Shown here: piece by piece, positions 1 to 33,023 of the stretch | Layout: each line of letters opens with the position of its first letter | Position numbering within the stretch: position 1 is the stretch's first letter | Source of the DNA: Candidatus Coprocola pullicola | Lineage (GTDB): Bacteria > Bacillota > Clostridia > Lachnospirales > Anaerotignaceae | Reading direction: 5' to 3' | DNA length: 33,023 nt | NCBI GenBank assembly: GCA_018715395.1 | Contig: DVLQ01000146.1 | Span: forward strand, 1-33,023 | Translations under genes and position numbers: made by a program | The notes under the pieces: generated by a model | What the model was told of the DNA's origin: nothing | What the model saw: only the letters and a program-made list of their open reading frames with translations | The model's database searches: none

Positions 1-861
1 GACAACAGCATATTATTTTCTGTAGTAGAAGCCATTTTATTAAAAGACGCCAAAAAATCTATGGATTTTATAGAGCAAATTATGATACAAGGAAGAGATA
101 TCAGCCAGTTTGTAACGGAATTGGTAATACATTTTAGAAATCTTCTTGTTTGCATTACCATTGAAGACGCTTTTTCGTTATTGGACGTTTCTTCCGAAGA
201 CTATGCAAAATTTCAAGCACAGTCCAAAACCCTTTCCAAAGAAGAATGTATGCGCTTTATACAAGTTTTTTCCACTTTGCAAAATGATTTAAAATATGCT
301 TCCAATGAAAGAATACTCTTAGAAGTCACATTATTAAAGCTATGCAGTATTGTAAAAGAAGAAAGTATAGAAGCCATTTCTGCCAAATTGATGGCATTAG
401 AAAGAAAAATGGCACAAGGCGTTTTTACGGCACCGTCTGCTGCTGTATCCCCTTCTAAAACAACGCCTTCTTCTTTGCCAAAAAAACGTCCTCCTGCGCT
501 TTCAGAAGATAAAAAACTGATAAAACAGCAGTGGCATACCATTTGTACCGAAATAGAAGACTCGGTGCTAAGAGGCAAGCTTTCTCAAGTTTCATTGGAA
601 TTTAAAGAGGAATCTGATGAAAACATTTATCTTGTTTGTGCATATGATGCATTGCAAATAATTATAGAAAAAAATATATCTGCCATAAAAGAAAAAATAG
701 AACAATATATTCACAAAAGTATTTCTTTAAAAGTAACCACAAAACAGCAATATGATAACTGGTATGTTTCCGTATATGGACAAAAAGACCAATTCTCACA
801 GGAAGATGCAGAATTTGCCAGTATTTTGGGCAGTTATTTTCCTGAGGCGGAAATTCAATAA
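1..861 (+). CDS. dnaX: DNA polymerase III subunit gamma/tau, C-terminal part
   Basis: Clamp-loader subunit of the replicative DNA polymerase. Frame 1 is open from the first base of the window, so the ORF-track start at 61 is internal and the gene begins upstream. About 286 residues are visible. The segment with FVTELVIHFRNLLV matches the helical domain III (oligomerisation) of DnaX. It is followed by a Pro/Ser/Lys-rich linker and a small C-terminal domain of the tau type. The N-terminal AAA+ ATPase domain lies outside the window. The next gene on the same strand is ybaB, which is the usual dnaX-ybaB order in Firmicutes, but a mobile-element derivative separates them here. The identification rests on the domain III pattern and on this synteny. 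Confidence 0.87.
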   Translation, partial: DNSILFSVVEAILLKDAKKSMDFIEQIMIQGRDISQFVTELVIHFRNLLVCITIEDAFSLLDVSSEDYAKFQAQSKTLSKEECMRFIQVFSTLQNDLKYASNERILLEVTLLKLCSIVKEESIEAISAKLMALERKMAQGVFTAPSAAVSPSKTTPSSLPKKRPPALSEDKKLIKQQWHTICTEIEDSVLRGKLSQVSLEFKEESDENIYLVCAYDALQIIIEKNISAIKEKIEQYIHKSISLKVTTKQQYDNWYVSVYGQKDQFSQEDAEFASILGSYFPEAEIQ

Positions 862-917
862 TAAAATTAGTTGTGAAACACAACGCTTTCGTGTAAAATA
901 AAAAAAACTAACTTTTA

Positions 918-1438
918 GGTTCTGTTAACTTAATATGAAAATAAAAATACAAAAAAAGACTTTTCAAAATATAATCATAAAAAAACATACAAATAAAAGC
1001 GAATGCCTAAAAAAAATTTTTTAAAATCAAAACCAATGTTTTGCTTGTTGTTGAGAGTATGTAACGCCTGCAGCATAGGCAGTCGCTTGTCCAAACAAAT
1101 AACAACGGCTATGGATAAATGATAATAAAATAAAAAATGAGAAATGATAGCAGATTGAAAACAATGGAATCCTTTTTCCTTTTGTACCAAGCTTTAAAAG
1201 TTTGAGGGAAAGATTCTATCATATACGACGAATATATTTTTGATGTTTGTATTTATCTTTTCCATAATGCTAAAAGAATGACAAAAGCAATGGGGACAGG
1301 AAATAGCAAAATCTTTCAAAGTAATTTTTATGTTTATGCATAGTAACAGCTCCTTTCTGAGAGAAACAGTGTTTTAGTTCATTTTATTGCACTTTCAATC
1401 AGGAGCTGTTGTCTATATCATTTTAATCTAACAGAATC
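918..1438 (-). mobile_element. Internally deleted IS derivative, copy A (521 bp)
   Basis: Starts with GGTTCTGTTAACTTAATATG and ends with CATTTTAATCTAACAGAATC, which form imperfect terminal inverted repeats. The same ends recur at 5384-5638, 18861-19111, 21792-23248 and 27546-27990. On the minus strand it still encodes the C-terminal end of a DDE transposase (ORF 975-1190, with FLFYYHLSIAVV), while the catalytic part is missing. It sits exactly between dnaX and ybaB and therefore lengthens that intergenic space to about 600 bp. Confidence 0.75.
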
Positions 1439-1465
1439 AACTTGTATAATAGGAGGAATTATATT

Positions 1466-1810
1466 ATGGCAAAAGGATTTGGCGGCATGGGCGGTATGAA
1501 CATGAACAGCCTTATGAAACAAGCGCAAAAAATGCAAAAACAAATGGTAGAAATGCAAGAAGCTTTAAATGAAAAAACACTTGAAATGACAAGCGGCGGC
1601 GGCGCTGTAAAAATTGTAATCTCCGGCAAAAAAGAAATTCAATCCATTAAAATCGACCCAGAAGTGGTAGACCCAGATGATGTGGAAATGCTGGAAGATT
1701 TGATATTATCCGCTGTCAATGAAGCCATTCGTCAAGCAGAGGAAATGTGCAATGCTGAAATGAGTAAAGTAACAGGTGGTCTTGGCGGTTTAGGAAACGG
1801 TTTGTTTTAA
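1466..1810 (+). CDS. ybaB: YbaB/EbfC family nucleoid-associated protein
   Basis: Small DNA-binding protein that acts as a dimer on the nucleoid. The 114-residue product has the family's Met/Gly/Gln-rich start ([20 protein letters not shown]), a coiled region ([20 protein letters not shown]), then the conserved [14 protein letters not shown] strand and the [18 protein letters not shown] segment. The ORF track starts at 1442, but the ATG at 1466 follows a perfect AGGAGG with 9-bp spacing, so I use 1466. The gene normally sits between dnaX and recR. Here recR is not downstream: the next 800 bases hold only a repeat fragment and AT-rich DNA. Confidence 0.93.
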
Positions 1811-1881
1811 ATTTTCTTTTTTCAGACTGTCAAAAAAGTTCTTTTTATTAGCGGAAGGGTTCGGGGAACGCCTCGTTTCCC

Positions 1882-1955
1882 CGAATGCAATCCCCAAGCG
1901 GAATGTATTTCTTCCGAGGAAAAGCCCATATTTCAAGGCTTTGCCGCTTATACCA
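1882..1955 (+). repeat. Diverged fragment of the interspersed ~210-bp repeat
   Basis: The stretch from GAATGCAATCC through TTTCAAGGCTTTGCCGCTTA aligns with the middle of the repeat copies at 4130, 4461, 10215 and 21184, which read for example AAATGCAATCC and TTTCAAGGCGTTTATG. It directly follows a strong hairpin at about 1860-1883 (TCGGGGAA / TTCCCCGA). That hairpin may be the ybaB terminator, although it has no T-tract. Only the central part of the repeat is recognisable. Confidence 0.45.
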
Positions 1956-2629
1956 AGAAATAGGGCTTTATGCATTCATAAAACTTGAAAAATTGCCAAT
2001 GCACTCTTTTACACGCTGAGAAATCTCTTTTTGATTGCTTTTTATTACTTTGTTAAGCCATGTCCATTTATATGCTTTTTTGATATACTGATAAATATTT
2101 TATGGCAAAAATTACAGAAAGCTTTAAAACAATTTCTTTTACAAACAAATGTAAATATTTTATTTGTCAATCCTTCCAAAATTAATTTCACTTCCTTTTA
2201 TTTTGATACTGTTTTTCATTTATATGGCTTACGATTTATTTTACAAATTTCATACAGCAGTCATATATTATAAAAAATTTCTTTATTGAAACTATTTTAT
2301 ACTAACTTTTAACCATAACAGCAGTACCAAAACACATCATCAAAATACTTACAAAACTCTTTTAAAACTATCATATGAGTCTTTCTACTAAAACATATTT
2401 TCTAAACAACAATATCTACAAAATCCATATTCTATTAAAATACTCTCTATTGGTATTATCCAACCATATTTTTTGCAAGTATTCTTTTGTAATATCCATC
2501 TTATGATATATGAAAATATTTTTAACATAATTATAACCAAAATCACATATACTCATTACATACTGCTGTTATATTGTTATTGGCAGAAAAAACTTTTCTG
2601 CATATTATATCAAAAAGGAGGTCGTATTA
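1956..2629. other. AT-rich intergenic stretch, no gene seen
   Basis: About 670 bases of very AT-rich DNA. The ORF-track entries here (2031-2273 and 2473-2658) are low-complexity Phe/Ile/Leu/Tyr-rich frames without Shine-Dalgarno sites and look like chance frames. No RNA gene or repeat is recognisable. The position after ybaB is where recR would be expected, and no trace of recR is visible. Confidence 0.5.
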
Positions 2630-2683
2630 ATGGAAAAAACACCACAATATATTATTGATGAATGTTTACAGTTAATTGATTAA
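2630..2683 (+). CDS. 17-residue micro-ORF with its own RBS and terminator
   Basis: Encodes MEKTPQYIIDECLQLID. The ATG follows AAAAAGGAGG at an ideal 7-base spacing, and the stop codon is followed 4 bases later by a hairpin with a T-tract (2688-2714). This makes a compact, well-formed translation and termination unit. It is below the length cut-off of the ORF track. No promoter was recognised with confidence. It could be a genuine microprotein or the surviving 5' end of a deleted gene. The sequence shows no signal peptide, no Cys pair and no membrane segment. I do not recognise it. Confidence 0.4.
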   Translation: MEKTPQYIIDECLQLID

Positions 2684-2687
2684 GACG

Positions 2688-2714
2688 AAGGCTAAAAACA
2701 GCCTTTGTTTTTTT
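2688..2714 (+). terminator. Rho-independent terminator after the micro-ORF
   Basis: The stem AAGGCT / AGCCTT with a 6-base loop is followed by TGTTTTTTT. It points rightward, away from the micro-ORF. Its T-tract touches the end of the convergent amidase gene. Confidence 0.65.
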
Positions 2715-3540
2715 ATGCCTTCTTTTTTCTTTTTCCATTCTTCTTTTCTTTTGCGGAAATTGTCTTTTGCTGTTTTTCTTCAAAAACACCTGCTCTATCT
2801 AATACCATAAAAATTCTAACCATATCTAATGTCAAATCCAAATTTCCTTTTTCATCTCCCTGCAACCAACCATTATCTATCAGCATATGAATCACTTCTT
2901 TGCCATAGGGCAACTGCTGTACAGTTTCATATCTTTTGGGGCAGCAATCTGTTTGCTGTGTTGCTTCTGCTGTATAAATTATGCCATAGTAATCACAAAT
3001 TCCTTTGCAAATGCCCTCTGCACAGTCTTTTCTATATTTTTGTGAACGCAATAATGTAGCTTCTTCTAAATTTGTCAAAAATCCGCATTCCACCAGTACA
3101 GCCATCATTTTTGTATATCGAAGTACATATAAATCACTGCTTCTTTTTACTCCTCTGTCTTTTCTTTTTGTCATAGCAACTACTTCTTTTTCAATCTCTT
3201 CTGCCAAGTGTAATGTATTTGCGTCACTTTTGTCATAAATCCAGCTTTCAATGCCGTTTGCGCTATTCCAGCCATTGCCATAGGCGTTTGCGTGTATGCT
3301 GATATAGGCGTCTGCTTTTGCGTCATTTGCCCTTTGTACTCTTGTTTGTAAAGAGGTATCATTTTTTTCCGGAGCTACCAAAATGGTTGCAAATCCATTT
3401 CTTTTTAATGCCTCTGATAAATACCAGGCTGTTGCTTCATTAAATTCATTTTCCTTCATAATTGTACCATCCTCAAAAGCCGGCGTTCTTTTTCCTGCCG
3501 TATCCATGCCGTGTCCTGCATCAATGGCTATTAATGTCAT
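2713..3540 (-). CDS. N-acetylmuramoyl-L-alanine amidase (Amidase_3 family)
   Basis: Zinc hydrolase that cuts the amide bond between N-acetylmuramic acid and the L-Ala of peptidoglycan. The catalytic domain fills residues 1 to about 170. It shows the zinc-ligand motifs IDAGHG (His), the Glu in KENEFNEA, SIHANA (His) and the catalytic Glu in VECGF. The C-terminal ~100 residues are not a recognised cell-wall-binding repeat and end in a very basic tail. There is no signal peptide, which fits a cytoplasmic autolysin of the CwlC type released at mother-cell lysis, or a phage-type endolysin. The ORF track begins at a GTG (3549). I prefer the ATG at 3540, because GAGGTG lies 5-6 bases upstream of it. 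Confidence 0.88.
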   Translation of the reverse strand: MTLIAIDAGHGMDTAGKRTPAFEDGTIMKENEFNEATAWYLSEALKRNGFATILVAPEKNDTSLQTRVQRANDAKADAYISIHANAYGNGWNSANGIESWIYDKSDANTLHLAEEIEKEVVAMTKRKDRGVKRSSDLYVLRYTKMMAVLVECGFLTNLEEATLLRSQKYRKDCAEGICKGICDYYGIIYTAEATQQTDCCPKRYETVQQLPYGKEVIHMLIDNGWLQGDEKGNLDLTLDMVRIFMVLDRAGVFEEKQQKTISAKEKKNGKRKKKA

Positions 3541-3693
3541 ATTTTTCACCTCTTTTCTTTTGACCTCCTCTTTGTTGTATCATATGCCAGTCCATTTTTT
3601 TTGTTCCTTTTTTATTACTTCCATTCATTTCATAAGGAAAACTACTTTTTGCTATAGTATACTTATAGTATCGTTTCAGGGGAGGATTATTTC

Positions 3694-4101
3694 ATGAAAA
3701 CATATAAAGACCAGTATGAAGCACAAATTGAACCGCAATTACAACAAATCGATATTTTTTTAAAAACAAAAAAACCGCCTTATTCTATTGAAAATACCGC
3801 CAAACTCCTTCATATTTCTCCACAGGAAATCAAAAAAATTATGACAGAAGAAAATATATCCAAAATAGATAAAAATACTTTTTTTATCATTATGAAAAAA
3901 GGCTCCAGCCCCATATGCCGCCTTTTTTGCAGAGAACTGTTTTGTGGTACGCCAAAGTATTACACTGTAGAAGCCATCTCTTACATATACAATATTGACG
4001 TTACAGTTGTGCTAAAAGCCTCTCAAAAAATGGGAATCAATCAATTTAGCAAGGATAATATCAAATCTTTATTTTGTTTAATTCCTCCTCAAACAACATA
4101 A
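3694..4101 (+). CDS. Hypothetical protein with two HTH-like modules
   Basis: A 135-residue soluble protein preceded by GGGGAGGA at good spacing. I do not recognise a named family. Two segments resemble each other: YSIENTAKLLHISPQEIKKI (about residues 29-48) and YTVEAISYIYNIDVTVVLKA (about 90-109). Both have the pattern of a short recognition-helix module used in MerR/excisionase-like proteins, and each is followed by a Lys-rich stretch. Between them lies a Cys-containing segment (PICRLFCRELFCG). It could be a small DNA-binding or adaptor protein. The gene is convergent with the DJ-1 gene and is separated from it by two repeat copies and a shared terminator. Confidence 0.6.
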   Translation: MKTYKDQYEAQIEPQLQQIDIFLKTKKPPYSIENTAKLLHISPQEIKKIMTEENISKIDKNTFFIIMKKGSSPICRLFCRELFCGTPKYYTVEAISYIYNIDVTVVLKASQKMGINQFSKDNIKSLFCLIPPQTT

Positions 4102-4129
4102 AAAGGACCTCTTTCATAAAGAGGTTCTC

Positions 4130-4427
4130 AAAGTGCAAACAAACTGTATTTTACAAATATAATATCTCCAAGGGGTTAGCAAACAAAGGCTTTCTCAAAT
4201 GCCATACCACCCAAAGGCTTAACAAAACAAGTCTTTCCCAAAGGCAATATCACCCAAAGGCTTAGCAAAAGAAGCCTCCCCCAAATACCATAACCAAAAT
4301 TTACTTCCAACAAGCAAAACAGCCCATTTCAAGCCATTTATGCCCAACCAACTGTTTATACTTCTATCGACTCGACAGCAACGACTTCAATGAAATGCGT
4401 CTTTGACCAAGGGTTGTCTACTTTGTC
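4130..4427 (+). repeat. Interspersed repeat, long copy with internal triplication
   Basis: Begins AAAGTGCAAACAAACTGTA, contains the conserved core AATTTACTTCCAACAAGC and CTGTTTATACTTCTATCGAC, and ends GGGTTGTCTACTTTGTC. It differs from the other copies in carrying three tandem versions of a ~45-bp module (CCAAAGGCTTAACAAAACAA and variants) where the others have one. The left end abuts a hairpin, GGACCTCTTTCATAAAGAGG. The ORF-track frames 4074-4265 and 4390-4638 lie inside this and the next copy and are not genes. Confidence 0.8.
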
Positions 4428-4460
4428 GCCAGTTTCGCCTTTTTTTATAAAGATATTTTT

Positions 4461-4673
4461 AGAGTGCAAACAAACTGTATTTTACAAATATAATATCTCC
4501 AGTTTAGCAAAACAAGCCTTTCCAAATGCCATACTCAGCCAAAATTTACTTCCAACAAGCAAAACAGCCCATTTCAAGCCATTTATGCCCAACCAACTGT
4601 TTATACTTCTATCGACTCGACAGCAACGGCTTCAATGAAATGCGTCTTTGACCAAGGGTTGTCTACTTTGTCG
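4461..4673 (+). repeat. Interspersed repeat, second adjacent copy
   Basis: Nearly identical to the copy at 4130-4427 over its ends and over the region from TTACTTCCAACAAGC to TGTCTACTTTGTC, but with a single, shortened central module. The two copies lie in tandem, 33 bases apart. The right end carries the short palindrome GTTGTC...GACAAC and is followed by the terminator hairpin at 4682-4712. Confidence 0.8.
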
Positions 4674-4681
4674 ACAACTTC

Positions 4682-4712
4682 AAAGAACCTCTTTCTTAAA
4701 GAGGTTCTTTTT
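4682..4712. terminator. Bidirectional terminator for the DJ-1 gene and the 3694 gene
   Basis: The sequence AAAGAACCTCTTTCTTAAAGAGGTTCTTTTT forms a stem of about 12 base pairs with T-tracts in both directions. A near copy of the same hairpin (GGACCTCTTTCATAAAGAGG) lies at about 4105-4127, on the other side of the two repeat copies. This suggests that the repeats arose within or next to an ancestral shared terminator. Confidence 0.8.
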
Positions 4713-4715
4713 ATA

Positions 4716-5267
4716 TTACATAGAATATACCAATGCTTTTTTTACTTCTTCCGCCTTTTTTTCCCCTGCAAAAACTTCAGCTATTTTCAATCCAAATGCC
4801 ATAGCTGTTCCAGGCGCTCTGGATGTAATTACGTTGCCATCTTGGCATACCATTTCCGTACTACATACAGCGCCCTTTAAATGCTGTTGCATACCCGGAT
4901 AAATAGTCGCTTTTTTCTTTTCCAGAAAACCCAGCTCTCCAAATACCATAGGAGCAGCACAAATGGCTGCTATAATTTTTCCTTGTTCATAAAAAGATTT
5001 TAATGCTTTTGTTAAGCCTTCATGGCTTTGCAGATTCGTTGTACCAGGCATACCTCCAGGCAATATCAATCCATCTGCTTGCATACATATCTTTTCATCA
5101 AAAAGCATATCTGCCATCAAAGCAACGCCATGGGCTCCCACCACTTCTTTTTTTCCTGTAACAGAAACGGTTTTACAATCTATTTCCGCTCTGCGAGCAA
5201 TGTCTATGATTGTGATGGCTTCTATTTCTTCAAACCCTTCCGCCAAAAATACCAAAATCTTTTTCAT
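4716..5267 (-). CDS. DJ-1/PfpI (ThiJ/YajL) family protein
   Basis: A 183-residue protein of the DJ-1 superfamily. It opens with MKKILVFLAEGFEEIEA, where the Glu in the EGFEEIEA motif is the conserved acid partner. It carries the nucleophile-elbow Cys in AAICAAPMVFGELG (about residue 105) and the family segment ILPGGMPGTTNL. The length is typical for YajL/DJ-1 proteins. Members are proposed to act as protein or glyoxal deglycases, as chaperones or in oxidative-stress protection, and the substrate cannot be told from sequence. The gene is monocistronic, and its 3' end uses the bidirectional terminator at 4682. Confidence 0.9.
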   Translation of the reverse strand: MKKILVFLAEGFEEIEAITIIDIARRAEIDCKTVSVTGKKEVVGAHGVALMADMLFDEKICMQADGLILPGGMPGTTNLQSHEGLTKALKSFYEQGKIIAAICAAPMVFGELGFLEKKKATIYPGMQQHLKGAVCSTEMVCQDGNVITSRAPGTAMAFGLKIAEVFAGEKKAEEVKKALVYSM

Positions 5268-5383
5268 ATATAATCCACCCTTCTTCTATCATGACAAAAT
5301 GTCCGGAAATTTTTTTCATTATAGCATAGTTGTCTTTCTCTTTGCAACAAAATGCTATCAATGCTATACTAAATCAAAAAAAT

Positions 5384-5638
5384 GGTTCTGCTAATTTAAT
5401 ATGAAAATAAGAGCAGAGAAATTTATCAAAAATATATTTTTGATACCCATAATTATCTTTTCCATAATGATAAAGGAATAAGAAAAACAATGAGGATAAA
5501 AAATAGAAAAATCTTTAAAAGTAATTTTTATATTTATACATAGTAAGAGCTCCTTTCCAGAAGAAAATGTTTTTGTTTTCATTTTATTGTACTTTCAATA
5601 AAAAGCTGTTGTCTATGTCATTTTAACATAGCAGAACC
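5384..5638. mobile_element. MITE-like IS derivative, copy B (255 bp)
   Basis: Ends are GGTTCTGCTAATTTAATATGA and TCATTTTAACATAGCAGAACC, a good inverted pair. It is flanked by CAAAAAAAT on the left and CAAAAAATA on the right, which is compatible with an 8-9-bp target duplication. The interior matches the N-terminal flank of the longer copies (TCTTTAAAAGTAATTTTTATA, GAGCTCCTTTC) but contains no transposase coding sequence. It lies directly upstream of the CYTH gene. Confidence 0.75.
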
Positions 5639-5666
5639 CAAAAAATAATATCTAGGAGGCACTTTT

Positions 5667-6125
5667 ATGGAAATTGAACGTAAATTTTTAACAAAAAAAA
5701 TACCCTTTTCTTTAGAGCAATATCCTTGTTCTACCATTTCACAGTCCTATATTTCTCTTTCTCCTACCATACGAATCCGTCAAAGCAATACAGAGTATTT
5801 TTTGACAGTAAAAGGAAAAGGAAACATGACAAGAGAAGAATTTGAACTTCCCATTACAAAAAAACAATATATTGCACTGGAAAAAAAGTGCGAAACTCCC
5901 CCTGTATTAAAAAAACGATATTATGTTCCTTTATCTGAAACTCTGACTGCAGAAGTAGACATTTATGAAGGCAATCTTTCAGGCTTAATCACCATAGAAG
6001 TAGAATTTGCTACCGAAAAAATGGCAAAACAATTTTTGCCTCCAAAATGGTTTGGAGAAGAAGTGACGTCTGATAACCGCTATAAAAATACAAATTTATC
6101 CCTTTATGGCATTCCTAAAACATAA
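5667..6125 (+). CDS. CYTH domain protein (triphosphate tunnel metalloenzyme family)
   Basis: A 152-residue single-domain protein. The N-terminal MEIERKFL is the EXEXK signature that gives the CYTH superfamily its metal- and triphosphate-binding tunnel. Alternating charged strands follow (PTIRIRQ, YFLTVKGKG, REEFELPI, AEVDIYEG, LITIEVEFA), ending in the helical DNRYKNTNLSLYG typical of bacterial CYTH proteins. Members hydrolyse inorganic or organic triphosphates; the specific substrate is not visible. The start is supported by TAGGAGGC 8 bases upstream. Upstream lies a MITE-like element, so the native promoter may have been altered. Downstream is spo0A with its own promoter. Confidence 0.85.
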   Translation: MEIERKFLTKKIPFSLEQYPCSTISQSYISLSPTIRIRQSNTEYFLTVKGKGNMTREEFELPITKKQYIALEKKCETPPVLKKRYYVPLSETLTAEVDIYEGNLSGLITIEVEFATEKMAKQFLPPKWFGEEVTSDNRYKNTNLSLYGIPKT

Positions 6126-6305
6126 AACACAAACTTCTTTTTTCAAAAATATCTTTTTTTCTATCAAAAAAATTTCCCGAAAATATGACGCAATACAACA
6201 GCTTTTTTTGTTTTCTTACAATGTTACATCTCGAAAAAGAATATATTTTTGCAATATTTGTTATAAAAGTACTACTTTCGTAAAAATTTGCGTCCGTTGA
6301 AAATA

Positions 6306-6334
6306 TTGCAATTAAAAATATTATGTACTATAAT
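6306..6334 (+). promoter_or_regulatory. Sigma-A type promoter of spo0A
   Basis: TTGCAA and TATAAT are separated by exactly 17 bases, about 95 bases upstream of the spo0A start. A near match to the Spo0A box (TCTCGAA against TGTCGAA) occurs at about 6229-6235. It is only a one-mismatch heptamer and may be chance. Confidence 0.6.
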
Positions 6335-6427
6335 CTACTGACAGGTAAATATTTCCACTTTTATAGTATATTTTATAATTATTTATACTTGGAAAAAGCC
6401 TAAAATCAAATCACTGGAGGGATAACA

Positions 6428-7237
6428 TTGAGTCAAACCAAAATAAAAGTGCTGCTTGCAGACGACAATAAAGAGTTCTGCGATGTGGTGGTCAGCTATC
6501 TGAATAAACAGGAGGACATCACAGTTGTAGCCGTTGCTTACGATGGAGTGGAGGCCTGCAACAAAATACAAGAGCATCGCCCTGATATTGCCATTATAGA
6601 TGGCATTATGCCTCGTCTAGACGGACTCGGTGTTTTAGAACGTCTACACAAAAACAAAGAAGGCTTTCATCCTGTCTGCATTATGCTTTCCGCCATCAGC
6701 CAGGAAAAGGTCATACAAAAAGCAATGGACTTAGGCGCCGCTTATTATATCGTAAAACCTTTTGATATGGAATCTTTAGCTAGCCGTATTCATCAGCTTA
6801 TTTATGAAAAATCCACGCCAAAAACATTCGTTTCGCAAGGCTTTGCAGTACAATCTAATTCAATGGCTTCCCCTTCCCCTGCCTACGATTTGGAAACAAA
6901 AGTAACCAATATACTGCACGAAATCGGTGTGCCTGCTAATATCAGAGGATACCATTATATGAGAGAGGCTATCATTATGTCAGTCAATGATATGGACGTA
7001 CTAAACTATATTACAAAAGAACTGTATCCATCTATTGCAAAAAAATGCAACACGACGCCTTCTCGTGTAGAAAGAGCCATTCGTCATGCCATTGAAGTAG
7101 CTTGGAATCGTGGAAAAGTTGACGCTATTGACGCTTTATTTGGATACACAGTAAATAACCATAAAGGAAAACCAACAAACTCTGAATTTATCGCTCTAAT
7201 TGCCGATAGATTGCGTTTGGAGCAAAAAGCCAGCTGA
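6428..7237 (+). CDS. spo0A: Stage 0 sporulation response regulator Spo0A
   Basis: Master transcription regulator of sporulation. Residues 1 to about 125 form a receiver domain with the acidic pocket LLADDN, the phospho-acceptor Asp in [12 protein letters not shown], the Ser in MLSAIS and the conserved Lys in YIVKPFD. After a linker, the C-terminal ~110 residues are the characteristic Spo0A DNA-binding domain ([52 protein letters not shown]). The length of 269 residues is standard. The start codon is TTG, following GGAGGG at good spacing. In many Firmicutes spoIVB lies just upstream; here the upstream neighbour is the CYTH gene. A promoter sits at 6306 and a terminator at 7263. Confidence 0.97.
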
Positions 7238-7262
7238 TTTTCAAAACACCGCCCCCATAATT

Positions 7263-7320
7263 CCTTATTGTTTTTAGAAACAGTTTTTTTCTGCCATAAA
7301 ACAATAAGGTTTTTTATTTT
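7263..7320 (+). terminator. Terminator of spo0A
   Basis: A 12-bp stem CCTTATTGTTTT / AAAACAATAAGG with a 23-base loop is followed by TTTTTTATTTT. It lies 25 bases after the spo0A stop codon. Confidence 0.75.
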
Positions 7321-7843
7321 ATAAAAATATCTGCTTTTTTTTGGCGTTAGAATACTGTTTTTTTCCATTTCTTTTACAAAACCATATTTTGCGTCACAAT
7401 ATTTTTCAATATCATTGAACTATTATCTGCTTTAGATTTGCCATACTCAAATACTATTTTTTGTGACTTTTTCAATACCGTTCCATTGCCCAATGACGTA
7501 TTATATCCTTTTGATTTTCTTTTTATATGATGTGTACAATGTTTTTTGCTCTTTCTAAAATAGCGTCTGTTGTTAATTACAAATTCTGTCATACATTTCC
7601 GGACTTTTAGAAAGAAGTATTATATTGTTCTATTAAAGAAATCTCTCTTATCACAGACATCATATCAATGATAAACTTTACCTTAAATCCTTTTACATCC
7701 GTATTGGCAATATAATAGACTCGCCAGTATATTTTTGATTCGTTCTGATTCTTTTTTATACCATATTTTTCCATTGCAAGAAGATACAACAATTTCTGCT
7801 TTTATAATACTCTCTCTTTTCAAAATTTTATTTCATACATTCA
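7321..7843 (-). other. Intergenic region with possible decayed minus-strand gene
   Basis: About 520 bases without a convincing intact gene. Two consecutive minus-strand frames (7607-7792 and 7374-7592) have more varied composition than the usual AT-rich shadows, for example KIYWRVYYIANTDVKGFKVK and IVFEYGKSKADNSSMILKN. They could be pieces of one decayed gene, but neither has a good Shine-Dalgarno site and I recognise no family. The support is weak. Confidence 0.2.
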
Positions 7844-7873
7844 TTGACAAAAAATCATTTTTAGTGATATACT
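7844..7873 (+). promoter_or_regulatory. Sigma-A type promoter of the FkbM gene
   Basis: TTGACA, an 18-base spacer and TATACT. The TTG start and AAGGAGG of the methyltransferase gene follow about 30-40 bases downstream. A consensus -35 element here argues that the gene truly begins upstream of the ORF-track start at 8240. Confidence 0.6.
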
Positions 7874-7913
7874 TTTTCAAAGATTATTATACTATGCTAA
7901 GGAGGTTTTTTAT

Positions 7914-9127
7914 TTGACAAAAAAAGAATTGGAACAATTACAAAAATATGTTGAAAAACTTGAAAAACAAGCGGTTTTTCAAAATATAGGCGAACACATA
8001 TTCTCGGAGGGGGCACCTTCCACGACTCTTTTGAATCTATACTGCAAACCATAACAGAATTAAACACCCTTTTTCAACAATATGACAACATTTCTTTCAC
8101 CCCTCCTGAAAAAAACAAAAATTTTCTTATTTCTCTCAGACAATGGATTGCACTTGCAAAATTTCGTTTAAAACAATTAGAAACCCAATCGGATGAAATC
8201 ATCATACATAATGCCATTGACAAACGATTTTACCAGCTTATGCAGCATATCCAAAAAGTACAAAAAATAGGATTGCTTCGACATATGCGTGCGGCATTTC
8301 ACAGCCTTCCTCCCCAAATGCAAAATAATATCATACAATATATGATACAATACCCTTATTGGGGTTGTCTCAATCCCTCTAAAAATGACTATACACTTTT
8401 TGAAAACAGAGCAGAAACTCTTTGGCAGCATCAACAAGATTTTCAATGGATTTATCAGCATTTAGCAGACTACCGCTCCAAAAAAGTATTATTAGGTATT
8501 TTATTAAATTGGACAGAATTGGATACAAAGCTATTGGCGCAAACAAAAGAAATCAATTTTGGAGATTATTTTGATTTAGATATATTTGACTGTAACGCCA
8601 ATGAAGTATTTGTTGACTTAGGCGCTTTTGTAGGCGACAGCGCATTAGAATTTATAGAAAGCTACAAAAAATACAAAAAAATATATTGCTATGAAATCAC
8701 GCCTCAGATTTATGCTCGATTACAAAATAATATGAAAGGTCTGCCTAATATCATACTTCGTCAAAAAGGAGCCGGGGAAAAAGAAGATAAATTTTATATC
8801 CAATTTAACTCTTCCTCCATTTCCGCCAATACATTGTCAAAACAAGGAGAGGTTGGCGTTGACATTGTTCCTATTGATGATGATATTACAGAAGCGATTT
8901 CTTTTATCAAAATGGATATTGAAGGTGCAGAGCAATCGGCTTTAAAAGGCTGTAAAAACCACATACAAAAATATCACCCCAAGCTGGCTCTTTGTACTTA
9001 TCACAATAATGAAGATATTTGGAAAATTCCTCGTATGGTACATGAAATAGACCCCAGTTATCGTTTTTATATGCGGCATAATGGAGGAAATCTGGTACCT
9101 ACAGAATATGTATTATTTTGTGTATAA
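7914..9127 (+). pseudogene. FkbM family methyltransferase, frameshifted near its 5' end
   Basis: SAM-dependent methyltransferase of the FkbM type, commonly found in glycan or natural-product modification. The ORF track shows only 8240-9127 (295 residues). Its motifs are FVDLGAFVGDSALEF (SAM-binding motif I), YCYEITPQ, IKMDIEGAEQSALKG and the terminal YRFYMRHNGG. Coding sequence in the same frame continues upstream to about 7982 (ILQTITELNTLFQQYDNISF) but has no start codon. A TTG with AAGGAGG at 7914 opens a second frame (MTKKELEQLQKYVEKLEKQ) that stops at the TAA at 8052-8054. The two frames would join perfectly if the GGGGG run at 8009-8013 had one more G, giving a ~404-residue protein. So it is a one-base deletion, a sequencing error or a slippage switch. 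Confidence 0.8.
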
Positions 9128-9160
9128 TATCAAAAACCATATTTTGATGTTAAAACTACT

Positions 9161-9189
9161 TTGACAGCGCTTCAAAAATAGTATATAAT
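9161..9189 (+). promoter_or_regulatory. Consensus sigma-A promoter of the GntR gene
   Basis: A perfect TTGACA, a 17-base spacer and a perfect TATAAT lie 55 bases upstream of the ATG at 9244. This is among the best promoter matches in the window. Confidence 0.8.
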
Positions 9190-9243
9190 CCAAAACTATA
9201 ACCATTGTATTTGATTGATAAAGTTTTAAGGAGAGAATTCTCA

Positions 9244-9891
9244 ATGGGCGCTGTAAATAAAACAACCATAAAAGAACAGGTTTATAATGTATTAAAACAT
9301 AAAATACTTCATCAGCAATATCAATTAGGAGAAAAAATCAACATTGACGCTTTAGCGGCAGAACTACAAGTGAGCAATTCTCCTATCAGAGAGGCTCTTA
9401 TGCTTTTGGCAAGAGATGGCTTAATTGTAACCGTACCAAATAATGGCGCAAGGGTCATTTCTTTTACAGAAAAAAGCTTTGTAGAAATTGCACAGACTCT
9501 TTGCGCTATGCTCCGGGGCAGTTATCTTCTTTGTGTGGAGTTGGAAAAAACACAAGAAATTGTAAAATGTATGGAAAAACATATTGCATTGCAACACAAT
9601 GCCCTAAACACTCATAATTTTCACGAGCTGGTGCGTCAGTCCATATTGTTTGACAAAAGTATTATTTCCGCTTCCGAAAATAGTTATTTCCTTTCCATTT
9701 ATGAAAGAATTGAAGACGTTTTTTATTTGATGATACTGCACAATAATCAAAATGGTCTGCAAGACTGTCAAAAAAGCATCAAAGAACATGAAATGATACT
9801 TTATAACATCCGTCAAAATGATGTGGAACAGGTACTTCGCTGGCTTTCTATTCATTACGACAAGCACTTTGAAAAAACAATATTACCATAA
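9244..9891 (+). CDS. GntR family transcriptional regulator, FCD (FadR) subfamily
   Basis: DNA-binding regulator of 215 residues. Residues 1-75 are a winged helix-turn-helix: IKEQVYNVLKHKIL, then LAAELQVSNSPIREALMLLA and DGLIVTVPNNGARVI, the classical GntR signature. The C-terminal ~140 residues are all-helical and fit the FCD ligand-binding domain, ending in the typical EHEMILYNIRQNDVEQVLRW segment. The ORF track starts at a TTG (9205), but the ATG at 9244 follows AAGGAGA at 10 bases and lies downstream of a perfect promoter, so I use it. The ligand and target genes are unknown. The neighbours are the broken methyltransferase and a long gene-free stretch, so it gives no operon clue. Confidence 0.9.
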   Translation: MGAVNKTTIKEQVYNVLKHKILHQQYQLGEKINIDALAAELQVSNSPIREALMLLARDGLIVTVPNNGARVISFTEKSFVEIAQTLCAMLRGSYLLCVELEKTQEIVKCMEKHIALQHNALNTHNFHELVRQSILFDKSIISASENSYFLSIYERIEDVFYLMILHNNQNGLQDCQKSIKEHEMILYNIRQNDVEQVLRWLSIHYDKHFEKTILP

Positions 9892-9926
9892 ACTAAATTT
9901 TTAATAATTTATATTTTTTGATACTT

Positions 9927-9966
9927 CCAGACTGTTTTGTGGCACACAGTCTGGTTTTTCTATTTT
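9927..9966 (+). terminator. Terminator of the GntR gene
   Basis: A perfect 9-bp stem CCAGACTGT / ACAGTCTGG with a 10-base loop is followed by TTTTTCTATTTT, 35 bases after the stop codon. Confidence 0.85.
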
Positions 9967-10772
9967 ATAAAAAATCCCCTTTTTATCAGATTACAAATAA
10001 TCCGATTTCCTATTAAATATCATTTACTCATAAAAATTTTGGAAATTTTTATCATAAAATCGTTTACATGACTGTTATATCTCAGAACATACACAAGTAT
10101 AGGCTTTGATATACAATATTTGTATTTCTATGAAAAAAACAACATTTTATTGTACACCATATTTTTTAAAAAACTATTTTAAATTCTCTGCTAACACATC
10201 TTTTTAAAAAAGATTCAGAATGTAGACAAATTATATTTTTTGCAAATGTAATACACAAAGGCTTGGCAAACCAAGCATTTACCAAATGCAATCCATAATC
10301 GGAATTTACTTCCTACCAGAAAAACAGCAAGTTTCAAGGCGTTTATGTCAATGGAACAAACTGTTTATACTTCCCTTTATTTGTCATGAAATTCGTCTTT
10401 GAAGAAGGGTTGTGGACTTTACCATTTTTTTAATCAAATGGCAATCTTATCTATAATATTTTATACAGATTTATATTTATCATCATAATGTGAAAAAATA
10501 TTCTGATTGCTGTACAATACTATATTGTTTAAAATGAAAAATATAATAGCATAATGAAACTATTTACAGTAAATACAGGCTTTCATACAATCAAAATCAT
10601 TGCAAATTCATTTGTTTAGATATTATAAATATAGCCATAATATATGAAACTACTTTTTCATGATTTTTAAAAGATATGCTAATACCATTCTCAGCATTAA
10701 AATTTTTATGGAAAATAAATTTCATTTTCATGATTTTCTAAAAAAATATCATAACATATGATAAAAAAAGAA
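9967..10772. other. AT-rich gene-free region around a repeat copy
   Basis: Roughly 800 bases with no ORF in the track and no RNA gene that I can recognise. The middle holds one copy of the interspersed repeat (10215-10422). The rest is AT-rich DNA with a short direct repeat (TTTTCATGATTTT at about 10655 and 10727). It ends at the promoter of the riboswitch-controlled cobalt operon. Confidence 0.5.
10215..10422 (+). repeat. Interspersed repeat copy
   Basis: Matches the repeat consensus from the left end (AGAATGTAGACAAATTATAT) through AATCGGAATTTACTTCC and TTTCAAGGCGTTTATG to the right end (GAAGGGTTGTGGACTTTACC). It holds one central module. The left end abuts the palindrome ATCTTTTTAAAAAAGAT at about 10199. 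Confidence 0.75.
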
Positions 10773-10801
10773 TTGTACATTTTTAGAAAGTATGGTATAA
10801 T
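10773..10801 (+). promoter_or_regulatory. Sigma-A type promoter of the cobalt transport operon
   Basis: TTGTAC, a 17-base spacer and TATAAT, about 30 bases before the first conserved base of the cobalamin riboswitch. The position is right for a transcript that starts with the aptamer. Confidence 0.7.
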
Positions 10802-10828
10802 CATTTTCAAAAAATAAAATACAGTAAA

Positions 10829-11010
10829 ATGGTGCCTGACATACATCATTTGTATGGGTCAGGAGAATAGGGAAATAAGTGCAAATCTTATACGGTCCCG
10901 CCGCTGTGTTGGCCAAGTTGTATCAGTTTTATGCCACTGTGTGTGTTCTCACATGGGAAGGTTTGATACAATGATGACGCCTGAGTCAGAAGACCTGCCT
11001 TTTACGTTGG
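10829..11010 (+). promoter_or_regulatory. Cobalamin (B12) riboswitch
   Basis: The leader contains the conserved blocks of the adenosylcobalamin-type riboswitch in the right order: GGTGCC, GAATAGGGAA, CGGTCCCGCCGCTGT, ATGCCACTG, the ATGGGAAGG block, GATGACGCCTGAGTCAG and the terminal AGAAGACCTGCC. It is followed by a terminator hairpin and the cbi genes, so B12 binding should cause premature termination. The ORF-track entry 10854-11039 lies entirely within this RNA and is not a gene. The 5' and 3' limits are approximate. Confidence 0.93.
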
Positions 11011-11067
11011 AAAATACATTAACCACGGAGTATGATTAATGCATTAGATATTTTTTACGCTATCAGT

Positions 11068-11112
11068 GCGTCCTTTTTCGGGTTTTTGTATACCAAAAAG
11101 GGCGTTTTTTTT
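11068..11112 (+). terminator. Riboswitch expression-platform terminator
   Basis: The stem GCGTCCTTTTT / AAAAAGGGCG (one G-T wobble) is followed by TTTTTTTT. It lies between the B12 aptamer and cbiQ, and reads as the intrinsic terminator of the attenuation switch. Confidence 0.8.
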
Positions 11113-11195
11113 ATACAAAAATAAATGCTGACCAATCGCAGAAATCCTTCAAAAAATATATTTCAGCTACAGTACATATCAGAAAGGTTTTTGTT

Positions 11196-11966
11196 ATGAA
11201 AAAACATAAACACATATATTCTATTGATTATTACGCATATCAGTCCAATTTAAAAAAATATCATCCCACATTTAAATTGTTATTTACCATTTCTATACTA
11301 TTTTTGTGTTTATGGACAAACCATATCGCAACTTCTATCTATATTTCAGCAACTATGATGAGTATAAACATATTAAAAAATCAAGTTTCTTTTTGGGATT
11401 ATTTTCAGCTGTTGAAAATACCATGTTTGTTTATTATTTTAGCTTGTATTGCAATAGCCGCCGAAATAGGATATGACAATGGAAAAATTGCTGTCAGTAT
11501 TACAAAAGAAAGTATCTATAAAAGTATTACAGTTATGCTAAGAACATTTGGAGCCGTCAATACACTTTATTTTTTGACATTATCCACGCCTATTGCTGAA
11601 ATCATCCGGGTTTTAAAAAAAACTCCTATTCCCAACATTTTAACAGAGCTGATGTTCATGATATATCGATATATTTTTATACTAACAGAAGTACAACTAC
11701 ATTTTAAACATGCAGCACAGTCTAGACTTGGATATATAGATTTTAAAACCTCTTGCTATACTTTTGGAAATTCTATGGCAAACCTGCTGATAGTATCTTT
11801 TCAAAAAGCAAACAAATATTATGATGCTATGCTTTCCAGATGTTATAACGGAGAACTTTTATTTTTGTATGAAAAAAGAATTTTTCATATACCCATTTTT
11901 ATTGGCGCAGTGTTATATGGCATCAGTATCATTTTTATAGATATTTTATGTAAGGGGATTTTTTGA
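11196..11966 (+). CDS. cbiQ: Cobalt ECF transporter transmembrane protein CbiQ
   Basis: The T-component (coupling transmembrane protein) of the energy-coupling-factor cobalt importer. 256 residues with about five hydrophobic helices, including LFTISILFLCLWTNHIATSI and IPCLFIILACIAIAA, plus the C-terminal coupling region with AAQSRLGYIDF and the later LSRCYNGE motif that docks to the ATPase. The start is supported by AGAAAGG 8 bases before the ATG. It is the first gene after the B12 riboswitch, and cbiO follows after a single base. Being first in the operon is unusual, because cbiM-cbiN usually precede cbiQ. Confidence 0.88.
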   Translation: MKKHKHIYSIDYYAYQSNLKKYHPTFKLLFTISILFLCLWTNHIATSIYISATMMSINILKNQVSFWDYFQLLKIPCLFIILACIAIAAEIGYDNGKIAVSITKESIYKSITVMLRTFGAVNTLYFLTLSTPIAEIIRVLKKTPIPNILTELMFMIYRYIFILTEVQLHFKHAAQSRLGYIDFKTSCYTFGNSMANLLIVSFQKANKYYDAMLSRCYNGELLFLYEKRIFHIPIFIGAVLYGISIIFIDILCKGIF

Positions 11967-11967
11967 T

Positions 11968-12792
11968 ATGAGCAACCGACCTGTTTTATGTCTAAAAAAC
12001 ATTTCCTATAGCTATGACGGAAAAACAAATGCTCTTGAGGATGTGCAGCTAAACATTTATTCCAATGAAAAAATCGCTATTTTGGGTTCCAACGGAGCGG
12101 GAAAATCCACCCTTTTTTTGTGTATGAATGGAGTAATAACACCTGATAAAGGAGAAATATGGTTAAACGATGTCTTCATCACCAATCAAAATAAAATGGA
12201 ACTGAGAAAAAATGTAGGCATCGTTTTTCAAGATGCAGAAAGCCAGATTGTAGCTCCTACTGTTTTATCAGAAGTTTCATTTGGTCCTATGAATTTAAAA
12301 CTGCCTCAAGAAGAAGTAAAAAAAAGAACGCATCAAGCATTGCAATATATGAATCTTACATCATTTTCCCATAGACCTCCTCACTATTTAAGCGGCGGAG
12401 AGAAAAAAAGAGTTACCATAGCAGATATCATTGCTATGCAATCCAACGTCATTTTATTTGATGAACCTACCACTGCCCTTGACCCATATCATCAAAAGGG
12501 ATTGGAGGAAGTACTGCAAAAGCTGTCTCAAGAGGGAAAAAGTGTCATTGTATCCACTCATGATATGGATTTTGCATATGGTTTTGCTGAGAGAGCCATT
12601 GTTTTTGATAATGGCAAAATCATTGCCGATTCCAACATAGCTACAGTTTTTGAAAATGATGCTGTGCTAAAAAAAGCGCATTTAAGAAAGCCATATCTAT
12701 TTGAAATCACACAATTATTGAGAAAAAAAGGAATTTTAAAAAATGATGGCAATCAACCAAAAAGTGTGAAAGAACTGGAAAAATCGTTATAA
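11968..12792 (+). CDS. cbiO: Cobalt ECF transporter ATP-binding protein CbiO
   Basis: ATPase of the cobalt importer, 274 residues. Motifs in order: Walker A GSNGAGKST, Q-loop VFQDAESQ, ABC signature YLSGGEKKR, Walker B VILFDEPTTALD and the H-loop STHDMD. The C-terminal ~50 residues form the usual extra region of ECF ATPases. It begins one base after the cbiQ stop and is followed 24 bases later by cbiM, so the genes are clearly co-transcribed. There is only one ATPase gene, as expected for group I cobalt ECF systems, where the ATPase works as a homodimer. Confidence 0.93.
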   Translation: MSNRPVLCLKNISYSYDGKTNALEDVQLNIYSNEKIAILGSNGAGKSTLFLCMNGVITPDKGEIWLNDVFITNQNKMELRKNVGIVFQDAESQIVAPTVLSEVSFGPMNLKLPQEEVKKRTHQALQYMNLTSFSHRPPHYLSGGEKKRVTIADIIAMQSNVILFDEPTTALDPYHQKGLEEVLQKLSQEGKSVIVSTHDMDFAYGFAERAIVFDNGKIIADSNIATVFENDAVLKKAHLRKPYLFEITQLLRKKGILKNDGNQPKSVKELEKSL

Positions 12793-12816
12793 AAAATTTA
12801 GAAAGGAAGATGTAAT

Positions 12817-13566
12817 ATGTTCAACAAAAAAAAATGTGCTGTTTTTTTGGCAGTTTTATTGACAGCAGTCTTTGCAGTGATGCCGGTAAGCTACGCAATG
12901 CACATTATGGAAGGTTATTTGTCTGCAAAGTACTGTGTGGCATGGGGTGTCATTGCTCTGCCTTTTATCATATGGGGCATGTTTTCTATCAAAAAGATAC
13001 TAGAAACAAATCATAAAAATATTACTTTGCTGGCTATGTCAGGCGCATTTATATTTGTTATTTCATCATTGAAAATACCTTCTGTAACAGGGAGCTGTTC
13101 TCACATGACAGGCACAGGTTTGGGAGCTGTTTTATTCGGCGCTGCGCCTATGGCTGTTTTAGGATTGATTGTACTTTTGTTTCAGGCAATATTATTAGCT
13201 CATGGAGGTATTACTACACTGGGAGCAAATACTTTTTCTATGGCTGTTGCGGGACCATTTTTGTCATTTGCTGTATATAACATTTGTAAAAAATGTCATT
13301 TTAACAAAAAAGTAAGTGTCTTTTTGGCAGCTTTTTTAGGAGATATTTTTACGTATTGTATCACAAGCATACAGCTTGCAATAGCTTACCCTTCTCAAAA
13401 CGGAGGTATCATGGCGTCGGCAGTAAAATTTTTAGGCGTCTTTGCTCCAACACAATTTCCTCTTGCTGTAATAGAAGGCATTTTGACAGTTATCATTATC
13501 ATTGCTTTGCAAACTTATGCTATGCCGGAAATGAAGTTAATCAACTTTATAAAGGAGGAAGTATAA
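12817..13566 (+). CDS. cbiM: Cobalt ECF substrate-binding membrane protein CbiM
   Basis: Substrate-specificity component that binds Co2+. 249 residues, beginning with a cleavable-type signal segment (FLAVLLTAVFAVMPVSYA) directly followed by MHIMEGYLS. In this family the mature N-terminus Met-His-Ile-Met-Glu-Gly is needed for metal binding, and the second conserved His lies in SCSHMTGTGLG. Several hydrophobic helices follow. AAAGGAAG lies upstream of the ATG. cbiN starts one base after its stop. The nickel paralogue NikM is the alternative, but the B12 riboswitch and the CbiN partner point to cobalt. Confidence 0.93.
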   Translation: MFNKKKCAVFLAVLLTAVFAVMPVSYAMHIMEGYLSAKYCVAWGVIALPFIIWGMFSIKKILETNHKNITLLAMSGAFIFVISSLKIPSVTGSCSHMTGTGLGAVLFGAAPMAVLGLIVLLFQAILLAHGGITTLGANTFSMAVAGPFLSFAVYNICKKCHFNKKVSVFLAAFLGDIFTYCITSIQLAIAYPSQNGGIMASAVKFLGVFAPTQFPLAVIEGILTVIIIIALQTYAMPEMKLINFIKEEV

Positions 13567-13567
13567 T

Positions 13568-13876
13568 ATGAGTAAAAAAAATAAAATAACTATTGTAATA
13601 TTATTATTGATTGTAGCATTGCTTATATTTGTTCCATTATTTGCACTAAAAGAAGCTGAGTTTGGCGGTTCTGATGATGCAGGCAGTGTTATGATTGAAC
13701 AAATCAATGGTACATATGAGCCATGGTTTACTCCTGTTTTGGAAAACTGGCTCGGCAGAGAACTTCCCGGAGAAATAGAAAGTCTTTTATTCTGTGTACA
13801 AACAGGAATTGGCGTAGGAATATTAGCCTTTTGTATGGGACGATTTGTAGAAAGAAAAAAATGGGAAAATAAATAA
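13568..13876 (+). CDS. cbiN: Cobalt transport protein CbiN
   Basis: Small accessory subunit of the cobalt importer, 102 residues. It has two membrane helices (ITIVILLLIVALLIFVPLFAL at the N-terminus and TGIGVGILAFCMG near the C-terminus) that enclose an extracytoplasmic loop with FGGSDDAG and YEPWFTPV, the standard CbiN layout. CbiN is required with CbiM to load cobalt. It is the last gene of the operon; a terminator follows 90 bases downstream. Confidence 0.92.
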   Translation: MSKKNKITIVILLLIVALLIFVPLFALKEAEFGGSDDAGSVMIEQINGTYEPWFTPVLENWLGRELPGEIESLLFCVQTGIGVGILAFCMGRFVERKKWENK

Positions 13877-13966
13877 TAATATCATTGAAAAATCTTTATA
13901 TGACAATTTCATGTTATCTAAGTTTATTTTCATCACAACAAAATCTAAAATCACACTTTTATTGCC

Positions 13967-13990
13967 ACCCCCTTTTTGGGGGTATTTTTT
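13967..13990 (+). terminator. Terminator of the cbi operon
   Basis: The stem ACCCCC / GGGGGT with a TTTTT loop is followed by ATTTTTT. It is the first strong hairpin after cbiN. Confidence 0.8.
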
Positions 13991-14539
13991 AATTCATGTA
14001 TAAATAAATATTACTGTTTTACACTTTTTTACTATATCTGTCGCCTACACCAAATAATGTTAATCTACTTTATTTTTTATCTGTATGCTCACTTTTACTA
14101 ATATAGAAATAGAATAGAAACAACATTCAGACATTATGGCATTTACTTTCCTTCTTATAATACTTTCTTATGTTTTGGGTTTTATATGCATATTGGTCTA
14201 TGATATTTTAAGATAACAACAATATATGATTCATTTCTTCACTTTGAATACAATAAATTTTTAATATAGATAGAAAAAATTCTTTTTTATAGTTTTCAAA
14301 TTGCTTTTATATATATTGGAAAGATTAAAAACTTTTCCTTTTACATTTGGTTAAACCAGTGATTTTATGATACCTGCTTCCGTCACAATCAAAATCACTA
14401 GTAAACTAGTGGTTGAAACAACCAAAGAGTATTACATGCTTATTTCTTAAAAAGGAATATTAAAGATTTGGCATCACATTGCAATTACAGACAGTTACTA
14501 AAAGTCACTGTTTGTTTTGCCTTATTCTCCTTTGCTACC
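13991..14539. other. Gene-free AT-rich DNA with an IS-end-like palindrome
   Basis: No convincing gene. At 14354-14440 the sequence AACCAGTGATTTTATGATAC is mirrored by AATCACTAGTAAACTAGTGG, which gives nested palindromes around ACTAGTAAACTAGT. This looks like the subterminal hairpin of the IS200/IS605 remnant that follows. A 26-codon hydrophobic frame at 14136-14216 has no ribosome-binding site. Confidence 0.35.
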
Positions 14540-14985
14540 CATAAGCGGGGCTGTATACTCTTTTATCTGCTACATCATCTTCTTCCAACTGATTTTTTAT
14601 ATATGCTTTTATCGCTTTTTCATTTCATCCTACTACATCTACAAAATATCCTCTCGCCCAAAAATTTCTTCTCCCATATCTATATTTCAAATTAGCATGC
14701 CTGTCAAACATCATCACCCCACTCTTAATCCTATAAACTGTGTTACACTCAGATATGGTGGTATACTGACTAGCATATGGATATAGTCTGGACATGCTTG
14801 TGCTTGAATGCTCTCACCCTTTTTTCTGTACACCATTTTCTAATGATTCTATATTCGCTCTTCATTGTTTGTATATCACTTTGCTTCTATATTTTGGTGC
14901 AAACATTATATGATATTGGCGTCTATATTTGGAATGTGCAGTACTTTTTATTTGATTTTTCATGTACTAAAGTTGGTGCTAGAAT
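14540..14985 (-). pseudogene. Decayed IS200/IS605 TnpA transposase
   Basis: Translation of the minus strand across frame changes and stops gives pieces of the small Y1 (HUH) transposase TnpA. They include YHIMFAPKYRSKVIY near 14950-14900, an ACPDYIHMLVSIPPYLSVTQF segment near 14800-14740 (the ACPDHIHMLVSIPP core with the metal-binding His), a piece like the NLKYRYGRRNFWARGYFVD block near 14690-14640, and the C-terminal KNQLEED motif. Several stops and frameshifts make it inactive. An IS3-family remnant is inserted immediately next to its 5' side. Confidence 0.65.
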
Positions 14986-14990
14986 GTAAA

Positions 14991-16194
14991 TAGTGCAAGT
15001 CAAAATGAAAAATTCCAAATAGAAAATATATGGTACAATAGAAGTATCGTACTGAAGGAGGATCTCATAAGGAACTTGGCGTTCGTGGCTGTGCACAGAA
15101 TCTCAGTTTAACTTACAGCACTCTGAGAAAATGGCTGAGAGATTTCCGAGGAATCCGGAGATATCTCTATCTGTTGCTTGGGTAATTATGCTTTCGATGC
15201 ACAAAAAAGAGTGTGTCCAACTAAAGAGGGACTGGGCGATGCACAGTACACGCTTGATGTATTAAAAAAAGCTATCAGCATTATGGGAAAATAACAGAAT
15301 CCATTTATATCGAAATTTCTAAAAAGACGGAAGCTGCCAGAAAGCAAAATCGCCGAGTTTACGTTTCTGAAATGCTGAAATATTTAGGCGTTTGGCGGTG
15401 AGGATACCGTTCATGACGCAACCGTATTAGAAAAACACATAGAATGCATAAAAGCCAAAATGCAGTATATCCACAATGAACCAAAACAAAACTATGGCGC
15501 TCCCAAAATTATCGGAAAACCCTTTCACAAGGGAGAAACTGTCTCGGAACGTACTGTTAAACAAATGGAAATTAAAGCCCAACGGATAAAACCATGAACC
15601 AGAACTACCATAGATTCCGATTTCAGTAACGAACTTCAAAATATCCTTGATAAACAGTTTGCTCCTAGTCGTTCAAATGCGGTATGGTATTGCGTATATC
15701 CGGACAAGCAATGGCTTTGTCTATCTGACAAGTATTATGGATCTGTTTTCTCGTAAGATGATTGCTTGAACGCTCAGCCGGACATTAGATGTTTCTGTGT
15801 GATTGATATCATCAATAAAGTCAGACATAACGCCGATCTGCTGTTGATGATCCACAGTGGCAGAAAAAGTCAGTATGTATCCCAGGTATATGGAGAAGCT
15901 ACTACAAAAATGCAGTATAGCTGCTGGAAAAGGGCTTTTTTATGAGATAATGCATGCATGTATCAAATCACTTCATGCACTCATCAAACGGCAATGTCTG
16001 AACCAGTTTAAAATATGTGATTATCAGCAAACATATCGTTTGGTATGCGAGTATATGGCAGTCTTTTACAACATCAAACATTTGCGATTTCATATCACCA
16101 AATGACTTTAAAAAGCTATATGAGCAGATCAAGGCAAACGAACTGCTCTTAGTAAGTTAATATGAGGATAAATTTCTCATTTTAACTTGTGCTA
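14991..16194 (+). mobile_element. Decayed IS3-family insertion sequence
   Basis: Terminal inverted repeats are visible: TAGTGCAAGTCAAAATGAAA on the left against TAGCACAAGTTAAAATGAGA read from the right end. The element is ~1.2 kb. Inside, frame-shifted fragments match an IS3/IS150-type transposase. OrfA-like LGVRGCAQNLSLTYSTLRKW lies near 15080. OrfB-like pieces follow: NYGAPKI, TSNGFVYLTSIMDLFSRKMI near 15700, a degraded GSQYVSQVYGEA segment near 15870, and FKICDYQQTYRLVCEYMAVF near 16010-16070. Only fragments remain open (for example 15857-16105), so it is inactive. Confidence 0.75.
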
Positions 16195-16258
16195 AATCTT
16201 GACATAAAACCATAGAAAGCTTATAATTTATTTTATTAATAAGGGGGGGTATCTTTTT

Positions 16259-16843
16259 ATGAAAAAAAGAATATGGTTGCTTTTTCTGTCACTATTTTGT
16301 TTGACTGCTTGTACAACTTTTGAAACCACAGAAAAAACTACAGAAGAAAACACAATATCTGACACAGAAACCGCATCACAACAAGAGGGCACTGTCTACA
16401 ACAAATCTTTTGGTACTTACACCGTTGCTAATGGTTGGATAGAAAGCGAAACCTTTTCTACAGAGGACAAGTTTTTCTATATTGCCGAAACTGACCAACA
16501 ACAAACTCGTCCCAACAATATTTCTATCAATATGGGGAGTAACTTCTATTCCTTAGACGACCATGTTTCTTTTCGTAAAGCCATATTGAATCAGCTTGCG
16601 GCACAACTTCCTCAGGATGTAGTACTAAATGGCAGCGGCAGTTACACAGATAATGACTATGTGTTATATACATTTACATTCACCATCACAGACAAAGAAA
16701 ATTCTCTTATTGCCACACAATATTATATTGTAGGGGATTACAAATACATTATGGTGTATGAAAGTGTTTATGATGAGTCAAACAAAGAAGAAACAGATAT
16801 GGTAGCAAAAACCATTGTAGATACATTTTTGTGGGCAGAATAA
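16259..16843 (+). CDS. Putative lipoprotein
   Basis: A 194-residue secreted lipoprotein. It has a signal peptide (KKRIWLLFLSLFCL) with lipobox LTAC, so the Cys at about residue 18 should be lipidated. A Thr/Glu-rich linker follows and then a globular domain from about residue 48 with strands such as GTYTVANGWIESETF. The pattern (short mature domain, GNW/NGW turn, terminal amphipathic helix) resembles the other lipoprotein in this window at 26965, and both may have a PsbP-like fold, which is inference only. The ribosome-binding site is a run of seven G (16243-16249), which could make translation sensitive to slippage. The gene sits between decayed IS elements and has no operon partner. Confidence 0.75.
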   Translation: MKKRIWLLFLSLFCLTACTTFETTEKTTEENTISDTETASQQEGTVYNKSFGTYTVANGWIESETFSTEDKFFYIAETDQQQTRPNNISINMGSNFYSLDDHVSFRKAILNQLAAQLPQDVVLNGSGSYTDNDYVLYTFTFTITDKENSLIATQYYIVGDYKYIMVYESVYDESNKEETDMVAKTIVDTFLWAE

Positions 16844-16899
16844 AAAAAGCCTTTTTTTATTGTACGGTACCCCCTGTTCAACTGGAGATAAGTAAAAAT

Positions 16900-17450
16900 A
16901 CTTCAGAAACCTCCGGCGCTATAATAAGTTCGACAATCAAAATATAGTAGCAGGAGGTTTTGTCAATCCATGACATAAGAAGTTTATCATATTGCAAATG
17001 GAGATATAAATATCATATTGTGTTTGTGCCTAAATATGACAGATAAGTAATATACAAAAAACGAAATGCCCATATTGAAAGAATATGAAGAGCAATAGCC
17101 CAGGTGTAAATATCGTAAAAACAGAATGTTGTTTAAATCATATACATATACTGATTAAGATTGCACTGCATTTGAATATATCTAGTTTTATGGGATATTT
17201 AAAGAATAAAAGTAGTTTAATGTTGACAGGTATGTAAATTTAAAATACAAGTATGAAAATCGCATTTTTGGTGTAGAAGATATTTTGTGGATACAGTAGG
17301 CAGATACGAAACAGCAATGAAAAAATACATCAAAAATCAGTTAGAAAATGATAGCATAAACAATCAAATCATTTTAAAAGAATTTACAGACCCGTTTATG
17401 GGTGAGTCGGTGAAATAAGACAAAAAAATGCCCCCAGTAGGGGGCAGCCG
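16900..17450 (+). mobile_element. Decayed IS200/IS605 element with tnpA remnant
   Basis: The left end has the inverted pair AAACCTCC...GGAGGTTTT (about 16908-16960). tnpA pieces follow from 16970 to 17418: WRYKYHIVFVPKYDR at the start and YFVDTVGRYETAMKKYIKNQ plus KEFTDPFMGES at the end, broken by several stops and frame changes. After the final stop comes the hairpin GCCCCC-AGTA-GGGGGC (17430-17445), typical of an IS200-type right end. It is on the opposite strand to the similar remnant at 14540-14985. The exact outer limits are uncertain. Confidence 0.75.
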
Positions 17451-17580
17451 AAGTTATAAATGTGGTTGTCAGACTATTCAATGCTCCTCTTAATGAGATG
17501 ATCACAAGAGATAGATCCTTATAAAGTCTGGTCAAACCATCCGTTGAACGAGTAGTTTTGATTATATTATAACCATTCTA

Positions 17581-17856
17581 TTATATTCTCTCCAAAGAAG
17601 CAAAAAACATTTCATAAGAGTCTTCCCAGCCTTCTCTTGGGTAGCTGGCACCGCCATTACAGCTTTTTAGTAAATTGGAAAAATATTCCTCCCCCTCTGC
17701 AAACAGTTCTCCCACAGTCATCGCAAATCCACTTTCTGTTGCCAGTTGGCAAAATGCCAATGCAGGGTCTTTTGCCTGTTTGGTTTCAAAAAGCATTTGT
17801 TTGAAAGCCTCATCTTTTTTTGCTTTTTCCAGCAGCTGAAATAACTTTTCATTCAT
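17581..17856 (-). CDS. Nif11-like leader/domain protein
   Basis: A 91-residue protein resembling the Nif11-like leader peptides of RiPP precursors. It has an N-terminal helical segment EKLFQLLEKAKKDEAFKQML, then DPALAFCQLATESGFAMTVGEL (the typical 'aleva-like LA..GF..t..EL' block), and a Gly-Gly site in LKSCNGGASYP. The tail after the GG is 23 residues, ends in EGWEDSYEMFFASLERI and has no Cys, so a lanthipeptide core is doubtful. The ORF track starts at 17886, but AGAGGGG precedes the ATG at 17856, 16 bases after the upstream dehydrogenase stop, so the two are probably co-transcribed. No maturation enzyme or exporter is visible nearby. Confidence 0.6.
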   Translation of the reverse strand: MNEKLFQLLEKAKKDEAFKQMLFETKQAKDPALAFCQLATESGFAMTVGELFAEGEEYFSNLLKSCNGGASYPREGWEDSYEMFFASLERI

Positions 17857-17872
17857 TTGCAACCCCTCTTTT

Positions 17873-18739
17873 CTATTCATTTTCATAAAACTGTATCAAC
17901 GCTTGTGTTCCCAGTTCTCCATCTCCGGCACGCTCCATAGTTTCATATGTATTGCGTACTACCTGTAATACATTCAAAAAAAGTCCTCTTTCTTCAGATT
18001 CTTCCATAGCAATGTTTAAATCCTTTACATAATGTTTGATAAAAAATCCCGGTGCAAAATCCCCTTTTAAAATTCTTGGCGCCATATATTCCATTTGCCA
18101 GCTACCCGCCGCACCTTTTGCAATACTCTCCAACATGGTTTTTAAATCCAATCCTACTCTTTCACCATATACCATTGCCTCACAAAGACCTGATATAACG
18201 CCTGCCAATGCAATTTGATTTGCCATTTTTGTATGTTGTCCACTACCGGCTTTTCCTTGATAGACAATATTTTTGCCCATGGCTTCAAAAATATCTTTGC
18301 AATGATCAAATACTTCTTTTTCTCCTCCAACCATAATCGAAAGAGAGCCTTGTTCTGCCGCAATATCTCCTCCGGAAACTGGAGCATCCAGTGCAAAAAC
18401 CCCTTTTTGTTTTGCTTGTTCATATATTTTTACAGACAATTTGGGGCTTGTTGTTGTCATATCAATAACATAAGCTCCCTTTTTGACATTTTCTAAAATA
18501 CCCTCTTTTGCAAAATATACTTCTTGCACATCTTTAGGATATCCTACCATGGTAATCACAGCGTCTTTATCTTTGACACAATCTGCTATGGTATCGCACC
18601 ACAAAGCCCCTTGTTCTATAATAGGTAAAGCTTTTTGCTTTGTTCTTGTATAAATAGAAACAGAAAAACCTTTTTTAAGCAAATTTGCCGCCATGGATTT
18701 GCCCATTACACCAATTCCAATAAAACCTATGTTTTTCAT
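17873..18739 (-). CDS. NAD(P)-dependent beta-hydroxyacid dehydrogenase (3-hydroxyisobutyrate dehydrogenase/GarR type)
   Basis: Oxidoreductase that interconverts a beta-hydroxyacid and its semialdehyde. 288 residues, the family's standard length. The N-terminal Rossmann motif is IGFIGIGVMGKSMAANLLKKG. The substrate-binding motif is DAPVSGGDIAAEQGSLSIMVGG, and the catalytic Lys lies in GSGQHTKMANQ. The C-terminal all-helical dimerisation domain follows. The exact substrate (3-hydroxyisobutyrate, tartronate semialdehyde or succinic semialdehyde) cannot be told. AAGGAG lies 8-10 bases before the ATG. The small Nif11-like gene follows closely on the same strand. Confidence 0.9.
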   Translation of the reverse strand: MKNIGFIGIGVMGKSMAANLLKKGFSVSIYTRTKQKALPIIEQGALWCDTIADCVKDKDAVITMVGYPKDVQEVYFAKEGILENVKKGAYVIDMTTTSPKLSVKIYEQAKQKGVFALDAPVSGGDIAAEQGSLSIMVGGEKEVFDHCKDIFEAMGKNIVYQGKAGSGQHTKMANQIALAGVISGLCEAMVYGERVGLDLKTMLESIAKGAAGSWQMEYMAPRILKGDFAPGFFIKHYVKDLNIAMEESEERGLFLNVLQVVRNTYETMERAGDGELGTQALIQFYENE

Positions 18740-18860
18740 ATGATTTCACTCCTTTTTCTTTTCTACATACATTCATATAACATAAAAAACACTGAAAATA
18801 TTGCCCACTGTCAAAAAAATCTTCTATTTTCGCCTTTTAGGCTTTTTTAAAATATTCTCA

Positions 18861-19111
18861 GGTTCTATTCGCTTAATATAAAAATACAGAAATTTGTGAC
18901 AAATATATTTTTGATATCCATAATACTCTTTCCCATAACGATAAAGGCAATGACAAAAACAATGCCCACAAGAAATGATAAAATCTTTCAAAGTAATTTT
19001 TATATTTATGTATAAAAACAGCTCTTTTGTGTAAGAATCAGTATTTTAATTTGTTTTATTATACTTTCAATAAGGAGATATTTGCCTATATCATTTTAAT
19101 ATAACAGAATC
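18861..19111. mobile_element. MITE-like IS derivative, copy C (251 bp)
   Basis: Begins GGTTCTATTCGCTTAATATA and ends TCATTTTAATATAACAGAATC. The interior is collinear with copy B at 5384-5638 (AATATATTTTTGATA, ATCTTT.AAAGTAATTTTTATA, ACTTTCAATAA) and has no transposase sequence. It lies in the gap between the dehydrogenase promoter region and the glycosyltransferase 3' end. Confidence 0.7.
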
Positions 19112-19119
19112 TATTTTCA

Positions 19120-19178
19120 GCAAAGGAGATTGATTCATGGTTTCAAAACCTTCAAATACTCTCCTTTGCCAAAAGTGA
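19120..19178 (+). other. Stem-loop enclosing an RBS and a 13-codon frame
   Basis: A perfect 10-bp inverted repeat GCAAAGGAGA (19120-19129) / TCTCCTTTGC (19160-19169), with a second inner palindrome GGTTTCAAAACC. The left arm contains AAGGAG, followed by ATG at 19137 and a short frame MVSKPSNTLLCQK ending at 19178. The stem would mask the ribosome-binding site. There is no T-tract, so it is not a standard terminator. Function unknown; it may be chance. Confidence 0.3.
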
Positions 19179-19284
19179 ACGTCTGTGTAGTTTTTTATTC
19201 GGAAATATTTTGTTTTTCAGCCATTTTAGTAAAAATGGGTTGATAGACAATCTGATTTTCTGTATCTTTTTTTACAAAACATCA

Positions 19285-20883
19285 TTATTTTTGGGATAAT
19301 TGTTCCATCCATTGTTGTACTTCTTTATCCTCTGGAGAAAGTTTCAAAAGACGTTGTACTAAATCTAATGCCTCTTGTTTCATAGCCGGCTCTTTCATAA
19401 CTGTTTTGACATTTTCTTTTGCATTTTCTATTAATTGCTGTATTTTTTGGTTTTTTTGCTGTGCTTTTTCCATTTCTTTTTGCAAATCTTGTTTGCCTTC
19501 AGGAGTAGAGGCAATTTGCTGTATCACCAATTTTTTTACATTTGCAGGCAATGTTTGAATATGATTTTGTAAAAAGTTGTAAGCGTCTTGTGCCGCCTTT
19601 TGCTGCTCTGACGTACCTTCCTTTCTTCTTTTGCTGAGTATAGGATAATATTGTGCTAAAGAAATATTTGCTTCTCGCATATAATTGCATTGTATCACTG
19701 TCACAAAAAAATTAAAAAGCTGATAGCTTGTTATCTTTTCAAAATCAACGGCTTTCAACAATTCTCCGGCTTTTTTAAAATCCTTTAAAGCCATATAAGA
19801 ACGTATTTGCATCTGCTTCATATATTCTTTTGCACTGATGCTGGCGTATCGAATGGAGGTTGTGCGCATTAAAAATAAATCCAACTGTCCTTTTTCATAT
19901 TTTTCTACCAATTCAAAATACCGTTCTATCATTTTTAATGCAGGGTTATATTGTTTTTGCTGAAATAAACAAGCACTTTGTATAAAACGAATGTCCATTT
20001 CAAAAAGCTGACATCTTTTATCTGTAAAAAACTTCAAATAATCTTTACAAATTTTTAATGCCTTTTCTTTTTCATTCTGTCCCCAATAGTAAGCCGCTAC
20101 CTTTACAAACGCTCCAGGGGCAAACATATTTTTTACATTTTGATACATCACTTCTTCTGTAACACGAATAATGTCGGCAAAAATTTCTTTTTTGACCACA
20201 TCTTGCTCTACCAACAAATGTACCAATACCCTTAAATCTCGTAAATTATTTTCCTTTAATGTTTTTTCCAGTAAAGAGGCGTTTCTGTATTTTTTCTCTT
20301 TTCTCTTTTTTTCATCTTCAAAAGCATATCCATCATGATAAAGTGTCAAATCAAATGTATAAGTTGGTTCCATATAAGGCACAGATTCGTGTATCATACC
20401 CACATATCTTGGATGTAAGTCACTGCGAAATACCCTATAATCTAAAAATTCGGAACTTTCTCCATGATATTGTTTCAGGCTTTCACAACTTCTGCACTGC
20501 TTTGCATCAAAACAATTTTTCTTTTTTATAAAACATCCTCTATAATGAAATCTTTCTTCACTTGTAAAAAATTTAACCAAATGAGAAACGTCTTCTACCA
20601 ATTCCTCATCGGCGTCAATCACCATAATCCACTCGCCTCTTGCCTGCTCCAAGCCTACATTACGAGCAGCAGAAAAATCATTGCACCATTGAAAATGAAG
20701 CACTTTATCAGCATATTTTTCAGCAATCTTTATGCTTTTATCTGTAGAGCCTGTATCTGTTACAATCACTTCACAAGGAAGCTGTTCTCTCAAAGGCGTC
20801 AAAGATTTTAGACATCTTTCCAAGCATCTTTCTTCATTTTTTACAATCATGCAAATGGATAAACTAATCTTTTCCTGTTCCAT
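19285..20883 (-). CDS. Family 2 glycosyltransferase with C-terminal helical/TPR-like region
   Basis: A 532-residue GT-A fold glycosyltransferase. The N-terminal ~110 residues carry the hallmark SICMIVKNEERCLERCLKSL, the nucleotide-binding VIVTDTGSTDKS, NDFSAARNVGLEQARGEWI and the DXD-like metal motif VIDADEE. The middle region has YRVFRSDLHPRYVGMIHE. The C-terminal ~300 residues are helical with repeat-like units (for example AKEYMKQMQIRSYMALKDFKKAGELL), consistent with TPRs as found in SunS/GT2-TPR proteins, and end in a Lys/Gln-rich segment. There is no transmembrane helix. It probably glycosylates a protein or cell-surface glycan; the acceptor is unknown. The start is supported by AGGAGG 5 bases before the ATG. 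It stands alone on the minus strand. Confidence 0.9.
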   Translation of the reverse strand: MEQEKISLSICMIVKNEERCLERCLKSLTPLREQLPCEVIVTDTGSTDKSIKIAEKYADKVLHFQWCNDFSAARNVGLEQARGEWIMVIDADEELVEDVSHLVKFFTSEERFHYRGCFIKKKNCFDAKQCRSCESLKQYHGESSEFLDYRVFRSDLHPRYVGMIHESVPYMEPTYTFDLTLYHDGYAFEDEKKRKEKKYRNASLLEKTLKENNLRDLRVLVHLLVEQDVVKKEIFADIIRVTEEVMYQNVKNMFAPGAFVKVAAYYWGQNEKEKALKICKDYLKFFTDKRCQLFEMDIRFIQSACLFQQKQYNPALKMIERYFELVEKYEKGQLDLFLMRTTSIRYASISAKEYMKQMQIRSYMALKDFKKAGELLKAVDFEKITSYQLFNFFVTVIQCNYMREANISLAQYYPILSKRRKEGTSEQQKAAQDAYNFLQNHIQTLPANVKKLVIQQIASTPEGKQDLQKEMEKAQQKNQKIQQLIENAKENVKTVMKEPAMKQEALDLVQRLLKLSPEDKEVQQWMEQLSQK

Positions 20884-21183
20884 AAGTTCCTCCTCTTATC
20901 CTATGCCGCTTTTGGCTACTTTTTAAGTATAAAAATTATTATCATTAGTATAAGCAATTTTCACTTTACAATACCTCAATGCATGCAAGATACTGGTATT
21001 TAACAAAACTGTCCAAGAGTTTAGCTATGCTAAATCCTTCTTTTTTTTAAAAAAAGAAACATTTTAATACAATATATTTTTACCATAATTCTACAATATT
21101 TTTTTATCATATGCAAATTTTTATCATTTATTTTGAATATTAAAAAAATTTCATAAAAAAGGGATATTTAAAAAAATATCCCC

Positions 21184-21380
21184 AAAGTGTAAACAAACTA
21201 TTTTTACAAATGTATTACAGCCAAAAGATTTGGCAAACAAAGTGTTTTACAAATAAAATCCATAGACAGAATTTACTGCTGACAAGCAAAGTAATGTATT
21301 TGGAGTGATTTATATCCTTGAAGCAAACTGTTTATACTTTTATCTGCTCGTCACAATCTTTGATGAATGGTTGCTGGCTC
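21184..21380 (+). repeat. Interspersed repeat copy, diverged
   Basis: Begins AAAGTGTAAACAAACTATTT, contains ATCCATAGACAGAATTTACT and AGCAAACTGTTTATACTTTT, and ends near GATGAATGGTTGCTGGCTCC. The left end abuts a strong palindrome, GGGATATTTAAAAAAATATCCC. It is less conserved than the 4130 and 4461 copies. Confidence 0.7.
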
Positions 21381-21394
21381 CCTCAATATGTTTT

Positions 21395-21767
21395 TCAAAA
21401 ATATCTCCTTTCTATCGCCTTTAAAATCCCATAAATAAAAATCTTTTGTCTAATTCTGCGCCATTGTTTTTTGTAGGAAGCTATGCCATATACAATATTT
21501 TGACAACTGCTTTTACAATATACCCATTTTTCATTGATTTGTATAAAACTATCTCCTAACACTACAGAACTTGTCATTATAATGGTATTCCCTGTTGCTA
21601 AAGCACCTGATTTTTGTGATGTTCCTATAAGTTTTTTCAGTTCTACAGTTCTATTATATCTGTCATAATAGATTTTTGTAATGCCTTTTTTTGTTTTAGC
21701 TTTTTGAGCTACAAATGAGTTGTCTCTACATCATTGCTTTTTTCATATGATCAAATATTTTTTCCAT
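21395..21767 (-). pseudogene. Decayed hypothetical gene
   Basis: The minus strand reads MEKIFDHMKKAMM from an ATG at 21767, then shifts frame into an open stretch that ends at 21395 (VAQKAKTKKGITKIYYDRYN ... GALATGNTIIMTSSVVLGD ... INEKWVYCKSSCQNIVYGI). The combined product would be ~115 residues. The ORF track shows only the last 60. Composition is less biased than the surrounding shadows, so this may be a real small gene broken by one frameshift. I recognise no family. Confidence 0.3.
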
Positions 21768-21791
21768 GACCATTTCTTTTTTTAATATTAC

Positions 21792-23248
21792 CATTCTGTT
21801 ACATTAAAATGATATAAATAACAGCTTCTTATTGAAGGTACAATAAAATGAACTAAACCACAGTTTCTCACAGAAAGGAGCAGTTTTCTATATATAAATA
21901 TAAAAATTACCTTTAAAGATTTTACTATTTCCTTTTCTGATTCTTTTTGGCATTATAGAAAAAATAAATACGAACATCAAAAATATATTTGTCGCAAATG
22001 TCACCATCCATTTACTTGAAAGCCTAATAAAATAAAAACTTCTGACAAAGCCTATTCCAAATGCCCTATTTGTACCAGAAATATTTTTGTTTGGCACAAA
22101 CACGACTCTTCTATTCATTTTAAGTGTCATTCTGTCTGGACATTCCATTCAAGTGCCGGTTTTGGAAAACTTTTTGCTAAACAAATGCAAATAATTTTAA
22201 CAATACCAGCAGTATAGACAGGGATACTTATCATAAAGTCAAGCTATCGTTCATTTGAACTTTTGCAAAAAGAAGTTTTCTGATTTTACCAATGCTGCTT
22301 TTAAAAGATTTCGTTTTGTACCAAGTTTATATACTCTTACGCTTTACTTTGAGGCTTGTTGCTCTCTTGGACAGATACAAAGCTTATGAAACAAGCATAT
22401 GTCTGTTTGCGTTTTTCACGTTTCTATTTATCGTTGGATTGGTCATTTTGCTTCTTTTTTCAGAACTATTTCTCAATTCTTTCTGTAAAAGTCTGACCTG
22501 TACTCTGAGCAATGGCACACTGACGAAACTGGTATTAAAATCAAAAGACAGCAGCATTGGATATTGCTGTATTACCAAACAAGGATTGTAATTGCTTTTT
22601 GTTTGTCTAGTACAAGAAATAGCAATACTGTTCTTATACTCTTTAAAAAGCCACGCAATGCCACAGATACATTTTCTCTTACCATTGTTACAGATTAATA
22701 TTGTCAATATTAGTTGACATATTTTTATCAAAGATATCGCTGGCTATGCTGCCAGTTCCAAAGTCTGATAATCATGTTTCCACTTTGTCATAGTAGGAAG
22801 CTTGGCATTGGCGGAGCAGATCCTCCTGTTGTTCCAATAACTGATGATTACTCTTGATACTTATCATCTACCGCTTATGTTTGTCTATACTAAATCAAAT
22901 CATACTGTTTACAATTGCTGCGTGATGATATCAGTAATAATATGATAGAACCCATAAAACTTTTAAAGCTTGATACAAGACGAAAAAATGATTGCATTGT
23001 TTTAAATCTGCTTTGGATATCATTTCTAATTTTCTGTTTTATTATCATTTTATCCATAGCCATTCTTATTTGTACGAACGAGCATCTGTTTCTATTGCAG
23101 GTATTGTATATACTCAACAACAAGCAAAGCATCAATTTTTATTTTTAAAAAATTTTTTAGGTGTTGGCTTTTATTTGTATGCTCTTTTTTAAAATTACAT
23201 TTTTAAAATTTTTTTACATTTTTATTTTCATATTAAATTAACATAATC
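21792..23248 (+). mobile_element. Decayed full-length IS, likely parent of the MITE-like copies (1457 bp)
   Basis: The ends (CATTCTGTTACATTAAAATG and ATTAAATTAACATAATC) match copies A-D. The interior carries a transposase broken by many stops on the plus strand. There is an N-terminal zinc-ribbon-like KYICRKCHHPFT near 21970-22010, a second Cys pair CPICTRN and FKCHSVW, a central degraded region with several alternative frames (22292-22591, 22992-23192), and a C-terminal block DIISNFLFYYHFIHSHSYLY like the (Y/F)YNFIRPHS box that ends DDE transposases. It abuts the csoR stop codon by 5 bases. I cannot assign the IS family with certainty. Confidence 0.7.
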
Positions 23249-23252
23249 AATA

Positions 23253-23513
23253 TTACTTCAATTTATCAATAATATCAATCAATTCATCTATTTTTTTGTC
23301 TTCCTGTCCTGTCTGGAAAGCATCTTTGACACAGCATTTCATGTGTGCGCGCAATATTTCTTTGTTTGCCTTTCTGAGTATGGCGTCCGTTGCCAGTATT
23401 TGATTTGAAATATCTACACAATATCTGTCTTCTTCTACCATTTTTAAAATGCCGTCAATTTGTCCCCTTGCCGTTTTGAGCAATCGAACAATCTGTTTTT
23501 GATCTGCCTTCAT
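23253..23513 (-). CDS. csoR: Copper-sensing transcriptional repressor CsoR
   Basis: All-helical Cu(I)-responsive repressor of 86 residues. It has the family pattern QIVRLLKTARGQIDGILKMVEEDRYCVDI, and the Cu(I) ligands are the Cys in RYCVDI and the His and Cys in RAHMKCCV (C-H-C set). Apo-CsoR binds the operator and Cu(I) releases it. The gene lies 11 bases downstream of copA on the same strand, so the repressor is transcribed with the exporter it controls. A candidate operator is at 26077-26098. RcnR/FrmR relatives are alternatives, but the ligand set and the copA linkage favour copper. Confidence 0.92.
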   Translation of the reverse strand: MKADQKQIVRLLKTARGQIDGILKMVEEDRYCVDISNQILATDAILRKANKEILRAHMKCCVKDAFQTGQEDKKIDELIDIIDKLK

Positions 23514-23524
23514 ATACTTTCTCC

Positions 23525-23731
23525 TTATTGCACATCAACAACTGTATAGCCTGCATCTGTAACAGCTTTTACAAGAGTTTCTTGGCTAATTTCCTTTGTG
23601 GAAGAAACAGTTGCCGTTTTATTATCCAGGCTCACCTCTGCTGTCACCCCGTCTATGGCATTTAATGCCTGCTCCACTCTGGATGTGCAATGTCCGCACA
23701 TCATTCCTTCAATAGTCAATACTTTTTTCAT
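23525..23731 (-). CDS. copZ: Candidate internally initiated CopZ-like copper chaperone
   Basis: The last 68 codons of copA form a complete CopZ-type domain, [20 protein letters not shown] onward, with the Cu-binding GMMCGHC loop. Directly upstream, within the copA frame, stands AGGAGG with an 8-base gap to this ATG (minus strand). In related operons copZ is a separate gene next to copA. Either the stop between them was lost, or both a fusion and a free chaperone are made. Internal initiation is inference from the Shine-Dalgarno site alone. Confidence 0.45.
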
Positions 23732-26059
23732 TTTCCATTCCTCCTTATTTTCCCTTTTTTCACTATTTTGTATTTTGATTGTCCGCCCTTTTTCTTTTCT
23801 AAAATCAGGCTGAAACAATTTTAAACGCAAAGCGTTTGTTACCACAAATACAGAACTAAAGCTCATTGCCGCCGCGGCAAACATAGGATTGAGTTTCCAG
23901 CCCAACGCCGTATAAAACACCCCTGCCGCCAAAGGAATGCCAATGGCATTGTAAAAAAACGCCCAAAACAAATTTTGTTTGATATTTCGTATCACAGCAC
24001 GGCTTAGCTGTATTGCCGCTACCGCATCTAATAAATCGCTTTTCATCAATACAATGTCTGCCGATTCTATAGCAACATCTGTACCAGCGCCAATGGCAAC
24101 GCCTACATCAGCTCTGGCTAATGCAGGAGCATCGTTGATACCATCACCAATCATAGCCACCTTTTTCCCTTGCCGCTGTATTTGTCTGACTTGTTTTTCT
24201 TTATCTTGAGGCAGAACCTCCGCCACAACATTTGTCAGATTCACTTGCTTTGCAATGGCTTGTGCTGTTTGTTGATTATCTCCTGTGAGCATGACAACAT
24301 CAATGCCCATATCGTGGAATTTTGCAATGGCTTCTTTACTGGTATCCTTCACCACATCAGCCACTGCTATCACTCCCAAAAGCTTTTTATCCTCTGCAAA
24401 ATACAAAGGCGTTTTTCCTTCCTTAGCCAGAGCTTCTCCTTTTTGAAAAAGAATGTCTTGCTCAATTTTTTCTGCTTTCATCATTTTCATATTACCCGCA
24501 ATGACTTTTTTTCCAAAAACATCTGCTTTAATACCTTGCCCGGCAATGGCTTCAAAATTTTCTCCATTTTCAACAGCAATATTTTTTTCTTTTGCATACT
24601 TAACAATGGCTTCCGAAAGCGGATGTTCAGAAAGCTGCTCTACCGCCATAGCACTTTTTAATAATCTATTTTGAAATACGCCTTCTGCTAAAAGGATATC
24701 TGTCACTTTTGGCTTACCTTCTGTCACAGTTCCTGTTTTATCCAGTATCACTGTATCAATTTCGTGAGCAATTTCCAAGCTTTCTGCAGATTTTATCAAA
24801 ATACCGTTTTCCGCTCCCTTTCCTGTACCAACCATAATGGCTGTGGGTGTTGCCAAGCCTAGAGCGCAAGGGCAGGATATGACAAGCACCGCAATACCTA
24901 TAGAAAGAGCAAAGCTAAATGGATATCCCAATAATAGCCACACAATCATTGCAATCACAGCAATGGCAATCACTACCGGAACAAATATACCGCTGACTTT
25001 GTCTGCTAATTTTGCAATGGGAGCCTTGGAAGCACTAGCTTCTTCTACCAATTGTACAATTTGAGACAATGTGGTATCACTTCCTACTTTTTCTGCCTGA
25101 AATTTAAAATAACCTGTTTTATTTACTGTAGCTCCTATCACAGTATCCCCTATATTTTTTTCCACAGGAATGCTTTCTCCTGTCAATGCAGATTCATCCA
25201 CTGCCGAAAAACCTTCTACAACAATACCATCTACCGGTATACTTTGACCAGGGCGTACTACAATGATATCTCCTTTTTGTACCTGTTCTATAGGAACCTC
25301 TATTTCTGCTCCGTTTTTGAATATGGTAGCCTTTTTTGGAGCCAAGTCCAATAGCTTTGTAATGGCTTCTGATGTTTTTCCTTTTGAGCGCGTTTCCATA
25401 TATTTTCCTACTGTAATCAAAGTCAATATCATACCTGCTGATTCAAAATAAAATTCCATACCATAGCTGTGAGCCATTTGCATATCGCCATGCCCCATAT
25501 AATAGCCTATGGCATAAATGGCTCCGACACTATATACAAAAGCTGCTGTTGCTCCCAATGCAATCAAAGAATCCATATTAGGGGAACGATGCCATATTGC
25601 TTGAAAGCCTGTAGAAAAATATTTTCTGTTTAAATATAATATGGGCAATGTTAAAAACAGTTGTGTTAATGCAAATGACATCATATTTTCATGTCCCGAC
25701 AATATTTCAGGCAAAGGCATTCCCATCATATGCCCCATAGAAATATAAAATAACGGCACTAAAAATAGAAAAGACCAAATCAGTCTTTTTTTCATACTTT
25801 CCATTTCAGACTGTGCAATATTTTCCACCGGTATAGAACTATTTTCCGCCCCATGCACCTTTGCGCCATAGCCTCCTTGTTCTACAGCTTTTATAATTTC
25901 ATCATCTGTCAATTTTGTATCTTCATACTCCACTGTCATAGAATTTTGCAGTAAATTGACATTAACAGAACAAACACCCTGTAATTTTCCAACACTTCTT
26001 TCCACATGAGCACTGCAAGCGCTGCAAGTCATACCGGTTACATCAAATTTTTGTTTCAT
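23525..26059 (-). CDS. copA: Copper-exporting P1B-type ATPase CopA with fused C-terminal CopZ-like domain
   Basis: Cu(I) efflux pump, 844 residues from the preferred start. The N-terminal heavy-metal-binding domain (GMTCSAC, residues 1-70) is followed by six to eight membrane helices with the CPC ion motif ([13 protein letters not shown], about residue 396), phosphorylation motif DKTGTVTEG (about 440), HP motif SEHPLSEAI and hinge [16 protein letters not shown] (about 638). Residues 777-844 are a second HMA domain (GMMCGHC). It is preceded by an internal AGGAGG and ATG, so it looks like a copZ gene joined in frame. The ORF track starts at 26077, but that codon lies inside the CsoR operator, and GAGGTG precedes the ATG at 26059. 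The operon is copA-csoR. Confidence 0.93.
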
Positions 26060-26076
26060 ATTCATCACCTCTTCCA

Positions 26077-26098
26077 TACACCCCCCATAGGTATGGTA
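26077..26098 (-). promoter_or_regulatory. Candidate CsoR operator
   Basis: TACACCCCCCATAGGTATGG TA is GC-rich in an AT-rich surrounding, with a pseudo-palindromic ACC...GGT arrangement around CCCATAGG. This is like known CsoR sites of copZA operons (TACC..GGGGGTA type). It begins right after the -10 element of the copA promoter, so a bound repressor would block transcription. Confidence 0.65.
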
Positions 26099-26100
26099 TT

Positions 26101-26129
26101 ATTGTAATGCTGTATTTCTCTTTTGTCAA
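26101..26129 (-). promoter_or_regulatory. Sigma-A promoter of copA-csoR
   Basis: On the minus strand, TTGACA, a 17-base spacer and TACAAT. The -10 lies about 42 bases upstream of the preferred copA start and overlaps the edge of the candidate CsoR operator. Confidence 0.75.
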
Positions 26130-26161
26130 TATCATTTATCTATTTTTTATTTTTATGCATC

Positions 26162-26193
26162 AAAAAAGGCGAAAACATACTATTTTTTCGCCC
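26162..26193 (-). terminator. Terminator after the feoB remnant
   Basis: On the minus strand, GGCGAAAA...TTTTCGCC is followed by TTTTTTG. It lies 15 bases past the stop of the feoB remnant and isolates it from the copA promoter. Confidence 0.7.
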
Positions 26194-26206
26194 TATTTTT
26201 ATACTA

Positions 26207-26905
26207 TTAAAAAAATAAATTTCCTGCTGCATTTACCACACTGCAAACAAAAATCCCTACCATAGTAGGCAATAAAAAGGAAGTAATCGTCCATTTGACG
26301 CTTTTCGTTTCTTTTGCAATGGTCCATAGCGTTGTAGCGCAAGGAAAATGATTTAATGAAAACAATATTGCACAAAGTGCTGTCAATGCCGTCCAGCCAT
26401 TGACTCTTAATATCTCTCCCATTTCTGCCAATCCGGATACTTCTGTAAGCATGCTGCTTTGACAATAGTACATCAAAAGAATGGGAATGACAATTTCATT
26501 TGCAGGAATACCCAATATAAATGCCGCCAATATGATTCCGCTTAATCCCATAACACTGCCTAGGGGAGATAGCATTTGCGAAAACCCTTCCAACAGTGTC
26601 ATATCTCCCATAGTAATGTTTTGCAGCAGCCATATCAATGCGCCCGCAGGAATGGAAACACATATAGCTCTTCCCAAAACAAATATAGTTCTGTCAATGA
26701 CACTTCGCATGATTACTTTTAGAATCTGAGGTCTTCTGTAAGGAGGCAGCTCCAACGTAAAAGAAGAAGGAATCCCCTTTAATACAGTAGCGCCTAATAT
26801 TCTGGAAACAGCCAATGTAACCATAACAGAAAGCACTAACACAATCATTACAAACATTGCCGCCAAAAAAGGATTTCCCTCTGCAAAAAAAACACTGGCA
26901 AGCAT
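26207..26905 (-). pseudogene. FeoB-type ferrous iron transporter, C-terminal remnant
   Basis: 232 residues that match only the membrane C-terminal half of FeoB. They show ELPPYRRPQILKVIMRS, the Gate-domain segment DRTIFVLGRAICVSIPAGALIWLL, the GIPANEIVIPILLMYY block and the final NGWTALTALCAILFSLNHFPCATT motif. The GTPase (G1 GXXXXGKS) domain and the first helices are missing. Homologous residues continue upstream of the ORF-track Met (NGWGFPTIIM, like the CNGRFPT block of FeoB) until a stop at about 26951, with no start codon or ribosome-binding site. So the gene is 5'-truncated, probably by a deletion that ended at the terminator of the neighbouring lipoprotein gene. It could be translated from an atypical start, but it would lack the energy-coupling domain. 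Confidence 0.75.
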
Positions 26906-26939
26906 AATAATCGTAGGGAAACCCCAACCATTGTCAGAG

Positions 26940-26963
26940 AAAAAATCCCCTCAGGGATTTTTT
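26940..26963 (-). terminator. Terminator of the 26965 lipoprotein gene
   Basis: Stem AAAAAATCCC / GGGGATTTTTT with a 3-base loop. It starts one base after the lipoprotein stop codon region and carries a T-tract on the minus strand. The open reading of the feoB remnant begins inside it. Confidence 0.75.
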
Positions 26964-26964
26964 G

Positions 26965-27519
26965 TTATGATTTTTCTGTCAAAGCAGACAATGCTTCTTT
27001 TAAAGCTGTAATCTCTTTATCATAAACCTCTTGTTCTCCTGTTATAGTACAAGCATAATAGGCATTTTCCGACTCTGCCACAACCTGAAAGGCTTTTATA
27101 ACAGTGCCATTACTATCGTCTGAAGTTAATTCCTCCCCCATTACTTTTGTCATATTTGTCATGGTATATTCTTGCTCTTCAACTGTTGCCAAGGAATACA
27201 ATCCTGCTATAAAAGCGTTTGTTTGATAATAAATTTGAAAGCGTTCTAAAGAATCCAGTCCCATGGTATCTTTTGCTATTTCTTTATCATAGCGTTGTAT
27301 TGAAATACTCATGGTTCTTTCTTCATCAGAATATGCCACAAGCATATCTTCGTTGCTGGCGCCGGTATCTTGCACCCAATTTCCGGGCAGTGTCAGAGCA
27401 TATTTTCCACTGGCGCTGGAATATTCTTTTGGCGTAGTATCTTCTCCACTACAACCTACTGCCAAACCAATGATAAAAACAAGCAAAAAACAAATCCTTA
27501 TTTTTTTGATGATATTCAT
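26965..27519 (-). CDS. Putative lipoprotein
   Basis: A 184-residue lipoprotein. The signal peptide KKIRICFLLVFIIGLA is followed by the lipobox AVGC, so lipidation is expected at about Cys23. The mature part has strand-rich YALTLPGNWVQDT and RTMSISIQRY segments, then a helical SLERFQIYYQTNAFIAGLYS, and a terminal helix ALKEALSALTEK. The layout suggests a PsbP-like or DUF1795-like extracellular domain, as inference. AAGGGGG stands 8 bases before the ATG. A mobile-element derivative begins 26 bases upstream of its start, so its promoter is probably inside or next to that element. Confidence 0.78.
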   Translation of the reverse strand: MNIIKKIRICFLLVFIIGLAVGCSGEDTTPKEYSSASGKYALTLPGNWVQDTGASNEDMLVAYSDEERTMSISIQRYDKEIAKDTMGLDSLERFQIYYQTNAFIAGLYSLATVEEQEYTMTNMTKVMGEELTSDDSNGTVIKAFQVVAESENAYYACTITGEQEVYDKEITALKEALSALTEKS

Positions 27520-27545
27520 ATGCTTTTCCCCCTTATGCTTTTATG

Positions 27546-27990
27546 GATTCTGTTACATTAAAATGATATAGACAACAGTTCCTGATTGAAAGTACCCTAA
27601 AATGAACCAAAACTCTGTTTCTCCTAGAAAGGTGCTGTTTCTATGCATAAATATAAAAATTACTTTTAAATATTTTGCTATTTCTTGTCCTCATTGTTTT
27701 TCTCATTGACTTTATCGTTATGGAAAAGATAATTATAAGTATGGAGTCTGCTTTTGATGTCATTTCTAATTTTTTGTTTTATTATCATCTTATCCATAGC
27801 CCTTCTTGTTTGTTCAAACAAGCACTTTCTTGTGTTGCAGGTGTTGCATACGCTCAAAAACAAGTAACATACAAGTTTTTATTTTAAAAAAATTTTTCAG
27901 GCGTTATCTTTTATTTGTATGTTCTTTTTTATGATTGTATTTTTAAAAGTCTTTTTTGTATTTTTATTTTCATATTAAGTTAACAGAATC
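27546..27990 (+). mobile_element. Internally deleted IS derivative, copy D (445 bp)
   Basis: Ends GATTCTGTTACATTAAAATG and CATATTAAGTTAACAGAATC. It keeps the C-terminal transposase block on the plus strand (SAFDVISNFLFYYHLIHSPS, near 27745-27810) with the tail CVAGVAYAQKQ, resembling the TPAEVAG end of DDE transposases. It lacks the catalytic part. It is closely collinear with copy A at 918-1438 read on the other strand. Confidence 0.75.
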
Positions 27991-28046
27991 TATTTGTGTT
28001 TATTTTTTATTATAACACATTTTTTTGTTTGCTTCTATGTACTTCT

Positions 28047-29582
28047 TTACAAATAATACCAAACTTCTTCTCCGGTCCAGATACCTTTTTTGATTAAAAA
28101 ACGGATTGCTTCTTGTTTTTGTTTTATAGACAACTCTTTCCATAATGAAAAAAAGGAAATGGTATCTGTTTGCAGCCATTGATTTTGCTGTAAAAGAGTT
28201 TTGGTTTTTTGGAGCATATTTTGCTGATTTTGCAATTGCATTAATTTTTGGTTGACTTCTTTTATCAAAATATCATTTGCTTTTTGCTCTCCCAATAAAG
28301 CAATATAGTTTTCTTTTTGCCTTTGACAATGCAATATGCCTTTTTGACATTGTTTGATTTCTTGAGAAAATGTATTGTTTTGATATTTTTTATAAATTTC
28401 ATCAAAACAATTTTTCTCTGAAATATATTGTAATAATAATTTTTCTGTTTTTTCATCCGTTTGGTTTCCCGACAAATTTTGCATAGTACATTTTTTTTGC
28501 AGCTTTGCTTTACAAATATAATCAAATACAATCCCCTTTTGCTGATTCCTTCTCTTTTTTGCCTGCATTTTGCTTCCGCACTTTTGGCAATATAATATTC
28601 CAGAAAGCAAGGCGTATTCATTTTCTGTTTTTTGTTGTTGTGTGTTTGGTTTATTGCGTTGCAATATATTTTGTACTGCTATCCATTGTTTCCCTGTCAC
28701 AATGGCTTTTTGTTTTCCTTTTGCTACAATCCAATGTTCTATTTTTTGTCTTGGAGCAGATTTTTTTGCATAATTTCTTTTGTTGTATGCTAACAATCCA
28801 TAAATATCAGAGCATTCCTCTTTTGAAAATGTCACAGTAGCTTTCTGTTTTAAAAAATATTCTCTGGCTTGTTCATCTGCATGACAATAGACAGGATTGG
28901 ACAATATTTCTTTGATACCTATCAGAGAAAAAGGCTTGTTTTGTCTGGAAAAAATTTTTTCCTCTTCCAGTTTCCTTTTCACCGCTGAAACAGAACAATA
29001 TTCCAAAAACAACATATATATTTTTTTAGCCGTCATCATTTCAAACTCATTTTGTTCTAAATAGCAAAAAGAATGTTCTTTTTCCACCGCTCTTTTTGAT
29101 ATAAAACCCAAAGGAGGCGTACCGCCTAACCAATACCCCTTTTTTGCCAAATGCATCATATTATCTTTGACTCTTTCTGCAATGGTTTCTCTTTCCAGCT
29201 GAGCAAACACAGACGCCATATACATCATCGCCCTTCCTGTAGGCGTTGCAGTATCAAACTGTTCTTGAACGCAAATAAAAGCGATGTTCCATTTTGAAAG
29301 CTGTTCTACTAATTGGGCAAAATCTCCCACATTTCGGCTGATTCTGTCTAAACGATAGCATACAATATAATCCAGCTTTTTTTGTTGCGCCCACAAAAGC
29401 ATATTTTGAAACTGAGGTCGCTCTTTATTTTTTGCTGAAACGCCTTCTTCTGAAAAAATATGTATCTGATGTTTTGTTCCAAAACGAGCTTCAATATATT
29501 TTTTGCAAATCAAAATCTGATTTTCAATGGATTCTCCCTTTCCTGTTTGTTTTGATTTTCTACTGTAAATAGCAAATTCCAT
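28047..29582 (-). CDS. Large serine site-specific recombinase
   Basis: A 511-residue recombinase of the resolvase/invertase large-serine type. The N-terminal catalytic domain (1 to about 150) has AIYSRKS with the nucleophilic Ser7, GVSAKNKERPQFQNML, and the catalytic Arg cluster YRLDRISRN. The recombinase domain follows (about 165-290; NPVYCHADEQ). Next come a zinc ribbon with GILYCQKCGSKM and CKAKLQKKC (about 330-365) and a Gln/Lys-rich coiled coil. Such enzymes integrate and excise phages, ICEs or developmental elements like skin. No integrated element, attachment site or partner gene is visible in the window. The ribosome-binding site is weak (AAGGCGG). Confidence 0.92.
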   Translation of the reverse strand: MEFAIYSRKSKQTGKGESIENQILICKKYIEARFGTKHQIHIFSEEGVSAKNKERPQFQNMLLWAQQKKLDYIVCYRLDRISRNVGDFAQLVEQLSKWNIAFICVQEQFDTATPTGRAMMYMASVFAQLERETIAERVKDNMMHLAKKGYWLGGTPPLGFISKRAVEKEHSFCYLEQNEFEMMTAKKIYMLFLEYCSVSAVKRKLEEEKIFSRQNKPFSLIGIKEILSNPVYCHADEQAREYFLKQKATVTFSKEECSDIYGLLAYNKRNYAKKSAPRQKIEHWIVAKGKQKAIVTGKQWIAVQNILQRNKPNTQQQKTENEYALLSGILYCQKCGSKMQAKKRRNQQKGIVFDYICKAKLQKKCTMQNLSGNQTDEKTEKLLLQYISEKNCFDEIYKKYQNNTFSQEIKQCQKGILHCQRQKENYIALLGEQKANDILIKEVNQKLMQLQNQQNMLQKTKTLLQQNQWLQTDTISFFSLWKELSIKQKQEAIRFLIKKGIWTGEEVWYYL

Positions 29583-29734
29583 ACCAATTTCCGCCTTTAT
29601 ATTGCTTTTTTTAAAAGTATATGTAAAAAAATAGAAATATTCACAGAAATTCTAGTTGACAAAAGAAATACTCTGCTACTAAAATGGTAAGCAATTATAG
29701 CAAAATCATTTATTTTTTAGAAAGGTGGAAAAAT

Positions 29735-30553
29735 ATGAACTCTACAACTGGATTTAATGGCAGTCAAAATTATGTAGCCTCTCAAGAACTGATGGGAGCT
29801 GTCAACATCGCTATGGCATTAGAAAAACCATTGCTTATCAAAGGAGAACCGGGAACGGGAAAAACCATGCTGGCAGAAGCCATCTCACAGGCTCTTGGCA
29901 AAAAACTTATCATATGGAATATCAAATCCACTACAAAAGCACAAGACGGCTTATATGTTTATGATGTGGTGCAAAGACTTTATGACAGCCAATTCGGCAA
30001 TGCCGGAGTGGATGATATTGCAAAATATGTAAAATTGGGAAAACTGGGCGAAGCCTTTGACTGTGAAGAACAAGTCATTCTTTTGATTGATGAAATCGAC
30101 AAAGCGGATTTGGAATTTCCAAACGACCTGCTTTGGGAGTTGGACAAAATGGAGTTTTATATTCCCGAAACAAAGCAAACCATTCGTGCAAATCATCGTC
30201 CTATTGTTATCATCACATCAAATGCAGAAAAAGAACTGCCGGATGCTTTTTTAAGAAGATGTATTTTCCACTACATTGCTTTTCCTACACAGGATTTGAT
30301 GGAAGAGATTGTAGCAGTACATTTTCCTCATTTGGATAAAACATTGTTAAAACAGGTTATGGAAACATTTTATTGGATTAGAGGACTTTCCTCCATACAA
30401 AAAAAACCAAGTACTTCAGAAGTTTTGGACTGGATACAGGCATTACTTCTTGGAGGCATCAGCGAAAAAACCATTCGAAAAGAAATTCCCTTTGCCGGAG
30501 TTTTGCTCAAAAAAAATGAAGACTTAGACGCATTGGAAAAATATAAAAAGTAA
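29735..30553 (+). CDS. MoxR-type AAA+ ATPase
   Basis: A 272-residue AAA+ ATPase. It has Walker A GEPGTGKTMLAEAIS (about residues 38-52), Walker B ILLIDEIDKAD, sensor 1 IITSNAEKELPDAFLRRC and the Arg-finger region. The ORF track starts at 29684, but AGAAAGGTGG precedes the ATG at 29735 (residue 18 of the listed frame), so I use that. MoxR ATPases work with VWA proteins as metal-dependent chaperones that assemble or activate enzyme complexes. The VWA gene follows after 14 bases, forming the standard pair. The substrate complex is not in the window. Confidence 0.9.
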   Translation: MNSTTGFNGSQNYVASQELMGAVNIAMALEKPLLIKGEPGTGKTMLAEAISQALGKKLIIWNIKSTTKAQDGLYVYDVVQRLYDSQFGNAGVDDIAKYVKLGKLGEAFDCEEQVILLIDEIDKADLEFPNDLLWELDKMEFYIPETKQTIRANHRPIVIITSNAEKELPDAFLRRCIFHYIAFPTQDLMEEIVAVHFPHLDKTLLKQVMETFYWIRGLSSIQKKPSTSEVLDWIQALLLGGISEKTIRKEIPFAGVLLKKNEDLDALEKYKK

Positions 30554-30567
30554 GGCAGGTGACAGCT

Positions 30568-31764
30568 ATGTTCAGCTCCTTTTTTTACCTTTTACGAGCC
30601 AGAGGTCTTTCTGTTTCTTTTAACGAATGGATGACGCTTTTGCAAGCATTGCAAAAAAACCTGCACCATTGCACTTTTACAGGCTTTTATTATGTTTGCC
30701 GAGCAATTCTTGTAAAAAGTGAAGCAGACTTTGACCGTTTTGACGGCGCTTTTTTAGAATATTTTAAAGATATTGAATTTACAAAAGAATTGCCAAAAGA
30801 ATTATTAGAATGGCTGGAAAATCCAAAAGACAAACCAAAAGATACATTTGACATGCAAAGAGCCATGCAAAATAATAAACTCTCACCAGAGGAAATACAA
30901 AAAATGTTTTTGGAACGCTTGGAAGAGCAAAAAGAAGAACACAATGGAGGCAGCTATTGGGTTGGTACAGGAGGCGTTTCTGTATTTGGAAACAGCGGAT
31001 ACAGTCCGAAAGGCATTCGTGTAGGGGGCGTTTCTCGTTACAAATCAGCATTGCAAGTAGCCGGGGAAAGAAACTTCAGAGATTTTCGTAATGACAACAC
31101 ATTGGATACCAGACAGTTTCAAATGGCATTTCGTCATCTTCGTCAATTTTCCAGTCGTATTGACGCACCAAAAACAGAATTTGACATAGACAGTACCATA
31201 CAAGCCACCTGCGACAATGCAGGAAAATTAAAAATGGTTTATCAAAAACCTAGAAAAAACACTGTCAAAGTGCTTTTGCTTATGGATTCCGGCGGTTCTG
31301 TGGAATATTACAGCCGCCTTTGCAGCGCTTTGTTTCAAGCAGTGAGCAAATCAAATCATTTTAAAGACTTAAAGGTATATTACTTTCACAACAGTATTTA
31401 TGCCAAAGTGTATACAGAACCTACACTGCGTACAAAACTTGCTATTGATACCAACTGGATACTCCAAAACATCAGCAGCGAGTACAAAGTAATCATTGTA
31501 GGAGATGCCATGATGGAGCCTTCTGAACTGTTAGGAAGTAGCTTTTTCAGCTATGGCGTTAGAGATGAAAAACCGGGAATAGAATGGTTTCAAAAATTGA
31601 AAGACAAATATCCCCACATTGTATGGCTCAATCCCGCAAAACGTCCTCAGTGGAGCGGCTATTGGTCACATACTTACGACATATTGGCTGAGCTTTTTCC
31701 AATGTATTATCTTTCTGTAGACGGATTGGAAGCAGCTTTAAAAAAATTACTTGTTTCGCGATAA
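30568..31764 (+). CDS. VWA domain protein (CoxE-like), partner of the MoxR ATPase
   Basis: A 398-residue protein. The N-terminal ~130 residues are helical (LRARGLSVSFNEWMTLLQAL; FDGAFLEYFKDIEF). The middle has a Gly-rich stretch (GGSYWVGTGGVSVFGNSGYS), and the C-terminal ~180 residues form a von Willebrand A fold. The MIDAS line reads LLLMDSGGSVE, that is D-x-G-x-S in place of the usual DXSXS, as in CoxE/YehL-type proteins. The end has WLNPAKRPQWSGYW. The ORF track begins at a GTG (30559). I prefer the ATG at 30568, because GCAGGTG lies 6 bases before it. It is translationally close to the MoxR gene and both probably act as one chaperone unit. Confidence 0.85.
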   Translation: MFSSFFYLLRARGLSVSFNEWMTLLQALQKNLHHCTFTGFYYVCRAILVKSEADFDRFDGAFLEYFKDIEFTKELPKELLEWLENPKDKPKDTFDMQRAMQNNKLSPEEIQKMFLERLEEQKEEHNGGSYWVGTGGVSVFGNSGYSPKGIRVGGVSRYKSALQVAGERNFRDFRNDNTLDTRQFQMAFRHLRQFSSRIDAPKTEFDIDSTIQATCDNAGKLKMVYQKPRKNTVKVLLLMDSGGSVEYYSRLCSALFQAVSKSNHFKDLKVYYFHNSIYAKVYTEPTLRTKLAIDTNWILQNISSEYKVIIVGDAMMEPSELLGSSFFSYGVRDEKPGIEWFQKLKDKYPHIVWLNPAKRPQWSGYWSHTYDILAELFPMYYLSVDGLEAALKKLLVSR

Positions 31765-31799
31765 CAAAAAATTATCGTCATAAAAAGAGGAGGTAACAA

Positions 31800-32447
31800 A
31801 TGATGAAAAAAAATGCAGTCATTTTTGATGTAGACGGTACGCTTTGGGATTCTTGCCAAGCTGTTACAAACGCTTGGAATACCGCTATATCCAAATACCT
31901 ACAATTACAAAAAAACATTGTTACATTAGAAATGGTAAGAGGCTTTATGGGAAAGACCACACCTGAAATCGGCTCTGCTCTTTTTCCGGATATGGAATTT
32001 GAAAAAATGCTTTCTATCATGGAGCAATGTGGTAAAGAAGAAGAAATAGAAATTGCTAAAAACGGAGGCATTCTTTTTGATGATTTAGAAAACACTCTTC
32101 AAATACTTTCCCAAAAATATGACTTATATATTGTCAGCAACTGTCAAGCCGGTTATATAGAAGCCTTTTTTGACTATCATAAATTGGGACATTATTTTAA
32201 AGACTATGAAAATTCCGGCAGAACAGGCAAGCCCAAAGGAGAAAATATCAAACTGATATTGCAAAGAAATCCTATTGCAAAAGCTGTTTACATTGGCGAC
32301 ACACAAGGAGACTATGAAGCTACAAAAATTGCGCAAATTCCTTTTATCTATGCAGAATATGGCTTTGGCACAGTAAACGCTTCCGTGCCTTCTGTCAAAA
32401 ATATGAAACAAATTCCTTCTCAGGTAGATAGTATATTACAATCTTAA
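31800..32447 (+). CDS. HAD family hydrolase (phosphoglycolate phosphatase-like)
   Basis: A 215-residue haloacid dehalogenase superfamily phosphatase. Motif I is FDVDGTLWDS with the nucleophilic Asp. The cap domain (helical, subfamily I) covers about residues 20-95. Motif II is YIVSNCQAG, motif III has the Lys in GRTGKPKGENI, and motif IV is YIGDTQGDYEA. The presence of WD after the DGTL box and the subfamily I cap fit phosphoglycolate-phosphatase or beta-phosphoglucomutase relatives; the substrate is not defined. GAGGAGGT precedes the start. It follows the VWA gene by 35 bases on the same strand and may be co-transcribed. Confidence 0.9.
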   Translation: MMKKNAVIFDVDGTLWDSCQAVTNAWNTAISKYLQLQKNIVTLEMVRGFMGKTTPEIGSALFPDMEFEKMLSIMEQCGKEEEIEIAKNGGILFDDLENTLQILSQKYDLYIVSNCQAGYIEAFFDYHKLGHYFKDYENSGRTGKPKGENIKLILQRNPIAKAVYIGDTQGDYEATKIAQIPFIYAEYGFGTVNASVPSVKNMKQIPSQVDSILQS

Positions 32448-32486
32448 ATGGCATAGCATAGCACAAAACAAATAAGGAGTTTTTTT

Positions 32487-32630
32487 ATGAAGCCAAAACA
32501 AATTAAAATCATTTCTCCTACTGCAAAACAGCAGGAAGGCTTTTGTAGTCGCTGCAATGAAATTTATACTGCTTTGTTGGAAAGAAACAGCAAAGGGTTT
32601 TTTTATCATACCAAAGAAAAACCAAACTAA
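32487..32630 (+). CDS. Small protein, first unit of a tandem array
   Basis: A 47-residue ORF starting MKPKQIKIISPTAKQQEGF with AAGGAG 8-9 bases before the ATG. It contains a CxxC pair (FCSRCNE), a helical EIYTALLERNSKG and a basic end FFYHTKEKPN. It is too short for the ORF track. The downstream DNA repeats it twice more in the same frame, with the Cys residues replaced. I do not recognise the family. The CxxC suggests metal binding or a redox pair in this copy only. It follows the HAD gene by 39 bases and may be read from the same transcript. Confidence 0.6.
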   Translation: MKPKQIKIISPTAKQQEGFCSRCNEIYTALLERNSKGFFYHTKEKPN

Positions 32631-32713
32631 TTTGGTTGTCATAAAAATAGTCTAAACATAAATCCACATCTTTGCTGTTTCTTTTTTAATCAATCTTTTT
32701 TATTTATGTTCTA

Positions 32714-32851
32714 ATGCTACAAATTAAAGTCTTTTCTCCTACTCCAAAACAACAGGAGGGCTTTTCTAGTCGCTATGATGAATCTGATATGGCTTTGTTG
32801 GAAAGAAATAGCAAAGGGGTTTTTTATCATACCAAAGAAAAATCAAACTAA
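32714..32851 (+). CDS. Small protein, second array unit
   Basis: A 45-residue ORF MLQIKVFSPTPKQQEGFSSR..., homologous to the ORF at 32487, in an intact frame to a stop at the same place. The CxxC of unit 1 is SxxY here. There is no Shine-Dalgarno site; the ATG overlaps the stop of a two-codon frame (ATGTTCTAATG), which could allow coupled re-initiation. Translation is therefore uncertain, although the open frame is preserved. Confidence 0.4.
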   Translation: MLQIKVFSPTPKQQEGFSSRYDESDMALLERNSKGVFYHTKEKSN

Positions 32852-32940
32852 TTTCTTTTGTCTTTGTGACAAAAGCAGTCCAAATTTAAACCGACATCAT
32901 TGTTGTTTGCTTTTACTCAATCTTTTTTATTTATGTTCTA

Positions 32941-33023
32941 ATGCTACAAATCAAAGTCTTTTCTCCTACTCCAAAACAACAGGAGGGCTTTTCTAGTCGC
33001 TATGATGAATCTGATATGGCTTT
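32941..33023 (+). CDS. Small protein, third array unit, cut by the window edge
   Basis: The first 27 codons of a third copy, identical in protein sequence to unit 2 over the visible part and differing by one synonymous base. It has the same upstream context (TTTTTTATTTATGTTCTA) without a ribosome-binding site. The end lies outside the window. Confidence 0.4.
   Translation, partial: MLQIKVFSPTPKQQEGFSSRYDESDMA

Follow-up and report, generated by a model that had tools for sequence, protein, structure and literature searches.

Nif11 proteins were first described alongside nitrogen fixation (PMC2887384). In Nif11 precursors conservation ends at a Gly-Gly, and the motif ELSDEELEAVAGG stands just before it (Haft et al. 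2010, PMC2887384). The protein of 91 residues described here resembles the N11P precursors of TIGR03798 in its leader-like helices, in a Gly-Gly some 69 residues from the start and in a tail of about 22 residues. Its family differs from them in having neither ELSDEELEAVAGG nor a hypervariable Cys/Ser/Gly-rich core, and it also comes without a large paralogous set and without maturation or export genes. It is rather likely that the protein is complete, uncleaved and stand-alone, with a five-helix Nif11 fold, and that its role is that of a small binding or adaptor protein in the cytosol. The Nif11 superfamily itself is known and the novelty would lie in a non-RiPP member; no description of such a stand-alone family was found in the open-access literature on Nif11, which is largely without subscription papers.

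The window, i.e. the whole stretch of 33,023 nucleotides that was analysed, comes from Candidatus Coprocola pullicola. The original prediction had reported a reading frame of 91 residues without stating its strand, a tail without cysteine after the Gly-Gly and a hydroxyacid dehydrogenase as neighbour. All three were confirmed, and the strand is minus (Table 1). The start codon is an ATG at 17856 and the plus strand across 17581-17856 is riddled with stops. The tail after the Gly-Gly reads ASYPREGWEDSYEMFFASLERI and has no Cys, and the 91 amino acids show no apparent signal or transmembrane segment. The dehydrogenase lies upstream on the same strand with 16 nt between its stop and the small gene; its best NCBIfam model is TIGR01505, with a score under the cut-off of that model. 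A hairpin followed by a T run is situated about 135 nt past the stop codon of the small gene. The dehydrogenase and the small gene probably form one transcript because there is a Shine-Dalgarno-like sequence, the gap is only 16 nt and the terminator closes the pair.

Table 1. Features of the small gene, its surroundings and the related loci referred to in the text.
Feature	Position	Strand	Remarks
Small protein gene, putative Nif11 fold	17581..17856	-	ORF, 91 aa + stop, MNEKLFQLL...SCNGGASYPREGWEDSYEMFFASLERI
Predicted C-terminal helix H5, residues 77-90	17587..17628	-	W-x-D-x-Y-x-x-F-F-x-x-L; AlphaFold2, mean pLDDT about 71-79
K-S-C-N-G-G, codons 64-69	17650..17667	-	Loop preceding the last helix, conserved as [KR]S-x-NGG; class-wide alignment
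Shine-Dalgarno-like GAGGGG	17863..17868	-	6 nt before ATG, from sequence
Beta-hydroxyacid dehydrogenase, 288 aa	17873..18739	-	PF03446 + PF14833; 3-hydroxyisobutyrate/tartronate-semialdehyde reductase type
Rho-independent terminator	17429..17446	-	TGCCCCCTACTGGGGGCA then TTTTTTT; downstream of the small gene
SCIFF peptide	L123 194-334		Own genome, contig C11; beside its maturase
SPASM radical SAM SCIFF maturase	L123 457-1833		Own genome, contig C11
Two tandem Nif11-fold copies	L052 4039-4691; L053 7796-8449		Divergent from feoA-feoB

The small gene is real and not a chance reading frame, because homologues with dN far below dS are carried by 27 of 58 genomes in the host's family and, by profile search, by 21 of 391 genomes of a class sample. 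A phylum-wide sample contained a homologue in 5 of 399 genomes, and all four full-length ones were from the same class. Matches were found in ten further contigs, nine of which hold true relatives. The gene is single-copy in its own 3.0 Mb assembly and mostly a single chromosomal copy elsewhere, with two copies in tandem in two genomes. From these searches it is a mostly single-copy chromosomal family, scattered over the class Clostridia with its full-length pattern kept. A tree of 34 members was poorly resolved and allows no judgement between transfer and loss.

An origin from a mobile element or phage was rejected. The plasmid search gave no match, and a record labelled 'Bacteriophage sp.' (MT836210.1) contains ordinary bacterial genes together with the homologue and has the appearance of a mislabelled bacterial contig. 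Of two IMG/VR matches, one is separated from the viral part by a recombinase gene and falls on the host side; the other (L131), at a contig end with phage-like genes, may be viral or bacterial. The search of viral contigs with the class members also gave two extra sequences for the alignment. In the window, an ORF of 511 amino acids (28047-29582, minus strand) resembles by sequence a large serine recombinase, a possible sign of an integrated element.

The Nif11 leader features proposed originally correspond to a genuine similarity when compared with HMMs, but the protein stays below the cut-off in both models. PF07862 matches residues 5-51 with 20.8 bits (E=4.8e-4) against a gathering cut-off of 23.8, and TIGR03798 gives 18.3 bits (E=0.002) against a curated cut-off of 32.3. 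Two relatives in the class (G083 and G237) exceed the gathering score of PF07862 with 24.3 bits, and this domain is found at E<1 in 13 of the 21 class-wide members. Alignment with hhalign of the class-wide homologue profile to canonical precursors, a set of eight Nif11-containing proteins from the same class, gave a probability of 95.5% (E=1.3e-8). Judging by these comparisons, the N-terminal half and the leader half of Nif11 precursors are related. The protein differs from the PF07862 domain not only by its score but also by a conserved C-terminal loop and helix, both of which are outside the model. A marginal match (residues 7-24, E=0.053) was obtained to the NHLP or nitrile-hydratase-like leaders of TIGR03793, but the protein is 37 bits under that cut-off and does not have the long NHase-like leader.

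The tail had been described as conserved in character, and its identity is indeed close to that of the leader. Class-wide the mean pairwise identity is 0.35 in the leader and 0.32 after the Gly-Gly, and within the family the values are 0.54 and 0.49; in canonical Nif11 precursors they are 0.41 and 0.13. In the window's own genus (g1) dN is lower in the tail than in residues 1-69 (0.055 versus 0.132), with dS near saturation. The tail changes somewhat faster than the rest in genera g3 and g6, with dN well below dS throughout. These rates indicate that the whole protein is under purifying selection, including the tail after the Gly-Gly. Near-invariant residues across the class include A12, D15, C36, G43, S65, N67, G68, G69 and D79, of which C36 is the sole conserved Cys and D79 is invariant, and F84 is found in 19 of the 21 members. 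The [KR]S-x-NGG stretch has a mean pairwise identity of 0.68 in the class-wide alignment. Genus g6 has lost S-x-NGG but retained the last helix, which is unexpected for a processing site.

Two AlphaFold2 models were built from shallow alignments of 10 and 12 sequences. Both predict helices at residues 3-14, 16-27 and 31-41, and the second adds helices at 48-65 and 77-90 with a low-confidence loop at 66-76. The pLDDT around S-x-NGG is about 56-58, a low confidence in the loop that leaves any packing of the tail helix tentative. Foldseek and a sequence search of PDB rendered no meaningful solved relative.

The original prediction left room for an orphan RiPP precursor whose maturation takes place in trans. 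The canonical processing motif ELSDEELxxVxGG is replaced in this family by [KR]S-x-NGG, and the hypervariable Cys/Ser/Thr/Gly-rich core that defines N11P is missing. True precursors in the class carry LTDDELDxxxGG or ISDDQLDQAAGG before unrelated tails (G235, G240, G147 and G276). From its sequence the protein is not a usual Nif11 RiPP precursor, because the tail is conserved, the canonical motif is replaced and S-x-NGG is lost in the sister clade g6. The reported absence of RiPP enzymes nearby was upheld and extends further than the locus. Neighbours outside the family are, from sequence, ordinary household genes (among them rsmG, a HIT protein gene, queH and enolase), and no shared maturase neighbour was found in any locus mapped. 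A domain search of the own genome found no C39, LanC-like (LANC_like) or YcaO domain, and its sole SPASM radical SAM protein is the SCIFF maturase, so that no free SPASM enzyme is at hand. C39 is absent in 29 of the 38 carrier genomes. Maturation in trans is thus unlikely, judged on a search that covered C39, LanC-like and YcaO domains and, among radical SAM enzymes, those with SPASM.

A further reading is a RiPP precursor whose core is conserved and whose maturase is unlinked, comparable to those of PQQ, mycofactocin and SCIFF; conserved cores are known among cofactor-type RiPPs. The Nif11-like leader and the S-x-NGG loop followed by a conserved Trp/Tyr/Asp-rich segment are consistent with this. 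However, the own genome has none of the above enzymes to spare, the motif before the Gly-Gly is not canonical, the S-x-NGG is missing in genus g6, the loci have no maturase neighbour in common and a helix is predicted for the tail, which makes such a precursor quite improbable. A bolder form, in which [KR]S-x-NGG and W-x-D-x-Y-x-x-F-F together would be the substrate of an unlinked and unrecognised enzyme giving a household peptide or cofactor scattered over Clostridia, is very improbable.

Support for the other possibility raised originally, a Nif11-fold protein that stands alone and does a different job, comes from the conservation over the full length, the single copy and the lack of RiPP machinery, and this is the reading preferred here. 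The chain would be left uncleaved at the Gly-Gly, and four Nif11-type helices would be followed by the [KR]S-x-NGG loop and then by an amphipathic fifth helix with W-x-D-x-Y-x-x-F-F that may pack onto the same domain. Its fold suggests a small protein-binding or adaptor protein of the cytoplasm, which might bind its partner through the surface that serves Nif11 leaders for docking on enzymes; the conserved loop, D79 and C36 would make up the specific site. The whole molecule probably serves an ordinary cellular job. A family with a conserved full length and tail and no RiPP genes is a candidate non-RiPP Nif11 protein, and its presence in cultivable anaerobes, such as the native host Anaerotignum lactatifermentans DSM 14214, makes direct study possible. 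For genome miners it is a caution that a gene with a sub-threshold Nif11 match and a Gly-Gly need not be an orphan RiPP.

The job of a stand-alone protein might be sought among its neighbours, and a link to the dehydrogenase gene had been proposed. This holds in part. According to tblastn over the loci, the dehydrogenase precedes the small gene in four of the five species of genus g1 (the window and the loci L040, L042 and L043; by genome, the window, G029, G030 and G028), but in no other genus examined, hence the linkage is not general. In the fifth species (L041, G031) the dehydrogenase is missing from the locus and the small gene is placed 20 nt after a glycosyltransferase. That the protein is a subunit or regulator of the dehydrogenase agrees with the 16 nt gap, the common strand, the terminator after the pair and the repeated arrangement in the genus, but given the fifth species and all other genera it is highly improbable.

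Another neighbour is found in three sister genera within the family (g2, g3 and g4), where the small gene adjoins feoB in 13 of 14 genomes, mostly directly downstream with a spacing of 22-115 nt. It follows feoB in all seven genomes of g2, in G009 and G015 of g3 and in G018 of g4, and in G017 (g4) it is about 0.7 kb downstream. In G014 and G016 (g3) it is tandem-duplicated and divergent from feoA-feoB. In G010 (g3) it stands behind metK, and the feo genes are not beside it. No feoB was found beside the small gene in g1, g6 or the mapped class-wide loci outside the family. The intergenic region of L052 contains a long palindrome, TTGACAAGGG-N10-CCCTTGTCAA; a conserved regulatory palindrome between the small gene and feoA was rejected since it is present in one genome only.

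Many Feo loci of Firmicutes have a gene for a small protein downstream of feoB (PMC8749426). With this parallel, the protein could be a Feo accessory in place of FeoC or the FeoB-associated Cys-rich protein (PF12669), binding FeoB or tuning its GTPase. The comparison concerns position only, the small gene being a neighbour of feoB in these three genera; the window protein has no match to such Pfam families and no Cys-rich motif. The adjacency in two orientations has survived a rearrangement and hints at a functional tie to Feo, which is the only partner lead with positional support. Inherited synteny is nevertheless the simpler account because g1, g6 and the mapped class-wide loci have no adjacent feoB. 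With the exception in G010, and with genus g1 keeping only the C-terminal half of FeoB, about 8 kb off in the window, a role as Feo accessory is unlikely. This half is encoded by an ORF of 232 amino acids (26207-26905, minus strand) with FeoB_C and Gate domains and no G domain. It stays open in four members of the genus (the window, L041, L042 and L043), a count that does not include L040, which is cut by the region end.

A nitrogen-fixation-associated Nif11 protein would fit the name of the family and its original description (PMC2887384), but this is extremely improbable and was rejected after a search for nifH, which exceeded its curated cut-off in only 5 of the 38 carriers, the own genome not being among them. 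Elsewhere in the window, four consecutive genes (11196-13876, plus strand) resemble by sequence the cobalt ECF transporter genes for CbiQ, CbiO, CbiM and CbiN.

Follow-up and report, generated by a model that had tools for sequence, protein, structure and literature searches.

The ferrous-iron transporter gene feoB of Candidatus Coprocola pullicola is split by a DNA element of at least 6,984 bp (at least 7.0 kb, plus any unassembled array units), and an element splits feoB in every sequenced member of the genus (five genomes). We read it as a gene-intervening element of the skin/SPbeta/gin type, with an array of a small gene at its edge and with a predicted excision; our probability for this reading is about 0.68. 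Between the feoB halves lie a lipoprotein gene, a large serine recombinase gene, genes of MoxR, VWA and HAD proteins, the small gene and the array, which adjoins attL of the element.

The window, i.e. the whole 33,023-nt stretch analysed, is the complete contig C58 of this genome (G000). The N-terminal half of feoB and feoA are situated on another contig, C215 (locus L009). It was this division of feoB between the window and another contig that made an earlier note on the array miss its setting in an element.

Table 1. Coordinates of the element, its attachment sites, genes and array units. Positions refer to the window unless preceded by L009.
Feature	Position	Strand	Remarks
feoB C-terminal half (FeoB_C, Gate)	26207..26918	-	no own ribosome site
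attR	26919..26931	-	core TT (26919-26920) and arm ATGGTTGGGGT (26921-26931)
Putative lipoprotein, 184 aa	26965..27519	-	without Pfam family; inside the element in 5/5 genomes
Large serine recombinase, 511 aa	28047..29582	-	Resolvase, Recombinase, Zn_ribbon_recom (PF00239, PF07508, PF13408)
Mother-cell-type -10 (CATATACT)	29616..29623	-	41 nt before recombinase start
Sigma-A-like promoter (TTGACA ... TAAAAT)	29656..29685	+	MoxR-VWA-HAD-small gene operon; read by eye
MoxR-type AAA ATPase, cargo	29684..30553	+	start probably 29735
CoxE-like VWA protein, cargo	30559..31764	+	a core gene of the family, single-copy, and without a second copy here
HAD-family hydrolase, cargo	31800..32447	+	
Small gene, founder copy of the array (unit 1; 47 aa)	32487..32630	+	located between HAD and attL in all five genomes of the genus; candidate directionality factor for recombination
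Array unit 1	32498..32718	+	221 bp
Inverted repeat AAAGAAACAGCAAAG / CTTTGCTGTTTCTTT of unit 1	32581..32684	+	arms 32581-32595 and 32670-32684, T-run after; terminator-like
Array unit 2	32719..32945	+	227 bp; ORF 32714-32851 codes for 45 aa, with neither Cys kept and no ribosome site
Array unit 3, first 78 nt	32946..33023	+	cut by contig end; array goes on at C215 (L009:1-833)
attL, partner of attR	L009:867-879		
feoB N-terminal half (FeoB_N, Gate)	L009:880-2229 (C215, 865-2229)	-	
feoA	L009:2216-2473	-	

Boundaries of the element and predicted restoration of feoB

The attachment sites read GGAAGA-TT-ACCCCAACCAT (attL) and ATGGTTGGGGT-TT-CCCTACG (attR). When their flanks were joined at the TT, the resulting GGA AGA TTC CCT ACG corresponded to the conserved NGRFPT of intact FeoB; the element is inserted between the feoB codons for NGR and FPT, and the predicted attB is GGAAGATTCCCTACG. 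In-frame FeoB (NGRFPTIIM, 689-690 codons) was restored in all four species where the joining could be tested (G000, G001, G002 and G003). The fifth genome, G004, has attL, with the feoB C-half on a different contig. Intact feoB is present in sister genera, while an intact version of this feoB was found in none of the five genomes of the genus.

The arms of the predicted attP (ATGGTTGGGGT-TT-ACCCCAACCAT) form a perfect palindrome in G000 (11/11 bp) and a weaker one in the other genomes. A palindromic attP with a 2-bp core is a known form among serine recombinases (PMC5595907). In G002 we observed two identical 8,531-bp copies of the element in tandem, with a junction that is exactly the predicted attP; the backwards control of the junction search gave 0 matches, and the other four genomes of the genus had no such junction. 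It may represent a tandem insertion or the assembler's unrolling of the loop of an excised circle (0 mismatches over 8,531 bp). Under both readings an attP junction existed, either in reads of a circle or in a tandem copy.

Gene content, selection and descent

The smallest version of the element (G001, 5.3 kb) has six genes, among which there were no phage structural, relaxase or transfer genes, and we therefore rejected the possibility of a prophage or of a conjugative or mobilizable element. In IMG/VR neither the recombinase nor the small protein had viral relatives. Compared with the 5.3-kb element, that of G003 has about 5 kb of additional cargo in the interval between recombinase and lipoprotein (L064, ~14200-19100). 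Directly downstream of the feoB C-half, the window carries a P-type ATPase gene, judged by eye to be of the copper type (23525-26077, minus strand).

Both halves of feoB had dN/dS values of 0.07-0.17, compared to 0.09-0.10 for the intact feoB of a sister pair at similar dS. Element genes and feoB have equal dS (G001-G003, 0.27-0.54); this match indicates that the element has most likely been inherited along with its host from the ancestor of the genus onward. Taken together, the low dN/dS in both halves and the matching dS argue that feoB has not been lost for good.

The cargo includes core genes of the host. The VWA gene was detected in 51 of the 58 family genomes, in nearly all of the 51 as a single copy, and it adjoins MoxR in all seven family genomes examined. 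In this genus the only copies of MoxR and VWA are those inside the element. Loss of the element should thus be costly in a dividing cell and not in a doomed mother cell, and this cost may explain why the element became fixed.

Other insertions into feoB occur in the family. In four genomes (G019, G030, G028 and G044; loci L120, L121, L122 and L123) the split in feoB lies at a different, second site in front of MCMGFGCN, and genes of serine recombinases are situated directly beside or near the C-half; these splits make feoB appear to be a hotspot of element insertion in the family. The NGR/FPT site itself carries a 12-kb insertion in G040 (L118, G040:C2:447500-464500), whose recombinase is 39-42% identical and whose cargo, by eye genes of transporter and dehydrogenase-like proteins, has little in common with that described above. 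In G026 (L119) feoB is split at both sites, and the recombinase at the NGR/FPT site is frameshifted.

The small gene

The ORF of unit 1 is preceded by an AAGGAG ribosome site. Orthologues of 45-58 aa were found at the corresponding place in all five genomes of the genus, with ten invariant columns (K14, Q16, E17, F19, C23, Y27, L30 and L31 among them), and dN/dS between orthologues was 0.17 (G001-G003, p = 2e-4), 0.34 and 0.36. The small gene is under purifying selection, and for unit 1 the small ORF of the earlier note is borne out as a real gene. The note recognised no named family for the 47-residue product, and Pfam and NCBIfam likewise gave nothing above cut-off. The search of the genome contigs with the small protein returned three loci, all within the genus; among 392 genomes of the order there were no convincing relatives outside the genus. 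AlphaFold modelled the protein as one lone helix (residues 13-43, mean pLDDT 81.5).

The ribosome site and the CxxC pair had both been described as confined to unit 1. This holds for the ribosome site and for the sequence FCSRC, but unit C of the array also keeps a CxxC, and the pair is not a feature of the family, as the second cysteine (C23) alone is invariant among the five orthologues. A zinc-binding CxxC protein or zinc ribbon was rejected on the same ground. The idea of a toxin/immunity-like cassette found no support.

Excision by serine recombinases normally needs a small partner, such as GirX (42 aa; PMC5595907), SprB (58 aa; PMC4191935) or CD1234 (72 aa; PMC5025042), each reported to be without similarity to characterised proteins. 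The small protein is of comparable size, and in the smallest element (G001) its ORF is the only intergenic one with clear orthologues across the genus, which makes it the best candidate for a directionality factor; we would put this role at somewhat below even odds. None of the known directionality factors is similar to it. A competing possibility, to which we give nearly an even chance and which is compatible with the gene-intervening reading, is that the protein serves the MoxR-VWA-HAD operon in some minor way. The gene does follow HAD directly and in the same direction, a position common to all five copies, yet the protein is confined to this genus, whereas VWA is present in 51 of 58 family genomes.

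The tandem array

Tandem Repeats Finder called the array at 32498-33023 with a period of 221 and 2.4 copies. The array seen in the earlier note is thus real, although the three units of about 225 bp claimed there are, in the window, two full units and 78 nt of another. The window ends inside the array, and contig C215 starts with one partial and three full units (1-833) before unique sequence; extending the contig, as had been proposed, therefore brings the array to at least six units over both contigs. Relative to the repeat unit, the ends of the two contigs are a few bases apart and fall where some units have G and others A, a branch at which an assembler would be expected to stop. That they are neighbours is confirmed by the four relatives (G001-G004), all of which have VWA, HAD, the small ORF and feoB in that order on one contig. 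An assembly artefact was rejected, since the units differ by up to 18% and are spread over two contigs.

The array arose when the 3' part of the small gene was duplicated in tandem together with its terminator-like tail. The copies begin at a chance ATG created at the duplication junction (ATGCTACAAAT), without a ribosome site. Where unit 1 has FCSRC, units 2, 3, B and D read FSSRY and have neither cysteine. Unit C, which keeps the CxxC, is interrupted by an in-frame TAG, units A and B miss one T (GGGGTTTTTT to GGGGTTTTT), and unit D has gained a G behind the core. Hence the frame, described in the earlier note as preserved in its three units, is not maintained beyond the window. The note was correct in seeing no other than a synonymous difference (ATT/ATC) between units 2 and 3, a statement that rests on 1 of the 78 nt compared. 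Selection on the protein of the later copies, which had been considered, is not supported, given their stop or frameshifts, the missing ribosome sites and the loss of either the invariant cysteine or the frame. The proposed dN/dS check agrees: values between unit 1 and the copies (0.38-0.55) were not distinguishable from neutral, and a synonymous excess appeared only between a few near-identical copies.

Tails and cores of the units showed differing patterns of similarity, and this disagreement suggests conversion between units. We take the units after unit 1 to be decaying, probably inert satellite copies and regard the array, degenerate for the most part, as a minor feature of the element. 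Searches of the array found no credible Rfam match and no att-like sequences at up to 2 mismatches. In G004 (L065), short repeated motifs resembling CTGACGACAAAA occupy the corresponding intergenic place 3' of the small ORF, so that repeats accumulate at this end of the element in a second species too. A separate tandem array (43-bp unit, 2.9 copies) is located at 4161-4285 of the window.

Sporulation-like promoter motifs and predicted excision

SpoIVA was present in all five genomes of the genus. About 60 nt before feoA (42 nt in G004) each of them has the motif CACA-N16-CGTATA[TC]T, for which 0.009 chance matches are expected per such stretch; the intact copies of a sister genus have CACA-N15-CATATATT. 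The motif resembles a sigma-K promoter. In C. difficile, expression of feoA-feoB falls to 0.05-fold in a sigK mutant, the operon has a sigma-K promoter, and promoters of this kind have AC at -35 and -10 boxes of the CATA type (PMC3789822). The predicted promoter of the recombinase has a -10 box resembling the mother-cell type (CATATA[CT]T), which each of the five species carries at -39 to -42; the -35 is ambiguous. A response regulator at 6428-7237 (plus strand), by eye Spo0A, is in line with a spore-former.

By analogy with known elements, excision would probably take place during spore formation. The element would have integrated into feoB by means of its own large serine recombinase, which would be made from the mother-cell-like promoter in the sporulating mother cell. 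The enzyme would pair attL with attR and swap strands at the TT core, with the small protein as the best candidate for the factor permitting excision; the element would leave as a circle, and the rejoined feoB would be transcribed from the sigma-K-like promoter before feoA.

Alternative explanations

An old recombinase element that captured MoxR-VWA might be unable to leave, with feoB working permanently as a split protein made from two genes. The fixation and shared divergence of the element throughout the five species would fit such a locked state, as would selection against loss of core-gene cargo and the fact that the G000 assembly contains no excised form. We nevertheless consider it unlikely. 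The C-half has no ribosome site and sits behind a terminator-like hairpin that directly precedes attR, which speaks against a split FeoB protein; moreover, the recombinase is constrained (dN/dS 0.12-0.23), and an attP junction is seen in G002. It is quite improbable, in our view, that the element is an ordinary mobile one without a programmed role, its recombinase simply preferring a conserved feoB site and intact feoB existing in unsampled strains. The hotspot character of feoB would agree with this, since the NGR/FPT site is hit in G040 and G026 as well and the second site in the four genomes named above and in others, several of them near unrelated recombinases. On the other side, all five species carry the element with vertical divergence, and its 5.3-kb version has neither transfer nor phage genes.

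As for the array, its copies could be functional, either as several translated small proteins or as repeated terminators insulating the operon from feoB. The ORF of unit 2 is intact, the cores of units 2 and B differ by three synonymous changes to one nonsynonymous, and the terminator-like hairpins exceed those of shuffled sequences. Given the absent ribosome sites, the lost invariant cysteine, the frameshifts and the stop, and given that none of the four relatives in the genus has an array, we think a function very improbable.

Comparison with known systems

Extended to its full form, the gene-intervening reading would mean that an iron transporter of the mother cell undergoes programmed rearrangement throughout the genus, with the exit of a minimal recombinase element limited to the terminal mother cell by its only copies of MoxR-VWA and with a genus-specific protein of 45-58 aa as directionality factor; this is a tentative proposal, somewhat more apt to fail than to hold. 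The target gene feoB, the very small size and the core host genes on board are new here. In the open-access literature we found no paper on an element splitting feoB, though one may exist elsewhere. The products of the known split genes of this type that we found (sigK, spsM, gerE and yabG) are either spore regulators or proteins of the spore coat, the envelope and spore processing. If true, a split ferrous-iron transporter would extend programmed rearrangement to metal uptake and would show how an element can become permanent by carrying core host genes. The system offers a defined recombinase, an att pair and a candidate directionality factor of fewer than 60 residues.

Among phage recombinases, the closest was the integrase of Terrisporobacter phage TPELB_ph1 (PP197244; 45% identity over 74%), which belongs, in contrast, to a 36-kb phage genome. 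The feoAB operon of C. difficile (CD1518-CD1517; PMC3789822) has a like gene order, feoA-feoB, and a sigma-K-type promoter, but is not reported there as split. In B. subtilis SPbeta (SprA/SprB; PMC4191935), excision restores the split spsM and is controlled by the 58-aa SprB, as would be the case here; SPbeta, however, is a complete prophage with a recombinase expressed in growing cells. In skin of B. subtilis the recombinase is made in the mother cell, where the target is used, and the feoB element would follow the same logic. The skinCd element in sigK of Clostridium difficile (CD1231/CD1234; PMC5025042) is also a serine recombinase element and sits in a mother-cell gene, as the feoB element would, with a 72-aa directionality factor without database relatives; it is phage-like with 19 genes, and its excision was demonstrated, whereas here excision is predicted from sequence. 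In Bacillus cereus ATCC10987, gerE is split by the gin element (GirC/GirX; PMC5595907), which resembles the feoB element in being non-phage, in splitting a gene in frame, in having a large serine recombinase and att sites whose inverted repeats flank a central dinucleotide, and in its tiny accessory protein, GirX (42 aa). It differs in having 28.6 kb and three recombinases, compared to about 7 kb, one recombinase and core host cargo for the element in feoB.
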